Below are positions 1 through 64,000 of a stretch of DNA of 64,000 nt, piece by piece. The stretch is from Flavobacterium frigoris. Its GTDB lineage: Bacteria > Bacteroidota > Bacteroidia > Flavobacteriales > Flavobacteriaceae. The notes beneath the pieces are model-generated. The model had not been told where the DNA came from and ran no database searches. It saw nothing but the letters and a program-made list of their open reading frames with translations. The stretch is taken from positions 1 to 64,000 of the forward strand of contig NZ_FOFZ01000018.1 in the NCBI RefSeq assembly GCF_900111075.1. Reading direction: 5' to 3'. Position 1 is the first letter of the stretch, and every line of letters starts with the position of its first letter. The translations under genes and the position numbers were made by a program.

Positions 1-190
1 ATTTAGAGGCGTGAGAAACATTGAGTTTTTCCTTTTTAGGCTAACTAATATATATGCCTAATTTTTGCTACTCCACAGGTTTTCGTTATGATCCCTTAAA
101 CCTGACTTTTATTGCTCCACAGATTATCGACTTAATCCTTAGTCACTCCATCCTCCTTTACCTCATCTTCAAATCGAAAACACATTGCAT
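1..190. other. gene-free left edge
   Basis: No convincing coding region is visible at the window edge. A weak hairpin, TTAGGC at 36-41 pairing with GCCTAA at 56-61 and followed by five T, could be a terminator for a plus-strand gene lying outside the window. Two short similar phrases containing CTCCACAG occur near 71 and 115. I assign no function to either. Confidence 0.4.
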
Positions 191-223
191 AAAAAAACCA
201 CCTAACAAAAGTTAGATGGTTTT
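191..223 (-). terminator. terminator of tRNA-Thr copy 1
   Basis: An inverted repeat pairs AAACCACCTAAC (195-206) with GTTAGATGGTTT (211-222) across a 4-nt loop, with one G-T type wobble. Read on the minus strand it ends in a T run, which fits an intrinsic terminator. It starts 7 bases past the tRNA 3' end. Confidence 0.8.
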
Positions 224-229
224 AAGATG

Positions 230-303
230 AGCCGGCGGAGGGACTCGAACCCACGACCTGCTGATTACAAATCAGCTGCTCTAGCCAACTGAGCTACGCT
301 GGC
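230..303 (-). tRNA. tRNA-Thr (anticodon TGT), copy 1
   Basis: The minus strand gives a 74-nt cloverleaf with the anticodon stem-loop CTGATTTGTAATCAG (anticodon TGT, threonine) and T-loop TTCGAGT. CCA is not encoded. The acceptor stem (GCCAGCG with CGCCGGC) has one A-C mismatch at pair 4-69, and the T-stem has a T-T mismatch at 50-64. The same mismatches occur in copy 2, so they are not a sequencing slip. It has its own promoter and terminator and is repeated about 236 bp downstream on the plus coordinate. Confidence 0.95.
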
Positions 304-318
304 GTCTCATTTCGGGTG

Positions 319-349
319 CAAATATACAGCAGAATTTCAATTCTCCAAA
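319..349 (-). promoter_or_regulatory. promoter of tRNA-Thr copy 1
   Basis: On the minus strand there is TTTG (346-349), a 19-nt spacer, then TATATTTG (319-326). This matches the Bacteroidota primary-sigma consensus TTTG-N19-TAnnTTTG, 15 bases upstream of the tRNA 5' end. Confidence 0.8.
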
Positions 350-424
350 TAAAAAACCTATTTAATTTAAGATTATTTTTTCTATTCAAAAACTGCCAAA
401 ATGAGTAATCTCACTAGGTCTAAA

Positions 425-459
425 ATAAAAAAACCATCTAACGAAAGTTAGATGGTTTT
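425..459 (-). terminator. terminator of tRNA-Thr copy 2
   Basis: A perfect 12-bp stem joins AAACCATCTAAC (431-442) and GTTAGATGGTTT (447-458) with a GAAA loop. On the minus strand it is followed by a T run. It starts 7 bases past the end of the second tRNA gene, the same spacing as in copy 1. Confidence 0.85.
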
Positions 460-465
460 ACGATG

Positions 466-539
466 AGCCGGCGGAGGGACTCGAACCCACGACCTGCTGA
501 TTACAAATCAGCTGCTCTAGCCAACTGAGCTACGCTGGC
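466..539 (-). tRNA. tRNA-Thr (anticodon TGT), copy 2
   Basis: The 74-nt gene appears identical in sequence to the copy at 230-303, including the A4-C69 and T50-T64 mismatches. The promoter and terminator hairpin are also duplicated, so the duplication unit is about 236 bp and covers a whole monocistronic transcription unit. Confidence 0.95.
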
Positions 540-554
540 GTCTCATTACGGGTG

Positions 555-585
555 CAAATATACAGATGAATTCGTGTTTTCCAAA
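555..585 (-). promoter_or_regulatory. promoter of tRNA-Thr copy 2
   Basis: On the minus strand TTTG (582-585), a 19-nt spacer and TATATTTG (555-562) give an exact Bacteroidota promoter match. Position relative to the tRNA gene is the same as for copy 1. Confidence 0.8.
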
Positions 586-617
586 ACAAATCTGCTATTT
601 TTTATCGTTTTTCTTGA

Positions 618-884
618 CTACAATTCGTTGATTTTAGCAATCAATTGATTTGCAGTTTGTTCCAATTCAACATTGATTTGTTTGAAGTGTGCTTTTTTAT
701 CTTCTACATTCTTAGCGTTCACTTTTGTGATCAAAACATCAAAAGCAGCGATAGCTTCATCAATTAAATCATTAGTTTCAGTTGTTGGTTTGCCAGTAGT
801 AGAAATCTCGAACAAGTAAACTGCTTCAATAATATCTCCTAATACGTAGTTGATGTCTTTTTTTAAGTTCTTAATATTTGCCAT
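618..884 (-). CDS. small conserved protein, helical, unknown function
   Basis: An 88-residue protein starting MANIKNLKKD. The frame is open further upstream to 914, but a TACTTTTG -7 box at 912-919 would place the transcript start inside that extension, so the ATG at 884 is preferred. The protein looks alpha-helical and acidic with no Cys, signal peptide or membrane segment. It resembles a small cytosolic protein seen in Flavobacteriia, which is recollection of the family type and not a search result. It is monocistronic, between tRNA-Thr and manA. Function unknown. Confidence 0.75.
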   Translation of the reverse strand: MANIKNLKKDINYVLGDIIEAVYLFEISTTGKPTTETNDLIDEAIAAFDVLITKVNAKNVEDKKAHFKQINVELEQTANQLIAKINEL

Positions 885-911
885 TTTATTTTTAATTTTA
901 ATTTGCGTCTG

Positions 912-919
912 CAAAAGTA
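912..919 (-). promoter_or_regulatory. -7 box for the small protein at 618-884
   Basis: TACTTTTG on the minus strand fits TAnnTTTG and lies 28 bases upstream of the chosen ATG. No clear -33 TTTG was found at the expected distance, so this is a moderate call. Confidence 0.5.
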
Positions 920-941
920 CATATAATCTTTCTATTACTAA

Positions 942-1916
942 CTATGAAATGTAAATTTCTAAAATTGAAGCTTTTCCACTGATTGCATAATAGTCCATCG
1001 CTGCAGGAATTAGTACTGTGTCTCCTTTTTTGTACTGATAGATATCCTTATTGTACTCTATTTCAAATGCTCCGTCAATACACATATATACCGTAAAACT
1101 ATTTCCAGTCTTCGAAATGTTTATCGCATCTGTCAACGGAATAAAATTTGTCGTGAAATAAGGACAGTTTACAATTGTGTTTGACTGATTTTCTTCCTCT
1201 AAATATTCTCTACGGGTATCTAGCTTGTGATAATTTATAGCTTCAACAGCTAAATCTAAATGCAACTCTCTGGTATTGCCCTGTGCATCTACCCGATCAA
1301 AGTCATAAATTCGATAAGTAATATCTGATGTTTGCTGAATCTCTGCCACTACTAATCCCGCACCTATAGCATGCACCGTTCCTGTTTCAAGAAAGAATAC
1401 ATCCCCTTCTTTTACTTCTACACTATCCAGGATAGAAACTAAGGTTTTACTTTCTACCTTTTCTAAAAATTCTTGTGCATTAGAATCTTCCTTGAAGCCA
1501 ACAATTATCTCCGATCCTTCATCCGCTTGCATGATGTACCACATTTCTGTTTTTCCAAAAGAATTGTGCCTTTTCTTTGCCAAAGCATCATTGGGATGAA
1601 CTTGAATTGATAAGTCTTCTCGAGCATCTAAATATTTAAAGAGTAATGGAAACTGCCTCCCAAAACGTTCATGAACGGCTGTCCCTAACATTTCATTTGG
1701 AGCTTCATCAATAACGTCGGTCAATAACTTCCCTTTCAAATCTCCATTAGCAATGACACTAACATCACCTTCAACGGTTGATAACTCCCAACTTTCTCCT
1801 GTTATATTTGACGTAATTGATTTATTGAGAACGGTTTTCAGTTTTTCGCCCCCCCAAATCCTCTCCTTTAATATGGGATTAAACTGTAATGGATATATTT
1901 TTTTACTCATTTTCAT
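942..1916 (-). CDS. manA: mannose-6-phosphate isomerase, class I
   Basis: This 324-residue protein interconverts fructose-6-phosphate and mannose-6-phosphate, the entry to GDP-mannose and hence to GDP-fucose made by gmd/fcl at 48.6-50.7 kb. The zinc site is visible: QVHPND at about 105-110, KTEMW with Glu at about 124, and GTVHAIGAG further on. The length is that of the short class-I PMI of Bacteroidota. A second in-frame Met at residue 3 is an equally possible start. A TATATTTG -7 box at 1948-1955 lies just upstream in the 56-bp gap to the peroxiredoxin gene. Confidence 0.92.
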   Translation of the reverse strand: MKMSKKIYPLQFNPILKERIWGGEKLKTVLNKSITSNITGESWELSTVEGDVSVIANGDLKGKLLTDVIDEAPNEMLGTAVHERFGRQFPLLFKYLDAREDLSIQVHPNDALAKKRHNSFGKTEMWYIMQADEGSEIIVGFKEDSNAQEFLEKVESKTLVSILDSVEVKEGDVFFLETGTVHAIGAGLVVAEIQQTSDITYRIYDFDRVDAQGNTRELHLDLAVEAINYHKLDTRREYLEEENQSNTIVNCPYFTTNFIPLTDAINISKTGNSFTVYMCIDGAFEIEYNKDIYQYKKGDTVLIPAAMDYYAISGKASILEIYIS

Positions 1917-1947
1917 TTATTTTAAAAAAACAGCTTTCTCTGTTTTA

Positions 1948-1955
1948 CAAATATA
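1948..1955 (-). promoter_or_regulatory. -7 box upstream of manA
   Basis: TATATTTG on the minus strand, identical to the tRNA promoter -7 boxes, sits 32 bases before the manA start. No good -33 TTTG was seen. Confidence 0.5.
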
Positions 1956-1972
1956 TAATGCTGTTTTCTGAA

Positions 1973-2431
1973 TTAAGAAACTAGTTTTTTAACTGCTTCT
2001 AACGCTTTTGGAATATGTTTTGAAGCCATCATACTATCAAAAATCATTATTATTACTCCTTCTTTGTCGGTAACATAAGTCACTCTTCCCGGAAGCAAAC
2101 CGAACATTCCAGAAGGAACGCCAAAAAGTTTCCTGATTTTCTTATCGTGATCTGATAAAAGAATAAACGGCAATTTATACTGTTTGGAGAATTTTTGATG
2201 AGACTCGACACTATCACTACTAATTCCAATAACCTCAGCGCCTAAGTCTTTGAAGTCTTCATATTGATCTCTAAAGCTGCATGCCTGTGCGGTGCATCCT
2301 GGTGTATTGTCTTTAGGATAAAAATAAATGACTAATGGTTTTTGTCCAACTAATTTTTGACTGTTAAAGTCATTTCCATTGGTATCTTTCGCTTTAAAAT
2401 TCGGAATACTATCCCCTATTTTTAATTCCAT
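1973..2431 (-). CDS. bcp: thioredoxin-dependent peroxiredoxin, Bcp/PrxQ type
   Basis: A 152-residue cytosolic peroxidase that reduces hydroperoxides using thioredoxin. The active-site segment YPKDNTPGCTAQAC carries the peroxidatic Cys46 and the resolving Cys51 five residues later, as in atypical 2-Cys PrxQ/Bcp proteins. Length is normal. Its ATG overlaps the stop of the upstream PTPS-family gene (TAATG), so the two are translationally coupled and very likely in one transcript. Confidence 0.93.
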   Translation of the reverse strand: MELKIGDSIPNFKAKDTNGNDFNSQKLVGQKPLVIYFYPKDNTPGCTAQACSFRDQYEDFKDLGAEVIGISSDSVESHQKFSKQYKLPFILLSDHDKKIRKLFGVPSGMFGLLPGRVTYVTDKEGVIIMIFDSMMASKHIPKALEAVKKLVS

Positions 2432-2841
2432 TACTCTCCTTTATACGTTACGAAATTACGGGGAGTCTCATATAGAATGACTTCTAAATCAAATTCTGCC
2501 TTAATTCTCTTTCTTATTTTATTCCAAATAACCACGACTATATTCTCGGCTGTAGGATTGAGGTTTTCAAATTCGGGAACATCTACATTTAAATTTTTAT
2601 GATCGAACTGATTCTCTACCTCGTCTTTAATGATATCCGATAAAATCTTTATATCCATGACATAACCAGTCTCAGGATCAATTTCACCAGTAACACCTAC
2701 AATTAACTCATAGTTGTGTCCGTGATAATTAGGATTGTTGCATTTTCCAAAGACAGCATCATTTTTCTCGAAAGTCCAATCCTTACGATACAATCGATGT
2801 GCTGCGTTAAAATGAGCCTTTCTACTTATAGTTACTTTCAT
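2431..2841 (-). CDS. 6-pyruvoyl-tetrahydropterin synthase family (PTPS/QueD)
   Basis: A 136-residue pterin-forming enzyme acting on dihydroneopterin triphosphate. Zinc ligands are visible as AAHR (His15) and YHGHN (His40, His42), with catalytic Cys34 in FGKCNNP and His76 in FDHKNLN. The Cys-x5-HGH spacing and the closing YKGE resemble eukaryotic PTPS rather than the Cys-x3-HGH of classical QueD. It could serve queuosine or tetrahydropterin synthesis; sequence alone does not decide. It is coupled to the peroxiredoxin gene by a one-base overlap. Confidence 0.88.
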   Translation of the reverse strand: MKVTISRKAHFNAAHRLYRKDWTFEKNDAVFGKCNNPNYHGHNYELIVGVTGEIDPETGYVMDIKILSDIIKDEVENQFDHKNLNVDVPEFENLNPTAENIVVVIWNKIRKRIKAEFDLEVILYETPRNFVTYKGE

Positions 2842-2922
2842 ACTTATTTATAATTTAAACCTTTGCCTCCGTTAGAAATCACGAATGAATTTTGGATAAG
2901 CAAATTAAGGGTTAGGATAGTA

Positions 2923-3450
2923 TTAAATTTTATGATCTTCCAAAAAATGATAGAATTCATCGAAAATTATTTTAAACCAAACGGTATAAATCTCAGGATG
3001 TTCTTGCATGTCATATTTCACTTCATCAATAGCCATCCATTTCCAGGCTTCTACCTCTTCTGGATTTATCAGTGGACTTTCATCATAATAACCAATCATG
3101 ACATGATCAAGCTCATGCTCTGTTAAACCATTATCAAACGGAGCTTTGTATATAAAATGAAAAAGTTCTTTGAGTTCTGTTTTAAAACCCATTTCTTCAA
3201 ACAATCGTCTACTCCCAGCCTCAATATTTGACTCCCCTTCCCTTTGATGACTACAACAGGTGTTTGTCCAAAGTAGCGGAGAATGATATTTTTGATGAGC
3301 ACGCTGTTGCAGCATGATTTCATTTTTACTATTCAAAACAAAAACTGAAAAAGCACGATGTAAAACTGCTTTTTCATGCGCCTCTAACTTGGGCATCAAT
3401 CCAATTTGTTCATCGTCCTTATTAACTAATATTACATTTTCTTCTATCAT
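2923..3450 (-). CDS. idi: isopentenyl-diphosphate delta-isomerase, type I
   Basis: A 175-residue Nudix-fold enzyme that interconverts IPP and DMAPP for isoprenoid synthesis (quinones, undecaprenol, carotenoids). Visible motifs are WTNTCCSH (catalytic Cys at about 66), the Nudix-like EAGSRRLFEEMG and TEHELDHV with the metal/catalytic Glu residues. The frame stays open to 3480, but a TATTTTTG -7 box at 3468-3475 lies in that stretch, so I chose the ATG at 3450 (MIEENVIL). Length then fits the family. Confidence 0.93.
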   Translation of the reverse strand: MIEENVILVNKDDEQIGLMPKLEAHEKAVLHRAFSVFVLNSKNEIMLQQRAHQKYHSPLLWTNTCCSHQREGESNIEAGSRRLFEEMGFKTELKELFHFIYKAPFDNGLTEHELDHVMIGYYDESPLINPEEVEAWKWMAIDEVKYDMQEHPEIYTVWFKIIFDEFYHFLEDHKI

Positions 3451-3589
3451 AATTATTTTTAGCGTTACAAAAATACACAAAAGTTAAATAATAGCGTATC
3501 CTTTAACGTTCTGTTTCGATTTGTTGAAGTTAAAACAATTCGTTGGAATTAGATCTGTATTCGATAAAAACCATTCGCAGATTCTTTCT

Positions 3590-3597
3590 TACTTTTG
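3590..3597 (+). promoter_or_regulatory. -7 box upstream of the GNAT gene
   Basis: TACTTTTG fits TAnnTTTG and lies 16 bases before the ATG at 3614. The -33 element is not clear. Confidence 0.45.
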
Positions 3598-3613
3598 ATA
3601 ACCAAAAACCGCT

Positions 3614-4081
3614 ATGAAAATGAATAAAATAAATATCCGCAAAGCACGACTAGAAGACTTGAAGTTACTTCTAGAATTTGAAAAAGGAATCATTACTGCC
3701 GAACGCCCTTTTGACCCTACTTTAAAAGAGGGTAAAATTAATTATTACGACATCGAAATGATGATTAGCGCACCGCATATTGAAATACTCGTTGCTGAAA
3801 TCGACTCTGAAATTGTAGGCTCCGGTTATGCTCGAATAGAAACAGCAAAACCCTATTTGAATCACGACAGTTACGCTTATCTAGGATTTATGTATACGGA
3901 TCCCAAATACAGAGGAAAGGGAATCAATGGAATTATTATTAATACCCTAAAAGAATGGTGTCAGTCTCAAAACATAACAGAAATGAGGTTAGATGTCTAT
4001 AATGATAATCCCTCGGCAATTAGAGCTTATGAAAAAGTGGGATTTAAAAAACATTTAGTTAACATGAGAACAGGATTATAA
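3614..4081 (+). CDS. GNAT-family N-acetyltransferase
   Basis: A 155-residue GCN5-related acetyltransferase using acetyl-CoA. The acetyl-CoA loop is visible as YRGKGING (R/Q-x-x-G-x-G/A type) and the C-terminal motif B as NPSAIRAYEKVGF. The substrate cannot be told from sequence. It is a lone plus-strand gene between idi and msrB. The second in-frame Met at residue 3 is an alternative start. Confidence 0.88.
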   Translation: MKMNKINIRKARLEDLKLLLEFEKGIITAERPFDPTLKEGKINYYDIEMMISAPHIEILVAEIDSEIVGSGYARIETAKPYLNHDSYAYLGFMYTDPKYRGKGINGIIINTLKEWCQSQNITEMRLDVYNDNPSAIRAYEKVGFKKHLVNMRTGL

Positions 4082-4290
4082 GAATTAGTCAGCAGCAAAA
4101 TCAAAAACACTTTCTATCCATAAATAACAATAGTTAAAACTTATATAAATAGCTGTTAATACCCAAAGTATAACACACCACAAAGCAGAATCGATGCTTA
4201 TATTTGTTACAAACAATAAAATAAAACCATTAACTATCAAAACGGCATACTAAAACAGGTGTTCCTACCCCAAACGACTAGCACTTACAC

Positions 4291-4848
4291 ATGCAAAGAA
4301 TAGCAATTATGAGCTCTATATTTTTGCTTCAGTTACTTCTATCTATTACCTACGGCCAAACAGCGAAAAAGCAAACTAAACTACAAAAATCAAAAATTAT
4401 GGAAAATAAAATTAGCAAACCGGAAAACCCATTTTATTCTAATACAGATACCACAGAACTACATCTGACGGATGCCGAGTGGAAAAAAGTATTACCCGAA
4501 GATGTGTATGAAGTAACTAGAAATGCCGATACCGAAAGACCTTTTACAGGAAAATTTTGGAACACAGATGAAAAAGGAACCTATTACTGTGCGGCCTGCG
4601 GTAACAAATTATTTCGTTCTGGAGCCAAATTTTCAAGTAGCTGCGGTTGGCCGAGTTTTTTCGAACAAGACAATAAAAACAGTGTTATTTATAAAAAAGA
4701 CAACTCGCTAGGCATGGAGCGAATTGAAGCCCTTTGTGGAAGATGTGATGGTCATTTAGGTCATCTTTTTGATGATGGCCCTGCCCCCACGGGAAAAAGA
4801 TACTGCATGAATTCTATAGCCCTTGACTTTATAGCTGATACAGAATAA
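4291..4848 (+). CDS. msrB: peptide-methionine (R)-S-oxide reductase, exported
   Basis: A 185-residue MsrB with an N-terminal signal peptide (hydrophobic residues about 5-20, ending near TYG-QT). It repairs R-methionine sulfoxide in proteins of the envelope. Zinc ligands are the pairs C100/C103 (CAAC) and C149/C152 (CGRC); the catalytic Cys is C172 in RYCMNS. C118 in CGWPSF lies where many MsrBs have a recycling Cys. A linker of about 40 residues precedes the domain. No Lys-rich lipobox Cys is seen at the signal cleavage site, so it is likely soluble periplasmic. Confidence 0.93.
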   Translation: MQRIAIMSSIFLLQLLLSITYGQTAKKQTKLQKSKIMENKISKPENPFYSNTDTTELHLTDAEWKKVLPEDVYEVTRNADTERPFTGKFWNTDEKGTYYCAACGNKLFRSGAKFSSSCGWPSFFEQDNKNSVIYKKDNSLGMERIEALCGRCDGHLGHLFDDGPAPTGKRYCMNSIALDFIADTE

Positions 4849-5226
4849 CAAATTCAAAACAATTCCAATCATTTCATGGACAAGTTGAAAAACAACGACC
4901 AATCTTGTTTTTCGACTTGCTTTCATACATTGAAATTAAAGATAGCGAATTAATCGCAACCAATAATAGTGGCTAAAAAAACATTAAACCTATAATAATA
5001 CCTCTAAATTTTTACTGAAAAAAGGAATAGTTCCGCTAAAATAAATCATTTTATAAGCCAAAATCGCAAACTATAATTTATTTTTATCCGAATGATTTAC
5101 TACCAAATAATTAAATAATATCGCATCGTTTTTTATGTATCTTTACCTGATTTTTATTAAAAAAGGAATCTTAAATTATTACGATTTAAAAGCATAAAAA
5201 TACCGCAGTATTTAATTTAATATTCT
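4849..5226. other. gene-free spacer before sensor kinase
   Basis: This 378-bp AT-rich spacer separates msrB from the hybrid kinase. No ORF with plausible content, no hairpin terminator with a T run and no clear TTTG-N19-TAnnTTTG promoter was found. TATCTTTA near 5136 is a near-match to a -7 box only. Confidence 0.5.
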
Positions 5227-7689
5227 ATGGATAGTAGCGACTACATCAGCCTATTTGAACAATCTCCAGCGCTATTACTAGTGTTAGATTCCCATTTTAA
5301 TATAGTTACTATCTCTGATGCCTATTTAAAAGCTACAATGACTGAACGGGCAGATGTTGTAAACAAAAGCATTTTTGATGTGTTTCCTGATAATCCCACA
5401 AATAAATCGTCAGACGTACTGAATAAGTTACGGACTTCTTTAAATCGCGTACTTCAGTATCATGTTGCCGATAAAATGGACATTCAAAAACATGATATTA
5501 GAAGACCCCGATCAGAAGGGGGTGAATTTGAAGAACGCTACTGGAGTGTTGTTAACTCACCATTGCTAGACAAAAATAATAATGTGAATTACATCATTCA
5601 GATGATTGAAGATGTGACTGAAAATAAAGAACTGAAAAATCATATTGCACTATTAGCAGAATCATACGAATATTCCGAAGAAATTATTGCGACGATCAAT
5701 GAACCCATGTTGATACTCAATGAAGACTTAGAAATCAAATCGGCCAGTAAATCTTTTTGTAAAGAATATTCCATCCGTAAGGACGAGGCCGAAGGAATTG
5801 CTCTTTTCGACCTAAACAACAAGCAATGGGATATCCCAGAATTACGCTTGCTAATTCAAAATATTCTTACCATTGACATAAGTTCTCAGGATCTGGAAGT
5901 AACAAATCTATTTTCTGATAGAGGTGAAAAAACAATATTATTTAATGCTAAAAGCATTTATCAAAAAACACATGGAGAGCAATTAATCCTTTTGGCAATC
6001 AAAGATATTTCTGAAGTACGGCGATTATCCGTTGAACTTCAATCGAAAGAAAAAAAAGCATGGGAGAAACAGCGTGAGACTGAAAAAAAAGCATCGAAAA
6101 AAATTGAAGACAGTGAGAAACGCTATAATATGTTGCTTACTAAATCCCCTTTTGCCATAGCAATATTAAAAGGTGAAAAGATGGTAGTTACTTTAGCAAA
6201 TGACAGTATCAAAAACATGTGGGGAAAGGGTAATGACGTCGAAGGAAAAGAATTTACCACTATTTTGCCTGAACTTAAGGATAAGGAATTTCCTGTATTG
6301 TTGAATAAGGTCTACACCACAGGAATTCCGTTTTACGGAAATGAACTTTTGGCGCCTTTAGTTCGCAATGGCCAATTAGAGCAGGCTTATTTTAACTTTG
6401 TATATCAGCCTTATTATGAGGCAGACAAAACGATATCGGGAGTAACTATAATCGCCTACGAAGTAACCGAACAAGTCTTGGCAAAAAACGCATTAATTGA
6501 ATCAAAAATTAATGCAGAGCAAAAAACACTTATTGCAGAAGAAGCCGTGAGGTCAAAGCAGCAATTTTTGTCAAATATGAGCCATGAGATTAGAACTCCA
6601 ATGAATGCGATTATTGGATTTACCAATGTCGTTTTAAAGACAGAGTTAAATCAATCCCAAACCGAATATATTACTGCCATAAAAGAATCAGGAGATGCTT
6701 TAATTATTTTAATTAATGACATCTTAGACATAGCAAAGGTAGATGCTGGAATGATGAGCTTTGAGAAAACGGCTTTTAAACTATCGAAGTCCATTTCTGC
6801 GACGCTTCATCTTTTTGAACAAAAGATGTTGGAAAAAAACATAGCGCTATCCCATAACTATGATCCAGCTATCCCTACACTTTTGATTGGGGATCCGATG
6901 CGTTTGCGTCAAATTATTTTAAATTTAATGAGTAACGCTCTTAAATTTACTTCAAAAGGAAAAATAAGCGTAAACACGCGCCTGTTGAACGAGGATACTG
7001 AATCTTGTACCATTGAAATTCTTGTAACCGACACGGGCATTGGAATTGCTCAAGACAGACTCGCGCACATCTTTAAAAATTTCGAACAGGCTACAAAAGC
7101 AATTAGTAATTCTTATGGAGGAACAGGGCTCGGTCTTGCTATCGTTAAGCAATTGGTCGAAATGCAAGGAGGAACAATAATAGCATTTAGTGAAGAAGGA
7201 AAAGGATCCTCTTTTGGGTTTACAATGAATTTTATGAAACCGAACCCAAAAGAAATCGCAAGCGCCACCGAACTGGCAACGATAGGACTTGATATTTCCA
7301 AAGAATCAACGACCAAAGGAATAAAAGTATTAGTTGTCGAAGACGTAATCTTAAATCAACTTTTAATTAAAATAATATTATTAGATTTTGGATTTGATAT
7401 TGAGATAGCTGATAATGGCCAGATTGCTGTCGATTTACTTCAAAAAAATGACTATGATATCGTTTTAATGGACTTACAAATGCCAATAATGAATGGTTTT
7501 GAGACTACCTCATACATCCGTAATGTTCTGAATTCTAAAATTCCAATTATTGCCCTTACTGCTGATGTCACCACTGCCGACGTAGAAAAATGCATCTCCG
7601 TAGGAATGGATGATTACATATCCAAACCAATTGATGAAAAATTATTGTACGACAAAATCCACAAACATCTTTTAAAAAAAATAAGTTAG
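5227..7689 (+). CDS. hybrid sensor histidine kinase with PAS domains and receiver
   Basis: An 820-residue soluble signalling protein. In order: a PAS domain (about 5-135), a second PAS-like domain (about 140-270), a charged linker rich in Lys/Glu (about 275-300, coiled-coil-like), a third PAS (about 300-425), HisKA with phospho-acceptor His453 in NMSHEIRTPMN, HATPase_c (about 555-680, with GGTGLGLAI), and a C-terminal receiver with phospho-acceptor Asp749 in VLMDLQMP. No transmembrane segment is visible, so it should sense a cytosolic cue. No response-regulator gene adjoins it. The ligand is unknown. Confidence 0.95.
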   Translation: MDSSDYISLFEQSPALLLVLDSHFNIVTISDAYLKATMTERADVVNKSIFDVFPDNPTNKSSDVLNKLRTSLNRVLQYHVADKMDIQKHDIRRPRSEGGEFEERYWSVVNSPLLDKNNNVNYIIQMIEDVTENKELKNHIALLAESYEYSEEIIATINEPMLILNEDLEIKSASKSFCKEYSIRKDEAEGIALFDLNNKQWDIPELRLLIQNILTIDISSQDLEVTNLFSDRGEKTILFNAKSIYQKTHGEQLILLAIKDISEVRRLSVELQSKEKKAWEKQRETEKKASKKIEDSEKRYNMLLTKSPFAIAILKGEKMVVTLANDSIKNMWGKGNDVEGKEFTTILPELKDKEFPVLLNKVYTTGIPFYGNELLAPLVRNGQLEQAYFNFVYQPYYEADKTISGVTIIAYEVTEQVLAKNALIESKINAEQKTLIAEEAVRSKQQFLSNMSHEIRTPMNAIIGFTNVVLKTELNQSQTEYITAIKESGDALIILINDILDIAKVDAGMMSFEKTAFKLSKSISATLHLFEQKMLEKNIALSHNYDPAIPTLLIGDPMRLRQIILNLMSNALKFTSKGKISVNTRLLNEDTESCTIEILVTDTGIGIAQDRLAHIFKNFEQATKAISNSYGGTGLGLAIVKQLVEMQGGTIIAFSEEGKGSSFGFTMNFMKPNPKEIASATELATIGLDISKESTTKGIKVLVVEDVILNQLLIKIILLDFGFDIEIADNGQIAVDLLQKNDYDIVLMDLQMPIMNGFETTSYIRNVLNSKIPIIALTADVTTADVEKCISVGMDDYISKPIDEKLLYDKIHKHLLKKIS

Positions 7690-7777
7690 CTAACATCAAT
7701 TATATCTTTTTTATGATTGTAGAAAACCCTACTGATTTTTAATTCACTTTGCCTTTCAAAGAAATACAATTTTAAAT

Positions 7778-8734
7778 ATGAAAGCACTTACTTTTTCGGC
7801 ATTTGGTACTTCAGATGTTCTTGAATATATCGACATACCAACACCAACTCTTAAAAAAAATGAAATTCTAGTCGAAATGCGTGCGATAGGATTAAATTAT
7901 GCAGATGTGTACCGCCGAAAAGGAAATTATCATTTAAAAGGAAATCCTCCTTTTATTGCAGGTTACGAAGGTGCAGGTGTAGTGGTTGATTCAAACAATA
8001 CTAAGTTCAATGTTGGAGATCGTATTGCATTTGCTGATGTCCCCTTAGCTAATGCAGAATTGGTAGCCGTTCAAATTGAACATGCTATTCCTTTACCAGA
8101 TGCCATTAGTTTCGAAACCGCCGCCACCATTCTTCTTCAAGGATTAACCGCTCATTATTTAGCGACTGACAGTCATAAAACACAAAAAGGAGAAACAGTA
8201 CTCATCCATGCTTCAGCGGGAGGAGTCGGTCAGTTTTTGACTCAAATCAGCAAATTATTAGGCGCCTCCGTTATTGGTCTAACCTCATCAGCATCTAAAG
8301 CAGAAATGGCTTTAAAAAACGGAGCTAACAAAGTGTTTTTATATTCTGAAGACTGGAAATCTAAGGTATTATCATACTGTCCCAATGGAGTAGATGTAGT
8401 TTACGACAGTGTAGGCAGCACATTAAGTGATAGTTTTGAAGTAACCAAAACTTGTGGACAAGTAGTATTTTTTGGTATGGCAGGCGGAGATCCAGATTTT
8501 ATCAACCCAAGAATGTTAATGGACACTTCAAAAACCTTAACCGGTGGTGATTTATGGAGCTATTTAACATCTAAAAAACAACGCATTAAAAGAGCCCATC
8601 AATTGTTTGACTGGATTAGCAGCAATAAAATTACTATTGCAACTCCTACTACCTTTAAATTATCTGAAGGTAAAAAAGCACATGATTTCTTGGAAAGCAG
8701 AAAAAGTACTGGGAAAATAATTCTGATTCCTTAA
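7778..8734 (+). CDS. zinc-less quinone oxidoreductase (MDR superfamily)
   Basis: A 318-residue NAD(P)H-dependent oxidoreductase of the quinone oxidoreductase branch of the medium-chain dehydrogenases. The N-terminal GroES-like part is followed by the Rossmann motif ASAGGVGQ (about 145-152). No catalytic or structural zinc-binding Cys cluster is present, as expected for QOR. Likely cytosolic; the substrate is not predictable. A strong hairpin terminator follows at 8761-8795. Confidence 0.9.
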   Translation: MKALTFSAFGTSDVLEYIDIPTPTLKKNEILVEMRAIGLNYADVYRRKGNYHLKGNPPFIAGYEGAGVVVDSNNTKFNVGDRIAFADVPLANAELVAVQIEHAIPLPDAISFETAATILLQGLTAHYLATDSHKTQKGETVLIHASAGGVGQFLTQISKLLGASVIGLTSSASKAEMALKNGANKVFLYSEDWKSKVLSYCPNGVDVVYDSVGSTLSDSFEVTKTCGQVVFFGMAGGDPDFINPRMLMDTSKTLTGGDLWSYLTSKKQRIKRAHQLFDWISSNKITIATPTTFKLSEGKKAHDFLESRKSTGKIILIP

Positions 8735-8760
8735 TTAGAAAGAACAACTAAAAATACCAA

Positions 8761-8795
8761 CCTCGATTTATATAAAATTAAATCGAGGGTTTTTT
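8761..8795 (+). terminator. terminator after quinone oxidoreductase gene
   Basis: CCTCGATTTA (8761-8770) pairs perfectly with TAAATCGAGG (8779-8788), followed by GTTTTTT. The converging minus-strand FAD gene has its stop codon at 8778-8780, so the last codons of that gene lie inside the same hairpin, which probably works in both directions. Confidence 0.85.
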
Positions 8796-10352
8796 ATGTA
8801 GACTTTCGCCAATCATCAAGGCACATTTCTCGCCATCAATAGCAGCCGAAATAATTCCACCCGCATAACCTGCTCCTTCTCCACAAGGATACAATCCTTT
8901 TATCTGTAGATGTTCGTAGGTAATTGGGTCTCTTGGGATTCGTACAGGTGACGATGTTCTTGATTCTGGTGCATGCAATATCGCGTCGTTAGTCAAATAC
9001 CCACGCATGGATTTCCCAAATTCAGAAAAGCCCTCCCTTAAAATCTGAGTTAAAAAACCTGGAAAAACTTGACCCATTTCTACTGATGTAGTTCCAGGAA
9101 CATAAGAGGTTTTCGGAATTTCCGAAGAAACTTTACTTTGTGTAAAATCAATCATGCGTTGCGCGGGAACTTTTTGGCTTTCCCCAGCCAAATGCCATGC
9201 TTTTTGCTCGATACTTTTTTGAAACTCCATTCCGGCAAGAGCTCCATATTTTGCGAAAGGCTTAAAATCTTCCAGCTTCAATTCGACTACAATACCAGAA
9301 TTTGCCGTAGCTTGATCTCTTTTTGAAGGAGACCAACCATTAGTCACCACTTCACCAGGACTTGTCGCACAAGGCGCAATCACACCGCCGGGACACATAC
9401 AAAAGGAATACATTCCTCTGCCTCCCACTTGCTTCACAATACTATAAGGCGCCGGTGGCAAAAGTTCGCCCCGATAATCACAGCTATACTGAATACTGTC
9501 AATTAAGGATTGCGGATGCTCTGCTCTAACGCCCAAGGCAAAAGGTTTCGCCTCAATAAATATCTTTTTCCTATCTAATAATTCAAAAATATCTCTTGCA
9601 GAATGCCCCGTAGCCAAAATCATTTTATTGGCTAAAATCGTATCTCCCTTTTGGGTTACGATTCCTTGAACTTCATTATTTTTTACTAAAACATCAGTCA
9701 CACGGGTTTCGAACAGCACTTGCCCGCCACACTCGATGATTTTCTCTCGAATATCCCGAATAATTTGAGGTAATTTATTGGTTCCAATGTGTGGATGTGC
9801 TTCTATTAAAATATCTGGAGTAGCACCATACGCCACTAATAATTCCAAAATTCGAGTTACATCACCTCTTTTTTTAGATCGTGTATATAATTTTCCGTCA
9901 GAATACGTTCCTGCTCCGCCTTCTCCAAAGCAATAATTAGAATCTTCATTTACAAGATGATCTACATTGATCGCCTTCAAGTCACGACGGCGGCCACGAA
10001 CATCTTTCCCTCTTTCGATCACTATTGGCTTTAAGCCCAATTCAATAAGCTGCAAGGCGGCAAAAAGTCCGGCAGGCCCAGCCCCAACAACAATTACTTC
10101 TTGAGCGTTTGCTACATTTCCGTAATCAGGAAGTTGTATTTTATTTTCTTCAAAAGGCTCTCCTTTCAAATAAACCGTCACTTTCAGATTGATTTTAATT
10201 GCTTTTTGACGTGCATCAATAGAACGCTTTAAAATAGAAACATGCTGAATTTCTTTTGGAGAAATCTTTAGCAGTTTTCCAAGGTATTCCTTTAGCAACA
10301 TTTCGTTTGCAGCAATTTCCGGAGAGACTTGTAATAGGTGTTCTTGAGGCAT
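8778..10352 (-). CDS. FAD-dependent oxidoreductase, COG2509 type
   Basis: A 524-residue flavoprotein. An N-terminal domain of about 80 residues precedes the dinucleotide-binding motif VVGAGPAGLFAAL (about 88-100). A GEGGAGTYSDGKLYTR segment and a C-terminal GLYPCGEGAGYAGGI segment are typical of the uncharacterised COG2509 dehydrogenases. The substrate is unknown; the family name rests on recognition of these segments. The C-terminal six codons run into the shared terminator hairpin. It is monocistronic. Confidence 0.88.
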   Translation of the reverse strand: MPQEHLLQVSPEIAANEMLLKEYLGKLLKISPKEIQHVSILKRSIDARQKAIKINLKVTVYLKGEPFEENKIQLPDYGNVANAQEVIVVGAGPAGLFAALQLIELGLKPIVIERGKDVRGRRRDLKAINVDHLVNEDSNYCFGEGGAGTYSDGKLYTRSKKRGDVTRILELLVAYGATPDILIEAHPHIGTNKLPQIIRDIREKIIECGGQVLFETRVTDVLVKNNEVQGIVTQKGDTILANKMILATGHSARDIFELLDRKKIFIEAKPFALGVRAEHPQSLIDSIQYSCDYRGELLPPAPYSIVKQVGGRGMYSFCMCPGGVIAPCATSPGEVVTNGWSPSKRDQATANSGIVVELKLEDFKPFAKYGALAGMEFQKSIEQKAWHLAGESQKVPAQRMIDFTQSKVSSEIPKTSYVPGTTSVEMGQVFPGFLTQILREGFSEFGKSMRGYLTNDAILHAPESRTSSPVRIPRDPITYEHLQIKGLYPCGEGAGYAGGIISAAIDGEKCALMIGESLHKKPSI

Positions 10353-10451
10353 TTTTGAGTGATAATTCGGTTATCTATTCCTTGTCTTTATCGAAAAACA
10401 AAGTGCAAAAATAGTATTTTGAAGTGGATTTGATTGTTTGTTTTGTCGGTA

Positions 10452-10484
10452 ATTGTTTTTCGTCTTCTAAACTTTGTAACTTTG
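10452..10484 (+). promoter_or_regulatory. promoter of the 82-residue protein gene
   Basis: TAACTTTG (10477-10484) matches TAnnTTTG, with ATTG at 10452-10455 as a partial -33 element 21 bases upstream. The ATG is 27 bases downstream of the -7 box. Confidence 0.65.
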
Positions 10485-10510
10485 CCTCTTGAACCTTATA
10501 CTAATTTAGC

Positions 10511-10759
10511 ATGTCTAGACAAATAAAACTAATATGGGATTTCCGTGGCCCTGCTTCGGCAAAAACTGCTGAACATCACGAAATTCACTTAAAAGAATAT
10601 ATAGCAATAGAAAAGTTGCCTTTAAATATTACCGGTTTTACAATTCAAGGCGAAATGCAGGCTATTGCTTTTATGGTCGTTACTGATGAAAACATGATTC
10701 AAGTACGTGATGCCTTGAAACCACATCGTGGTGAACTTTATGAAGAAAGTAATCAGTAG
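10511..10759 (+). CDS. small conserved protein, unknown function
   Basis: An 82-residue soluble protein beginning MSRQIKLIWDFRGP and ending in a region with DALKPHRGELYEE. There is a central HHEIHLKEY segment with three His that could be structural or metal-binding, which is speculation. It has its own promoter and a downstream hairpin terminator, so it is a real transcription unit. I recognise the type as a small Bacteroidota protein but not a function. Confidence 0.78.
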   Translation: MSRQIKLIWDFRGPASAKTAEHHEIHLKEYIAIEKLPLNITGFTIQGEMQAIAFMVVTDENMIQVRDALKPHRGELYEESNQ

Positions 10760-10768
10760 TCAGTAATT

Positions 10769-10839
10769 AGTATTCAGTTTACTGTATTTCTGAACACTAA
10801 ATTCTGCAAACTGATTACTGTAAACTGAATACTTTTTTT
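10769..10839. terminator. long-loop hairpin between converging genes
   Basis: A perfect 14-bp stem pairs AGTATTCAGTTTAC (10769-10782) with GTAAACTGAATACT (10820-10833), followed by at least six T. The loop of 37 nt contains further related phrases. It lies between the converging 82-residue gene and recQ and probably terminates at least the plus-strand transcript. Confidence 0.75.
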
Positions 10840-13033
10840 AATTCGCGACTTCGCTGATAAATTTTATTCGCATTAAGCGCAATTCATCAATGTCGTAATC
10901 CCCTTCAAATTCTTTTAAGGCCCCTTCTATCTTATCTGATTCTGATTCCATAAAATAATCATAAATCTCCTCTTGCTGATCATCATCAAGCATTTCATCG
11001 ACCCAATATTTGATATTCAATTTAGTCCCTGAATAGACAATTTGCTCCATTTCCTTAAGCAAGGCTTCCATTGTCAACCCTTTCGCTTTAGCGATATCAT
11101 CTAAAGACAATTTTCTGTCGACATTTTGAATAATATATAATTTCATGGCTGACTTGATTCCTGTCGATTTTACAACCAAATCATCTGGCCGTATAATCTC
11201 ATTATCTATCACATAACGATTTATTAATTCGACAAATTCGGCACCATATTTCTTCGCTTTTCCTTCTCCGACTCCATGAATATTTATCAATTCATGGAGA
11301 GAAATAGGATATTTTAAGGCCATATCTTCAAGTGAAGGGTCTTGAAAAACAACAAATGGCGGTACTCCCAGCTTTTTAGATGCTTTTTTACGCAAATCAC
11401 GCAACATACCCATCAACACTTCATCTATTGCTCCCGAAGATTTAGATGCACTTACAATTGCTTCGTCTCCGGCTTCATTGTATTCATGATCTTCAGACAT
11501 CATAAAAGAACTTGGTTTTTTAATAAAATCCAATCCTTTACCTGTTATTTTTACGATACCATAGGTTTCAATATCTTTAGATAAATAGCCTCCCACAAGC
11601 ACTTGTCTCAATAAGGCCATCCAATATTTCTCATCAAAAGCAACACCACAACCGAAAAAAGATTGAGAATCAGTTCTATGTGCTTTTATTACAGCATTGA
11701 CTCTGCCAATTAAGGTAAAAACAATCTCTTTAGATTTATATAAATGCTTCGTATCTCGTACTACTTCTAGTAATTTCACAACCTGATCTTTGGCTTCTAC
11801 TTTCGCTTTTGGATTTCTTACATTGTCATCCATATCAGCACCCTCACCAGTTTTACTGTCGAATTCCTCACCAAAATAATGGAGTAAAAACTTTCTTCTT
11901 GACATAGAAGTTTCTGCATAGGCCACTACTTCTTGTAGTAAAGCAAACCCAATTTCCTGTTCGGCAACCGGTTTACCAGACATAAATTTTTCTAGCTTTT
12001 CTACATCTTTATACGAATAGTAAGCCAGACAATGTCCTTCTCCACCGTCTCTACCGGCACGACCCGTTTCTTGATAATAACTTTCCAGTGATTTTGGAAT
12101 ATCATGATGAATTACAAAACGAACATCTGGTTTATCAATTCCCATCCCAAAAGCAATCGTCGCTACCACTACATCTACATCTTCCATAAGAAACATGTCC
12201 TGATGTCTTGCACGTGTTTTTGCGTCTAATCCGGCATGATAAGGAACGGCACTAATTCCGTTAACTTGTAATACATGAGCAATGGCTTCCACTTTTTTAC
12301 GGCTAAGGCAATAAATAATTCCAGACTTCCCTTTGTGCTGATTTATAAAACGAATAATATCTGATTCAACATTTTTTGTTTTTGTGCGTACCTCATAATA
12401 TAGATTAGGCCTGTTAAATGATGCTTTAAAAGTAGTTGCGTCACACATATCTAAATTTTTCAGAATATCTTCCTGAACTTTTGGAGTAGCGGTAGCGGTA
12501 AGACCAATGACTGGTACATCACCTAATTGTTTAATGATGTTTTTTAGATTTCTGTATTCTGGCCTGAAATCATGCCCCCACTCGGAGATGCAATGCGCTT
12601 CATCAATCGCTACAAAAGATATGGTTACATTTTTAAGAAAGTTGACATTTTCCTCTTTTGTCAAAGATTCTGGCGCAACATAGAGCAACTTCGTTAATCC
12701 AGAAGTAATATCCGCTTTAACTTGAGCAATTTCTGTTTTTGTCAGTGATGAGTTTAAAACATGGGCAATACCTCTTTCTGTAGATAAACTCCTAATGGCA
12801 TCTACTTGGTTTTTCATTAAAGCAATCAAAGGAGAAACAACGATTGCTGTTCCTTCCTGAATTAAAGCGGGGAGTTGATAACAGAGCGATTTACCACCGC
12901 CTGTAGGCATAATTACAAATGTATTTTGTTTATTGAGTAAACTTTTAATCACCTGTTCTTGCAGCCCCTTAAATTGGCTAAAGCCAAAATATTTCTTTAA
13001 TTCTTTATGGATATCAATTTCATTTGAATTCAT
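10838..13033 (-). CDS. recQ: ATP-dependent DNA helicase RecQ
   Basis: A 731-residue superfamily 2 3'-5' helicase for recombination and fork repair. Walker A is TGGGKS (44-49) and the DEAH box is at 144-147, within IDEAHCISEWGHDFRPEY. Motif VI is seen as YYQETGRAGRDG. A RQC zinc/winged-helix region follows, though the usual four-Cys zinc site is not obvious, then an HRDC-like region (about 535-615) and an extra C-terminal acidic tail of about 110 residues found in Bacteroidota RecQ. It is divergent from kdsD, with starts close together. Confidence 0.95.
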   Translation of the reverse strand: MNSNEIDIHKELKKYFGFSQFKGLQEQVIKSLLNKQNTFVIMPTGGGKSLCYQLPALIQEGTAIVVSPLIALMKNQVDAIRSLSTERGIAHVLNSSLTKTEIAQVKADITSGLTKLLYVAPESLTKEENVNFLKNVTISFVAIDEAHCISEWGHDFRPEYRNLKNIIKQLGDVPVIGLTATATPKVQEDILKNLDMCDATTFKASFNRPNLYYEVRTKTKNVESDIIRFINQHKGKSGIIYCLSRKKVEAIAHVLQVNGISAVPYHAGLDAKTRARHQDMFLMEDVDVVVATIAFGMGIDKPDVRFVIHHDIPKSLESYYQETGRAGRDGGEGHCLAYYSYKDVEKLEKFMSGKPVAEQEIGFALLQEVVAYAETSMSRRKFLLHYFGEEFDSKTGEGADMDDNVRNPKAKVEAKDQVVKLLEVVRDTKHLYKSKEIVFTLIGRVNAVIKAHRTDSQSFFGCGVAFDEKYWMALLRQVLVGGYLSKDIETYGIVKITGKGLDFIKKPSSFMMSEDHEYNEAGDEAIVSASKSSGAIDEVLMGMLRDLRKKASKKLGVPPFVVFQDPSLEDMALKYPISLHELINIHGVGEGKAKKYGAEFVELINRYVIDNEIIRPDDLVVKSTGIKSAMKLYIIQNVDRKLSLDDIAKAKGLTMEALLKEMEQIVYSGTKLNIKYWVDEMLDDDQQEEIYDYFMESESDKIEGALKEFEGDYDIDELRLMRIKFISEVAN

Positions 13034-13066
13034 TCTTTATTGTATGGTATTATGTGGTATTTTGTA

Positions 13067-13074
13067 TAAATTTG
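13067..13074 (+). promoter_or_regulatory. -7 box upstream of kdsD
   Basis: TAAATTTG fits TAnnTTTG. A transcript from here would begin near 13080, downstream of the ATG at 13024, which argues that the long N-terminal reading is wrong and the TTG at 13129 is used. Confidence 0.6.
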
Positions 13075-13128
13075 CACCATATAAAGATACAACTTTCTTT
13101 TACACTCACAAATTTAAAATATTCTGTT

Positions 13129-14094
13129 TTGATTTCTAAAGAAAATATTTTGGCTATTGCCAAAAAAACCATACTTACTGAGAGTGAAGCTATTAAAAAA
13201 CTGACAGACTTTCTTGACGAAAATTTCTCAAAAGCTACACAAGCAATTTACAATTCCAAGGGACGATTAATCGTTACCGGAATAGGAAAAAGCGCCATCA
13301 TTGCCCAGAAAATGGTCGCTACCTTTAATTCAACTGGGACGCCTTCTATGTTTCTTCATGCCTCTGAAGCCATTCATGGTGATTTAGGGATGGTACAAAA
13401 TGAGGATATTATTATATGTATCTCCAAAAGCGGAAACAGTCCAGAAATAAAGGTTTTAGTCCCTCTTTTAAAGCGTTTTGGAAACACATTGATCGCCATA
13501 ACTGGAAATATGACCTCTTTCCTTGCAAAAGGTTCTGATTTTGTGTTGAACACCACTGTAGAAAAAGAAGCTTGCCCGATTAACTTAGCGCCTACTAGCA
13601 GCACAACTGCACAGCTTGTTATGGGTGATGCTATTGCAGTTTGCCTAATGGAAATCAGAAATTTTAAACCAGAGGATTTTGCTAAATATCATCCTGGAGG
13701 TGCTTTGGGCAAAAAATTATTACTCAAGGTTAAAGACATGTTAGAGCATACTTTAAAACCAATGGTTTCACCTGATACCCCAATCAAAAAAGTTATTTTT
13801 GAAATCTCAGAGAAACGCCTTGGTGTTACCGCAGTTATTGAAAACGATAAAGTTATCGGAATTATAACCGATGGTGACATACGAAGAATGTTGAACGAAA
13901 GAGATTCATTTTCAGAATTAACTGCGAAGGACATTATGACTAAAAATCCAAAATTAATTCAATCCAACGATATGGTTGTTGACGCATTGAATATTCTCGA
14001 AGATTTCTCTATTACACAATTAGTCGTGGTAGACCATGGCGAGTACAAAGGCGTTTTACATTTACACGATATTTTAAAAGAAGGAATAGCATAA
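13129..14094 (+). CDS. kdsD: D-arabinose-5-phosphate isomerase (KpsF/GutQ family)
   Basis: A 321-residue isomerase converting ribulose-5-phosphate to arabinose-5-phosphate, the first step of Kdo synthesis for LPS. An N-terminal SIS sugar-isomerase domain (GIGKS, ASEAIHGDLG, CISKSGNSPE) is followed by two CBS domains (about 205-320). I use the TTG at 13129 (read as M-ISKEN): the frame is open to 13024, but that stretch is hydrophobic, unlike the family, and overlaps the promoter. The stop overlaps the tatC start (TAATG), so the two are coupled. Confidence 0.9.
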   Translation: MISKENILAIAKKTILTESEAIKKLTDFLDENFSKATQAIYNSKGRLIVTGIGKSAIIAQKMVATFNSTGTPSMFLHASEAIHGDLGMVQNEDIIICISKSGNSPEIKVLVPLLKRFGNTLIAITGNMTSFLAKGSDFVLNTTVEKEACPINLAPTSSTTAQLVMGDAIAVCLMEIRNFKPEDFAKYHPGGALGKKLLLKVKDMLEHTLKPMVSPDTPIKKVIFEISEKRLGVTAVIENDKVIGIITDGDIRRMLNERDSFSELTAKDIMTKNPKLIQSNDMVVDALNILEDFSITQLVVVDHGEYKGVLHLHDILKEGIA

Positions 14095-14900
14095 TGGCAA
14101 AGAAAAACCAAAACGAAATGTCGTTTTTAGATCATCTTGAAGATTTAAGATGGTTATTAGTACGTAGTACAATAGCAATAATAATTATGGCTTTTGCCAC
14201 TTATTTTTTTAGTGATTACTTATTTGACACCATTATATTTGGGCCCACCAGACCTTCATTCTTTACCTATCATTTTTTCTGTGACCTATCCCATTCATTG
14301 GGATTTGCAGATAGTATTTGTATTACTGAAATGCCGTTTATCATTCAGAATACAGAGATGGAAGGACAAGTAAATGTATTTATCTGGGTCTGTATTCTGG
14401 CCGGTTTTATTCTAAGTTTCCCTTATATCCTATGGGAAATATGGAAATTTATCAGTCCTGCACTTTATGTAAACGAAAAGAAAAACGCCAAAGCATTCAT
14501 CTTTTTTTCATCACTACTTTTCTTTATCGGAGTATTATTTGGCTATTTTGTAGTGATTCCCATGTCAGTAAACTTCGTCGCTACCTTTACAGTCAGTCCT
14601 GTAGTACTCAATCAATTCACACTTGATTCTTATATCGGAATGGTAAAAACATCCGTGCTGGCAAGTGGATTGTTTTTTGAATTACCTATTATCATCTATT
14701 TCTTGACAAAACTAGGACTTGTAAGCCCTGAATTTTTAAGAACCTATAGAAAATATGCAATTGTACTTGTTCTTATTATAGCTGCCATCGTAACGCCGCC
14801 AGATGTAGTAAGCCAAACTATTGTTGCAATTCCAATGTTACTAATCTATGAAGCAAGTATCTTTATCTCGGTATTTGTATCTAAAAATAAAAAAGAATAA
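14094..14900 (+). CDS. tatC: Sec-independent protein translocase subunit TatC
   Basis: A 268-residue inner-membrane protein forming the twin-arginine translocase receptor. The conserved N-terminal FLDHLEDLRWLL segment precedes the first membrane helix; six hydrophobic helices can be followed to about residue 260. The central SPALY..EK segment is also present. No tatA/B gene lies in the window. It overlaps kdsD by one base and is followed after 2 bases by the AhpD-like gene, so these form an operon. Confidence 0.95.
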   Translation: MAKKNQNEMSFLDHLEDLRWLLVRSTIAIIIMAFATYFFSDYLFDTIIFGPTRPSFFTYHFFCDLSHSLGFADSICITEMPFIIQNTEMEGQVNVFIWVCILAGFILSFPYILWEIWKFISPALYVNEKKNAKAFIFFSSLLFFIGVLFGYFVVIPMSVNFVATFTVSPVVLNQFTLDSYIGMVKTSVLASGLFFELPIIIYFLTKLGLVSPEFLRTYRKYAIVLVLIIAAIVTPPDVVSQTIVAIPMLLIYEASIFISVFVSKNKKE

Positions 14901-14902
14901 TT

Positions 14903-15256
14903 ATGGCTGCTATTATTGAAGAATTTAATGAATACCGTTCTAGAATGAACGAAAAATTACTGGCTGACAACAACAAAATAGTGAAACGTATTTTCAACCT
15001 TGACACTAATGCGTATGCTGCTGGTGCTCTTGATGTGAAAACAAAAGAACTATTGGGCCTAGTAGCTTCGGCTGTTTTACGTTGTGACGATTGTGTAAAA
15101 TACCATTTGGAAACCAGTCATAAAATTGGAGTAACGAAAGACGAAATGATGGAAGCAATGGGAATTGCAACCTTAGTTGGTGGAACCATCGTAGTACCTC
15201 ATTTACGTAGAGCGTATGAGTTCTGGGAAGCATTAGAAGAAACCACAACAAAATAA
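14903..15256 (+). CDS. carboxymuconolactone decarboxylase / AhpD-like protein
   Basis: A 117-residue protein of the CMD/AhpD fold. The redox-type motif C61-x-x-C64-x3-H68 (RCDDCVKYH) is intact, favouring a thiol-disulfide or peroxidase-linked role over decarboxylation. It follows tatC by 2 bases and precedes lptB, as the third gene of a kdsD-tatC-cmd-lptB run. The reaction is not known for this subfamily. Confidence 0.9.
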   Translation: MAAIIEEFNEYRSRMNEKLLADNNKIVKRIFNLDTNAYAAGALDVKTKELLGLVASAVLRCDDCVKYHLETSHKIGVTKDEMMEAMGIATLVGGTIVVPHLRRAYEFWEALEETTTK

Positions 15257-15418
15257 CACTCTTCTTTTTGATTAAAAAGTAGTTCCTGACCTTGTTAGGC
15301 CAATAACTAAACTTGGGAAGAAACTAAATAATTGTTAATAGGGTTATTTCTTAATTTGGTTATTCGTTTATTTGAAACGATTAACCAAATTAAACGATTA
15401 ACGTTTAAACCAAAGCAT

Positions 15419-16159
15419 ATGATTTTAAGAGCTGAGAATTTAGTAAAAACATACAAAGGCAGAAGTGTCGTAAAGGGAATTTCGGTCGAAGTAAATCAAG
15501 GTGAAATCGTTGGTCTGCTAGGTCCTAACGGTGCTGGAAAAACAACTTCTTTCTATATGATTGTAGGATTGGTTAAACCAAATTCAGGTAACATTTATCT
15601 TGACGATTTAAATATTACCGATTATCCTATGTACAAAAGGGCGCAGCAAGGAATTGGCTATTTAGCACAAGAAGCCTCTGTTTTTAGAAAATTAAGCATC
15701 GAAGACAATATCTTGAGTGTTTTACAACTAACTACCCTTTCTAAAGAAGAGCAAGTTGCCAAAATGGAAAGCCTAATCGATGAATTTAGTTTAGAGCACA
15801 TCCGCACAAATCGAGGTGATTTACTGTCTGGAGGAGAACGTCGTCGTACCGAAATTGCACGATGCCTAGCTACCGACCCTAAATTTATCCTGCTGGACGA
15901 ACCTTTTGCTGGTGTCGATCCCGTTGCTGTAGAAGACATTCAAAGAATTGTAGCGCAATTAAAAAATAAAAATATCGGAATTCTCATCACGGATCACAAC
16001 GTACAGGAAACCTTAGCTATTACTGATAAAACTTACCTTATGTTTGAAGGAGGAATTCTAAAAGCAGGAGTGCCAGAAGAATTAGTAGAAGATGAAATGG
16101 TACGTCGCGTGTACCTAGGACAGAATTTCGAATTGAGAAAGAAAAAAATCGAGTTTTAA
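15419..16159 (+). CDS. lptB: LPS export ABC transporter ATPase
   Basis: A 246-residue cytosolic ATPase that powers lipopolysaccharide extraction from the inner membrane with LptFG. Walker A GPNGAGKT (35-42), Q-loop Q84, signature LSGGE (136-140) and Walker B FILLDEP (156-162) are intact. I use the ATG at 15419 (MILRAENLVK): the 29 upstream in-frame residues from 15332 are not family-like. Grouping with kdsD fits a role in LPS assembly. A GC-rich hairpin follows at 16164-16194. Confidence 0.95.
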   Translation: MILRAENLVKTYKGRSVVKGISVEVNQGEIVGLLGPNGAGKTTSFYMIVGLVKPNSGNIYLDDLNITDYPMYKRAQQGIGYLAQEASVFRKLSIEDNILSVLQLTTLSKEEQVAKMESLIDEFSLEHIRTNRGDLLSGGERRRTEIARCLATDPKFILLDEPFAGVDPVAVEDIQRIVAQLKNKNIGILITDHNVQETLAITDKTYLMFEGGILKAGVPEELVEDEMVRRVYLGQNFELRKKKIEF

Positions 16160-16163
16160 AGAC

Positions 16164-16196
16164 CTCCCCCCCCGATCCCCTCCGAAGGAGGGGGTG
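16164..16196. repeat. GC-rich hairpin downstream of lptB
   Basis: CCCCTCC (16177-16183) pairs with GGAGGGG (16187-16193) across GAA, preceded by a C run. A near-identical element lies just past the stop of the wzm-like gene at 50893-50925, in the same orientation relative to that gene. It stands out strongly from the AT-rich surroundings. Confidence 0.7.
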
Positions 16197-16402
16197 ACTG
16201 GATGTTACAAAAAAACACTATTAAGAATAATTGAGCAAGGAAGGCTCTCGATACTCTCGCCCCCTTCCGAAGCACTAAACTATAGAACTACTAAAAGCTA
16301 TTGAGTACATTTCTTGATTCTTATGAAGCTTAGGAACAAATATATTTTCCTTGACACAACTTTAGCAACCAAAAAATTCTTAATCTAAAAACTAACCCTA
16401 CA

Positions 16403-16636
16403 ATGAATCAAAACGAAAAACCAAGCAAAGAAACTTTAGAGAAATGGCACAAAGACCCTAACAATTGGAAGTTGGGAATCTTTTATTACAACAAAGAAGA
16501 CAAACGAATTTTACCACCAAAAAGAATGGCTTGGGCTGGATGGACTGTTAATTTTGCAAATGCGATTTCAGTAGCCGTATTTATAATTGTACTAATCATT
16601 ATAATTGGAATTACTTTTTTCGCTCCAAAAAAATAA
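16403..16636 (+). CDS. small membrane protein, DUF5808-like
   Basis: A 77-residue protein with a soluble N-terminal part containing DPNNWKLGIFYYN and PPKRMAWAGWTVNFAN, then one hydrophobic helix (about 53-73) and a short Lys-rich end. The WKLGIFYYNKEDKR pattern resembles DUF5808, which is recognition and not a search. It is likely anchored in the inner membrane with a cytosolic N-terminus. Function unknown; monocistronic. Confidence 0.75.
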   Translation: MNQNEKPSKETLEKWHKDPNNWKLGIFYYNKEDKRILPPKRMAWAGWTVNFANAISVAVFIIVLIIIIGITFFAPKK

Positions 16637-16661
16637 TCCTAATCTTAGTAACTAAATCGCG

Positions 16662-17525
16662 TTATTCAATGGTAATAAATCGCAACTGCTGCAAATCACC
16701 ATTATAGATATTTACATCAACATTGCCTTTTATTCCAGAAACAGAAGCTTTTTCAGTGAATTGCCAAAACAACCAATCCTCTTCTATATTCTCACGATAG
16801 AAATTATAGTTGGCAATCCAAAAAAGATAATCACTAAATTCTTCTTTTAAAAAATCGTCATAATATCTTTCACCGGTATAAATAATAGGTTTTACTTTAT
16901 AATGTTCCTCTACCTTTTTTAACCATCTTTTTAGCCCCACTTTTAGTCGCTCCACAGACTGATTTTCAGGTAGTTTTTCAATATCCAGAACAGGAGGTAA
17001 ATCTCCTTTTCTTAAAGTTACTGTTTTAATAAAAAGTTCAGCTTGTTCTATAGAATTTTCGTTAGGACGATAGTAATGATAGGCTCCTCGAATCAGTTTG
17101 TTTTTTTTGGCGCCAAGCCAATTGTCATCAAATTGCTTATCCAATCGGTCACTACCCACAGTAGCACGAATAAATACAAAGTGCACGGGATATTTATTTT
17201 CTAAGGTATCAACATCCATCCAGCTGATTTTTCCTTGATATTCAGAAACATCAAGTCCAATTGCTTTTCCTTCATGCTTATCTAAAACCTGGTAATTTCT
17301 AACATCTGAAATGCGCTTGTCCTCCGCTTCCTGTTGCAAAACCTTACTTGATTTAAAACTAAAATAATAGGCTAGACCATTTCGATAATGGTACCCCAGT
17401 CCTAAAAATAGAACTATAAAACAAGAACTGATTGTAAAACGCAACACCTTTCCAGAGAAAAAAGAAGCCTTCTTTTTAGTCCTGCGAGTTACAGGCGGCT
17501 TTCTTTTAACGCTTTTTTTTCTCAT
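16662..17525 (-). CDS. glycoside hydrolase family 25 lysozyme
   Basis: A 287-residue N-acetylmuramidase-type protein. A very basic N-terminus is followed by a single membrane helix (about 28-46) that anchors it facing the periplasm. The GH25 domain shows D92 in GLDVSEYQG and D181/E183 in VLDIEK, the expected catalytic acids, and ends with FWQFTEKASVSGIKGNVDVN. It likely acts in cell-wall turnover. Its start overlaps the 3' end of pssA by 20 bases, implying co-transcription. Confidence 0.92.
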   Translation of the reverse strand: MRKKSVKRKPPVTRRTKKKASFFSGKVLRFTISSCFIVLFLGLGYHYRNGLAYYFSFKSSKVLQQEAEDKRISDVRNYQVLDKHEGKAIGLDVSEYQGKISWMDVDTLENKYPVHFVFIRATVGSDRLDKQFDDNWLGAKKNKLIRGAYHYYRPNENSIEQAELFIKTVTLRKGDLPPVLDIEKLPENQSVERLKVGLKRWLKKVEEHYKVKPIIYTGERYYDDFLKEEFSDYLFWIANYNFYRENIEEDWLFWQFTEKASVSGIKGNVDVNIYNGDLQQLRFITIE

Positions 17526-18231
17526 CCAATAAAAATTTATTGCTCACTATTGACAGTAGTACATACCCAATGATGACCAATGGAATTCCTGCATATTGGA
17601 AAAAAATCAACAATAAAAAAGAAAGGAATAAAAAGACAATTTGGAGTGCATTATCCTTAAGGTTAAACTTTTTAATCTTCAAAGAAAACAGTGGAATCTC
17701 AGCATTCAAGATATAAGCACTAAAAAGTGTGATCACTAACAAAACCCATTGATTTGTCAAGATTTCGAGAACAACTAAAGAATCTGAATAATCTCTCACC
17801 AAAGGCAAACTTAAAATAAACAAAGCGTTAGCTGGCGTTGGCAACCCAATGAATGAATTCGTCTGACGGGTATCGATATTAAATACAGCCAATCGGTAAC
17901 AGGAACCCATGGTAATGATAAACCCTAGGTAAGGCATCATAAAGTGCGTTGAAATTTCATGTTGACTATTCGAAAGCAAAAAAAACATCACATATCCAGG
18001 TACTACTCCACTTGTAACCATATCTGCTAGCGAATCTAACTGTAAACCCAGCGGACCTGAGACTTTCAATAAACGCGCAAAAAAACCATCAAAAAAATCT
18101 AAAAAGATGCCTAGACAAACAAAATAAAAAGCCATTTCAAAATCGGACTGAGTCACAAAGACCATCGCGATACAGCCACATAGCAGATTAAGTAATGTTA
18201 TGGAATTAGGAATGTGTTTTTTAATGTTCAT
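17506..18231 (-). CDS. pssA: CDP-diacylglycerol-serine O-phosphatidyltransferase
   Basis: A 241-residue membrane enzyme making phosphatidylserine from CDP-diacylglycerol and serine, the route to phosphatidylethanolamine. The CDP-alcohol phosphotransferase motif DG-x2-AR-x8-G-x3-D-x3-D is complete (D48, G49, A52, R53, G62, D66, D70). Several hydrophobic helices follow. A TAAATTTG box at 18261-18268 on the minus strand is a possible -7 element. It overlaps the lysozyme gene. Confidence 0.93.
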   Translation of the reverse strand: MNIKKHIPNSITLLNLLCGCIAMVFVTQSDFEMAFYFVCLGIFLDFFDGFFARLLKVSGPLGLQLDSLADMVTSGVVPGYVMFFLLSNSQHEISTHFMMPYLGFIITMGSCYRLAVFNIDTRQTNSFIGLPTPANALFILSLPLVRDYSDSLVVLEILTNQWVLLVITLFSAYILNAEIPLFSLKIKKFNLKDNALQIVFLFLSFLLLIFFQYAGIPLVIIGYVLLSIVSNKFLLDEKKKR

Positions 18232-18382
18232 CGCAAATTAAAATTTAAAGTCTTAGCTGACAAATTTAATATAATAAGTGAATGCAGCACCCGTTTTTTA
18301 TAGAGATTATCAACAGTCCAAATAGCAATCCCATTTATTTAGCAAAAGAACGAACTAAGCTCAGCAAAATATTATATTTTTG

Positions 18383-19495
18383 ATGAAAATTAAATCCCGC
18401 CTTGGGTTGGCAAAAAAAATACGATTGAAAAAAAATCAATTCTTTTTATTCCTTTTAGTTTGTACCGTAAATTACGGACAAGCTGTTAGAAAATATTCAA
18501 ATGAGTTTATGAATATTGGAGTCGATGCGGCAGCCTTAGGGATGGCAAATGCGGTTACGGCTTCGACTGCCGATGTAAATTCGGGCTATTGGAATCCTGC
18601 AGGACTAATGAATTTAGAAGACCATCAACTAGCTTTGATGCATGCCAATTATTTTGCCAATATTGCCCAATACGATTATATTGGCTATGCAAGTCCCATT
18701 GACGACCGCAGTGCTTGGGGTATTTCATTAATCCGTTTTGGGGTCGATGATATTTTGAATACTACTGAATTAATAGACAGTCAGGGAAACATTGATTACA
18801 ACCGCATCAGTCTTTTTTCTACGGCTGATTACGGCTTCACCTTTTCTTATGCTCGAAAATTACCCGTTCCTGGATTTCAATATGGAGTAAACGCCAAAGT
18901 TATAAGAAGAATTATAGGTAAATTTGCGGATTCCTGGGGATTTGGATTTGATGTTGGACTCCAATTTGAAAAAAACAATTGGAAATTTGGATTGATGGTT
19001 CGCGACATCACCACTACTTATAATGTATGGAATATAAACGAAAAAGAATATCAAAAAATTGCAGATGCTGTACCGGGACAAAACCAAGAACTGCCGGAAA
19101 GTACCGAAATTACAGCTCCGAAAGCACAATTAGGGCTCTCTAAAAAATTCATAATCCGATACGACTATAGCATTATGGCTGCAGCCAATGTAAACATGCG
19201 CTTTGCCAAAACTAATGATCTGATTTCTTCTGATTTTGTGAGTGTAGATCCTGCTTTAGGATTCGAATTTGGATATACGGATCTGGTTTTTGTACGTGCT
19301 GGAGTGGGCAATTTCCAAAATGTTGAACAACTAGACAACACCAATAAAGTAGGTTTCCAACCTAATATTGGATTAGGGTTTAAATACAAAGGCATCCAAG
19401 TGGATTACGCATTAACCGATTTAGGAAATCAAAGTGCTGCTTTGTATTCGAATATATTTTCGTTAAAAGTGGATTTGTCCCTTTTTAGAAATTAA
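18383..19495 (+). CDS. PorV/PorQ-family outer-membrane protein
   Basis: A protein of about 370 residues with a signal peptide and a beta-barrel-like remainder. N-terminal mature sequence RKYSNEFMNIGVDAAALGMANA and GYWNPAGL are typical of the FadL-like PorV/PorQ group, associated with type IX secretion in Bacteroidota. Start is uncertain: the ATG at 18383 abuts a TATTTTTG -7 box (18375-18382), so the TTG at 18425, giving a clean signal peptide M-KKNQFFLFLLV, may be the true start. The DUF4105 gene follows after 19 bases. Confidence 0.85.
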   Translation: MKIKSRLGLAKKIRLKKNQFFLFLLVCTVNYGQAVRKYSNEFMNIGVDAAALGMANAVTASTADVNSGYWNPAGLMNLEDHQLALMHANYFANIAQYDYIGYASPIDDRSAWGISLIRFGVDDILNTTELIDSQGNIDYNRISLFSTADYGFTFSYARKLPVPGFQYGVNAKVIRRIIGKFADSWGFGFDVGLQFEKNNWKFGLMVRDITTTYNVWNINEKEYQKIADAVPGQNQELPESTEITAPKAQLGLSKKFIIRYDYSIMAAANVNMRFAKTNDLISSDFVSVDPALGFEFGYTDLVFVRAGVGNFQNVEQLDNTNKVGFQPNIGLGFKYKGIQVDYALTDLGNQSAALYSNIFSLKVDLSLFRN

Positions 19496-19514
19496 CTATA
19501 CCAACAATAAAACA

Positions 19515-20654
19515 ATGAATACTTCCCTTTTAAAAAAAATAACCCTCTTTCTACTATTTGTCACCACGGTCAGTACCGCTTTTGCTCAAACCCCGATATT
19601 GTCAGAAAATGCGCGTGTCAGTGTATTGACTTGCGGTACCGGAAATGAATCGTATTCTCTTTTTGGACATACAGCCATTCGCATTAGCGACCCGAACCAA
19701 TTTATAGATTTGGTTTATAATTATGGAGCCTTTGACTTTAACACGCCTAACTTTGTTGCTAAATTTACAAAAGGTGACCTTCAGTATTTTGCCGTAGCAC
19801 ATCCATACACTGATTTCATTAACGACTACACCTACGAAAGAAGATCTGTTTATGAACAGGAATTAAATATTCCCGCTAATCTAAAACAAAAACTATTTGA
19901 CAATCTGAATACTTCTTTGGCTTCGGGAGAAAGTCATTACACCTATAAATTTATCGATAAAAACTGCACCTCGATGGTAGTGGACATCATCAATAAAACA
20001 TTAGATACCACTGCTATCGTAAAAAATACCGATACTGAGATCACTTACAGAACCATACTATATCCTTATTTTGACGGTCACTTTTACGAAAAGTTGGGAA
20101 CCAGTATCATTTTTGGAAAAAAGGTAGATCAATTAGGAACGCAAATTTTTTTACCTTTCGAATTACAAAAAAGCCTAAAAACAGTGCTTTTCAAAAATCA
20201 GTTGCTAGCTAAGGAAAACAAAACGCTGCTTGATCTAAATGAAGCACCGCCAAGTTCCTGGTGGAATAACTGCTATACTTATTTGCTTCTTCTAGGATTG
20301 ATACTCTTTATGAATCGCAAAATAATAAACCAAATCTACTTTTTATTAATGGGAATGTTAGGATTGTTCTTTTTGTTTGTTGGATTTTATTCGAGTCATC
20401 ACGAATTGGCATACAATTACAATGTTTTATTGTTTAACCCCGCCTTGCTTGTGCTACTTTATTTCTATTATAAAGGCAACAAGAAATGGATTTACAATCT
20501 CTGCTGGTTTAACCTGTTTTCTTTAGCTGTATACTTAATTATACTCCTCAACAAGGCGCATTTATTGATTGTGTTACCTCTTATTATTACCAGTGGTGTA
20601 TTGTTGGTAAAATTAGCACTAAAAAACCAAAAGAAGATTCCCATTATTATCTAG
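19515..20654 (+). CDS. DUF4105 membrane protein
   Basis: A 379-residue protein. A signal peptide (about 1-25, ending AFAQ) precedes a soluble periplasmic domain with GNESYSLFGHTAIRI and DKNCTSMVVDIIN; this domain resembles DUF4105. The C-terminal third (about 255-372) is hydrophobic with four to five membrane helices. The Cys/His residues in these conserved blocks suggest an enzyme, but no activity is known to me. Likely co-transcribed with the PorV/PorQ-family gene. Confidence 0.82.
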   Translation: MNTSLLKKITLFLLFVTTVSTAFAQTPILSENARVSVLTCGTGNESYSLFGHTAIRISDPNQFIDLVYNYGAFDFNTPNFVAKFTKGDLQYFAVAHPYTDFINDYTYERRSVYEQELNIPANLKQKLFDNLNTSLASGESHYTYKFIDKNCTSMVVDIINKTLDTTAIVKNTDTEITYRTILYPYFDGHFYEKLGTSIIFGKKVDQLGTQIFLPFELQKSLKTVLFKNQLLAKENKTLLDLNEAPPSSWWNNCYTYLLLLGLILFMNRKIINQIYFLLMGMLGLFFLFVGFYSSHHELAYNYNVLLFNPALLVLLYFYYKGNKKWIYNLCWFNLFSLAVYLIILLNKAHLLIVLPLIITSGVLLVKLALKNQKKIPIII

Positions 20655-20706
20655 ATAAAGAAATCCAGTATATCTCTTGATATTAAAGGACTGACAGCGA
20701 CCCAGA

Positions 20707-20797
20707 ACAATCTAAAAAATTAACCCACAGATTATAATAAAATCCGTTTTTATCCGTCAAATCCGCGTCATCTGCGTTCTGTTTTTTTTATTTTATT
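20707..20797. repeat. direct repeat copy 1 (ACCCACAGATT type)
   Basis: It begins ACAATCTAAAAAATTAACC and includes AAATCCGCGTCATCTGCGTT and a T-rich tail. The second copy at 20955-21055 is nearly identical except for an internal insertion of about 13 bases and one substitution. The GC-richer core contains CGC..GCG that could form a small hairpin. Confidence 0.8.
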
Positions 20798-20954
20798 TTA
20801 TTTCATTTTATACCAAAAACAAGTACAATATAGTCCAAACTAATTTTTGTCACATCGAGATGCATCGAGATGCAATAGTAGCTCTCGACTCCGCTCGAAC
20901 TGACAATTGGGCTGTTTTACAAATAGTATTGGTATTATAAATAGCATTGGTATA

Positions 20955-21055
20955 ACAATCTAAAAAATTAACCCACAGATTAAACGCATTAAAATTAATA
21001 AAATCCGTTTTTATCCATCAAATCCGCGTCATCTGCGTTCTGTTTTTTTTATTTT
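20955..21055. repeat. direct repeat copy 2 (ACCCACAGATT type)
   Basis: Matches 20707-20797 over its length with an insertion near AACGCATTAAAATT and a single change in the ATCC(A/G)TCAAATCC segment. The copies are 248 bp apart in direct orientation. Phrases of this type are scattered in Bacteroidota genomes, as far as I recall. Confidence 0.8.
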
Positions 21056-21317
21056 TAGTTCCCTTAGCGGACAGTCAAATAGCATCGAAATATAGTACTA
21101 GAAAAGTGAGTTTACTTTATCTCGCCCAGAAAGCATTCGGGAGTTTCGGAAAGTGGTTTTATAAAACTGCGTTAACTATTTTAAAATCATGTAGACAACA
21201 TTTCAAATGATTTTTAAAGCAAAATCGAGACTTATTTTTGAATTAAATCAGCCACTTTTAAAACAATTGGTTTTTAAAATTACAATTTACCCTTGTTATT
21301 GTCATTGTTATTACCCC

Positions 21318-22712
21318 TTACTGCCCTCTGTAAAACAATACGGTTGTAATGGTTTTTAGTGCAATATTTAAATCCAGATAAAAGCTTCTGTGTTTGATGT
21401 AATAAAGATCGTATTGCAATTTAATTAGGCTATCATCAATCGATTCTCCATACGAATAATTAACTTGTGCCCATCCAGTAAGTCCCGGTTTTATAATATG
21501 CCTGGTCTCATAGAACGGCATAATTTCTGAAATTTCTTTTACAAAAAAAGGACGTTCTGGCCGAGGCCCTATAACCGCCATATCTCCTTTTAAAATATTA
21601 AGAAATTGAGGAAACTCATCGATGCGGGTTTTACGCATAAATTTTCCGAACGCAGTTATTCTCGCATCGCCATTTGTAGAAAAAACAGCTCCATTATGCT
21701 CAGAATTGTTCTTCATACTCCTGAATTTTAAAATAGAGAAGACGACTCCATTCTTACCAACACGCTCTTGTGTATAAAATAATTTACCGCTATTTCCCAA
21801 TGCATTACCCAATGCAATAATTGGAATCAAAATCAAACAAAAAGCCAGACCAATTGTCGAAAGACCTATTTCAAAAAACCTCACAATTGCTAAATATAAC
21901 TTATTATGATTATTTCGACTAAAAGGAAAAAAATGATAAAAATCGCGTGCCATGTACTGCACGGGTATGCGATAGGTCTTACTTTCATAAACCTGCGTAT
22001 ATTCCCGAATCAATTTTCCGGATTCTAAAAGTTTAATCAGTTGTTGGTAAAGTTCAGCAGTAATTCCTACTGTTTTTTGAGCCGCAATTACAATTTCTGA
22101 AACACCATTTTTCTTGACAAAAGAAGCCAAGTCCTTTTTGTTTATAGACGCTACATAATGATAGTGCTTAAAATCACTATTTTCAGTTGTATCAGCACTT
22201 ACATACCCTACAATCTTATAATGTGGATCAATATTTTCTAATCCTAAAATTAATTCTTCCACTTGATCCTTATCACAAACTAATACTGCATTCTGAAGAA
22301 ATCGGTTACTCGCCAAAAACTGGACGTAAAATAACCTCCAGAAAATCAATGTTATAAAAACAACCCCAGAAAAAACTAAAATCTGCAGACGGTTTGAGGG
22401 AAGTTCAGGAGAAAAAACGGGCGTCAATAGATAAATTAACACCGTAGTGGAAGCCGTTAATAGCGTGCTTTTTAACACCTGAAACTCGTTACTAGCAACC
22501 TGTAGATTATACATTTCAAAAATAGTTGCAAAAACACTAAGGTACAATACAAAAAAAAGGGCACAGTAGCCACTGCTCACAACCGCTTCTAAATAGTCTA
22601 AATCAAAAAAAGTCCCAACAAAATACAACGCGACCAAAACAAGAACAACATCGAAGAGACGAAGAATCATTTTACGTTCCGATATTTCAAAATGTATTTT
22701 CTTTTTTGGCAT
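21318..22712 (-). CDS. polyprenyl glycosylphosphotransferase, WcaJ-like
   Basis: A 464-residue membrane enzyme that starts glycan synthesis by moving a sugar-1-phosphate to undecaprenyl phosphate. Four N-terminal membrane helices, a CoA-binding-like middle domain, a fifth helix and a C-terminal bac_transf domain with FSILKFRSM, RKTRIDEFPQFLN, IGPRPERP and KPGLTGWAQV are visible. The donor sugar cannot be told. I use the ATG at 22712 (MPKKKIHF): the extension to 22757 is not family-like. A TAACTTTG box lies at 22814-22821. Confidence 0.92.
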   Translation of the reverse strand: MPKKKIHFEISERKMILRLFDVVLVLVALYFVGTFFDLDYLEAVVSSGYCALFFVLYLSVFATIFEMYNLQVASNEFQVLKSTLLTASTTVLIYLLTPVFSPELPSNRLQILVFSGVVFITLIFWRLFYVQFLASNRFLQNAVLVCDKDQVEELILGLENIDPHYKIVGYVSADTTENSDFKHYHYVASINKKDLASFVKKNGVSEIVIAAQKTVGITAELYQQLIKLLESGKLIREYTQVYESKTYRIPVQYMARDFYHFFPFSRNNHNKLYLAIVRFFEIGLSTIGLAFCLILIPIIALGNALGNSGKLFYTQERVGKNGVVFSILKFRSMKNNSEHNGAVFSTNGDARITAFGKFMRKTRIDEFPQFLNILKGDMAVIGPRPERPFFVKEISEIMPFYETRHIIKPGLTGWAQVNYSYGESIDDSLIKLQYDLYYIKHRSFYLDLNIALKTITTVLFYRGQ

Positions 22713-22818
22713 TATTTTATCGTGGTAATTCTCGCAATTTAGTGATTTTGTTCCCATATCGTCTTAAAATAACACTATTCTTTCAACAAAATAGTATAGC
22801 TATTTGTAACGACCAAAG

Positions 22819-24183
22819 TTATTTCGAGACACCAAGAAACGATTCCTGCTGTTTTCTTTTAGGCAGCTCTAACTGCACATTAAGCAGGGAAAGGGAGTAA
22901 ACAAAAGCGGGTATAGCGGTTCGCATCGCTGCATGATTAATGGTTAAAAACCAAAAAGCTACAAAACACAATAAAAACATGTTAAACTTGTTTTCGAAAT
23001 ACAATACTAGTGGTGTAAAAATAAGAATTAATAAACCTAAAACTCCAAAAGCGCCATGCTCAGCCAGCATTCTTGTGATTTCATCATGCGACAGTACAAA
23101 AGTCCCCGATTCCACTTCACGAACTTCAACTCCTTTACCTACCCCAACACCAAAAATAGGGTTATTCAAAAACATATTAACTTCCGTTTGAGCAATATCT
23201 TCTCTACCTGTCAATTGACTTTCTTTTACCCGTCCAGCTGCATCCTGATTGGAATATCGTTTATTAATTAATCCGCCAGTCTGAAAAGAGGTATAACCCC
23301 AGATAGCCATCATTGCCAAAGCAATGACGACAATGATATAATTTAGTTTTACCCTTCCCCTAAAATTGGATTTAAAATACAAGAAAGACAACAATAAAAC
23401 TATCATCAAAAAACCAGTAATCATCCCTCCACGAGAGAACGTAACCATCCCTCTATAACTAATATTGAGTGCGATAAGTAAATTAAGCACCAACAATAAT
23501 TTTGATCTCGATTCCATAATAATGCGGGAAAAAAAAATGAACATTCCCAATCCTAAGAACGTAGCCACCTGATTGGGACCAAAACCCCCAGATGTTTCAA
23601 AATTAGATTCTGTACTCGTGATGACATCCTGAATATTAGGAGTGTATAAAGTCAAATAGGTCGCACAGCTTAAAATAGGCAGTCCAATGCACAACAATAA
23701 AGAATTCATCTGCTTTAATGCTATTTTCCTTCGATAAGTATACAAAGAGGCTACTGCCAAACAGACGGGGCCAGAAATATTAAAGGCGATACTGTTTTTA
23801 ACATTAGTATCAAAATTCAAAACAAAAGTGGATAGTATTACGCTAGGAACCAGCAATAGTAAGAAAATCCAATAGGGCACCGCTCCTTTAGAGAATCCAC
23901 TAAAATACATCCCCATTAAAATAAAAAGCATCACTCCATATTTAGAAAACTCATAGGTAATGTTACCACCACTCATTCGCAGCAGTACTTCGGCTCCAGC
24001 TATATAAGCCGCCGTCATTAAGGCTTCATTATTTTTATTCTGGGTTTTTATAACATAATAGGCCCCTAAAACAAACATGGAGTACCCATATATTTTTGCA
24101 GTAAAAGGGAATAAAAAAATAACAACCCCAATCGCCACATGGAATAAAATTAAATAAAGATAGGATTGCTCTTCTTGTTTCAT
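22819..24183 (-). CDS. O-antigen ligase / polymerase-like membrane protein
   Basis: A 454-residue polytopic protein with about eleven hydrophobic helices. The large periplasmic loop carries TGREDIAQTEVNMFLNNPIFGVGVG and an H-E segment typical of the Wzy_C/WaaL family that joins glycans from undecaprenyl carriers. Sequence does not separate ligase from polymerase. Its start overlaps the stop of the upstream glycosyltransferase by 4 bases. Confidence 0.85.
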   Translation of the reverse strand: MKQEEQSYLYLILFHVAIGVVIFLFPFTAKIYGYSMFVLGAYYVIKTQNKNNEALMTAAYIAGAEVLLRMSGGNITYEFSKYGVMLFILMGMYFSGFSKGAVPYWIFLLLLVPSVILSTFVLNFDTNVKNSIAFNISGPVCLAVASLYTYRRKIALKQMNSLLLCIGLPILSCATYLTLYTPNIQDVITSTESNFETSGGFGPNQVATFLGLGMFIFFSRIIMESRSKLLLVLNLLIALNISYRGMVTFSRGGMITGFLMIVLLLSFLYFKSNFRGRVKLNYIIVVIALAMMAIWGYTSFQTGGLINKRYSNQDAAGRVKESQLTGREDIAQTEVNMFLNNPIFGVGVGKGVEVREVESGTFVLSHDEITRMLAEHGAFGVLGLLILIFTPLVLYFENKFNMFLLCFVAFWFLTINHAAMRTAIPAFVYSLSLLNVQLELPKRKQQESFLGVSK

Positions 24184-25256
24184 TTTTCAATCTTTTGTAA
24201 CCACTTTAAATATCGCTTTACAATTCCTTCTTCTGAATAACTACTACTAACCATCTTAAAAAATGTTTCTCCAAAAGCATCGCGTAGAAATTCGTTTCCT
24301 ATCAATTTAACAAGAGCTGAATAAAACAACGCCTCATTTTGTGGGACTACAAAACCATTTTTTCCGTTTTGAATCACCGAAGAAATCTCTCCAACATCAG
24401 TTACTACTACCGGTTTTTTACATCTTCCGTATTCGAGCAAGGCAACTGGTAACCCTTCTGATTTTGAAGTTAAAACACAAATTGTTGCTTGTCGCATTAT
24501 GTTTTGAATGTCATTTTTAGAACCATACATAAAGACCGTTTTCTTTAGATTATATTCCACAATTTTCTTTCCAATCTCTGCTGAATAGGAATCCTCAAAA
24601 TCTTTGCCCACCAAATGAAAAGTCCAATCTGGATGGGTTACTTTTAGTTTTTTAGCCACTAACAACAGTAAAAAATGATTTTTTTGTGATCTCAAATTGG
24701 CCAAACAGACAATGCGTTTACCGTCAATTCCTTTTAAAAAAGTAGGTGTCCCAGTTTCATTTACTAAAGAGGGAAAATTAGGTAAATAAACCGTATTCTT
24801 ACAATTTAATTTTTGATCCGACCAATCTTTTAGTTTTTGATTTACACTAATTACCCCTTCAAAAAAAGGAAGTGTCATTCTAAAAATTAACGTAGCTCTT
24901 GAATTCAAAAACTCACTGTCGCCGTAATGATCATGCCATATCAATTTTACTGAGGGACAAACAACCTTTAATAAAAACGCAATAAAAAAGGAAGTACTAT
25001 GCGCGTGAACTATTTTTACGTTATTCTTGATAACAAATCTTCTTAATAGAAAAACGGCTTTTAAATCAAAACTATTTCGTTTATTTAAAAAAAGATAATC
25101 CACTCTTTTATCTAATTGAGCTAAAAGCGTACCTTCTTTTCGAGTTGCAACTAAACCTGAAAATTCGACTTTTGCGGCTAAGGCATTGGCATAATTTACT
25201 GCCATTCGTTCTGCTCCTCCCGCCTCTAATGAATCTATGATTTGAATAATCCTCAT
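24180..25256 (-). CDS. glycosyltransferase family 4 (GT-B)
   Basis: A 358-residue GT-B enzyme. The N-terminal acceptor domain starts RIIQIIDSLEAGGAERMAVN, typical of GT4. The C-terminal nucleotide-sugar domain shows LTSKSEGLPVALLEYGRCKKP with the E-x7-E-like pair, then TDVGEISSVI. Cytosolic, membrane-associated; donor unknown. It overlaps both neighbours by 4 bases (ATGA type), so it is part of a tightly coupled run. Confidence 0.9.
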   Translation of the reverse strand: MRIIQIIDSLEAGGAERMAVNYANALAAKVEFSGLVATRKEGTLLAQLDKRVDYLFLNKRNSFDLKAVFLLRRFVIKNNVKIVHAHSTSFFIAFLLKVVCPSVKLIWHDHYGDSEFLNSRATLIFRMTLPFFEGVISVNQKLKDWSDQKLNCKNTVYLPNFPSLVNETGTPTFLKGIDGKRIVCLANLRSQKNHFLLLLVAKKLKVTHPDWTFHLVGKDFEDSYSAEIGKKIVEYNLKKTVFMYGSKNDIQNIMRQATICVLTSKSEGLPVALLEYGRCKKPVVVTDVGEISSVIQNGKNGFVVPQNEALFYSALVKLIGNEFLRDAFGETFFKMVSSSYSEEGIVKRYLKWLQKIEK

Positions 25257-26371
25257 GAATGCAGCAATTTTTTAATCTCTTCTTCAAACAAATCCAAAGT
25301 ATACTTTCTGGACCAATCCGAGCCCCTTTTTTGCATCGTTTCAAAATACGCTTGATTATTTAAAACGATTTCTATTTGCGAAATATCTTTTTCTAAATTC
25401 ATTTCTAACAAAAGACCTCTATTTCCATAATCGAACATAAACGGAACGCAAGATACTGATGTTGCCAATGCAATACAACCCCAAAACATACCTTCTGCAA
25501 TTGCCTTGGGCCAACCTTCACTATCCGAAGCTAAGACAACAAAATGACTTTGTTTATAGGCCTCTTTCAGGGTTTCTTTAGATTGATTCCCTCTTATAAA
25601 AATGCTATTGCTCAATTTTTTTTCACTAATATAGTTTTCAATGGTAACACGTTCACTGCCTTCACCGTACAAACTTAATACTATATCATAGCCTTTTTGA
25701 ATTAATTGCTCTACTAACTGCACTGCATACATTGGATTTTTCCCCTTCACTAATGTCCCAACATAAATAAACCCTATTATACCATTTAATCTTTTCTGAA
25801 CTAACGCCACTTTATCTGCTTCTTTATAAGAGGCGGTAAAAAAAGGTTTTATATTTTTAGAACTGCCTTCCCATTCACCATAAACCAAAACCTGCATGTT
25901 CCGGGTCAGGAAGCTATTATTTAAAATCCATTTTTGCAATTCATAAGTCCAAGGCTGGATTGATTTGCGATCCCAATTACCTGCATACTTAGCTGTTTTG
26001 GGTGTATTTGGGAACAATATTTGAACAAAACACCCAATCAAACCGATGTTTCCCGGACAACGCAAATGGATGTGATCTGCGTCTCGCATGGCTTTATACA
26101 TTATCCAGCAGATTTTCGGGAATTTCAAAATCGCACGGAGACTATTTTTTAGACTTAAAACGTCAAAATTTTTGATACTAATAAATTCAATACGAACCTG
26201 TTCATAAGCCGAATCAATTGCTGTTTTAAATTGGTTGGATTCCGGGGCTACAATTACTAAATCATCAGCATACTTTGCCCAGATATTCATTTCGCGAACA
26301 TAGGGTGCATAAGCAAAATACTGATTTTGTTCTATGATATGCGGAACATGTGTGATGATTAGGAATTTCAT
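25253..26371 (-). CDS. glycosyltransferase family 4-like (GT-B)
   Basis: A 372-residue GT-B protein. Motifs in the C-terminal half, GFIYVGTLVKGKNPMYAV and SDSEGWPKAIAEGMFWGC, are those of GT1/GT4 retaining enzymes. The N-terminal domain is less typical. It overlaps both neighbouring genes by 4 bases and so is translated with them. Linkage unknown. Confidence 0.88.
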   Translation of the reverse strand: MKFLIITHVPHIIEQNQYFAYAPYVREMNIWAKYADDLVIVAPESNQFKTAIDSAYEQVRIEFISIKNFDVLSLKNSLRAILKFPKICWIMYKAMRDADHIHLRCPGNIGLIGCFVQILFPNTPKTAKYAGNWDRKSIQPWTYELQKWILNNSFLTRNMQVLVYGEWEGSSKNIKPFFTASYKEADKVALVQKRLNGIIGFIYVGTLVKGKNPMYAVQLVEQLIQKGYDIVLSLYGEGSERVTIENYISEKKLSNSIFIRGNQSKETLKEAYKQSHFVVLASDSEGWPKAIAEGMFWGCIALATSVSCVPFMFDYGNRGLLLEMNLEKDISQIEIVLNNQAYFETMQKRGSDWSRKYTLDLFEEEIKKLLHS

Positions 26372-27348
26372 AAAGTGGTAATAGGATACAATAGTTTTTT
26401 AATTACACTTTTGGGAGCCAAATAAGTTTCGAAATATGTTCTTGCATTTTTCCCTAAGTTAACTCTAAGTTGTTTATTTTGGAGAATTGCTTTTACATCA
26501 TTTTCAATCAAGTCAATATCGTTAACATAAACAACTTCTACATTGTTTTCTAAGTCAGCAGGAAGGATATTAATGTGTTTTGTTGTGACAATTACCTTCC
26601 CTAAAGCCAGAAACTCACCTAGTTTCCATCCGTGACAAGATAAAACTGCTGGCGTATTAAAAACGATAGTTGATCGTTTACTGTTTTTTAAATATTGTTT
26701 TAAGCTGTATCTTTTTGAAACAACCAAATTATCAAAATACAAATTATCACCATCGTTTCTAGGTGTAAATCCACCTTCGAAAACAATAGTACTATTTTTT
26801 TTACATGCTTCGATAAATTTAGATCTAGCCAAATTAGTCATCCTTTCATTTTTCCAAATTGAGCCTGCAAAAAAAACATAATTATCTACCGATGTAGAAG
26901 ACTGGTAAGCTTCAAGTGGTAATCTATTATTTTGTCTCCAATAATTTGCTAAAAACTCTCTTTTATTCGAAATAGATTCATGAAATTTTACAAAATTAAT
27001 TAGGAACATAAAAATACCAAAAGGTAAACTCCAAATTTTTATAGCAAAACTTGGCCCAATAGGTTTTATCTTGTGGCTATACTCTTCTGGTATACTACAA
27101 CTATTATAATTTACTTTTCCATAAACATCACACCACATAAGCTCTTCACTACTAATAACATTAGAGTCAGTTGAATCTATAATTAATTTTATATTTAAGT
27201 CACCCTCTTCTATTAATACTGCAAAAACGCCTTGTCTGAATTTCGGAAATTTATCAACATTAAAAGTATAAAATGAGTACACTTCCTTTAACCCTTTTAA
27301 ATAAAACGAGTCGTAATAAACATCACATAATGCATAAACATAAACCAT
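26368..27348 (-). CDS. putative glycosyltransferase, divergent GT-B
   Basis: A 326-residue protein without clear family signatures. The second half (YVFFAGSIWKNER, VFNTPAVLSCHGWKLGEFLALGKVIVT, NARTYFETYLAPKSV) has the layout of a GT-B C-terminal domain, including the E of GEFLALGK. One short hydrophobic stretch near 110-122 may touch the membrane. Its 4-base overlap with the next gene supports a glycan role. The call is an inference from context and weak motifs. Confidence 0.65.
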   Translation of the reverse strand: MVYVYALCDVYYDSFYLKGLKEVYSFYTFNVDKFPKFRQGVFAVLIEEGDLNIKLIIDSTDSNVISSEELMWCDVYGKVNYNSCSIPEEYSHKIKPIGPSFAIKIWSLPFGIFMFLINFVKFHESISNKREFLANYWRQNNRLPLEAYQSSTSVDNYVFFAGSIWKNERMTNLARSKFIEACKKNSTIVFEGGFTPRNDGDNLYFDNLVVSKRYSLKQYLKNSKRSTIVFNTPAVLSCHGWKLGEFLALGKVIVTTKHINILPADLENNVEVVYVNDIDLIENDVKAILQNKQLRVNLGKNARTYFETYLAPKSVIKKLLYPITTL

Positions 27349-27380
27349 TTTTTTTCAATTTTTATTACTTTCTACTAAGT

Positions 27381-27600
27381 TCAAACAGCAGAATTTGGTT
27401 TACTAATCCAAGAGCTCAACTGACCAACCAATCGTTCTTCCAAAGTTTCTTTACTTTTGTAGATAGTTGATAGATTGATCAACCGCATTTATAAAATGAT
27501 TAGGTACATTCTCAAGCTGCAGATTTCCACAACTTCCTAAAGGCGTTCTTCACAATTTTTTATATCACAATAAACAACTTGTTTACTGAACCGTAAATTT
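27381..27600 (-). pseudogene. possible decayed coding remnant
   Basis: The 269-bp gap on the minus strand contains protein-like reading split over frames: one frame reads LGSCGNLQLENVPNHFINAV, ending SINYLQK then stop, and the next frame continues SKETLEERLVGQLSSW and ends ISKPNSAV. At least one frameshift would be needed to join them. No start is seen. I do not recognise the parent family. Chance cannot be excluded in AT-rich DNA. Confidence 0.3.
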
Positions 27601-27617
27601 TTTATGTAATGAAAATT

Positions 27618-28760
27618 TTACTTCTTTAAAATTTGGAGATAAAAATTTATGTTTTTACCATATATAATCGCGGGCGAAAATTTCATTTCAACTTTTTTTC
27701 TTGCATTCTCACCAATTTCAACAAACCTGCTTCTCGATTTAAAAACTTTTATTACAGTATCGGAAATACTTTTTGAACTTCTAGGTTCGCACAACCAACC
27801 ATTAATATCATCATCTATTGTTTCTGGACCTGGACCATATTTTGTGAAAATTACAGGTTTTTTCATAGACATTGCTTCCGGAGCAACTAGCCCTTGCACT
27901 TCCATGTGAGAAGGAAAAATGCAAATCTCACTAAATTCATAAACTTTTGGCAAATCTTCATATTTCACGGGCTCTCTGAAAGTAATTCTACTTTTAATTT
28001 CATCCGACAATTGATCCAAAAGCCAATCTTTATATTTCACACCATCAGAAAAATACCATTCCCTTCCATAAGCATATAAATGAAATTCTGGCACTTGTTT
28101 TACGATATCAGGAATAGCCAGACACAATTGACGAATCCCTTTCTTTTCACAAATAGTACCTGCAAATACAGCGGCCCCTTTTATCACTTTAGAAGCCATG
28201 GCGGGACGAAACATATCCATTAATATCGGATTATTAATTGTTATGTTACTTTTATTTGAAAATTCTATATATTTTGCTGTTTGTATTCTAACAAATTCAG
28301 AAGTAGCGATTACCGCATCACATTTATTAAATGATAGTTTTTCTTGGAAAGCCTTCCATTTATTAATTTTTTTATTTTCGAATTCTGCAAAAAAACTATG
28401 TCCGCCATGCATTCTAATAACCTTTGGGATATGTTTAGGAACTTCCACAAATGCAAAACCAGCCTCTTGGGCTTCAACAATATCTATTGGACTATCCTTG
28501 TGAATTTCCTTAATTGCTTTCGTTATATTTTTAGAATTGAAATACCATGACAATCCTTTAACTTTTGACTTCGGATTATAGTGAAGATAGACTCCTTCAA
28601 AATTTAATTTATGCACTTCTGTACCATCAATAACACCCACAACGGATACCTGATGACCATTTTCAATTAATATTTTAGAATACGAGTATAAAAAAGTACC
28701 TATTCCTCCAAAACTTATTCCTGGAAGTGGAAACTCATTAGCTATAAAACAAATGTGCAT
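27618..28760 (-). CDS. glycosyltransferase family 4 (GT-B)
   Basis: A 380-residue GT-B enzyme with a textbook GT4 start (MHICFIANEFPLPGISFGG, GTFLYSYSKILIENGHQVSV) and a C-terminal domain containing IFPSHMEVQGLVAPEAMSMKKP, with the two Glu of the E-x7-E motif. Its 5' end overlaps the previous gene (28742-30133) by 19 bases. Donor and acceptor are unknown. Confidence 0.92.
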   Translation of the reverse strand: MHICFIANEFPLPGISFGGIGTFLYSYSKILIENGHQVSVVGVIDGTEVHKLNFEGVYLHYNPKSKVKGLSWYFNSKNITKAIKEIHKDSPIDIVEAQEAGFAFVEVPKHIPKVIRMHGGHSFFAEFENKKINKWKAFQEKLSFNKCDAVIATSEFVRIQTAKYIEFSNKSNITINNPILMDMFRPAMASKVIKGAAVFAGTICEKKGIRQLCLAIPDIVKQVPEFHLYAYGREWYFSDGVKYKDWLLDQLSDEIKSRITFREPVKYEDLPKVYEFSEICIFPSHMEVQGLVAPEAMSMKKPVIFTKYGPGPETIDDDINGWLCEPRSSKSISDTVIKVFKSRSRFVEIGENARKKVEMKFSPAIIYGKNINFYLQILKK

Positions 28761-30133
28761 AGTTCTAAATGTTTTCTAATATTTACGGAGGCTATTGAAT
28801 TGCTCAAAACGATATTTACCCATTGCTTCATTTCCTGGCTGCTACCTTCTTTTATTGCTTGATTGAGAATTGAAACAATTTCGTCTTTACTACTCAACCA
28901 AAGCACCGCTTTTTTTGAAGGCATACTTCTAAAATGTTGCAATTGATAAATGGTTTTCACCGACCAATTTGGATTTTCCTGTGTCTCTTGATCATAATTT
29001 ATAAAAATACACGGCTTTTTGAACATGGCAAAATCGAAAGCCATTGTTGAACCTATATTGACCACGATGTCACAATAAAAGGCAGTTGATACCAACAGTT
29101 TATTATCTGCTGGCAAAGGATAAATGGTTGTCCAACTGCTATTCTTTTCAAAATTCCACAAAGGAGGTGCCTCTTTTATAAGTTCTGGATATTTTTCAAC
29201 TACGTCGTCATATCGACCGGATATATCGACTGGACATCGTCTTAATAAAATTTGATAGTCTTTATCCATCCCTTTCAGAATCAACTCTTCGGCTAAATCG
29301 TTCAAATATTTAGGATCATCCGGAGATGTTAATAGATCATCCCCCGAAAAACAAATTATTTTTTTATCGTCCGCTAAGCTATACTTCTCATAAAATTCCT
29401 CTTTTGCAATAATATTATCTAAATTATTATAACATTCAAATTGAGGTGTTCCAGTTATTAGCACTTTTTCTGGATTAATTTCAGGATAATAAGTTGCCAT
29501 TTCCTGCTTCATATGATCGGACCACACTAAATATTGATCTGCTCTCAAAGCCATTCGTGCTTTTGGTAAATTATCCCAGGAGTAGATTGCTGTAGCTGTT
29601 TTGATCCCTAAATCAGTCGCAGCCGCAAAAATGGGTCCGCATTGCAACCCTCGCTGATGGGAGCAAAACAATTGCGTGGGAGCAATTTCGATCAATTTAT
29701 TTTTTATTTCTTTATAAAAAGCTGTTTTTCGAATCTCCTTTTGATATTGCTTTTCTAACTTTTCAATTGTTTTATACTGAGTCACCCCCATAGAAGCCCA
29801 TTCCGTTAATTTATAAAATAACTTTTTAGAAATGCCGCGATGATCGGTTTTCCAATGCGTCAACAATATTGGATTACCTACTTTTTTAGCATTGTACTTT
29901 AATCGCGACAAACATATTAGCTCTCTTAAAAACTTTTCTTTAACGGTCTCTTTGTATTTTGGAATGGTATGCGATTCTGTTATGTTGGTAATCTCTAAAA
30001 TTGCTTTTTCAGTTTGAACATCAAAAGCATGAAATAAAACCAATTCTTTTTCACAATTAGCAAAAACACCTGAGTACAAATAATTTCGTATTCCCACTCC
30101 ATCAGGAAAAAGTATCATAATTTTATTGTTCAT
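28742..30133 (-). CDS. putative glycosyl/glycerophosphotransferase-like protein
   Basis: A 463-residue soluble protein. Segments CSHQRGLQCGPIFAAATDLG, TAIYSWDNLPKARM, LITGTPQFE and NIGSTMAFDFAMFKKPCIFINYD suggest a GT-B fold like CDP-glycerol glycerophosphotransferases or surface-carbohydrate enzymes found in such loci. I cannot name the reaction. It lies 11 bases after the SGNH gene and overlaps the following GT4 gene. Confidence 0.65.
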   Translation of the reverse strand: MNNKIMILFPDGVGIRNYLYSGVFANCEKELVLFHAFDVQTEKAILEITNITESHTIPKYKETVKEKFLRELICLSRLKYNAKKVGNPILLTHWKTDHRGISKKLFYKLTEWASMGVTQYKTIEKLEKQYQKEIRKTAFYKEIKNKLIEIAPTQLFCSHQRGLQCGPIFAAATDLGIKTATAIYSWDNLPKARMALRADQYLVWSDHMKQEMATYYPEINPEKVLITGTPQFECYNNLDNIIAKEEFYEKYSLADDKKIICFSGDDLLTSPDDPKYLNDLAEELILKGMDKDYQILLRRCPVDISGRYDDVVEKYPELIKEAPPLWNFEKNSSWTTIYPLPADNKLLVSTAFYCDIVVNIGSTMAFDFAMFKKPCIFINYDQETQENPNWSVKTIYQLQHFRSMPSKKAVLWLSSKDEIVSILNQAIKEGSSQEMKQWVNIVLSNSIASVNIRKHLELCTFVL

Positions 30134-30144
30134 CTTCTGGTAAA

Positions 30145-31026
30145 TTATTGCTTTTTAGAAAAAAAGTCCTGAATTATTCTAGTGGAAAACAGTCTGGCCC
30201 CAGCATCATTCATATGTCCACAAGAAGAGAAATACTGATCCCCTTCTACTGCATTCTCATAATTGTGAATCTCCGGATAAATCGAATTAACTTTCTCGAA
30301 ATAATCCATCCCTTTCACATTCGTACACATTGGTGTCATTACGGCAATCAAATTAATATGGTTTTCCGCGCAAATACGCTTTATACCCTCATAATATTTG
30401 TTGTGTATCGGTTTTAGATTAGTCAAATCATTTTTCATCCGTCCTTTTTTATTGGCCAAAGCATGATATCCCTGATTAGTCAAATAACTAGTAGGTTCTT
30501 TCCTCATGGTATTGTACAACTCTCTAAACCCGATTTGATTATCAAACTCTACATACCGATAAAAAGGAATATAATACAATTCTATAAAATCTGGTTCTCC
30601 TGAAAACTGCTGTTCAATCGTTTCGGAGTCGTGAATATAAGGCAAAAACTTCGCCGAAATTCCGTCTGCTCTTTTTTCATTAGAAAGATTCAAATCTGTC
30701 TCAATAATAACATTTTTGATGCTATATTTTCGTTCTATCATTAATTTCAACAGTAAATCCGCCTCAAACAAGTGTCCACCGCTCATTCCGAAATTAAAGG
30801 TTTTTAAGCCTTTCTCTTCAAATAACTGAGGTACAAAATGGTTGTTAGCTCTAGACGAGCCTAAAATCACCACATCGTAGTTTCTTGCTTTCGAATTGTA
30901 CACATAATCAATCTTCCCACGCTGGGAAGAATGCAAATATACTTGGGTATACAGTAAGTCCAATACAACCAATAACAATCCAGTTGTTACTATAAGTACG
31001 GCGACGAAACCTATAAATTTTTTCAT
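30145..31026 (-). CDS. membrane-anchored SGNH-hydrolase-like protein
   Basis: A 293-residue protein with one N-terminal membrane helix (about 5-25) and a periplasmic domain. VVILGSSRANNHF is the block I nucleophile region (GxSxx) and SSCGHMNDAG the final block with the catalytic His. The usual Asp three residues before that His (D-x-x-H) is Ser here, so activity is uncertain. With the MBOAT at 32067-33500 it resembles acyl-transfer pairs such as AlgI/AlgJ and DltB/DltD; an O-acetylation role is inferred. A 1-kb repeat array separates the two genes. Confidence 0.75.
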   Translation of the reverse strand: MKKFIGFVAVLIVTTGLLLVVLDLLYTQVYLHSSQRGKIDYVYNSKARNYDVVILGSSRANNHFVPQLFEEKGLKTFNFGMSGGHLFEADLLLKLMIERKYSIKNVIIETDLNLSNEKRADGISAKFLPYIHDSETIEQQFSGEPDFIELYYIPFYRYVEFDNQIGFRELYNTMRKEPTSYLTNQGYHALANKKGRMKNDLTNLKPIHNKYYEGIKRICAENHINLIAVMTPMCTNVKGMDYFEKVNSIYPEIHNYENAVEGDQYFSSCGHMNDAGARLFSTRIIQDFFSKKQ

Positions 31027-31098
31027 ACTAATCTTATTCCTATTCGTTTCAATCGTTATATTTATTATTTCTTTGAAGCTTTAAAAAAACAGTGCGCT

Positions 31099-32058
31099 TT
31101 TTTCTTTTTTTTCCCCGCCCTAAAGAGTGAAAAAGAAAAAATATCGCGAGTAAACTCCAATTTTCGGCTCCCTTTAGGGCTGGGGTAAAACGAAAATTTA
31201 CAATATTATAGACTCCTTGTTCAATTTTCCTTTTTTTTCCCCTCCCTAAAGGGTGAAAAAGTAAAAACACATCGACTCAACTCCCATTTTCGGCTCCCTT
31301 TAGGGCTGGGGTAAAACGAAAATTTACAATATTATAGACTCCTTGTTCTTGTTTTTTCTTTTTTTTCCCATCCCTAAAGGGTAAAAAGTAAAAACACGTC
31401 GACTCAACTCCCATTTTCGGCTCCCTTTAGGGCTGGGGCAAAACGAAAATTTACGTTATTACAAACTCCTTGTTTTTACTTTTTTTTCCCCTCCCTAAAG
31501 GGTGAAAAAGTAAAACATATCGAGTAAACTCCCATTTTCGACTCCCTTTAGGGCTGGGGTAAAACGAAAATTTACGATATTACAAACTCCTTGTTTTTTC
31601 CCCTCCCTAAAGGGTGAAAAAGCAAAAACATATCGACTCAACTCCCATTTTCGGCTCCCTTTAGGGCTGGGAAAAAACGAAAATTTACAATATTACAAAC
31701 TCCTTGTTTTTCTTTTTTCTTTCCCCTCCCTAAAGGGTGAAAAAGTAAAAACACATCGACTCAACTCCCATTTTCGCTTCCCTTTAGGGCTGGGGTAAAA
31801 CGAAAATTTACGTTATTACAAACTCCTTGTTTTTCCTTTTTTTTTCCCTCCCTAAAGGGTGAAAAAGAAAAAATATCGCGAGTAAACTCCCATTTTCGGC
31901 TCCCTTTAGGGCCGGGGTAAAAAGAAAATTTACAATATTATAGACTCCTTGTTTTTTCTTTTTTTTCCCCTCCCTAAAGGGTGAAAAAGAAAAAATATCA
32001 CGAGTAAACTCCAATTTTCGGCCCCCTTTAGGGCTGGGGCAAAACGAAAATTTATACT
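31099..32058. repeat. 8-unit intergenic array, about 122-bp period
   Basis: Eight units carry the core CCCTAAAG at 31118, 31244, 31372, 31493, 31605, 31728, 31850 and 31972 (periods 126, 128, 121, 112, 123, 122, 122). Each unit has two hairpins: a T-rich/A-rich one around CCCTAAAGGG, and one around CCCTTTAGGG closed by ATTTTCG and CGAAAAT. The two cores are reverse complements of each other. The array fills the whole gap between the SGNH and MBOAT genes. Short frames within it are spurious. Confidence 0.95.
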
Positions 32059-32066
32059 TCCTTTCC

Positions 32067-33500
32067 TTAAAACTGAAAATAAATAAATTCTTTATAATCA
32101 GAATAAGTTCCTAGAGCGATAATCGCTGCCAAACATAATGTTAGTTTTAAACCCGAGTACTTACCTGATATAGGCTCAATTCGCGTTCTACTGTTCCATT
32201 CTACCAAAATGAATACCGTTATCATCAATAGCAATTCATAACTGTAGCGTTCGTTATCTAAATATTGCGAGCTGAATTTTTGATTGGTAAAAATACGCTG
32301 TAGGTAATCTACTGCTTCCGTTATTGATTTTGCTCTAAAAAACACCCAAGCCACGCAAGTCAATAAAAAAGTACTAAACATACTCCAAAATACCTTTAAC
32401 GAATGTATATCCCAATGTAAGGACACATCGTCTAGGTTGGACCTGTTTTTATTGGTCAGCAATAAGGGCAAAAAATAAGCTGCATTGAGGAATCCCCAAA
32501 TGATGAAAGTCCAATTAGCTCCGTGCCAAAAACCACTCAAAAGAAAAATCGCAAACACATTCCTGACTTGCTTCAACTTCGTACCTCTACTCCCTCCTAA
32601 GGGTATATAAACATAATCGCGAAACCAAGATGAGAGCGAAATGTGCCACCTACGCCAGAACTCCGCAATGTCCCTCGAAAAATAGGGAAAGTTGAAGTTT
32701 TTTAACAAATCCAAGCCAAACAATTTAGACATCCCCAAAGCCATATCAGAATATCCGGAGAAATCACCGTAGATTTGAAAGGCAAAATACACCGCCCCTA
32801 ATATCAAGGATAATGAATTCATCGAAGTATAATTATCAAAAATGGCATTAGCATAGGTGGCGCAAGTATCTGCGATGACCACCTTTTTTACCAATCCCCA
32901 TATCATTTGATAAATCCCTTCTTTGGCCTTTTCAAAATCAAAATTGCGCTTTACTTTTAACTGTGGTAATAAGTGTGTCGCACGTTCTATAGGACCAGCA
33001 ACTAACAAAGGGAAATAGGAAACAAACAACGAATAATCGACGAAATTCTTCTCTGCTTTTATTCTTTTTAAATAAATATCAATCACATACGAAAGTCCGT
33101 GAAAAGTATAGAAGGAAATACCCACTGGTAAAACTACATTGAGTAATAAAGGACTGCTTTGTAATCCCACTCCATTCAATAATTCCGAAAAAGAAGCAGC
33201 GAAAAAATTATAGTATTTAAAAACCCCTAAAAAACCTAGGTTTACGATAACACTCAGCCAAAACCAAAATTTACTAGCGGTTGCTGTTTTACTTTTTTCA
33301 ATTTGAATTCCAGTATAATAATCCAAGAAAGTCGAAAAAACCAATAGAAACAAAAAACGCCAATCCCAACAAGAATAAAAATAATAGCTCGCCACAATGA
33401 GCAGCGCATTCTGGTATCTTTTCGTTTTATTAAATACAAACCAATACAATACAAATACGATTGGTAAAAAAAGAGCAAAAGATAAGGAGTTAAAAAACAT
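32067..33500 (-). CDS. MBOAT-family O-acyltransferase
   Basis: A 477-residue polytopic membrane protein that moves acyl (often acetyl) groups across the membrane to surface glycans. Conserved MBOAT segments are VAGPIERATHLLPQL (about 168-181), FWRRWHISLSSWFRDYVYIPLG (281-302, partly quoted) and GFWHGANWTFIIWG with the presumed catalytic His326. Length and topology match AlgI-type proteins. The SGNH protein at 30145-31026 is the likely partner; the acceptor sugar is unknown. Confidence 0.92.
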   Translation of the reverse strand: MFFNSLSFALFLPIVFVLYWFVFNKTKRYQNALLIVASYYFYSCWDWRFLFLLVFSTFLDYYTGIQIEKSKTATASKFWFWLSVIVNLGFLGVFKYYNFFAASFSELLNGVGLQSSPLLLNVVLPVGISFYTFHGLSYVIDIYLKRIKAEKNFVDYSLFVSYFPLLVAGPIERATHLLPQLKVKRNFDFEKAKEGIYQMIWGLVKKVVIADTCATYANAIFDNYTSMNSLSLILGAVYFAFQIYGDFSGYSDMALGMSKLFGLDLLKNFNFPYFSRDIAEFWRRWHISLSSWFRDYVYIPLGGSRGTKLKQVRNVFAIFLLSGFWHGANWTFIIWGFLNAAYFLPLLLTNKNRSNLDDVSLHWDIHSLKVFWSMFSTFLLTCVAWVFFRAKSITEAVDYLQRIFTNQKFSSQYLDNERYSYELLLMITVFILVEWNSRTRIEPISGKYSGLKLTLCLAAIIALGTYSDYKEFIYFQF

Positions 33501-33551
33501 AAAGAATTATAATGGAATTTATTTTGATAGTTGTTTTACTTTAGATACTAA

Positions 33552-34682
33552 TTAAATATCTCTAAACTGTTTTTGATTTTTTGTCGCCCAAAAATTTTGG
33601 TCCTCTATCGATTTTAGAAATAATTGCGCACTATTCCCTTGGCCAAAATCGATATCCGAATGTACTACTTGATGAGAATCTATACTTCTTAATGCTTCAA
33701 CTATACTTGCTTTTTGATAATCTACATTTACGATATCAGCATGAACAGCTCTATTTTGTTGACGCGTACCGATATTAATTATTGGAATCCCATAATAGGG
33801 AGCTTCTCTTATTCCGGCACTGCTATTACCGATTATGAATTGGCAGTTTTTAAGTAGTGTTAAAAAATATTCAAATCGTAAGGAGGGAAAAACCCTGAAA
33901 CGAGGATTCTCCTTCAGCTTTTCATACGCATTGATTATAAATTTACTTCCTAAATCATTGTTGGGAAAAATCACAACATAATTATGGTTGTCTTCTTCTA
34001 TAGCAGCTACAAAATCGGCTGTATACTGCTGCATTTCTTTGGCTTCAGTAGTAACGGGATGAAACATTACAATGGCATAATCTTCAAAAGAAATTCCATA
34101 ATATTTTCTTACAACCGCTAAATCTGGAAGCGCATCCGAAAACATAATATCAATATCAGGAGAGCCAATGGTATAAATAGAAGATTTCACTTCGCCCATT
34201 TGCTCCAATCGTTTGGCTGCATCCCCATTAGAAACAAAATGAATATGACTCAATTTGCTTACGCTATGCCGAATCAGTTCATCAACCGTTCCTGAAACTT
34301 CCCCACCTTCAATATGAGCTACTAAAATATTATTCAAGGAGCCCACGATAGCACCAGCAAGTGTTTCTACTCGGTCACCATGTACAATTATCAGATCTGG
34401 ATTGATGTTCTTTATAAAGGCGGAAAGTCCTTCAATAGTCTTAGCCAGCGTCAAATCCATAGTGGACTCATGGGTATGATTTTCAAAAGTATGAACGTTT
34501 TTAAAGTTACAACGTTCAATTTCTAATAAAGTATAACCGTACTCCTCCTGTAAATGCATCCCCGTAACAAACACAAAAACTTCATACCCCTGATGCTTTT
34601 CAAGAATAGAAATTAGTGATTTAATTTTACTGAAATCGGCTCGTGTTCCGGTTAAAAAAAGTATTTTTTTTAAATTATTCAA
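33552..34682 (-). CDS. neuC: UDP-N-acetylglucosamine 2-epimerase, hydrolysing (NeuC family)
   Basis: A 376-residue GT-B-fold epimerase that hydrolyses a UDP-HexNAc to give a 2-epimerised free sugar (ManNAc, or the 4-acetamido-6-deoxy analogue in the legionaminate route). [35 protein letters not shown] and [12 protein letters not shown] are the family signatures. It overlaps neuB by 8 bases. Whether it serves sialic or legionaminic acid is open; PglF/PglE-like genes at 53.9-57.1 kb favour the latter. Confidence 0.9.
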
Positions 34683-35715
34683 AATCTACAAAATCTAATT
34701 GCTCATCATTATCAATATCTCTTACGGCTACTTTTCCTATTACATCATAAAAATGTTCCGCCAGAATCTTACCTGTACCGGGGCGTTTCACCCAAATAGT
34801 ATCTTTTGTCAAAACGTCTCCTTTTCTAATTGCTTTGATGCTACAAACCGTTGCAAAAGCAAAATCAATTGTTACCTGCTCTTCTATCACTGGTTCTTTA
34901 ATCCCGCCACGCATCTGCGCCAACTCAGCACTATTAACAATCAGTTCCCGTGTTGCTTGTTCGTCCATACTACAAATAATATCTGGTCCTGTTCGATTCA
35001 TGTGATCAGTAAAATGACGTTCTAAAATAGAAGCTCCTAAGGCTACCGCCCCCAAACAGGCATTATTATTTAGCGTATGATCCGACAAACCGAAAACTTT
35101 ATCCGGAAAAGCATGATGCATTTCCATCATAGCGCCCAAACGAACTAAATGAATAGGTGTAGGATATAAATTGGTCGTATGCAGCAATGCTACAACTACC
35201 TTATGTTTGTCAAAAATAGCCACCGCCTTGCGAATACTTTCAATAGTGTTCATGCCAGTACTCAAAATTACAGGCTTGCCAAAAGAAGCAATATGTTCTA
35301 GTAATGGGTAATTGTTACACTCTCCCGAGCCTATTTTGTAGGCAGGAATATCAAACTTCTTTAATCGTTCAGCAGCTGCACGGGAAAAAGGGGTCGAAAT
35401 AAAAATCATTCCCTTACTTTCTACATACTCTTTTAACGCTAACTCATCAGCTTCATTAAGAGAACAACGTTCCATGATTTCATATATCGAAACTGTCGCG
35501 TTTCCTGGAATTACTTTCTTGGCAGCCCCGCTCATCTCGTCTTCTACAATATGGGTTTGGTGTTTCACCACCTCAACACCTGCGCGATGTGCCGCATCCA
35601 CCATTTCTTTGGCGACTTTTAGGGAACCTTCGTGATTAATTCCTATTTCGGCAATGACTACAGGAGGATAATCTAATCCTATTTTTCGTCCTGCTATTTC
35701 TATGTATGGATTCAT
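34675..35715 (-). CDS. neuB: N-acetylneuraminate / legionaminate synthase (NeuB family)
   Basis: A 346-residue TIM-barrel enzyme condensing phosphoenolpyruvate with a 2-acetamido mannose-type sugar to a nonulosonic acid. [10 protein letters not shown] at the N-terminus, [10 protein letters not shown] and GLSDHTLNN in the barrel, and a C-terminal SAF (antifreeze-like) domain (about 285-346) are seen. It overlaps neuC by 8 bases. The gap upstream to neuA is filled with GTCGAG-type repeats. Confidence 0.92.
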
Positions 35716-35749
35716 TTTTTCAGTAACTAGTTATGAATTAAAATTTACA

Positions 35750-35932
35750 AACAATCTCGACTGCGCTCGATTTGACAAATGAAATTTTACAATACTTTCT
35801 GTCACGTCGAGCGTGTCATCCTGAGCGTAGCCGAAGGACGAGACGCAACTATTATAAACCAATCTCAATTACAACCAATCTCGACTGCGCTCGATTTGAC
35901 AAAACACCCTGTCAGGTCGAGCGCAGTCGAGA
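35750..35932. repeat. GTCGAG-type repeats with long hairpin overlapping neuA 3' end
   Basis: Phrase CTCGACTGCGCTCGATTTGA occurs twice (near 35755 and 35880). The second forms a hairpin: TCTCGACTGCGCTCGA (35879-35894) pairs perfectly with its complement at 35917-35932, with TGAC/GTCA pairing inside. A related GTCATCCTGAGCGTAGCCGA element lies near 35815. The hairpin contains the last codons and stop of neuA. Confidence 0.85.
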
Positions 35933-36592
35933 CCCAACTTCAATTAAATATTCAGCATACTCCAAATCGTCTTGGGTATCAATATCTACAGTCGCAAAAA
36001 TATGATTTACTTCGAAAGGAAATGCGTTTTCTGTTATAATTTTATGTTCTAAAATGGCTTTTGCTTTAGTGATATACAACAACCCATTTTCATAATACAA
36101 AGGCTCTAAATCCTGACTGCGCTGTCCCACTTCATAATTGTAAGGAATAAAAGTCTGCTGGTCTATTCTACCTAATTTCTGGTGATTTCGGCTAACGGTA
36201 AACAAACTATCACAATTATTATTTTCATAATATTCATAAGCTTCTTTCAGCATATTTTCAGGGCGCAACGGATTCGTTGGTTGTAAGATAATAACATTTG
36301 CTACATCAGCAGCAATAGTTTTTAAACCATGTTCGATCGCTGTAATAGTAGGTTCATAATCCCCAGACAACTCATCTGGCCTGTCTATTACTTTCGCACC
36401 ATAGCTTAACGCCACCTCTTTTATAGCTGCATTGTCTGTCGAAACATAAATTTCATCCACGATAGCGTGGTTCTTTTGCGCATATAAAATAGAATGTGCC
36501 AGTAAGGGAATTTCTCCAAACTGCATCACATTCTTATTTGGCAACCGTTTCGATCCGCCACGAGCGGGGATTATAACTATTATTTTACTCAT
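35912..36592 (-). CDS. neuA: CMP-nonulosonate cytidylyltransferase (NeuA family)
   Basis: A 226-residue enzyme that activates the nonulosonic acid with CTP. The signature IIPARGGSKRLPNKN (about 7-21) and the later IDRPDELSGD and LQPTNPLR are intact. The C-terminal tail GSRLRST plus the stop is encoded by a GTCGAG repeat hairpin, so the original terminus seems to have been replaced; the catalytic core is unaffected. It overlaps the acyltransferase gene by 8 bases. Confidence 0.92.
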   Translation of the reverse strand: MSKIIVIIPARGGSKRLPNKNVMQFGEIPLLAHSILYAQKNHAIVDEIYVSTDNAAIKEVALSYGAKVIDRPDELSGDYEPTITAIEHGLKTIAADVANVIILQPTNPLRPENMLKEAYEYYENNNCDSLFTVSRNHQKLGRIDQQTFIPYNYEVGQRSQDLEPLYYENGLLYITKAKAILEHKIITENAFPFEVNHIFATVDIDTQDDLEYAEYLIEVGSRLRST

Positions 36593-37220
36593 AAATACTA
36601 TGTCTATTTGTAAAATCTTTCAAAAATAAGGGTTTTATTGCTGCTAATTCTTTCTCTGATTTATCCCACCAATTTAAAGCTTCAATTTCGGTTATAATGG
36701 CATCTGAAAATCGCTTTCTAATATCTCTTGCAGGAACACCCGCAACTACTGAATAAGGCAAAACGTCTTTTGTGACTACAGCTCCTGCCGCTAAAATAGC
36801 TCCATTACCCACAGTCACATTGCCTACAATAATTACACCATGACCAATCCAAACATCATTACCGATAACAATTTTATTATTCTCTTTTAATTGTTTTAAT
36901 TCACCGTCAAACAAATTAGAGTTGATATAAGTGCTCATAAACGAAATAGGATGATTGGTCGCATGCAAAGCTACATCCGCACCTAATTGGCAGTACTTAC
37001 CTATAGTAATATCACCTCCCAGTAAATTATTATATCCTAAGGTAGTTGCATAACCTATTTTTATAATTCCCGAAAAATTACACCGATCAGGCACAATGTT
37101 TCTACCTTCAAAAATCACATTTTGAAGTCCCCGTGAAAAACCAGATAGCAACACCTTTCCTTTTTTTTCTGGAATATTCAAAAAATAGTAAATTACCTTT
37201 TTAAAAAATAAATTTATCAT
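36585..37220 (-). CDS. hexapeptide-repeat O-acetyltransferase (CatB/WbbJ-like)
   Basis: A 211-residue left-handed beta-helix acetyltransferase using acetyl-CoA. Hexapeptide turns run from about 50 to 175, with the loop HATNHPISF (active-site His region) and NDVWIGHGVIIVGNVTVGNG. It may acetylate a sugar of this glycan. It is not obviously the PglD/NeuD type, so I do not assign it to the N-acetylation step of legionaminate. Its 3' end overlaps neuA by 8 bases. Confidence 0.85.
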   Translation of the reverse strand: MINLFFKKVIYYFLNIPEKKGKVLLSGFSRGLQNVIFEGRNIVPDRCNFSGIIKIGYATTLGYNNLLGGDITIGKYCQLGADVALHATNHPISFMSTYINSNLFDGELKQLKENNKIVIGNDVWIGHGVIIVGNVTVGNGAILAAGAVVTKDVLPYSVVAGVPARDIRKRFSDAIITEIEALNWWDKSEKELAAIKPLFLKDFTNRHSIYE

Positions 37221-37234
37221 CGTATTATCATTGA

Positions 37235-38221
37235 TTAAATTATGATTTTCAGTTTTTTAAGTACTTTTACGAAAAGTATTTTTACGGAATAAGGCAATAG
37301 ATTTATATTGAAAACGTCTTTTTTAAGATTATGAAAACTAAAACTTTCTTCTGCAAACCCATCTAACTCTAGATTTTTTTTTATTACCCAATCCTTTTCT
37401 AATACATTACCCATATGCCATACATAAGCTTTTGGCGACGACAAACGAAACAAACCAGTTCTATCAAACGGAATGTCTAAGTATATTGATTCTGACCCAC
37501 CGGACACTGCAATATTGCATTTCTCTGTTGGCACATATTTTAAGATTGGTGTTTTTCTAATGGAACAGCAAAAATGTCCTGCTCCAATAATATAATTTTC
37601 TGCAGAAACACAAAAAATAGAAGACTGAAACTTTTTTTCTGTAAAACTTTTATTCTGCCCTATACTTTTATGAAAATGTTCTAAATCACTAAAATCGCAA
37701 ATTGTGCTTGTTTTTTTTCTTTCGAACAAAACTGCAAATAGATTTTTCATTAAGGTTGAATCAGCATGAGTATAATTTCCTGGTGTTGGATTCATTGAAA
37801 CAAAACCTGCTTTGGAGACGTTTTGAAACATTGCAAAAGTTTGCTTCAACCATCCTTTATCAAAAAAAACATCTGCGTCTGAATAGGTAACAAATTCTTC
37901 AAAACTGGCTCGGGTTTCGGCAATTACAGCATTCATCTTGCCAACATTTTCATTGTTAAAAACTGCCCTATCCACTTTACCGTCTCTGCATAAACTAAAT
38001 ATATACTCATTAACCTCAGCAGATGATCCGTTAGAAACAATTGAAATCGCAGTATCTGAATTAATCGTTGCTAATAGAGAGTTTACACAGACTTTAAATA
38101 CATTTAAGGCATCTTTAAAGTACCCTTCTGCATTTGGGATATAAACAGGAATAATTACCCTATGTGATGTTGTGCTTATATCAACTACTTTGTGACTATT
38201 AGGATTACTTCCTATTCTCAT
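37235..38221 (-). CDS. glycosyltransferase family 2-like (GT-A)
   Basis: A 328-residue GT-A enzyme. HRVIIPVYIPN and ISIVSNGSS define the nucleotide-binding part, and TYSDADVFFDKGWL carries the D-x-D metal site. The second half includes GAGHFCCSIRKTP and ends near a hydrophobic segment. Its 5' end overlaps the upstream SDR gene by 17 bases. Donor unknown. Confidence 0.82.
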   Translation of the reverse strand: MRIGSNPNSHKVVDISTTSHRVIIPVYIPNAEGYFKDALNVFKVCVNSLLATINSDTAISIVSNGSSAEVNEYIFSLCRDGKVDRAVFNNENVGKMNAVIAETRASFEEFVTYSDADVFFDKGWLKQTFAMFQNVSKAGFVSMNPTPGNYTHADSTLMKNLFAVLFERKKTSTICDFSDLEHFHKSIGQNKSFTEKKFQSSIFCVSAENYIIGAGHFCCSIRKTPILKYVPTEKCNIAVSGGSESIYLDIPFDRTGLFRLSSPKAYVWHMGNVLEKDWVIKKNLELDGFAEESFSFHNLKKDVFNINLLPYSVKILFVKVLKKLKIII

Positions 38222-39137
38222 AATGATTAATAAGTTTTGTTATTCCTTCTTCTAATGATATCAATTCTCGTCCTAAAATATTTTTCATCTTATTCGTATC
38301 TGGGCATCTTCTAGTCATATCCCCTTCTTCCAAAGGAGGTAAATGGATTATTGAAGAATTAGAATTCGTTATTTCTATTACCTTTTTGGCTAAATCCAGT
38401 ATGGTCATTTCTTTATCACTTCCCACATTTAATACGTCATTAACACATTTAGACTCCATCATTGCTTTAATACAAGTGTCTATATTATCGGCTACATAAC
38501 AAAATGATCTTGTTTGCAAACCATCACCATACAGATAAATAGGCTCGTTTTTAAGAGCTGCTTTAACGAATCGCGGCACTACAAAATCTTCACTTTGATT
38601 TGGACCATAGGTATTAAAAAATCTAAAAATGGTATATTCTAAACCATATTCCTGATAATAGGATTTAAAGAATGCTTCCCCCACATTTTTAACTATCGCA
38701 TAGGGCAATCTAGAGTTTAATGGAGTTGTATTTTCATTTTGAGGAATTTCAAACGGTTCCCCATACACTTCTGATGAACTGGAATAAAAAACTCTTTTAA
38801 CACCCGTATTTTTAGATAAGGATAGAATATTTTTTATTCCTTCAATATCGTCAAGAACCATCATCGGATTCTCAAGCGTTCTTTTTACCCCAACTAATGC
38901 CGCGTAATGAAATACATAATCAAAATTATACCTACCAAAAATGGGAACTATATCATTGTAACTATTCGTGTTTGCCTTAATAAAAATTACATTGTCCCTT
39001 TTTGGTATTTTGGTCAAGCTACCGGTTGAAAGGTTATCTACGATAACTATAAAATTATTGGAGTTTTCAGCTAATTTACTGGCTATAGCACTCCCTACAT
39101 TTCCTGCTCCTCCTGTAATAAGTATGGTATTTGTCAT
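38205..39137 (-). CDS. NAD-dependent sugar epimerase/dehydratase (extended SDR)
   Basis: A 310-residue extended SDR acting on a nucleotide sugar. GGAGNVGSA (9-17) binds NAD; YSSSSEVYGEP and the catalytic Y-x3-K (PYAIVKNVGE) follow, as does FRFFNTYGP. It could be a 4-epimerase (GalE-like) or a decarboxylase/dehydratase; sequence does not decide. It overlaps the next gene by 17 bases. Confidence 0.88.
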   Translation of the reverse strand: MTNTILITGGAGNVGSAIASKLAENSNNFIVIVDNLSTGSLTKIPKRDNVIFIKANTNSYNDIVPIFGRYNFDYVFHYAALVGVKRTLENPMMVLDDIEGIKNILSLSKNTGVKRVFYSSSSEVYGEPFEIPQNENTTPLNSRLPYAIVKNVGEAFFKSYYQEYGLEYTIFRFFNTYGPNQSEDFVVPRFVKAALKNEPIYLYGDGLQTRSFCYVADNIDTCIKAMMESKCVNDVLNVGSDKEMTILDLAKKVIEITNSNSSIIHLPPLEEGDMTRRCPDTNKMKNILGRELISLEEGITKLINHYENRK

Positions 39138-39172
39138 TTAAACTTGAATTTTTTATGCCTTTATAAATATCG

Positions 39173-40063
39173 TTACTTGAAAAACAACATCTTAATTAAT
39201 AACTTATTATTGTTTATTTTCAAAAACCAAAAAGTATGGAGTACAAAAACATATCGAATTGTTTTGAAAAAATTTAGCTTTATCATTTTAAGCTGCATTT
39301 GACAAAGCCGGTATAGGAGAAGCTGATAGTCTTCTTTGCTTATCTTTTCCTTATCATAAACTTCACTAAGCACTTTTTTCAAATATAACGGTAATTCAAT
39401 ATATTTAGCAGAACTCCCAGATATATTTCCCGAATGAACACGGTATTGCGCTAATGATTCATCGATATAATAAAATTTAGCTTCAAAAGAACATCTTACC
39501 CAAAACTCAACATCTTCACCAGCTGAGGGCATCTCTTCATTAAAAAATCCGACTCTATCTATGACTTCTTTTCTCATGAGGGGAGTCGGCATCATAATAG
39601 TCCAATTGCCCATCATTCGCAACGAAACATCACCATGTTTTACATCTGGAGTTCCCGGCCGTCCTATTACCTGATTTTTTAACTTTCCGTTTTCATCAAT
39701 TACCTCACAACAACTATGCACTAAACCATAGTCTGATTTTCTTTCTAAAATGGCTACTTGCCTTTCTAATTTATCAGGTAACCATAAATCATCATCATCA
39801 AGGAAAGCAATAAATTTGCCTTGTGCCTCGCGAATTCCAACATTTCTAGGCCTTGCTGGCCCACCACTATTCTCAATCTTAAAATATTTTACTTTTTCAA
39901 ATTGATTACAAAGTTGCTCATTAAGATTATTAGCTGTACCATTGTCGATCACAATAATTTCAAAGTCAGTAAAGGTTTGATTAAAAACACTTTCTAAAGT
40001 TAATTTTAAATAATCTGTTCTATTATAAGTTGTAACTATAACACTTACTAACGGATGTAACAT
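39173..40063 (-). CDS. glycosyltransferase family 2
   Basis: A 296-residue GT-A inverting transferase. VSVIVTTYNRTDYLKLTLES, IVIDNGTANN and FIAFLDDDDLWLPDKLERQ (D-x-D-like metal site near 95) are classical. The C-terminus carries a hydrophobic, basic stretch that may bind the membrane. It overlaps the previous gene by 16 bases. Confidence 0.92.
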   Translation of the reverse strand: MLHPLVSVIVTTYNRTDYLKLTLESVFNQTFTDFEIIVIDNGTANNLNEQLCNQFEKVKYFKIENSGGPARPRNVGIREAQGKFIAFLDDDDLWLPDKLERQVAILERKSDYGLVHSCCEVIDENGKLKNQVIGRPGTPDVKHGDVSLRMMGNWTIMMPTPLMRKEVIDRVGFFNEEMPSAGEDVEFWVRCSFEAKFYYIDESLAQYRVHSGNISGSSAKYIELPLYLKKVLSEVYDKEKISKEDYQLLLYRLCQMQLKMIKLNFFKTIRYVFVLHTFWFLKINNNKLLIKMLFFK

Positions 40064-40839
40064 GTTTTTTTAATTTTATTTATTACCCGTTTCAGGATAC
40101 CCAAAAGCGTTTCTCTTCTCGCTTGATTAAGCTGGCTGATCATTTGATTCATTTTTTTATAATCATCATAAAAAACACCATAATATTCTTTGAACATCGT
40201 TTCATTCTCTACAACCTGTTCTTCCTGATGCACAACATTATTGCTAATTCCGAACAAATCATAAACCGTTAAAGGAAAATTTATATGCTTAAAAACAAAC
40301 AGATTACTCAAAAAACATTTTATATAAAAAGCTCTATCTGAAACTATTTTATACTTCTCATCATAAAACCCCATCTTATCAAATACTTCCTTTTTAAAAA
40401 AAGTACTTTGATGTGGCAACGAACTTCGCACAAAAAATAAAGGCGTTAAATATTCTGGATAAACTTTCTCCCCTTTTTCAAATTTATAATCCCCATAAAT
40501 TATATCTCCAACAAAATCAGGATGCAAAATAAAATTTTCTAGTGCTGTAACTCCATTTAATACATCACCGCTATTTAAAAACAACAAGTACTCTCCACTG
40601 GCAGCTTTAATTCCTTTATTCATGGCATTGTAAATACCAGTATCAGGTTCGCTAATTGAATAATTTATTCCATCATTATTCTTTGCCAAGATCACTTTAC
40701 TTCCATCAGTAGAATCACCATCGATCACTAAGAACTCAAAATTTCGATAATTTTGTGAGATAATTGACGCTATGGTTTTCTCTAAACCAATACAATTGTT
40801 ATAATTTATAGTTACAATAGATAGAAATGGTCGAATCAT
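40048..40839 (-). CDS. glycosyltransferase family 2
   Basis: A 263-residue GT-A enzyme. LSIVTINYNNCIGLEKTI, LVIDGDSTDGS, SEPDTGIYNAMNKGI and FLNSGDVL are typical of the WcaA-like branch in colanic-acid and O-antigen loci. In this branch N-S-G-D replaces the usual D-x-D. It overlaps the next GT2 gene by 16 bases. Confidence 0.92.
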   Translation of the reverse strand: MIRPFLSIVTINYNNCIGLEKTIASIISQNYRNFEFLVIDGDSTDGSKVILAKNNDGINYSISEPDTGIYNAMNKGIKAASGEYLLFLNSGDVLNGVTALENFILHPDFVGDIIYGDYKFEKGEKVYPEYLTPLFFVRSSLPHQSTFFKKEVFDKMGFYDEKYKIVSDRAFYIKCFLSNLFVFKHINFPLTVYDLFGISNNVVHQEEQVVENETMFKEYYGVFYDDYKKMNQMISQLNQARRETLLGILKRVINKIKKTCYIR

Positions 40840-40921
40840 ACTTTACTTTTTTTTTAACTTAACACTATAAAAAACAAAAAGTTGAACTTACCTTCGAATT
40901 GATTTATATTTTTTTTGACGG

Positions 40922-41035
40922 TTATATTACAGCTTTGAAAATAGAAAATTTTATCTTCAACAAGTAGGTCGTCGTATAAATATCTAATTCTGTCGGTTTA
41001 AGTTCAAAAACACTTTTTCTCCAACCAAAGGACAT
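40922..41035 (-). other. short frame in a gap, probably not a gene
   Basis: In the 281-bp gap between two glycosyltransferase genes a 37-residue frame (MSFGWRKSVFELKPTELDI then a Lys-rich end) is open, and extends upstream in the same frame until a stop that is itself 7 codons after MKVAFLI. This could be the decayed tail of a lost glycosyltransferase. The evidence is weak. Confidence 0.25.
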
Positions 41036-41120
41036 ATCTTTTTTTCTGTAAAACAGACTAATTTTAAAAAAAACAGTCCGTCCTGTAGCTAAATTAGAAA
41101 AGCTACTTTCATTTTATTTA

Positions 41121-41939
41121 CTATAGTTTATAACCATACTCAGATAAAAAAGGAATATAAAATTCTAAATTATATTTATGCCAAGCATGACAACCAAAAG
41201 GTAATTGATTGTTGTTCTGCTTATATAATAAATCGGGATTTACTTCAAAAGAAAATTGAGATGCTACTTCGGGAGACGGTATATTAAAGCCTTTAAATCG
41301 TTTTGATGCAGATGAGAACACTTTATCTTCATTAGTAGTTGAATCATATTTAATGCTTTTAAAAGAATGTTTTTTTAAATACCTATTAATTCCCTTAATT
41401 ATTAGCCAGTAATTATATTTGTTGTTTTGAATAAATATACAGTCTTTTAAACTTTTAATTTTTCTATTGCTTTTTAACACCATAAGACAATCTTTAACGT
41501 TTCGAAGTGATAGACCACCATTACCAACCCCATCAAATTCAAACTTTTCTTCGTTAAAATCACCTGAATTCTCTTTAAACCATGGAGCACCTAGATATGA
41601 ATATTTTTGTTCCGTCCAGAAAACTAAATTATCTTGAAACACAAAACAATCCAATTGATAGATTAAGATGTATTTATAGTCCACAAACATTTTATAAAAC
41701 CAAGGAGAAAGCATCATGTGATTATATGATGCTATTGACTTAAAATTTTCGTCATTCAAGAAAACGAAATCTGCTCTTTTTTTTTGAAGGAAATGAAAAT
41801 TAGTGTTTTCAAGATATTTAGGACAGATAAATTTAATTTCATAATTCCGTAAAATCTTAAAACATTGCTCCAACGCAATTACTTCAAACTTGTTTAAAGT
41901 CTCTTGATAAATTGGAATTACAACTGATACTAGATTCAT
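41121..41939 (-). CDS. DUF5672-like protein, putative glycosyltransferase
   Basis: A 272-residue soluble protein. LVSVVIPIYQETLNKFE, the segment ILIYQLDCFVF with YQLD as a possible metal-binding site, GAPWF and GVGNGGLSLRNV are the pattern of DUF5672, which is commonly placed in glycan loci. The role as a transferase is inferred. Its ATG overlaps the upstream GT2 gene by 4 bases. Confidence 0.8.
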   Translation of the reverse strand: MNLVSVVIPIYQETLNKFEVIALEQCFKILRNYEIKFICPKYLENTNFHFLQKKRADFVFLNDENFKSIASYNHMMLSPWFYKMFVDYKYILIYQLDCFVFQDNLVFWTEQKYSYLGAPWFKENSGDFNEEKFEFDGVGNGGLSLRNVKDCLMVLKSNRKIKSLKDCIFIQNNKYNYWLIIKGINRYLKKHSFKSIKYDSTTNEDKVFSSASKRFKGFNIPSPEVASQFSFEVNPDLLYKQNNNQLPFGCHAWHKYNLEFYIPFLSEYGYKL

Positions 41940-42940
41940 CTCTTCAAAATTGTATTAATAAAACGTTCCCACCTTAATAAAAAATTTTTCATAAATTTAT
42001 ATTTTATAAAAAACAAATCTAAAACAGTCAAAAGCACTTTAAATCCTAGTCTTTTTTGATTATTCCTAATTAAATACATGGCTTTCTCATACTCATGTTC
42101 CCTTATGATTTTTTTGTTTATTTTACTAATTTCAATTATGTTTTTCGGGCATTCTATAGTAAAAAAAGAAATCATTTTATCTCTCATTATTTTAACAACA
42201 TTGATGAGGTACACTCTGTCATTAATCTGTTTAGACCTAGCAATTACACTATTTGAATGATATCTAAAATTATTTAAAGGCTCCGCAACAAATCCTAAAC
42301 TATGATTAGTAATTAGTTTAATATAAAATAACCAATCACCGCAGTAACGCATTTCTTTATCAGTATCTAAATCCCCTAATTGAATAGCTCTATCTCTTAA
42401 AAACAAAACGCCACTTGCATTCGGGATTATATTTTTATAAATAAGAAACCTCTCAATAAAATAATTTCCATCAACTACAAAATTACTTAAGAAAAAATCT
42501 TTACCGAATTCACTTGTAAAGTCAATCCAGCTTCCAGTTTTACTACTATTTTCATCAACTTTATTTGATTGACTATAAACCAAAACTAATTCGTCATTTA
42601 GATAAAAAACATTTAATAGATCTTCTAAAAAAGTATTTACTGCAAAATCATCTGACTCTGCAATCCAGATATACTTTCCTTTCGCTAAACTAATACCCTT
42701 ATTCCATTGAACAAATGTATTACCTGAATTTATTTGATTAAAAACACAATGACTTACTTTTGGATTTTGAGCATATTCTAAAAGGATTGCTCTACTATTA
42801 TCTGTGCTACAATCATCTAACAATATGATTTCAAAATTAGTATAGCTTTGATTAAAAACACTTTCTAAACGGTGTTTTAAGTAATTTTCATGGTTATAAT
42901 TGGGTATTATTATAGATACTAGAGGAGCTATTGTTGTCAT
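41936..42940 (-). CDS. glycosyltransferase family 2
   Basis: A 334-residue GT-A enzyme. VSIIIPNYNHENYLKHRLES, ILLDDCSTDNS and IWIAESDDFA (metal site) are clear, and a basic C-terminal region of about 80 residues follows. The truncated frame directly upstream (42971-43237) matches its first 95 or so residues, pointing to a partial duplication or a recombination junction. Confidence 0.92.
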   Translation of the reverse strand: MTTIAPLVSIIIPNYNHENYLKHRLESVFNQSYTNFEIILLDDCSTDNSRAILLEYAQNPKVSHCVFNQINSGNTFVQWNKGISLAKGKYIWIAESDDFAVNTFLEDLLNVFYLNDELVLVYSQSNKVDENSSKTGSWIDFTSEFGKDFFLSNFVVDGNYFIERFLIYKNIIPNASGVLFLRDRAIQLGDLDTDKEMRYCGDWLFYIKLITNHSLGFVAEPLNNFRYHSNSVIARSKQINDRVYLINVVKIMRDKMISFFTIECPKNIIEISKINKKIIREHEYEKAMYLIRNNQKRLGFKVLLTVLDLFFIKYKFMKNFLLRWERFINTILKR

Positions 42941-42970
42941 AAAAAAAAATTAATTCTCAGTAATACTTAT

Positions 42971-43237
42971 TTAATTTACTCTTGCTTTCGTGATTCCATA
43001 TTCCCATAGACCGAAAGGAGAGCCTGAATTTGACTTACTTAAAAACACCTGAGAATCCTTGTCATACTTTTTACATTCATTTATAATAACATTAGAGTCA
43101 GTCGAGCAATCATCAAGAAGAATCAACTCAAAATCCTGAAACGTTTGATCTAAAACACTTCCAATTCTTTTTTCAAGATAAGGTGCATGATTATAGTTAA
43201 GCACAATGACTGATATTAAAGGATATAGTTTAGCCAT
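42971..43237 (-). pseudogene. truncated glycosyltransferase family 2 fragment
   Basis: An 88-residue frame starting MAKLYPLISVIVLNYNHAPY contains only the N-terminal GT2 core (LILLDDCSTDS, SGSPFGLWEYGITKA) and stops at ARVN, exactly where the neighbouring GT2 continues KGKYIWIAESDDF with its metal site. It cannot be an active enzyme. The start lies one base after the stop of the upstream gene (43239), so it may still be translated. Confidence 0.8.
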
Positions 43238-43238
43238 T

Positions 43239-44054
43239 TTAAAATTTAAACAAAGTAAATCCAAAAAATTTTTGAGTCAAAAGGTTGATAATAAATTTTT
43301 CGCTCTTCAACTTTATCTCATATGTTTTTTCTTGTCTACTCAATTCATTTAGTAAATATTCATTTGAAATTACTATAAAAGCCACGTGTTTATGCCAAAC
43401 TATTTCTTTAGAAATTTGCAACTGATTTGAATTCAAAACTGTTATCATAGACTCGCCTTTTACACGATAAAAAAAACAAGTGCTATCTAACCGAAATACA
43501 TTTCCTCCATCTTTTAAAATAGCAATCCAAAATTCCCAATCTTCAAGACCATAAACCATATTAGTGTCATAGCCTCCTACTCTTTTCCAATCACTTTTTC
43601 GATAAATACCACTACAAAAAATAAGATTCTGAATACAAAGCCTTTGTAAATTGAAACGTGGTAAAAGCCATTCACCCGTTTCGTCTCCAAATTTTTCTGC
43701 CTTACAATAAACCACCTTTAGGCAACTATCTTTTTTAAATTCTGCAATGGCTAAAACAACATAATCAGTACTTATCCTGTCATCCGCATCTAGTGGTAAA
43801 ATAAACTCTCCCTCTGCAATAGTAATTCCCGCATTTCTTGCGCTACTTAATCCACCGTTTTCTTGGTAAATATATTTAAAACGAGTGTCCTTAGTTATCC
43901 ACTCTCCAGCAACCGCTTCTGTATTATCTGGGCTACCATCATTGACAATAATACATTCCCAATCGGTATAAGTTTGATCTAATACCGATTGCAAAGCGTG
44001 AGGTAAATACTGCGCTTGATTGTAGCAGGGAACGATGATGGATATTTTAGTCAT
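43239..44054 (-). CDS. glycosyltransferase family 2
   Basis: A 271-residue GT-A enzyme. ISIIVPCYNQAQYLPHALQS, CIIVNDGSPDNTEAV, the NGGLSSARNAGI segment and ILPLDADDRIS (D-x-D) are all intact. It starts inside the end of the upstream gene (8-base overlap). Donor unknown. Confidence 0.93.
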   Translation of the reverse strand: MTKISIIVPCYNQAQYLPHALQSVLDQTYTDWECIIVNDGSPDNTEAVAGEWITKDTRFKYIYQENGGLSSARNAGITIAEGEFILPLDADDRISTDYVVLAIAEFKKDSCLKVVYCKAEKFGDETGEWLLPRFNLQRLCIQNLIFCSGIYRKSDWKRVGGYDTNMVYGLEDWEFWIAILKDGGNVFRLDSTCFFYRVKGESMITVLNSNQLQISKEIVWHKHVAFIVISNEYLLNELSRQEKTYEIKLKSEKFIINLLTQKFFGFTLFKF

Positions 44055-44985
44055 TTAGTATATGCATTAAAAATCTTTTAGTAACCTTTGTAGGAAGTAG
44101 ATAATTTAAAAACAAATAGAAGTACGTTAGCTTTGACTTTGATAAATACGCTGTGTTTTTTTTAATCCAAACAACTAATTCTAATTTAGTAAAAAGGTTT
44201 GTTTTATAGATACGTTTGAACTTCAATTTTAATTCATGTTCAATCTGTTTTTTATAAACCGGAAATTCAACAGATAAGTTAAATAAGGTAATAAGAATTC
44301 TATTGGAACTGCTGTTAATGCCAGCGGTCTCTGAATTTTGATGAACTCTATATTTTGATGAAATAAAATTTGATGAATAAAAAGTACAGTTTGATATTAG
44401 CATTTTTAACCAAAGGTGATAATCCTCAATATTTTGAACTTGCTCAGAAAAACCACCCGAGCTAATAATTTTTTCTTTTTTAACTAAAACCGTTAAAATT
44501 GGAATTCTATTGTATTCTAAAAACATTTGTATCGATTTTTTATCATAAAAGACAGCATCTGGTATACCCATTATTTGAGACAAATTTTCTACTTCGCTAT
44601 CATTAAAGATATAAGAATCTGAAAAAACTAAATCTACATCGTGTTTTTCAATTTCTAAAATTTGAACAAATAGTTTTTCTGGCAACCACAGATCGTCAGC
44701 GTCTAGAAATGCAACAAAAGACCCACTCGATTTTGTTAAACCAAGGTTCCTAGCTTTACCTTGCTTACCATTTTCTTGATAAAAATAACGAACACGATTA
44801 TCAGCGGCAACATATATTTTTATAATTGTGGCTGTATCATCCGTAGAACCATCGTCAACTATAATTAATTCCCAATTTTCATAAGTTTGGCTCAAAACAC
44901 TCTCAATACTTTCTTTAATAAATTGAGATGCATTGTAACAAGGCATAATAATTGAAATTACAGGACTATTTAAATTCTCAGCCAT
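44047..44985 (-). CDS. glycosyltransferase family 2
   Basis: A 312-residue GT-A enzyme with ISIIMPCYNASQFIKESIES, LIIVDDGSTDDTAT, GKARNLGLTKS and FVAFLDADDLWLPEKL, the latter giving the D-x-D site. The C-terminal 80 residues are basic and hydrophobic and may attach to the membrane. It overlaps the fucosyltransferase gene by 16 bases. Confidence 0.93.
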   Translation of the reverse strand: MAENLNSPVISIIMPCYNASQFIKESIESVLSQTYENWELIIVDDGSTDDTATIIKIYVAADNRVRYFYQENGKQGKARNLGLTKSSGSFVAFLDADDLWLPEKLFVQILEIEKHDVDLVFSDSYIFNDSEVENLSQIMGIPDAVFYDKKSIQMFLEYNRIPILTVLVKKEKIISSGGFSEQVQNIEDYHLWLKMLISNCTFYSSNFISSKYRVHQNSETAGINSSSNRILITLFNLSVEFPVYKKQIEHELKLKFKRIYKTNLFTKLELVVWIKKNTAYLSKSKLTYFYLFLNYLLPTKVTKRFLMHILND

Positions 44986-45857
44986 GACTCTGGTATTAAG
45001 TCCTTAGTTTTCTCATTTGCATCCGTATTTAGGAACCATTTTTTGGGAGCAATCACAGTCTTTTCAGAAAAGGAGTTTAACCAGGCTCCCCACCAACTAA
45101 AAGAACTGTTGGCAATTATATTATGACTGCAATAAGTCATCAAGAACATGTCTTTCCAGCTTTCGCTACCTTTATTTTCGTCAACAAATAGTTTTTTTAC
45201 AAGTAAATTTGCATATTCTTCTTTGACCCAATCGATATCATCTGAAAAAAAGACATAGGTTAATCCTTTGCTTTTTTGTTCCATTCTATGTATTGCCTCT
45301 AAATAATATTCCTTTGAACAATTTCCATGAAACTGCTGTGTAAGTTTGTCATTTACGTAATCCCCTCTACGAATATGTACTGACACTGTTTCAGAATTAT
45401 TAATTTCTGTAAGTATCTTTTTGTTCTTCTCATCAAGATTCATTGTAGAAAAGGAAAATAAGTCTTTTACAAAACTTTCATAACCTTCAAAATAATGATA
45501 ACTTTGAAAATATCCATCTAAATAAATAGGTGATTTTAATTGCAAAACAGTATTGTGATATCCTAAATAAGTCTCCACAAACACCTTTGGATAATTTAAG
45601 CCATAATTATGTCTCACTTGGTTGAATTTGGACAAGTTAGTAAAAGCTTTTATCTCTTTCTGTGTTGCCACAAGGTATTTATTGTTAAAAACAGACAGCT
45701 CAAATTGTCTTGGTGTAAAACCTATACTTTTTTCTTTATTTTCAAAAAAAAGATTATCAACTTTCAGTTTCGATTTATTTTCTAATGCCAATATACTAGC
45801 AATTGCATATTGAAACATTTGATTTCCTAATCCACCTTGAAGTTTTACAACAATCAT
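44970..45857 (-). CDS. alpha-1,2-fucosyltransferase, GT11
   Basis: A 295-residue inverting transferase moving L-fucose from GDP-fucose. I use the ATG at 45857 (MIVVKLQGGLGNQMFQYAIA), which is the canonical GT11 start; the upstream extension overlaps the FkbM gene and is not family-like. VSVHIRRGDYV (donor-binding HxRRGD) and SSFSWWGAWLN are intact. GDP-fucose is supplied by gmd and fcl in this locus. Confidence 0.93.
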   Translation of the reverse strand: MIVVKLQGGLGNQMFQYAIASILALENKSKLKVDNLFFENKEKSIGFTPRQFELSVFNNKYLVATQKEIKAFTNLSKFNQVRHNYGLNYPKVFVETYLGYHNTVLQLKSPIYLDGYFQSYHYFEGYESFVKDLFSFSTMNLDEKNKKILTEINNSETVSVHIRRGDYVNDKLTQQFHGNCSKEYYLEAIHRMEQKSKGLTYVFFSDDIDWVKEEYANLLVKKLFVDENKGSESWKDMFLMTYCSHNIIANSSFSWWGAWLNSFSEKTVIAPKKWFLNTDANEKTKDLIPESWLRI

Positions 45858-45858
45858 C

Positions 45859-47310
45859 TTATTTTTTTTTCCAGAAATTTTCTTTGACAAAAATCGTATT
45901 AATATTGGTGTCCGCATAAACCATATATCCTTTACTTTCAATAAAACTGATTAAAGATTTATTTTTTATACCGTTACCACTAGTTGAAAATGTTATTGTT
46001 TCGATGCAAATAACAATTGGATAATTTTTCTCAAAGTTTATATCCTTTATAATTAACTCATCAACTCCTTCCGCATCAATACTCAAAAACTGAGGAAAAA
46101 TAGAATTTGCATATTTATCCAAAATATAATCAAGTGTATTTACTTTTATTTTTTCTATACGGATAATATTATAATCACCTTCTTGTGTATACTTTTCAGC
46201 TTCCTCTTTTGAGAAAGTATTTAAAGTGGGCGATGATATAACATAAAAGTCCAATTCGTCGTTCTTGTCACTGACTCCAATGTTTAAATTAATATCATTT
46301 TTTCTATGTATTAAAAAATCATTAAAAAGCAATGGATCGGGTTCAATGTTTATTCCAGTTGAACCGTTTTCATAAAACAATGCTGTGTTACTGATATAAT
46401 AGGGATGATGAGCACCGATATCTAAATAAGTTGGCTTTGATATACCGATACAATCAAAAATAAACTTAACAATTAAATCTTCTCCACTTTGAGAGTAAGA
46501 TGTTTTCTTATGTTCATTAATGAGCAAACTTTCTTTGTTTCTAAATATATTTTTCAAGCTCAACCGCATTTTAATATTCTTTAAATTATTAAAAAAAGAC
46601 AAAAGGGAACGCTCCTTATTGTTTATATAAAATTGATCCCCAGCAATACCTTCCATTTCTGTTTTGACGAGATAAAATCCGTTCTCTTTCATGAATCTTT
46701 CTATCTCTTTTCTTAAAACCTGATTCTTGTAAATCGTAATATCGGATACTTCGAGCCAAATTGCTTTTATGTTTTTTAGATTGTCCTTTGCTCCTAGTAA
46801 TACTTTTAATTCCGCACCTTGAACATCCATATGAACAAAATCTATTTTATCTATTTTATTTTGTTCAACAAAAGTATACAAGGTCATTGTCGGAACTTTA
46901 ATTTTATCTTTAAATTCCAACCATTTATGAATTGTAGATACTTCAGGCTCCAGTAAGGAACTTGACTTATTCCCAAAATTCCAGTCCAATTCTGTTTGTT
47001 GATCTTCAGGATGTCCAGAAGACACATAGAAATCCGCAAAACCATCTTTGTCTGACAAAGCAACAGGCAGAAGCTTTATATTATCAATTTTATAGTTAGC
47101 AAAGTTTTGTTTTATTAAATCTTGATTTGAAGGCAAAGGTTCAAAAATAAATATTTCTGCATTTGGGAACAATTTGGAATACCTTATTGATTCTTCTCCT
47201 TCGCAACCTCCAATATCCAAGATAATTAATTTATCTTCTTTTTTAAACAACCTTAATAAGTCTTTTTTTAAAGGAGTGTCAGAAAGGATATAACTTGTTC
47301 TATCAAACAT
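45859..47310 (-). CDS. FkbM-type methyltransferase with two tandem domains
   Basis: A 483-residue protein with two SAM-dependent FkbM-like domains. Domain 1 (about 25-215) has ILDIGGCEGEES and the DFVHMDVQGAE block; domain 2 (about 285-470) has YLDIGAHHPYYISNTALFYE, NIEPDP and QFLSIDAEGVDELI. The link of about 60 residues is basic. Methylation of a sugar hydroxyl is likely, by family. It lies between the ABC ATPase and the fucosyltransferase. A single gene with both domains is unusual, as most FkbM proteins have one. Confidence 0.88.
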   Translation of the reverse strand: MFDRTSYILSDTPLKKDLLRLFKKEDKLIILDIGGCEGEESIRYSKLFPNAEIFIFEPLPSNQDLIKQNFANYKIDNIKLLPVALSDKDGFADFYVSSGHPEDQQTELDWNFGNKSSSLLEPEVSTIHKWLEFKDKIKVPTMTLYTFVEQNKIDKIDFVHMDVQGAELKVLLGAKDNLKNIKAIWLEVSDITIYKNQVLRKEIERFMKENGFYLVKTEMEGIAGDQFYINNKERSLLSFFNNLKNIKMRLSLKNIFRNKESLLINEHKKTSYSQSGEDLIVKFIFDCIGISKPTYLDIGAHHPYYISNTALFYENGSTGINIEPDPLLFNDFLIHRKNDINLNIGVSDKNDELDFYVISSPTLNTFSKEEAEKYTQEGDYNIIRIEKIKVNTLDYILDKYANSIFPQFLSIDAEGVDELIIKDINFEKNYPIVICIETITFSTSGNGIKNKSLISFIESKGYMVYADTNINTIFVKENFWKKK

Positions 47311-47314
47311 AGAT

Positions 47315-48583
47315 TTAATTTTTAATAACTTTAACCTCCATTTGATTATTAATCAAACCACTTTTGTTACTAATTATTGATTCCGCTTGAGTATCTATAA
47401 CTTCCGAAAAGGTCATAATAATATCTTCGTCAAGATATTGTACACTTTGCAACCCTTTAGAAAGTCCAATTATTAATTTGTATTGTCCAGGGTTAAAATC
47501 GATGTTTTTTTCAATAAAAACAGCAACATATTTACCGCTATCTCTATTTTCAGCTATAGACCACGCTGTTCGTATCGCTGTGTCTTGCATATCCTGCATT
47601 CCTAAACCAATTACCATATTTGTGATAGGCTCAAGAAGCTCTACAAATATTTTAACTTGCCAAGGTTTTCCTACTGGAATTTCGGGCATTAGTTTTCCTT
47701 CAAGATCTTCTATTCTTAACTTGGCAGTGTACGCTAAAATTTGTGCCGATTTGGGTTTTTCAAACAAATATTCTGCTTGATTAACATTCGATTGATCCAA
47801 ATAAGACTGAATCACCTCCTCTGTTTTTCCTTGCGTAACAAATCTCCCGTTCTGCAACAAAATACATTTAGTACACAGTTTCTGGACCGCCGCCATATTA
47901 TGACTCACAAACAGCACCGTTCTCCCTCCTTGCCTAGAAATATCCTGCATTTTACCAATGGCTTTTTTCTGAAACTCGGCATCACCCACGGCCAAAACCT
48001 CATCGATAATTAATATTTCAGGCTCTAAGAAAGCCGCAACGGCAAAGGCTAAACGTACCGTCATTCCAGAGCTATAACGCTTTACAGGAGTGTCAATATA
48101 ACGTTCACAACCCGAGAATTCAATAATTTCGTCTAACTTAAAGGCAATCTCTTTTTTGGTCATACCCAGAATGGCACCGTTTAAAAAGATATTTTCTCTG
48201 CCGGTCATTTCACCATTAAAACCTGTTCCCACTTCCAGTAAAGAGGCCACCCGACCTCCAAACTTAATACTACCCGTTGTAGGTGCGGTAACCCGAGATA
48301 ATATTTTTAACAGCGTTGATTTCCCCGCCCCGTTTTTACCAATTATCCCTAATACTTCACCTCGCTCTACCTCAAAGTTAATATCTTGTAATGCCCATAC
48401 ATAGTCGCTAGAACCTTTAGTAGAACGGTCATTGGTATCTCCAATTTTTAAATAGGGGTTTTCCTTGCCACGTACTTGATGCCACCAACGGTTCAAGTCA
48501 TGACTCAGCGTACCTGTACCTACTTGTCCTAAGCGGTATTGTTTTGAGATGTTTTCGGCTTTTAGAATTATATCTTTATTCAT
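47315..48583 (-). CDS. wzt: polysaccharide ABC exporter ATPase with Wzt-type C-terminus
   Basis: A 422-residue ATPase. Walker A GKNGAGKST (82-90), signature YSSGM (170-174) and Walker B LIIDEV (191-196) are complete. An insertion of about 35 residues after the start (RWWHQVRGKENP) and the C-terminal region (about 260-422) match O-antigen/teichoic exporters, in which the C-terminal domain reads the glycan end. Its permease is the gene at 50929-51798. Confidence 0.92.
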   Translation of the reverse strand: MNKDIILKAENISKQYRLGQVGTGTLSHDLNRWWHQVRGKENPYLKIGDTNDRSTKGSSDYVWALQDINFEVERGEVLGIIGKNGAGKSTLLKILSRVTAPTTGSIKFGGRVASLLEVGTGFNGEMTGRENIFLNGAILGMTKKEIAFKLDEIIEFSGCERYIDTPVKRYSSGMTVRLAFAVAAFLEPEILIIDEVLAVGDAEFQKKAIGKMQDISRQGGRTVLFVSHNMAAVQKLCTKCILLQNGRFVTQGKTEEVIQSYLDQSNVNQAEYLFEKPKSAQILAYTAKLRIEDLEGKLMPEIPVGKPWQVKIFVELLEPITNMVIGLGMQDMQDTAIRTAWSIAENRDSGKYVAVFIEKNIDFNPGQYKLIIGLSKGLQSVQYLDEDIIMTFSEVIDTQAESIISNKSGLINNQMEVKVIKN

Positions 48584-48624
48584 TGTTTTGTTTATCGCGT
48601 TTTAGCGGTTCAGGAATGGAAGTT

Positions 48625-49551
48625 TCAAGATTTACAAAATTTTTCGTTGTACACTTTTTCGATTCCTTGTTTTAGCGCAATCGCATTTTTCCACCCTAGT
48701 GAACTAAGTCTGGATACGTCCATTATCTTTCTTGGTGTTCCATCAGGCTTTGTAGTATCAAAAATAATTTCTCCTTGAAAACCTACAATCTCTTTAACCA
48801 TATTAGCCAAGTCGCCAATACTTATTTCGCTACCAGAGCCAACATTTACAAAACCACCATCGTCATAATTTTGCATTAAATACACACAGGCATCTGCCAT
48901 TTGAGAAGCATGAAGAAATTCCCTTAATGGCGTTCCCGTACCCCAAACGATAACTTCTGGCGATTTACTGCTTTTTGCCTCATGGAATTTTCTGAGTAGG
49001 GCCGGAATTACATGTGAATTTTGTAAGTCGTAATTATCATTAAAACCATATAAATTACAAGGCATTGCCGATATAAAAGAACATCCGTATTGTTTTCGAT
49101 AGGCTTCGCACATCTTGATACCCGCTATTTTTGCTACAGCATAAGACTCATTCGTTTCTTCTAACAAACCCGTCAAAAGATATTCTTCTTTTAATGGCTG
49201 GGGTGCTAATTTTGGATATATACAAGAGGAACCTAAAAAAAGCAGTTTTTTGACCTTGTTTTTATAACTTTCATGAATTACATGCGTCTGAATAAGTATG
49301 TTTTCATAAATAAAATCAGCACTATAGGTGTCATTGGCTACGATCCCACCTACTTTGGCTGCAGCCAAAAAAACATACTCTGGCTTTTCTGATTCAAAAA
49401 ACGTTTTCACAGCCAGTTGGTTCGTTAAATCCAATTCCTGTGAAGTTCTTGTAATAATATTTACAAACCCTTTTCTTTCGAGGTTTTCAACAAGGGCACT
49501 ACCCACCATTCCGCGATGTCCTGCCACGTATATTTTTGAATTGAATTCCAT
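48625..49551 (-). CDS. fcl: GDP-L-fucose synthase
   Basis: A 308-residue SDR performing the 3,5-epimerisation and 4-reduction that give GDP-L-fucose. NADP site GHRGMVG (11-17), the SSCIYP segment (108-113) and the catalytic Y137/K141 (ESYAVAK) are present. It follows gmd by 13 bases. The product feeds the GT11 fucosyltransferase at 44970-45857. Confidence 0.95.
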   Translation of the reverse strand: MEFNSKIYVAGHRGMVGSALVENLERKGFVNIITRTSQELDLTNQLAVKTFFESEKPEYVFLAAAKVGGIVANDTYSADFIYENILIQTHVIHESYKNKVKKLLFLGSSCIYPKLAPQPLKEEYLLTGLLEETNESYAVAKIAGIKMCEAYRKQYGCSFISAMPCNLYGFNDNYDLQNSHVIPALLRKFHEAKSSKSPEVIVWGTGTPLREFLHASQMADACVYLMQNYDDGGFVNVGSGSEISIGDLANMVKEIVGFQGEIIFDTTKPDGTPRKIMDVSRLSSLGWKNAIALKQGIEKVYNEKFCKS

Positions 49552-49564
49552 ATCCTACTGCTTC

Positions 49565-50653
49565 TTATTTAAAATTTTTAAGATATTTTTCTTTTCTAAA
49601 CAGTGCTACATCTGCTTGAACCATTTCTTTAACTAACATCTCTAAAGTGTATTTTGGCTGCCAGCCCAATTTAGTTTTGGCTTTCGTACTGTCACCTATG
49701 AGCAAATCAACCTCCGTAGGACGAAAATAAGCGGGATCGATTTGAATGACTTTTTGCCCAATTTCGAATGAAAACTCAGCATTAGAGGAGGAAACAACAA
49801 CACCAACTTCAACTATTCCTTCTCCATTAAATGCAAGTGTTACACCCACTTCATTAAATGCCATAATAATAAAATCCCTAACGCTAGTGGTAATTCCAGT
49901 CGCGATGACAAAATCTTCCGGTTGATCGTGTTGCAAAACTAACCACATGGCCTCGACATAATCTTTAGCATGTCCCCAGTCTCGCTGAGAGTCAATATTA
50001 CCCATATAAAGGGTTTTCTCTAATCCAAGAGCCATCTGAGCTATTCCTCGAGTAATCTTTCTAGTCACAAATGTTTCTCCACGCATCGGGCTTTCATGAT
50101 TAAATAAAATCCCGTTGCAAGCAAACATTCCATAGGCTTCCCGATAGTTAACCGTAATCCAATAAGCGTACATTTTTGCAACAGCATAAGGAGACCTAGG
50201 ATAAAAAGAGGTCGTTTCTGATTGTGGTACTTCTTGAACCAAACCATACATCTCTGAAGTTGAAGCTTGATAAATTTTTGTTTTTTTCTCTAAACCTAAT
50301 ACGCGAATAGCATCCAAAAGACGAAGTGCTCCTATCCCATCCGTATTTGCGGTGTACTCTGGAATATCAAAACTAACTTTAACATGACTCATTGCACCAA
50401 GATTATAAATTTCGTCAGGTTGGGTCTCTTGAATGATTTTAATTAAATTAGTAGCATCACTCAAATCACCATAATGCAAAATAAATTTTTGATTTTCTGC
50501 ATGTGGATCTTGATAAAGATGGTCTATTCTTTCGGTATTAAACGAGGAAGCTCTTCTTTTAATTCCATGAACGGTATATCCTTTTGAAAGTAAAAATTCT
50601 GCGAGATAAGAACCGTCTTGCCCTGTAACACCTGTAATTAATGCTGTTTTCAT
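49565..50653 (-). CDS. gmd: GDP-mannose 4,6-dehydratase
   Basis: A 362-residue SDR converting GDP-mannose to GDP-4-keto-6-deoxymannose. [17 protein letters not shown] (6-22), [10 protein letters not shown] and [12 protein letters not shown] with the catalytic Y-x3-K, and [16 protein letters not shown] are hallmarks. A TATTTTTG -7 box at 50697-50704 is upstream. With fcl it makes GDP-L-fucose; manB/manC are not in the window. Confidence 0.96.
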
Positions 50654-50696
50654 TTTTTATCTTTTTCCATTTCGAATGAATCTTATACTATCACTT

Positions 50697-50704
50697 CAAA
50701 AATA
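50697..50704 (-). promoter_or_regulatory. -7 box upstream of gmd
   Basis: TATTTTTG on the minus strand fits TAnnTTTG, 43 bases before the gmd start. A weak ATTG lies at 50721-50724 with a spacer shorter than the optimum. Confidence 0.45.
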
Positions 50705-50892
50705 AAGGGTTGAACACCTTCAATAACTTATAAGGTTAGCTGAATTGAAGCTGTTAATTATACATAACAAACCATGAATTACCTAACGCCCGTCCACGGC
50801 TCCGCATTCTGAGTCACAATTTAATGACAACAGCTGCTACTTTATTTTTTTATTCGCTAGTACCCTCTAACAGGACAAAGACTTCGCAACGA

Positions 50893-50928
50893 CTCCCCTT
50901 CCTTCGGAGGGGGCCGGGGGGGAGGAAT
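50893..50928. repeat. GC-rich hairpin downstream of the wzm gene
   Basis: CCCCTTCC pairs with GGAGGGG across a TTC loop, adjoining a G-rich run, directly after the permease stop (50929 on the minus strand). Read in gene orientation it is the same kind of element as at 16164-16196 behind lptB. Confidence 0.7.
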
Positions 50929-51798
50929 TTAAACGGTATCGATAAAACTTTTCTCCGTTTTATTAAAAATCAACACCCCTACTAAAAATACAATCACCGT
51001 TACAGCAAATGTATACAGCAACCCAAAAACCGAAATTTGCCCCACATTCAATAACATATAGCGCGCAGTTTCTATGACGTAAGCTAGTGGATTATATTGA
51101 ACCAGCCAGCCATAACTCGGAATTTTTTCCTTTATCAAAGCCATAGGATACATCACCGCCGATAAATACATCAGCAGTTGCACGCCAAAACCAATTAGAT
51201 AACTAAAATCCCTGTATTTGGTTACCAAAGACGAAATAATCATCCCCAATCCCAATCCTAAAACGCCCATCAAGACAATAAGCAAGGGGAAGAATGCTGC
51301 AGCGGCGTTCAAACTAACTAAAGCGCCTTGACTGTAATAATAAATGTAAAAAACGATGAAAATGAGGAACTGGATTCCAAATTTAATCAAATTAGAAATC
51401 ACGATCGAAATAGGCACGATCAACCTAGGGAAATACACCTTACCAAAAATTCCAGCATTCGCACCAAAAGTATTGGACGTTCCCGTAAGGCAAGCCGTAA
51501 AGTAATTCCAAACCGTTATTCCTGCCAAATTAAACAAAAAAGGAGGCACGGTTCCGGTACTGATACCGGCCAGATTATTAAATATGATCGTAAAGGTAAT
51601 CGAGGTGAATAAAGGTTGAATCAAATACCAAAGTGGTCCTAAAACGGTTTGCTTGTAAACAGTCACCACATCTCTTTTCACAAAAAGCAGTAGCAAATCC
51701 CGGTATTGCCAAACTTCATTGAGATTGAGGGAGAAGAACTTGTTTTTGGGTGTTATCTCAAACAACCAATCGGTATCTGTTTTTTCTTGGTAATTCAT
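50929..51798 (-). CDS. wzm: polysaccharide ABC exporter permease
   Basis: A 289-residue ABC-2 permease with six hydrophobic helices. LLLLFVKRDVVTVYKQTVLG, PLWYLIQPLFTSITFTIIF and GLGLGMIISSLVTKYRDF are typical of the O-antigen/capsule exporters (Wzm, TagG). Its ATPase partner is at 47315-48583; gmd and fcl lie between them. It has a -7 box at 51877-51884 and is followed by a GC-rich hairpin. Confidence 0.93.
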   Translation of the reverse strand: MNYQEKTDTDWLFEITPKNKFFSLNLNEVWQYRDLLLLFVKRDVVTVYKQTVLGPLWYLIQPLFTSITFTIIFNNLAGISTGTVPPFLFNLAGITVWNYFTACLTGTSNTFGANAGIFGKVYFPRLIVPISIVISNLIKFGIQFLIFIVFYIYYYSQGALVSLNAAAAFFPLLIVLMGVLGLGLGMIISSLVTKYRDFSYLIGFGVQLLMYLSAVMYPMALIKEKIPSYGWLVQYNPLAYVIETARYMLLNVGQISVFGLLYTFAVTVIVFLVGVLIFNKTEKSFIDTV

Positions 51799-52252
51799 GT
51801 ATGGATGCTAAGCGGCTATTCCCAGGTTAAATCTTTGTATTCCAAAATTCTAACCCTTCGTGGTATTGATAGGGCACAAATATAACCTTTTGCCCCAAAT
51901 ATTGTGCTTAATTTTTGATTACTAGTCTCCAAATTTTGATTTTAACACATAGAAACTTAGAATTAAAATTATTTACGAAAACCATGTAATTCGATGAAGA
52001 AAAAGAACTCCATGCTACTACCTTATTACACTAGAATTCTTAATCTTAAAAATGCTACATCCCTTTTCGAAAACCCTTTATCGAAAACAGCAAAGTAGCT
52101 AACGATTACCACCACCTCAAGAAAAGAAACCATCGGCAAGTACGTAATTGCTATTGTTTACTTTTCATATTAACTGGGCTAATACATATTTTTATACGAA
52201 CTAACTCCTAAAATAGTGTTCCTTTGTAGTATCATTTTTTAAAAATAAAGCA
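51799..52252. other. divergent gene-free spacer
   Basis: This 454-bp gap separates the divergent wzm and PHP phosphatase genes. A TATATTTG -7 box on the minus strand (51877-51884) faces wzm. No credible ORF, hairpin or repeat was found in the remainder. Confidence 0.55.
51877..51884 (-). promoter_or_regulatory. -7 box upstream of wzm
   Basis: TATATTTG on the minus strand, identical to the tRNA-Thr -7 boxes, 78 bases before the wzm start. A CAAA at 51896-51899 is too close to be its -33 element. Confidence 0.45.
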
Positions 52253-52993
52253 GTGTTTTTCTTTTCCAAAAATAAGCCAGTTTTAAAAGACCTCATCCCA
52301 GAAGGCCATGTCGATATTCATTCTCATTTATTAACGGGAATCGATGACGGCGCCAGAACTTTTGAGGATACGTTGCGACTTACCCAAGCACTTCAAGGTT
52401 TTGGAGTGACGCATTTCATTACCACACCCCATATTAGGGAGCATGTTTGGGAGAATACCCGCGAAGGGATCGTCTCCAAAAAAACGGAAACAATACTGCA
52501 GTTTGAGAAAAACAATATCAAAATTCCTTTCCACGCCGCCGCCGAATACTTTATGGACGACCAATTCGTGCGCCTTTTTGAATCCCATGACCTATTGACC
52601 CTTAAAGACAACTATGTTTTGGTCGAAATGTCATACATCAATGCGCCCATTCAGTTGTACTCCATTCTCTTTGACTTGCAGCTAGCAGGTTACATCCCAG
52701 TATTAGCACATCCAGAACGGTACTTGTTTTACCACAACAATTTTAATGAATATGCCAAACTAAAAAGAGCAGGTTGCCTATTTCAGCTCAATTTATTGTC
52801 GGTTGTAGGCTATTACGGCGCTCAAATCGCTAAAGTAGCAGAGCAGTTACTGGCAAAAGGAATGTACGCTTACGTAGGATCTGACGTGCATCATGACAAT
52901 CATATTGCAGCTTTCGAACAAAAAGTAACACTAAAAGATGTCACACCCTTAAAAGAAGCCATAGCCAACAACCAATTTTTTAAAACCAAATAA
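52253..52993 (+). CDS. PHP-family tyrosine-protein phosphatase (CpsB/YwqE type)
   Basis: A 246-residue metal-dependent phosphatase which, in its family, dephosphorylates the polysaccharide co-polymerase tyrosine kinase. HVDIHSH (D21, H23, H25), DDGARTFED, the AAEYFMDD segment, PVLAHPERY and VGSDVHHDNH supply the PHP metal ligands. The start is GTG at 52253. The usual kinase partner (Wzc/EpsC type) is not in the window, so it may lie outside or be absent. Confidence 0.9.
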   Translation: MFFFSKNKPVLKDLIPEGHVDIHSHLLTGIDDGARTFEDTLRLTQALQGFGVTHFITTPHIREHVWENTREGIVSKKTETILQFEKNNIKIPFHAAAEYFMDDQFVRLFESHDLLTLKDNYVLVEMSYINAPIQLYSILFDLQLAGYIPVLAHPERYLFYHNNFNEYAKLKRAGCLFQLNLLSVVGYYGAQIAKVAEQLLAKGMYAYVGSDVHHDNHIAAFEQKVTLKDVTPLKEAIANNQFFKTK

Positions 52994-53002
52994 GGTCACG
53001 CC

Positions 53003-53046
53003 TTTTTTAATTTCTCCCTTTAGGGTTGGGGGAAAAAATTAAAAAA
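53003..53046. repeat. hairpin with CCCTTTAGGG core and TTTTTTAATTT stem
   Basis: TTTTTTAATTT (53003-53013) pairs perfectly with AAATTAAAAAA (53036-53046) around TCCCTTTAGGG. The same element occurs at 58008-58052. In the arrays at 31 and 62 kb the same core has a different closing stem. Confidence 0.85.
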
Positions 53047-53089
53047 TACCCAAAATACCCATCCCTTTTCCCTATTTTAATTTCTCCCA

Positions 53090-53383
53090 GTCATTACGAA
53101 GAATGAAGCAATCTGGTTCAGGTAAAAAATAACGAAATCGCAATCGATTCCTGCCCCGCCCTTAAATTAAAAACGTTAAAAAACAATGAAAAAACGGAGT
53201 GGCAGCAGTCCGCAAGTTGAGCCTGAAAGGCGAACGGCTCGGGCTGCGGAACAGAGTTTTGAGGTAGTTTTTGAGTTTTTAATTTTCAGGCTTGATTTTT
53301 TTGTTACTTTTTTCATCAAGGAAAAAAGTAAAATAGTAATTCAAAAAACAATATGCAATCGCAAGTGAAGCACCCATTCGTTT
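53090..53383. repeat. composite structured repeat, copy A1
   Basis: Order: a GTCATTACGAAGAATGAAGC segment, CCTGCCCCGCCCTTAAATTA, a bulged hairpin (GCAGTCC 53205-53211 pairing with GGGCTGC 53241-53247, then GAGCC/GGCTC), a TTTTCAGGC segment, a second hairpin (TTACTTTTTT, CATCAAGG loop, AAAAAAGTAA) and CGCAAGTGAAGCACCC. Copy B at 57708-58000 is about 90 percent alike by eye. Confidence 0.9.
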
Positions 53384-53404
53384 CCCCTTTTTTAATTTCT
53401 CCCA

Positions 53405-53620
53405 GTCATTGCAAAAAATGATGCAATCTGGTGGGACAAAAAATAACATGATCGGAATCGATTCCTGCCCCGCCCTTAAATTAAAAACGAAAAAAAACAA
53501 CGAAAAAACATTTGAAATTAAAAGGAGGACAGCCAATGGCTGTCAGGTAAAAAGCAGTTTTCAAGCTTTTGATTTTCAGGCTTGATTTTTTGTTGTGCCA
53601 TCGGGTTGCACATCGTATTA
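53405..53620. repeat. composite structured repeat, copy A2 (alternate hairpin)
   Basis: It has the same start (GTCATTGCAAAAAATG) and CCGCCCTTAAATTAAAAACG core as A1, at a 315-bp offset. In place of the bulged hairpin it carries GACAGCCA-A-TGGCTGTC (53528-53544). The TTTCAGGCTTGATTTTTTG tail then resumes. Confidence 0.85.
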
Positions 53621-53800
53621 ACAAACCTTCCGGTACAATGCCGTTGTAATATGAAAACAGTATTCCGAATTCCTTCGGAATACTGAATTGAATACACAAA
53701 CGGTATTTCTTTTGTATCAAGACAAAAGAAAAATATAATTATCATTCCTTATCGGAAGTAATAAATTCAAAAGAACCACAAAAAATCAACTGCCCTAAAC

Positions 53801-53840
53801 AAAAAAAGCTCACAAAGATAAATCCTTGTGAGCTTTTTTT
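53801..53840. terminator. bidirectional terminator after PglF-like gene
   Basis: AAAAAAAGCTCACAA (53801-53815) pairs perfectly with TTGTGAGCTTTTTTT (53826-53840). T runs on both strands make it a terminator in either direction. It lies 20 bases past the stop at 53860. Confidence 0.92.
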
Positions 53841-53859
53841 AATCAAACTTAATTAGTTC

Positions 53860-55830
53860 CTATTTCACATCCAACAATTCAAAAGTAGAATTCATACTTT
53901 TAAATTCCGGTACGATCTTCTTCATTTTCATTACAATTTCATCATTCCCTAAAAAATCTGCATTATCGATTAAAGATTCAATATCAGCATGCAAAGATTC
54001 AAATTCGTCTTGAATTTCCTCTGCAATCATTATTTTTTCGTGATGCGTAAGAATCGTCTTGGAGGTATCATTAAGCAATTCTTCGTACAACTTCTCCCCA
54101 GGTCTTAAACCGACAATTTGGATTTTTATCTCTTTATCCGGCACGTATCCCGCCAACTTAATCATCTTTCTCGCCAAATCAATAATTTTAACCGGTTTCC
54201 CCATATCAAAAATATAAATTTCACCCCCTTTACCCATCGCACCCGCCTCAAGAACCAGCTGGCAAGCTTCTGGAATAGTCATGAAATACCTTATAATATC
54301 CGGATGGGTAATCGTAATCGGTCCTCCTTCGGCAATTTGCTTAGTAAACAGCGGCACTACAGACCCATTTGAACCCAAAACATTACCAAAACGGGTAGTA
54401 ATAAATTTAGTCGTCTTTTCCCCTACTTTTCGCTCCGTTTTTAATGATAAGGACTGCACATATTTCTCTGAAATACGCTTACTTGCACCCATTACATTAC
54501 TAGGATTGACGGCTTTGTCTGTAGAAATCATTACAAATTTCCTAACCTTGTACAGGCAGGATAAATCGGCAAGGTTTTTAGTCCCGCCAATATTGGTAAG
54601 AATCGCTTGAGAAGGATTTTCTTCCATTAAGGGCACATGCTTGTAAGCTGCCGCATGGAAAACTACTTGGGGTCTATAAAGTCGAAAAACCCTATCCATT
54701 GCCTCTCTATTTCTAATATCCCCTACAACCGTCCTAATTTTGGAATTCGTAGGCAGCACTTCAGTCTCTAATCTCAAATGATGCAATGGCGTTTCAGCTT
54801 GATCCAGGATAATAATCTTTTTAGGATTATAAAGCAATACCTGCCTTACAATTTCGCTCCCGATAGAACCTGCTGCACCTGTAATTAAAATGGTATTATC
54901 TTTTAATTGTTTCGAAATGGATTTATTATCCAAAACAATTGGCTTTCTTTCCAGAAGATCCTCAATTTGTATCGTTTTTACTTTTTGCGAGATCTCCTTT
55001 TGATTTTCCCAGTCCGTAATCAAGGGAATAATGTACACCTTATAATTAAACTCTAAGCATTGATCTACAATGACTAATCGTTCTTCTTTTGACAAACTTT
55101 TATCGGCGATAATAACGCCTTCAGCCCCAATGGAACGCATGAGAGTAGGTAGTTTCTTCTTTAAAATCAAAATAGGTAAATCCAACATCCGCTTAGATGA
55201 GTTTTGATCATTCTTATCTACAAACGCCACAATTTTAAAACGAGGAGGAGACTCTAACTTTAAAGCATTAGCAACTGATATCGCATTGGCATCTGTTCCA
55301 TAAATTATTGTTCTCGATAATTTTATGTCGCTTTTTTCTGAAAAATAATATTCGAAAGTCTGTTTTACAATCACACGATACATAAACAGCCCACAAAAAG
55401 AAAGAACCATATTAATAAAAAGCGCGGTATTTAAAAAGGCCTTATACCCATAGAATAATTCAAAAGCAAAGTTTAATAGCAAGAGTATTATTAAAACAGC
55501 CATTTGTGAAAACAACAACTTAACAGCATCGATATAAGAAGAGTGCCTTATAATTCCAGAATAGGTTCTAAACAACCAAAAAAAGAATATATTAACCCCA
55601 AACAGAAAACTAAGATACAATGCCGTATGTGTAGTCACAATATAATCTAGTCCTGTACCTCTAAACAGCAGATAGGTAAAAAAAAAGGCCACCATTAAAA
55701 CGGCGCAATCCATCATAACGATAATCCATCTAGGCAGATAACTTAGATTATGAATATTAAACCTTAGATTCTCCCGAGAAAAAAAATTCTTGAGAATAGG
55801 TGTCGAATCGGGATTTGCATGATTACTCAA
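53860..55830 (-). CDS. membrane-bound UDP-HexNAc 4,6-dehydratase, PglF/WbpM/CapD family
   Basis: A 656-residue protein. Four N-terminal membrane helices (about 35-150), a first nucleotide-binding fold (about 170-290) and a C-terminal SDR dehydratase are seen: GAAGSIGS (318-325), STDKA (436-440) and the modified catalytic M447-x3-K451 (MGASK) typical of the retaining PglF group. It starts with TTG at 55830; no suitable ATG is in frame nearby. With the aminotransferase next door it probably makes UDP-4-amino-4,6-dideoxy-GlcNAc. Confidence 0.93.
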   Translation of the reverse strand: MSNHANPDSTPILKNFFSRENLRFNIHNLSYLPRWIIVMMDCAVLMVAFFFTYLLFRGTGLDYIVTTHTALYLSFLFGVNIFFFWLFRTYSGIIRHSSYIDAVKLLFSQMAVLIILLLLNFAFELFYGYKAFLNTALFINMVLSFCGLFMYRVIVKQTFEYYFSEKSDIKLSRTIIYGTDANAISVANALKLESPPRFKIVAFVDKNDQNSSKRMLDLPILILKKKLPTLMRSIGAEGVIIADKSLSKEERLVIVDQCLEFNYKVYIIPLITDWENQKEISQKVKTIQIEDLLERKPIVLDNKSISKQLKDNTILITGAAGSIGSEIVRQVLLYNPKKIIILDQAETPLHHLRLETEVLPTNSKIRTVVGDIRNREAMDRVFRLYRPQVVFHAAAYKHVPLMEENPSQAILTNIGGTKNLADLSCLYKVRKFVMISTDKAVNPSNVMGASKRISEKYVQSLSLKTERKVGEKTTKFITTRFGNVLGSNGSVVPLFTKQIAEGGPITITHPDIIRYFMTIPEACQLVLEAGAMGKGGEIYIFDMGKPVKIIDLARKMIKLAGYVPDKEIKIQIVGLRPGEKLYEELLNDTSKTILTHHEKIMIAEEIQDEFESLHADIESLIDNADFLGNDEIVMKMKKIVPEFKSMNSTFELLDVK

Positions 55831-55935
55831 AATATATATATTTAGACAATGTCAAAATTACTACTAATTGCATTCAAATAAAATTTTTTTATTCCTTTTT
55901 CTTTGCCCAACGGCAGAAAGGCCTATTCACTCTTT

Positions 55936-57075
55936 TTACGCGCTGAACAAATTGAAAACCACCGCTTTTATCCTACTTCGATCCTCTTCTGTAAGATTAG
56001 AACCAGATGGCAAACAAAGTCCATTGGCAAAAAGGGTCTCAGCAATAGCGTTACCATAATAAGGAAAATCGCGAAAAACAGGCTGCAAATGCATCGGCTT
56101 CCATAACGGACGTGATTCTACATTTGCTTTCTCTAGTGCTAATCGCATTGCTTCCCTAGTAATTCCAAGTGTCTTTTTAGGATCTATCAAAACGGTACTT
56201 AACCAATAATTTGAAAAGAAATGGTCATTGGGTACGGTAAAAACCGTTACCCCCGCAATATCCTTGAATACACCCACATAAAATTCATGCATTTCCCTTC
56301 TTAAAATTACATGAGCATCCAAAACTTCCATTTGACCTCGACCAATTCCTGCACAAATGTTACTCATTCGATAATTATATCCAATTTCGGTATGCTCAAA
56401 ATGCGGTGTCTCTTCTCTTGCTTGCGTCGCTAAAAATATAGCCCTCTGTTTTAACACTGCAGAATTAGCTACAATCGCTCCTCCACCCGACGTCGTTATC
56501 ACCTTCCCTCCATTAAAAGATAAAACACTAATATCACCAAAAGTTCCGCATTTTTGTCCTTTATAACAACTACCCAATGCCTCTGCGCTATCTTCAAGAA
56601 TAGGAATCCCATAGCGTTCAGCAATCGCTCGTATCGCCTCGATCTTATAAGGAGTACCATACAAATCGACCGCTATTATCACTTTTGGAATTTTGCCTTT
56701 AGCAATTCTATCTACAATGGCTGCTTCAAGTGCAACGGGGCACAAATTCCAAGTTTCAGGTTCGCTATCAATAAAAACAGGCGTTGCCCCCAAATATAAA
56801 ATTGGATTGGCAGAGGCCGAAAAGGTCATGCTTTGACAAAGCACCTCATCCCCTGACTCCACCCCCAAAAGAATTAATCCCAAATGAATCGCCGCCGTCC
56901 CCGAATTTAAAACGGCAACATTTCCCAACCCCAAATAGTTTTCTAAATTTTGTTCGAAAACAGTCAAATTTAGTCCTATTGGAGCAATCCAATTAGAATC
57001 AAAAGCCTCTTGAATATACTTCTGTTCAGTGCCACCCATGTGGGGAGTCGAAAGCCAAATTTTGTTCTCAGCCAT
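55936..57075 (-). CDS. PLP-dependent sugar aminotransferase (DegT/DnrJ/EryC1), PglE-like
   Basis: A 379-residue fold-type I aminotransferase of nucleotide sugars. NSGTAAIHLGL, ILEDSAEALGS and the PLP lysine K191 in LSFNGGKVITTSGGG are visible. The start IWLSTPHMGGTEQKYIQEAF and length resemble PglE/PseC-type transaminases. It lies 105 bp upstream of the PglF-like gene, and a UDP-4-keto-6-deoxy-GlcNAc substrate is inferred from that neighbour. dTDP-4-keto-6-deoxyglucose from rfbB is an alternative substrate. Confidence 0.92.
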   Translation of the reverse strand: MAENKIWLSTPHMGGTEQKYIQEAFDSNWIAPIGLNLTVFEQNLENYLGLGNVAVLNSGTAAIHLGLILLGVESGDEVLCQSMTFSASANPILYLGATPVFIDSEPETWNLCPVALEAAIVDRIAKGKIPKVIIAVDLYGTPYKIEAIRAIAERYGIPILEDSAEALGSCYKGQKCGTFGDISVLSFNGGKVITTSGGGAIVANSAVLKQRAIFLATQAREETPHFEHTEIGYNYRMSNICAGIGRGQMEVLDAHVILRREMHEFYVGVFKDIAGVTVFTVPNDHFFSNYWLSTVLIDPKKTLGITREAMRLALEKANVESRPLWKPMHLQPVFRDFPYYGNAIAETLFANGLCLPSGSNLTEEDRSRIKAVVFNLFSA

Positions 57076-57249
57076 TTCTTAAAAATTAATACTTATGGAG
57101 TCTAACCTAGGCTAAAATAATATATATTTTGCACTTTGTGAGTGCAATGCTTTTAAAGCTTCAATAACTATTCTTTTATTTCATAACAATTACCATGAAG
57201 TCCTGTCGATAATCTTATGCCCCTTAGAGTCAAAACTTCACTATTAAAT

Positions 57250-57320
57250 CCGCCCTTAAATTTAAACCCTCAAGAAATATCAGAAATTAAAAGGAAGATA
57301 GCCATTGGCTGTCAGGTAAA
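57250..57320. repeat. composite repeat fragment, copy D
   Basis: It shares CCGCCCTTAAATTTAAA and AGAAATTAAAAGGAAGATAG with copy A2, and carries GATAGCCA-T-TGGCTGTC (57297-57313). Relative to A2 one pair is changed from C-G to T-G, keeping the hairpin. The downstream tail is missing. Confidence 0.7.
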
Positions 57321-57707
57321 TAAAGAACACATTTTTAATCATTAAATCCCGATAGCTATCGGGATCAGGCAGTAAAATCGGAGATTATTTCATCTGTTCG
57401 CCTTTCAGGCTCGGGTCATGAATACAAAAAAAACAATATTAACCCATGAATAATTTTTTGTTACCGTCACCCTGAGCGAAGACCAACGGTTCATCAAGAT
57501 AAATCAAAGATTCAGCGAGTACCGCTAAAAATAAAAAAGTAATGAGCTAAAAAAGTAAAATATAATTATCATTCCACTTAATAAACTTCTACTGGAAATT
57601 AAAAAAAACAGAGGTTTAGCCCCAACCCTAAAGGGAGCCCTGTGATTTTTTTAAAGAAAGATAACTCGTTAAAAAACAATAACTTTTCCCTTTTTTAATT
57701 TCACCTC

Positions 57708-58000
57708 GTCATTGCGAAGAATGAAGCAATCTGGTTCAGGTAAAAAATAACGTGATCGGAATCGATTCCTGCCCCGCCCTTAAATTAAAAACGTCGAAAA
57801 ACAACGAAAAAACAAAGTGGCAGCGCTCCGCGAGTTGAGCCTGAAAGGCGAACGGCTCGGGGCGCGGAACGGCGTTTTTGAGGTAGTTTTTGAGTTTTTA
57901 ATTTTCAGGCAGTGATTTTTTTGTTACTTTTTTCATCAAGGAAAAAAGTAAAATAGTAATTCAAAAAAAAATATGCAATCGCAAGTGAAGTACCCATTCG
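57708..58000. repeat. composite structured repeat, copy B
   Basis: Same order as copy A1. The bulged hairpin is GCGCTCC (57823-57829) pairing with GGGGCGC (57859-57865), enclosing GAGCC/GGCTC. Two base pairs differ from A1 and C with both partners changed. The second hairpin with loop CATCAAGG is also present. Confidence 0.9.
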
Positions 58001-58007
58001 TTTCCCC

Positions 58008-58052
58008 TTTTTTAATTTCTCCCTTTAGGGTTTGGGGAAAAAAATTAAAAAA
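58008..58052. repeat. hairpin with CCCTTTAGGG core, second TTTTTTAATTT copy
   Basis: TTTTTTAATTT (58008-58018) pairs with AAATTAAAAAA (58042-58052) around CCCTTTAGGG (58021-58030). It differs from the copy at 53003 by one inserted base in the 3' side of the loop. Confidence 0.85.
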
Positions 58053-58127
58053 TCCAACTCCACAACCACAAAAACACCAACAGGCAAAGCGATACCGCTT
58101 AAATATAAAGTTAAGCGAGCTAAAGAA

Positions 58128-59087
58128 TTAAGCCCTACTTTCTTTAAGACTCAACTGACGAACAATAAAAACCCGAACAGCTAAATAAACAAGAGTCATT
58201 AACACTAAAAATCCTCCTGCAAAGTACAGTGACAAGCTTCCTTTTGTATCCACATAAATGATAATGATGTTTATCCCTAACTGAAGAATCGCATAAGAAA
58301 TCGAAACTGCAACATGAGAATATCCCATTTCATTGGCTAAATACTGATATAAATGAGAGCGATGTGGTTGAAAAATATTTTCTTTCTTTAACAACCTGTT
58401 GATAATAGTAATAATGGCATCGATACCATAAACAGAAAAGAAAAGAATATATCCTAATTGTCCTGAATCTATAATTGACTTGATCATAAAATAGCCCAAG
58501 AAAAGCGCCATACTAATACTTCCTACATCGCCAGCAAAAGTCTTCGCTTTTTTCCGAACATTAAATAGTCCAAAAACCACACAAGACAATGCCATGGTGA
58601 TCAGTACTGGTAAGCTTGCTTCATTTAAAGGCAAGTAAGCAAAAGTTATAATCGCAGTGAGCGCATACAATACCGTTATACCGTTGATCCCATCCATAAA
58701 GTTAAAAGCATTCACCCAACCAATCAGCAAGACAAAGACTATTGGAAGCAACCATAAAGCCTCTGAATACAGATTCAAATTATAGAATACTAAGCCGACG
58801 GCAATAACATGTGATGCAAATCGAGGCAATTGCGACAGAGGTTTGATGTCATCTATAAAACTGACTAAACCGACTAATACTACTGCTAATGTAAGCTCCC
58901 AAGAAATATCACCAAGAAAAAAAGCAATTAGTATTGCAATTGGAAAAATAATCCCCCCGCCTCTCAACGTAATCGATGTATGAGAGGACCTACTATTCGG
59001 TTTATCAATTATATTGTATTTATCAGCTATTTTGAAATAAATAAGCTCAATACCAATCAATAAAAAAAATAACGCTATATATATCAT
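58128..59087 (-). CDS. undecaprenyl-phosphate sugar-1-phosphate transferase, WecA/MraY superfamily
   Basis: A 319-residue protein with about ten membrane helices. DKPNSRSSHT and RGGGIIFP at the N-terminus, FIDDIKPLS (Asp-rich metal site), WVNAFNFMDGINGIT and AGDVGS are the conserved cytosolic blocks of this family. It is a candidate initiating enzyme, distinct from the WcaJ-like one at 21318-22712. The donor is probably a UDP-HexNAc by family. Confidence 0.92.
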   Translation of the reverse strand: MIYIALFFLLIGIELIYFKIADKYNIIDKPNSRSSHTSITLRGGGIIFPIAILIAFFLGDISWELTLAVVLVGLVSFIDDIKPLSQLPRFASHVIAVGLVFYNLNLYSEALWLLPIVFVLLIGWVNAFNFMDGINGITVLYALTAIITFAYLPLNEASLPVLITMALSCVVFGLFNVRKKAKTFAGDVGSISMALFLGYFMIKSIIDSGQLGYILFFSVYGIDAIITIINRLLKKENIFQPHRSHLYQYLANEMGYSHVAVSISYAILQLGINIIIIYVDTKGSLSLYFAGGFLVLMTLVYLAVRVFIVRQLSLKESRA

Positions 59088-59226
59088 TTATTTACAACAA
59101 TCTAGGCTATTAAAAAATAGCGTTTAATATAAAAATCAGATTCCAATTCAGACATTACCGGATAAGAAAGAATACTCATCTCTGACGACTGATCACCGAA
59201 CACTGCATATGATCACTGACCACTTA

Positions 59227-60093
59227 TTATTTGTGTTTCAATAAACCTAAAAGATATTCTCCATAACCTGATTTTTTCAAAGGATCAGCTAATTCTTTTA
59301 GTTGTTCGCTACTGATAAACCCTTGTCTCCAAGCAATTTCTTCAATACAACCCACTTTCAATCCTTGACGTTCTTCCAAAACTTGAACAAACTGTCCCGC
59401 TTGCATCAAACTATTAAATGTCCCTGTATCTAGCCAAGCCGTTCCTCTACTCAAAATCCCTACTTTCAGCTTTCCTTGCTCTAAATACACTTTGTTTACA
59501 TCGGTTATTTCATATTCACCGCGAGGACTTGGTTTAATATTCTTCGCAATTTCAACTACGGAGTTATCATAAAAATACAATCCTGGCACTGCATAATTCG
59601 ATTTAGGTTCCAAAGGCTTTTCTTCGATAGAAAGTGCTTTCAGGTCTTTATCAAATTCTACTACTCCATAACGCTCTGGATCGGATACATGGTAAGCAAA
59701 TACAACGCCTCCTTGTGGTTTTGTATTCGAACGAAGTAATTCTTGCATATTAGAACCAAAGAAGATGTTATCTCCCAAAACTAAGGCAACGTCATCATTT
59801 CCTATAAATTCTTCCCCTATTACAAAAGCCTGCGCCAAACCATTTGGAATCGCTTGCTCAGCATAACTGAATTTACACCCAATAGTAGAACCATCTCCCA
59901 ATAACTTTTTAAAATTAGGTAAATCGTGTGGGGTCGAAATAATCAAAATTTCATTAATCCCAGCCATCATCAAAGTAGACAATGGGTAATAAATCATCGG
60001 CTTATCATAAACCGGCATCATTTGCTTACTCATCGCAAGCGTTAACGGGTGTAAACGGGTGCCAGAACCTCCAGCCAATATAATTCCTTTCAT
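59227..60093 (-). CDS. rfbA: glucose-1-phosphate thymidylyltransferase
   Basis: A 288-residue nucleotidyltransferase making dTDP-glucose from dTTP and glucose-1-phosphate. [20 protein letters not shown] (6-25), VLGDNIFFG and [14 protein letters not shown] are intact. It provides the substrate for rfbB, 605 bp upstream in transcription order. rfbC and rfbD are not in the window, so the final sugar need not be rhamnose. Confidence 0.96.
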
Positions 60094-60697
60094 AATTGTG
60101 TTAATTTTACGGATTAAAACGAATGTTTCGAATTTAAAACGAATTACTTCAAATTGATTATTCTCTTATAAGTTAATGAAGGCGTGCCGAAATTAATCAA
60201 CATACCCAATTCTAATTTAGTACATTTTAAATAATTTGTCAACTTAATACAAAACAATCTTTTATGCTTAAATTAATTGCTTTTTTTATTTTTTCAAAGG
60301 ATCTCTTTACCTCATACTTCTCGATACAATTTTATAAAAACGCTCGAAGTGACGGAAACCGAAAACTCAAATCTCACCACTCCTAACCCCGCCCTTAAAT
60401 TAAAAACGTCAAAAAACAATGACAAAGTAAAGTGGCAGCAGTCCGCGAGTTGAGCCTAAAAGGCGAACGGCTCGGGCTGCGAAACGGCACTTTGAGGTAG
60501 TTTTTAAGTTTTGAATTTTCAGGCTTGATCTTTTGTTTCTTTTGCATCAAGGCAAATCGAAGATTCAGCGAACACCACTAACAAAAAAAGTACAGTGAGC
60601 TAAAAGAAAATTAGCAAACCCTTAATTTCTAACGTTGAATATAACCTCCTTGGTTGAATCCATTAATGAACTTCGGATAATTCGCTTTAAATTCGAG
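60094..60697. other. gene-free spacer with composite repeat copy C
   Basis: Between rfbA and rfbB. The left half is plain AT-rich DNA with no recognisable signal. The right half carries composite copy C (60385-60560) followed by an A-rich phrase GATTCAGCGAACACC, related to GATTCAGCGAGTACC at 57511. No ORF is believed. Confidence 0.6.
60385..60560. repeat. composite structured repeat, copy C
   Basis: It starts at CCCGCCCTTAAATTAAAAAC, lacking the GTCATTGCG module. The bulged hairpin is GCAGTCC (60438-60444) with GGGCTGC (60474-60480) and GAGCC/GGCTC; the loop has one change (TAAAAGGCG). The second hairpin keeps the CATCAAGG loop with a shorter stem (TTTTG / CAAA). Confidence 0.85.
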
Positions 60698-61747
60698 TTA
60701 ATTTGCGTACTGCTTCTCGTAATATGTCGCATACTCCCCAGAAGTAATATTATTCAACCATGTTTGATTTTCTAAATACCAAGTTACAGTTCTCTCCAAT
60801 CCTTCTTCAAAAGTAACCGAAGGCGTCCATCCTAGTTCTTTATTAATCTTAGAGGCGTCAATGGCATAACGCAAATCATGACCTGGACGGTCTTTAACAT
60901 AAGAAATCAATTGTTCCGATGTTCCTACTTCACGACCTAACTTCTCATCCATGATTTTACATAGTAATTTCACTAAATCAATATTTTGCCATTCATTAAA
61001 ACCACCAATATTATACGTATCATGATTAACACCTTCATGGAAAACCAAATCAATGGCAACCGCATGATCTTCTACAAATAACCAGTCACGAGTATATTTC
61101 CCATCGCCATAAACAGGTAAAGGTTTATTTTGAATGATGTTATTAATAAACAACGGAATCAATTTTTCAGGAAAATGAAAAGGCCCGTAATTATTAGAAC
61201 AATTAGTCAGCACATAAGGCAAACCATAAGTCTCTCCGTATGCACGAACAAAGTGGTCTGAGCTAGCTTTCGAAGCCGAATAAGGCGAATTAGGATCATA
61301 AGCTGTAGTTTCGGTAAACAAACCTTCAGCACCAAGACTTCCATACACCTCATCGGTACTAATATGGTAGAAACGTTTCCCTTCCATATTATCCTTCCAA
61401 ATCGTTTTAGCAGCATTCAATAAATTCATAGTCCCAATCACATTCGTTTTCACGAAAGCCAACGGATCAGTAATAGAACGATCCACATGAGACTCAGCGG
61501 CTAAATGCAATACCCCATCAAATTGGTGTTCTGCAAAAAGCGCATCAATAAAATCAGCATCTACGATATCTCCTTTTACAAAAGTATAATTAGGCGCGTT
61601 CTCAATATCTATAATATTCTCTAAATTTCCTGCATATGTCAAGGCATCTAAGTTGAATATTTGATACTCCGGATAGTTGTTTACAAAACGTCTTACCACA
61701 TGCGACCCAATAAAACCAGCCCCTCCTGTAATTAATATTTTTTTCAT
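60698..61747 (-). CDS. rfbB: dTDP-glucose 4,6-dehydratase
   Basis: A 349-residue SDR producing dTDP-4-keto-6-deoxyglucose. GGAGFIGSHVVRRF (8-21), HLAAESHVDRSI, STDEVYGSLG with catalytic Asp/Glu, and SPYSASKASSDHFVRA with Y-x3-K are all present, as is NCSNNYGP. It has no close operon partner in its 5' direction. The product may pass to RfbC/D or an aminotransferase. Confidence 0.96.
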   Translation of the reverse strand: MKKILITGGAGFIGSHVVRRFVNNYPEYQIFNLDALTYAGNLENIIDIENAPNYTFVKGDIVDADFIDALFAEHQFDGVLHLAAESHVDRSITDPLAFVKTNVIGTMNLLNAAKTIWKDNMEGKRFYHISTDEVYGSLGAEGLFTETTAYDPNSPYSASKASSDHFVRAYGETYGLPYVLTNCSNNYGPFHFPEKLIPLFINNIIQNKPLPVYGDGKYTRDWLFVEDHAVAIDLVFHEGVNHDTYNIGGFNEWQNIDLVKLLCKIMDEKLGREVGTSEQLISYVKDRPGHDLRYAIDASKINKELGWTPSVTFEEGLERTVTWYLENQTWLNNITSGEYATYYEKQYAN

Positions 61748-61829
61748 TTCTATTTAAATTTTATAGATTGTCTTCTTTATTTGTTGAGTTCAGCGTTGAG
61801 GCAAAATCGCGCACCCAATTTTCAACTCC

Positions 61830-62470
61830 CTTTATGGCTAGGGAAAAGTAAATGATTCCCTAAAATATTCTCGCTCCAAAAATCAGATGACTCCCTTTAG
61901 CCCCGGGGAAAACATCTGGTTTTTCGAACACACCCCAATTTTCGGCTCCCTTTAACGCCAGGGAAAAACGAAAATTTCCACACACCCCAATTTTGGCTCC
62001 CTTTATGGCTAGGGAAAAGTAAATGATTCCCTAAAATATTCTCGCTCCAAAAATCAGATGGCTCCCTTTAGGGCCGGGGAAAACATATGGTTTTTCGAAC
62101 ACACCCAATTTTCGGCTCCCTTTAGGGCCGGGGAAAAACGAAAATTCCCACACACCCAATTTTCGGCTCCCTTTAGGGTCGGGGAAAAACGAAAATTCCC
62201 ACACACCCAATTTTCGGCTCCCTTTAGGGTCGGGGAAAAACGAAAATTTCCACACACCCAATTTTCGGCTCCCTTTAGGGTCGGGGAAAAACGAAAATTT
62301 CCACACACCCTCCAATTTTCGGCTCCCTTTAGGGCTAGGGAAAAGTAAATGATTCCCTAAAATATTCTCGCTCCAAAAATCAGATGGCTCCCTTTAGGGC
62401 CGGGGAAAACATATGGTTTTTCGAACACACCCAATTTTCGGCTCCCTTTAGGGCAAGGGGAAAAACGAAA
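61830..62470. repeat. dense CCCTTTAGGG hairpin array
   Basis: At least nine units with ATTTTCG...CCCTTTAGGG...CGAAAAT. From 62064 the cores start at 62064, 62118, 62169, 62220, 62271 and 62325 (spacings 54, 51, 51, 51, 54). The core hairpin equals that of the array at 31.1-32.06 kb; the linkers differ. Confidence 0.92.
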
Positions 62471-62563
62471 ATTTCCACATTTCAAGTCTTTTCGTTCCCC
62501 TTAATAACGAAAGCTTTCAGTAGAGTTAACACTAAAACACATCTTAGATAAGTTTCTTTTTTG
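62339..62563. repeat. long direct repeat flanking higBA, left copy
   Basis: This starts at GGAAAAGTAAATGATTCCC and ends AGTTTCTTTTTTG. It matches 63778-64000 with a few substitutions and small indels; the similarity also extends leftward through hairpin units. The two copies are about 1.44 kb apart and enclose higA and higB. Confidence 0.9.
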
Positions 62564-62599
62564 TTTGCCCCAAGCCCTAAAGGGGGCAAAAAAGAAACT
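62551..62599. repeat. 13-bp-stem hairpin with CCCTAAAGGG core
   Basis: AGTTTCTTTTTTG (62551-62563) pairs perfectly with CAAAAAAGAAACT (62587-62599). Inside, GCCCC pairs with GGGGC around CCCTAAAG. This is a third closing stem around the same core family. Confidence 0.88.
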
Positions 62600-62751
62600 C
62601 AAAATCCGATTCTCAATTTAGTTATCTTTATTCCAAGTCACGCTGCGAACTTCCGCCTCACTTTCGGCTGAGGAAAAACGAAAATTTCCACACACCCAAT
62701 TTTCGGCTCCCTTTAGGGTCGGGGAAAAACGAAAATTTTCACCTCTATCCT

Positions 62752-63120
62752 CTAATTAACACCCAAAACAATCATAGGGTCAATATCTAATTTTTGACTT
62801 ATATCTCTTGCCGTTTTTAAAGGCGGTTCGCTTTTACCTGTCAAATATTCGCTAACTCTTGAAGTGCTAACACCCAATAGTTCCGATAAACGTTTTTGAT
62901 TTAAACCACGCTCATACATGCGCAATTTCATTGCTTCGATAAGCGTAGGTGCCTTTATAGGTTCGTTGGCTTCTTCGTAATCGGCTACTAAATCGGAAAG
63001 TAAATCCAATTCAATAAAATTTTTATCGTCACTAGAGGTATTATTATCTACAAGTACTAACAAGTCGTCAATGCGGTTGCTTAATGCTATGTACTCTTTT
63101 TTTGTTTGTATTGTTCTCAT
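62752..63120 (-). CDS. higA: HigA-type antitoxin with HTH domain
   Basis: A 122-residue protein. The N-terminal half is helical and acidic; the C-terminal half (about 60-115) is an XRE/Cro helix-turn-helix, NQKRLSELLGVSTSRVSEYL, with GKSEPPLKTA after it. It neutralises HigB and represses the operon in its family. It follows higB by 5 bases in the toxin-first order usual for higBA. Confidence 0.92.
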   Translation of the reverse strand: MRTIQTKKEYIALSNRIDDLLVLVDNNTSSDDKNFIELDLLSDLVADYEEANEPIKAPTLIEAMKLRMYERGLNQKRLSELLGVSTSRVSEYLTGKSEPPLKTARDISQKLDIDPMIVLGVN

Positions 63121-63125
63121 AGTTT

Positions 63126-63419
63126 CTAAATGTTTGAACAGTCTATTTTATCATATTGCGAATGTGTACCAATAAATCGAATATAGACTTTGCTTGAGGC
63201 AAAAATGATAATGGCTACAAGTCTATAGTCATTACCTTTTATATTGAACACATAACGATTATTGCCTACATAATCAACACTATTAAAAGTTTGCTTAATG
63301 TCATTTAAAGTATTCCACTCGCTTCTTTTGGCTTTAAAATACCAGTCTCTCAAAGCAACATCAGAACTGGAGTGTTTTTCTGTAAACTCTTTAATTTTTG
63401 TAAACGTTACGATCCGCAT
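63126..63419 (-). CDS. higB: HigB-type mRNA interferase toxin
   Basis: A 97-residue RelE-superfamily toxin that cleaves mRNA on the ribosome. ALRDWYFKAKRSEWNTLNDI, GNDYRLVAIIIF and the closing GTHSQYDKIDC are HigB-like, with basic Arg/Lys residues and a His in the expected catalytic areas. The pair is flanked by long direct repeats. A TATCTTTG promoter lies upstream. Confidence 0.92.
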   Translation of the reverse strand: MRIVTFTKIKEFTEKHSSSDVALRDWYFKAKRSEWNTLNDIKQTFNSVDYVGNNRYVFNIKGNDYRLVAIIIFASSKVYIRFIGTHSQYDKIDCSNI

Positions 63420-63444
63420 TTGCTTATAAGTCTAAAATCGGTTA

Positions 63445-63473
63445 CAAAGATACAAATAATTTTGATTAACAAA
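63445..63473 (-). promoter_or_regulatory. promoter of higBA
   Basis: On the minus strand TTTG (63470-63473), a 17-nt spacer and TATCTTTG (63445-63452), 25 bases before the higB ATG. HigA would be expected to bind near here; no clear palindromic operator was identified. Confidence 0.65.
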
Positions 63474-64000
63474 ACTTAATCACGTAACACAGGATTATTA
63501 TGTTGCTCTGAATTATTTTTCGTCCCGATAGCTACCGAGATAAATTCACACACCCTATTTTCAACTCCCTTTAGGGCCGGGGAAAAACGAAAATTTTCAC
63601 ACACTCCAATTTTCAGCTCCCTTTAGTCCCGAGACAAAATCACACACCCAATTTTCGGCTCCCTTTAACGCCAGGGAAAAACGAAAATTATCACACACCC
63701 CAATTTTCAACTCCCTTTAACGCCGGGGAAAAACGAAAATTTTCACACACCCTATTTTCAACTCCCTTTAGGGCCGGGGAAAAGTAAATGATTCCCTAAA
63801 TATTCTCGCTCCAAAAATCAGATGGCTCCCTTTAGGGCCGGGGAAAACATCTGGTTTTTCGAACACACCCTATTTTCAACTCCCTTTAGGGCCGGGGGAA
63901 AACGAAAATTTCCACATTTCAAGTCTTTTCGTTCCCCTTAATCACGAAAGCTTTCAGTAGAGGTAACACTACAACACATCTTAGATAAGTTTCTTTTTTG
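63474..64000. other. gene-free repeat tract right of higBA
   Basis: After a CCCGATAGCTACCGAG phrase, hairpin units of the CCCTTTAGGG family continue to the window edge with CACACACCC linkers. Several cores are altered (CCCTTTAACGCC, CCCTTTAGTCCC). No coding region is seen. Confidence 0.75.
63778..64000. repeat. long direct repeat flanking higBA, right copy
   Basis: It matches 62339-62563, ending at AGTTTCTTTTTTG exactly at the window edge, so the repeat may continue beyond. Differences include TTAATCACG against TTAATAACG and GTAACACTAC against GTTAACACTAA. Confidence 0.9.

Follow-up and report, generated by a model that had tools for sequence, protein, structure and literature searches.

Discrete structured DNA repeats between the genes of Flavobacterium frigoris and their relatives with the same fold in Bacteroidota

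The window, a stretch of 64,000 nucleotides from Flavobacterium frigoris (contig NZ_FOFZ01000018.1), contains three copies of a repeat, A1, B and C, at the places where the earlier note had put them. We found that they are copies of a discrete, non-coding structured DNA element of about 175 nt. The bulged hairpin described previously is real but its limits had been drawn wrongly, as it is only the tip of this element. All copies in the window lie on the plus strand. A1 is a full element of type I (53157–53331), with a long stem, a GC-rich tip and a 3' hairpin with a loop complement; like other full-length copies, it has CGCCCTTA at its start and the 3' hairpin arm at its end. Its tip (53205–53247) has an outer stem formed by 53205–53212 and 53240–53247, the first seven pairs of which read GCAGTCC (53205–53211) and GGGCTGC (53241–53247). 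Further in, T53218 pairs with A53234, GA at 53219–53220 stands opposite GA at 53232–53233, and 53221–53224 pair with 53228–53231 to form an apical hairpin with the loop GAA; all these assignments are based on covariation. The 3' module (53291–53331) has hairpin arms at 53304–53314 and 53321–53331, and its loop ATCAAG (53315–53320) is complementary to CTTGAT at 53291–53296.

B (57775–57951) and C (60390–60609) are also full elements of type I. The tip of B (57823–57865) has the outer stem GCGCTCC (57823–57829) and GGGGCGC (57859–57865), CTTGAT is replaced by CAGTGAT and the loop complementarity is just 4 nt. The tip of C (60438–60480) has the same outer stem letters as A1 (60438–60444 and 60474–60480), and a repeat of about 45 nt, beginning with TCGAAGATTCAGCGAACACC, is nested inside the 3' arm of its 3' hairpin. 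In addition, a mosaic copy, A2 (53471–53600), adjoins A1; it retains both element ends, carries the palindrome GGACAGCCAATGGCTGTC in place of the GC-rich tip and has a degenerate 3' hairpin. A heavily mosaic or decayed copy with several nested small repeats adjoins B (57250–57560). The whole F. frigoris genome contains four such hairpin copies and one partial copy. A conserved peptide was considered and rejected, the reading frames being interrupted between copies when inspected by eye.

The earlier note had drawn attention to paired changes in the tip, and these were confirmed: between B and A1 or C, outer pairs 3 and 4 had changed on both sides while the T-G wobble at pair 5 was retained. 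The outer stem covaries, although its length is 8 bp rather than the proposed 7; the eighth pair (columns 9–37) is G-C, A-T or C-G, with an E-value of 4.9 that is not significant alone. The proposed inner stem GAGCC/GGCTC is found in A1, B and C, but we rejected it because its 5' side varies while its 3' side is nearly constant, with zero covariation support. The loop hairpin suggested as a competitor exists (GCCT-GAA-AGGC), and it is the conserved apical hairpin itself. An R-scape-like test with a tree-based null was applied to 101 distinct cores (three misregistered cores of 104 were left out); of the 1176 column pairs, the four with the highest rank were all stem pairs, on two helices, the outer stem and the apical GCCT/AGGC. 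Covariation was thus obtained where its absence, or paired changes confined to a gene-conversion tract, would have spoken against the selection proposed earlier.

Other counts gave a similar picture. With wobbles accepted as pairs, the listed Flavobacterium apex records included no fewer than 14 distinct 7-bp outer stems without a mismatch, and in 16 distinct cores from eight genomes the outer stem was 99.1% paired. The whole structure as first drawn contained 14 double-change cells, a number reached by none of 500 shuffles, and sliding the partner gave 0–1; measures counting pairs or pair types were weaker, being matched by 85 and 33 of the 500 shuffles. After exclusion of 37 apex matches without element context, outer pair 4 was G-C in 55 of 104 distinct cores, A-T in 22, C-G in 14, T-G in five, G-T in two and mismatched in six. 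The tip loop was GNA in 92 of 101 cores, and YGAR was present in 99 and 100 of 101. About 25 of the 104 cores carry GGAC...GGAC, and there two apical pairs fail. Taken by themselves, the 62-nt hairpins have an ordinary folding energy (z −0.2 to −0.8 on the plus strand), so the evidence for the tip fold is comparative. It supports a fold under selection, in which stem letters change in pairs while the fold is kept.

The limits of the whole element were set by 67 copies that share their ends, which define a discrete unit (5th–95th percentile of length, 171–208 nt) of about 175 nt, or about 200 nt in genomes of one family that we take as Chryseobacterium-like (f5). Full copies begin with CGCCCTTA or close to it. 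A long imperfect covarying stem carries the conserved tip (T or C, GA, a GNA loop closed by a 4-bp stem, GA, A or G) and is followed by the 3' module, CTTGAY...RTCAAG, in which the loop of the hairpin is able to pair with the stretch that immediately precedes the hairpin. In type I the stem has 49 pairs with 96.8% of cells paired (25 thinned rows of 43), in type II 58 pairs with 95.3% (10 rows of 15) and in type IV 47 pairs with 98.5%, 17 of them with double changes (20 of 23 rows, three outliers having been dropped). G-T cells exceeded A-C cells in the stem alignments (73:16, 40:9 and 31:3), an excess which points to the plus strand as the one that folds. Measured against shuffles with RNA parameters, the minus strand folds about equally well (type I z −4.07 for plus and −3.31 for minus).

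The loop-complement pairing of the 3' module also covaries across Bacteroidota. Among 111 strings written out from 48 Bacteroidota genomes, the last base of CTTGA(N) and the first of (N)TCAAG were T-A in 68, C-G in 21, A-T in 16, T-G in two and otherwise in four; the flanking arm pair was T-A in 60, C-G in 28, G-C in 13, T-G in eight and otherwise in two. Of 163 Flavobacterium copies, 25 resemble B in having the weakly complementary CAGTGA as the 5' strand of this lock, and in 18 we found neither form. A foot helix scored at least 18 at 27% of 56 wider 3'-module sites and at 4.1% when permuted. The 3' hairpin does not resemble an intrinsic terminator, being AT-rich and followed mostly by A at 42 loci, and the ends CGCCCTTA and CAAAAGAAA are not mutual inverted repeats.

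Many Bacteroidota carry relatives of the element in scattered intergenic positions; their letters differ but their fold is the same. Two subfamilies were found in about 27 Flavobacterium-type genomes, and the 3' module occurred in 45 of 296 Flavobacteriales genomes and 52 of 395 genomes across the phylum, with no match of the reversed-pattern control in either set. A covariance-model search of 397 genomes recovered the element's own genome only, which is a weak test, at most 14 candidates having been scored per genome and few members of the genus standing among the matches listed. Plasmids and phages gave zero matches and viral contigs one, which we judged to be chance. The copies often form same-strand arrays, none of 19 multi-copy loci being mixed-strand in that count, and an orthologous site may hold from one to seven copies, the number varying while the site persists. 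Few copies lie in divergent promoter gaps: two of 61 collapsed gaps in one count and one of 35 in another were divergent. Integron-like cassettes were considered because of the common orientation within arrays; an integron attC site would have the boxes RYYYAAC and GTTRRRY at its ends and occur with an integron integrase. UpxY genes adjoin some arrays. The element was considered as an UpxY/RfaH target and this was rejected, as it is antisense to the genes in most polysaccharide loci inspected and in sense in one (G045). A replication-coupled insertion bias was first hinted at by the same-strand copies within loci and by a 3.76-Mb contig (C1 of G515) on which five of five copies were plus within 157–207 kb; it was dropped because copies on opposite strands are separated by 6 kb in G542, 10 kb in L142 and 66 kb in G045.

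The earlier statement that the repeat belongs to no described family agrees with our searches: in an Rfam 15 scan of the window and 11 loci (L016, L018, L028 and eight wider ones) only tRNAs reached the gathering score, and no description of the element was found in open-licence papers. REP, BIME and REPIN sequences are palindromes that carry a GTAG or CGTC tag and are associated with RAYT transposases. They share with the element an intergenic, multi-copy, structured nature, arrays and strand-specific hairpins, but none of the 67 full copies is a palindrome of 20–40 nt with GTAG or CGTC, the element being about 175–200 nt long with no such tag at its start, a loop-complement 3' module and no linked RAYT that we could find. 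ERIC-type repeats are long imperfect palindromes; like these and MITEs, the element is an intergenic long imperfect hairpin in which we saw no coding capacity, although its ends are not inverted repeats, the long stem does not include its 3' module and it shows a strand preference. The STAXI motif (RF01728) is described in passages of Weinberg 2010 (PMC2864571) as a repeated pseudoknot of Enterobacteriales, small and in tandem near ssb and topoisomerase genes, for which the authors weighed single-stranded DNA against RNA; that question is common to both, whereas the taxon and the small tandem pseudoknots differ and the element has no Rfam match. The same source lists a GUCCY-hairpin candidate for Bacteroidetes and Proteobacteria, whose name, the only thing compared, resembles GTCC in the element arm. 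The best reading is a family of structured intergenic repeats that has gone undescribed.

Evidence of movement was then sought in the flanks. Shared flank words of 42 copies, one per locus, averaged 3.55 nt, compared with 3.06 ± 0.22 in shuffled pairings, and most were 3–4 nt; this slight excess is compatible with a short target duplication, no clear duplication being visible. No clean empty site was found at dnaE (L143 compared with L174) or scoB, where the flanks were too diverged or remnants were present, and no clean junction was found at mnmE. When a copy's own locus was set aside, its nearest relative came from a different genome in 34 of 49 cases, and current mobility therefore looks low. 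The replication through a folded form mentioned in the earlier note fits the strand preference and the position of the scoB arrays between terminators, but it is unproven, the search having revealed neither a transposase nor a clear target duplication nor a clean empty site.

Does the fold act as RNA or as DNA? A multi-copy structured RNA family, with a transcribed plus strand that acts either as a small RNA or as an element at the 3' ends of nearby transcripts, is the rival we take most seriously, at a probability clearly below that of our preferred reading. The fold, the tandem GA motif, the wobbles and the loop-complement pairing all suit RNA, and some copies lie about 180–330 nt upstream of SusC-like genes (by eye). 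The Bacteroidota promoter consensus is TTG...TAnnTTTG. Searched as TTG-N16–22-TAnnTTTG, it was absent from 126 regions upstream of type I and II elements (shuffles 0.6) and from the 126 elements themselves, and no Bacteroidota promoter was seen upstream of 29 type IV copies; TAnnTTTG alone occurred once upstream, compared with 6.6 in shuffles, and its mild enrichment inside elements, 13 of 126 lacking a −33 box against 7.2 in shuffles, would favour transcription. Gene orientation was counted in 61 collapsed Flavobacterium gaps, 45 of 151 apex records having been dropped (five with fewer than six outer pairs and 40 too near a locus end). The left gene was in sense in 25 gaps, as the RNA reading would have it, but in 36 the upstream gene was not, and in 34 both flanking genes were antisense to the element. 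At scoB, the sequence of 12 loci with elements was inspected by eye; in 11 of these, two opposed terminator-like hairpins flank the elements. Because of the missing promoter, these hairpins and the orientation of the upstream genes, together with the lack of an Rfam match, the fold most likely works in single-stranded DNA rather than RNA.

Our preferred reading, which we put at about even odds, is that the copies belong to a Bacteroidota family of structured DNA repeats, non-coding and interspersed, whose fold acts as single-stranded DNA and whose members spread in trans, much as REPINs or MITEs do. The folded top strand would be recognised by a putative trans-acting enzyme that spreads the copies, the loop-complement pairing may be the lock that completes the folded form, and slippage or unequal recombination could enlarge arrays locally. 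A bolder version, which we hold only tentatively, is a phylum-wide element, maintained and multiplied in the form of a folded single strand and served by an enzyme outside the RAYT/IS200 set, that is, a new minimal mobile element that is neither a REP nor a MITE. It would consist of a self-complementary lock and a covarying stem-loop of well over 100 nt in the best-studied types, and candidate enzymes, not linked so far, might be an HUH enzyme, a tyrosine recombinase or a reverse transcriptase.

A DNA element used by the host at gene 3' ends as a barrier, insulator or binding site, and kept for chromosome function and not by selfish spread, appears unlikely. Gyrase or IHF bind BIMEs, and the convergent setting of 18 of 35 gaps, only one being divergent, is what such a role would lead one to expect, as are the low apparent mobility and the retention of copies at orthologous sites, where those of some species have decayed. 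Its distribution is patchy, however, with 8 of 121 genomes of the genus positive by DNA search, the module was undetected in 10 of 30 scoB loci and reduced to a remnant in one more, and a site bound as duplex needs no strand-specific folding.

Mobilisation of a REP/BIME-type repeat by a RAYT (Y1 HUH transposase) is improbable. The element is structured, intergenic and strand-specific, and a small repeat sharing GAGCCTGAAAG lies within a Y1_Tnp gene at L010, but the 3' module was near only one of 31 loci of Y1_Tnp, the sole enzyme class examined (32 matches, 13 genomes), and the flanks of 14 intact Y1_Tnp genes, inspected by eye, held other palindromes; moreover, the element is about 175 nt long, against 20–40 nt. 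The repeats could be the atypical structures which passages of PMC6006769 describe as flanking Bacteroidetes tnpA_REP genes of subclass 2.6, with copies elsewhere in the genome; the likeness is by description only, and the element was not seen flanking Y1_Tnp genes at the loci inspected.

Finally, template switching can make inverted repeats match and the arrays, in which types I and II alternate with similar spacers, appear to exchange sequence, but paired changes as a mere mutational by-product of quasi-palindrome correction or gene conversion, with no selection, are very hard to reconcile with tip covariation above the tree-based null, with 3'-module covariation in 48 genomes of the phylum and with the T-G wobble at outer pair 5, which correction would remove and which is retained in 73 of 104 cores.

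Sequence is the usual criterion by which interspersed repeats are recognised. In this family the sequence drifts while the long fold is held, and copies with different stems would therefore escape ordinary repeat finders; the short locking hairpin is common to many genera. Should the fold act in single-stranded DNA, many Bacteroidota would be expected to harbour an active enzyme that awaits discovery; should it act in RNA, the family would be a large RNA class so far unlisted. Under either reading, arrays whose copy number varies at one orthologous site offer a ready test system. The arrays also bring mosaic repeats into surface-polysaccharide loci, where gene exchange matters.

The bulged hairpin (the tip) that the earlier note had described in copies A1, B and C was confirmed in position and letters when the sequence was re-read; at outer-stem pairs 3 and 4, B differs from A1 and C on both sides, and pair 5 stays T-G throughout. 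By DNA search, the organism's own genome holds four tip copies, three in the window and one on contig C33, plus one partial copy, and 8 of 121 genomes of the genus match (its own included) at 23 places in total. Scanning GTDB species genomes with a pattern yielded 82 stretches; among the 80 listed, 61 lay in Flavobacterium or close kin (27 genomes) and 19 were spread over other groups. The scattered matches outside the group, taken with a viral one and a stretch lacking a title, look like chance, because all seven outer pairs were present in none of these 24 (six pairs in 3), whereas 125 of 151 distinct matches in Flavobacterium loci had seven and 21 had six.

In 16 distinct cores (tip-hairpin sequences), the outer stem was 99.1% paired and the entire structure proposed earlier contained 14 double-change cells, a number reached by 0 of 500 shuffles and reduced to 0 or 1 when the partner was slid by 1–3 columns. 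Pair and pair-type counts were less striking, being equalled in 85 and 33 of 500 shuffles, respectively. Covariation was then measured, as the earlier note had proposed, against a tree-based null, using a tree from 101 of 104 distinct cores and columns simulated singly with their own number of changes (60 simulations; an R-scape-like custom script rather than R-scape itself). The top four of 1176 column pairs were apical 4 (E 0.00), apical 2 (E 0.00), outer 3 (E 0.02) and outer 4 (E 0.95). Columns 9-37 ranked fifth (E 4.9), not significant alone, occurring as G-C, A-T or C-G and extending the outer stem from 7 to 8 pairs; apical 3 ranked sixth (E 7.4). No covariation signal was detected for the proposed inner stem (E 169 or more), and a T-A/C-G pair below the tip, which tracks the two subfamilies, was not significant alone (E 32). 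On the ranking in the 101 cores, the tip is an 8-bp outer stem, a loose internal loop, a T-A or C-G pair, GA opposite GA and a 4-bp hairpin with a GNA loop, the last found in 92 of 101 cores. About 25 of the 104 cores do not fit, carrying GGAC...GGAC with two apical pairs broken. In the commonest single tip variant, GAGGACGAAGGACGAAC, the apical hairpin is broken; this sequence may pair at another place, or have arisen by recombination between the GTCC..GGAC form and the GGAC..GTCC form.

The tip caps a long stem within a larger unit. In 67 full-length copies this element starts with CGCCCTTA, allowing one mismatch, and finishes with the last hairpin's arm (CAAAAGAAA or a variant of it), with a median length of 175 nt. 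At 42 copies, one per locus, the upstream flanks carried at most 0.9 bits per position, and downstream the first A alone was strong (1.6 bits). Type II elements have the same ends as type I; their stem and tip differ (ATAGTTTTATCCC...GGGATAAAACTAT; GCAACCC/GGGTTGC). RNAalifold on thinned sets gave a single continuous stem and a 3' hairpin in both, with 49 pairs and 96.8% of cells paired in type I (25 of 43 rows) and 58 pairs and 95.3% in type II (10 of 15 rows). Cells with G-T outnumbered those with A-C by 73:16 and 40:9, respectively, and this excess points to plus as the folding strand. With RNA parameters, single copies formed more stable folds than their dinucleotide shuffles (median z -3.3 and -5.1). 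The minus strand did too, and energy alone therefore cannot assign the strand.

In the 3' module, the loop of the last hairpin, ATCAAG, is complementary to CTTGAT directly upstream. In the initial loci set, the last base of CTTGA(N) and the first of (N)TCAAG formed T-A in 75 cases, C-G in 6 and A-T in 2, with 2 exceptions. The 5' strand reads CTTGA in 120 of 163 Flavobacterium copies, CAGTGA in 25 and neither in 18; in the CAGTGA copies, window copy B among them, complementarity to the loop is weak. A small hairpin-like module, AAATCGAAGATTC...GAACACC, interrupts the 3' hairpin and loop at recurring positions (window 60557-60601; loci L233, L234, L243, L043, L083, L114), and a piece of it occurs in reverse orientation in family-f5 genomes.

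The 3'-module pattern, with up to 3 mismatches, was found in 45 of 296 Flavobacteriales genomes (16 of 90 genera) and, in an overlapping phylum-level sample, in 52 of 395 genomes (26 of 170 genera); the reversed pattern gave 0 matches in each genome listed, in both samples. In 111 strings transcribed from the matches listed (48 genomes), the loop and upstream bases were T-A 68, C-G 21, A-T 16, T-G 2 and other 4; where the pattern leaves this base free (Y by R), the counts were T-A 68, C-G 21, T-G 2 and C-A 0. The next arm pair, unconstrained at both positions, was T-A 60, C-G 28, G-C 13, T-G 8 and other 2. By eye, a long stem upstream often closes directly before CTTGA among the matches listed, and a foot helix scoring at least 18 was present at 27% of 56 sites compared with 4.1% with permuted partners; by this crude measure it is common, not universal. 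In some groups the 5' part is shorter. The type IV unit of family-f5 genomes, about 200 nt long, folds with 47 pairs, 98.5% paired, 17 of them with double changes, and has 31 G-T against 3 A-C (20 of 23 rows). In an Rfam search of the window and 11 loci across types, only tRNA reached gathering level; the window has two tRNA genes on the minus strand (230-303 and 466-539), with identical scores and starts 236 nt apart.

No earlier description of the element was found among the papers listed by searches of the open-licence literature. PMC3733652 distinguishes two superfamilies of palindromic repeats, GTAG and CGTC; the repeat CGTCATTGCGAAGAATGAAGCAATC, which lies with degenerate copies just 5' of the elements (53089-53113, 53404-53428, 57707-57731), resembles and fits the CGTC-tagged REP type, whereas the element does not. 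According to PMC6006769, atypical structures adjoin Bacteroidetes subclass 2.6 tnpA_REP genes; compared by description only, the element differs in that it was not seen flanking Y1 genes in the loci examined. The same paper reports REP insertions within subclass 2.4 genes. Two inverted copies of ACCCGAGCCTGAAAGTGCGAA, each ~30 nt long, lie within a Y1_Tnp gene of the organism's own genome (L010, 1606-1635 and 1716-1745) and have GAGCCTGAAAG in common with the tip; the related gene L009 is without them. The portions consulted of PMC2864571 describe STAXI and list a GUCCY-hairpin, and those of PMC9723704, on F. psychrophilum small RNAs, do not describe such a repeat. The palindrome GGAGGACTGCCAGTGGCAGTCAGGTA and its variants, within elements (window 53524-53549, 57293-57318; L012, L020, L030, L114) on either flank of the tip and at times in its place, is a second, nested small repeat. 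At 61924-62735, units of ~51 nt (GGCTCCCTTTAGGG...) form an array in which several reading frames are open; related single units lie at 53014 and 57620.

Flavobacterium copies were found in polysaccharide loci, with the UpxY antiterminator confirmed in two (other genes mostly by eye), at a gene cluster assigned by its Pfam domains as RteC/AraC-TPR/HTH_17/TPR, upstream of SusC-like genes and in further gaps (names mostly by eye). In L078 and L101 (NCBIfam) and L131 (by eye), all of them polysaccharide loci, element arrays adjoin a UpxY-family antiterminator gene. In one genome, SusC-like genes named by eye (L138, L141, L142 and L135, the last gene short) have copies in sense about 180-330 nt upstream, three of type II and one of type I. 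Mixed strands occurred in 0 of 19 multi-copy loci of at most 8 kb; the longer L142 has two copies on opposite strands, 10 kb apart. Relative to the element, the genes flanking 61 collapsed gaps were (-,-) 34, (+,+) 13, (+,-) 12 and (-,+) 2, against a background in those loci, by locus strand, of 69, 68, 20 and 24; at order level, 18 of 35 gaps were convergent and 1 divergent (background from those same loci). At scoB, where loci of 30 of 78 genomes were read, 18 had the 3' module, L251 had heads only (pattern), L255 a remnant (by eye) and 10 none; copy number ranged from 1 to 7, with 7 in L224. By eye, the elements in 11 of 12 element-bearing loci examined lie between two terminator-like hairpins, one from each convergent gene, and in L257 such a hairpin was seen on the scoB side only.

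The main alternative to action as single-stranded DNA is a role for plus-strand RNA. With the Bacteroidota promoter consensus, a full promoter was found upstream of 0 of 126 type I/II and 0 of 29 type IV elements; the -7 box alone was slightly commoner within elements than in shuffles (13 against 7.2). The missing promoter and the frequent antisense position, the placement of copies between terminators at scoB, the one locus examined closely, and the GNA loop and YGAR context, both favourable in DNA, argue for the single-stranded DNA reading. Against it, no clear target duplication was seen, shared flank words being slightly in excess, and no clean empty site was found at the loci compared; the search among Y1 transposases linked no enzyme to the element, the 3' module lying near 1 of 31 such loci (13 genomes). 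For 34 of 49 copies the closest relative outside the copy's own locus belongs to a different genome, which suggests that the copies are mostly old residents. A discrete unit with a covarying fold and strand asymmetry, arranged in arrays and long resident in these genomes, the element would act as single-stranded DNA.
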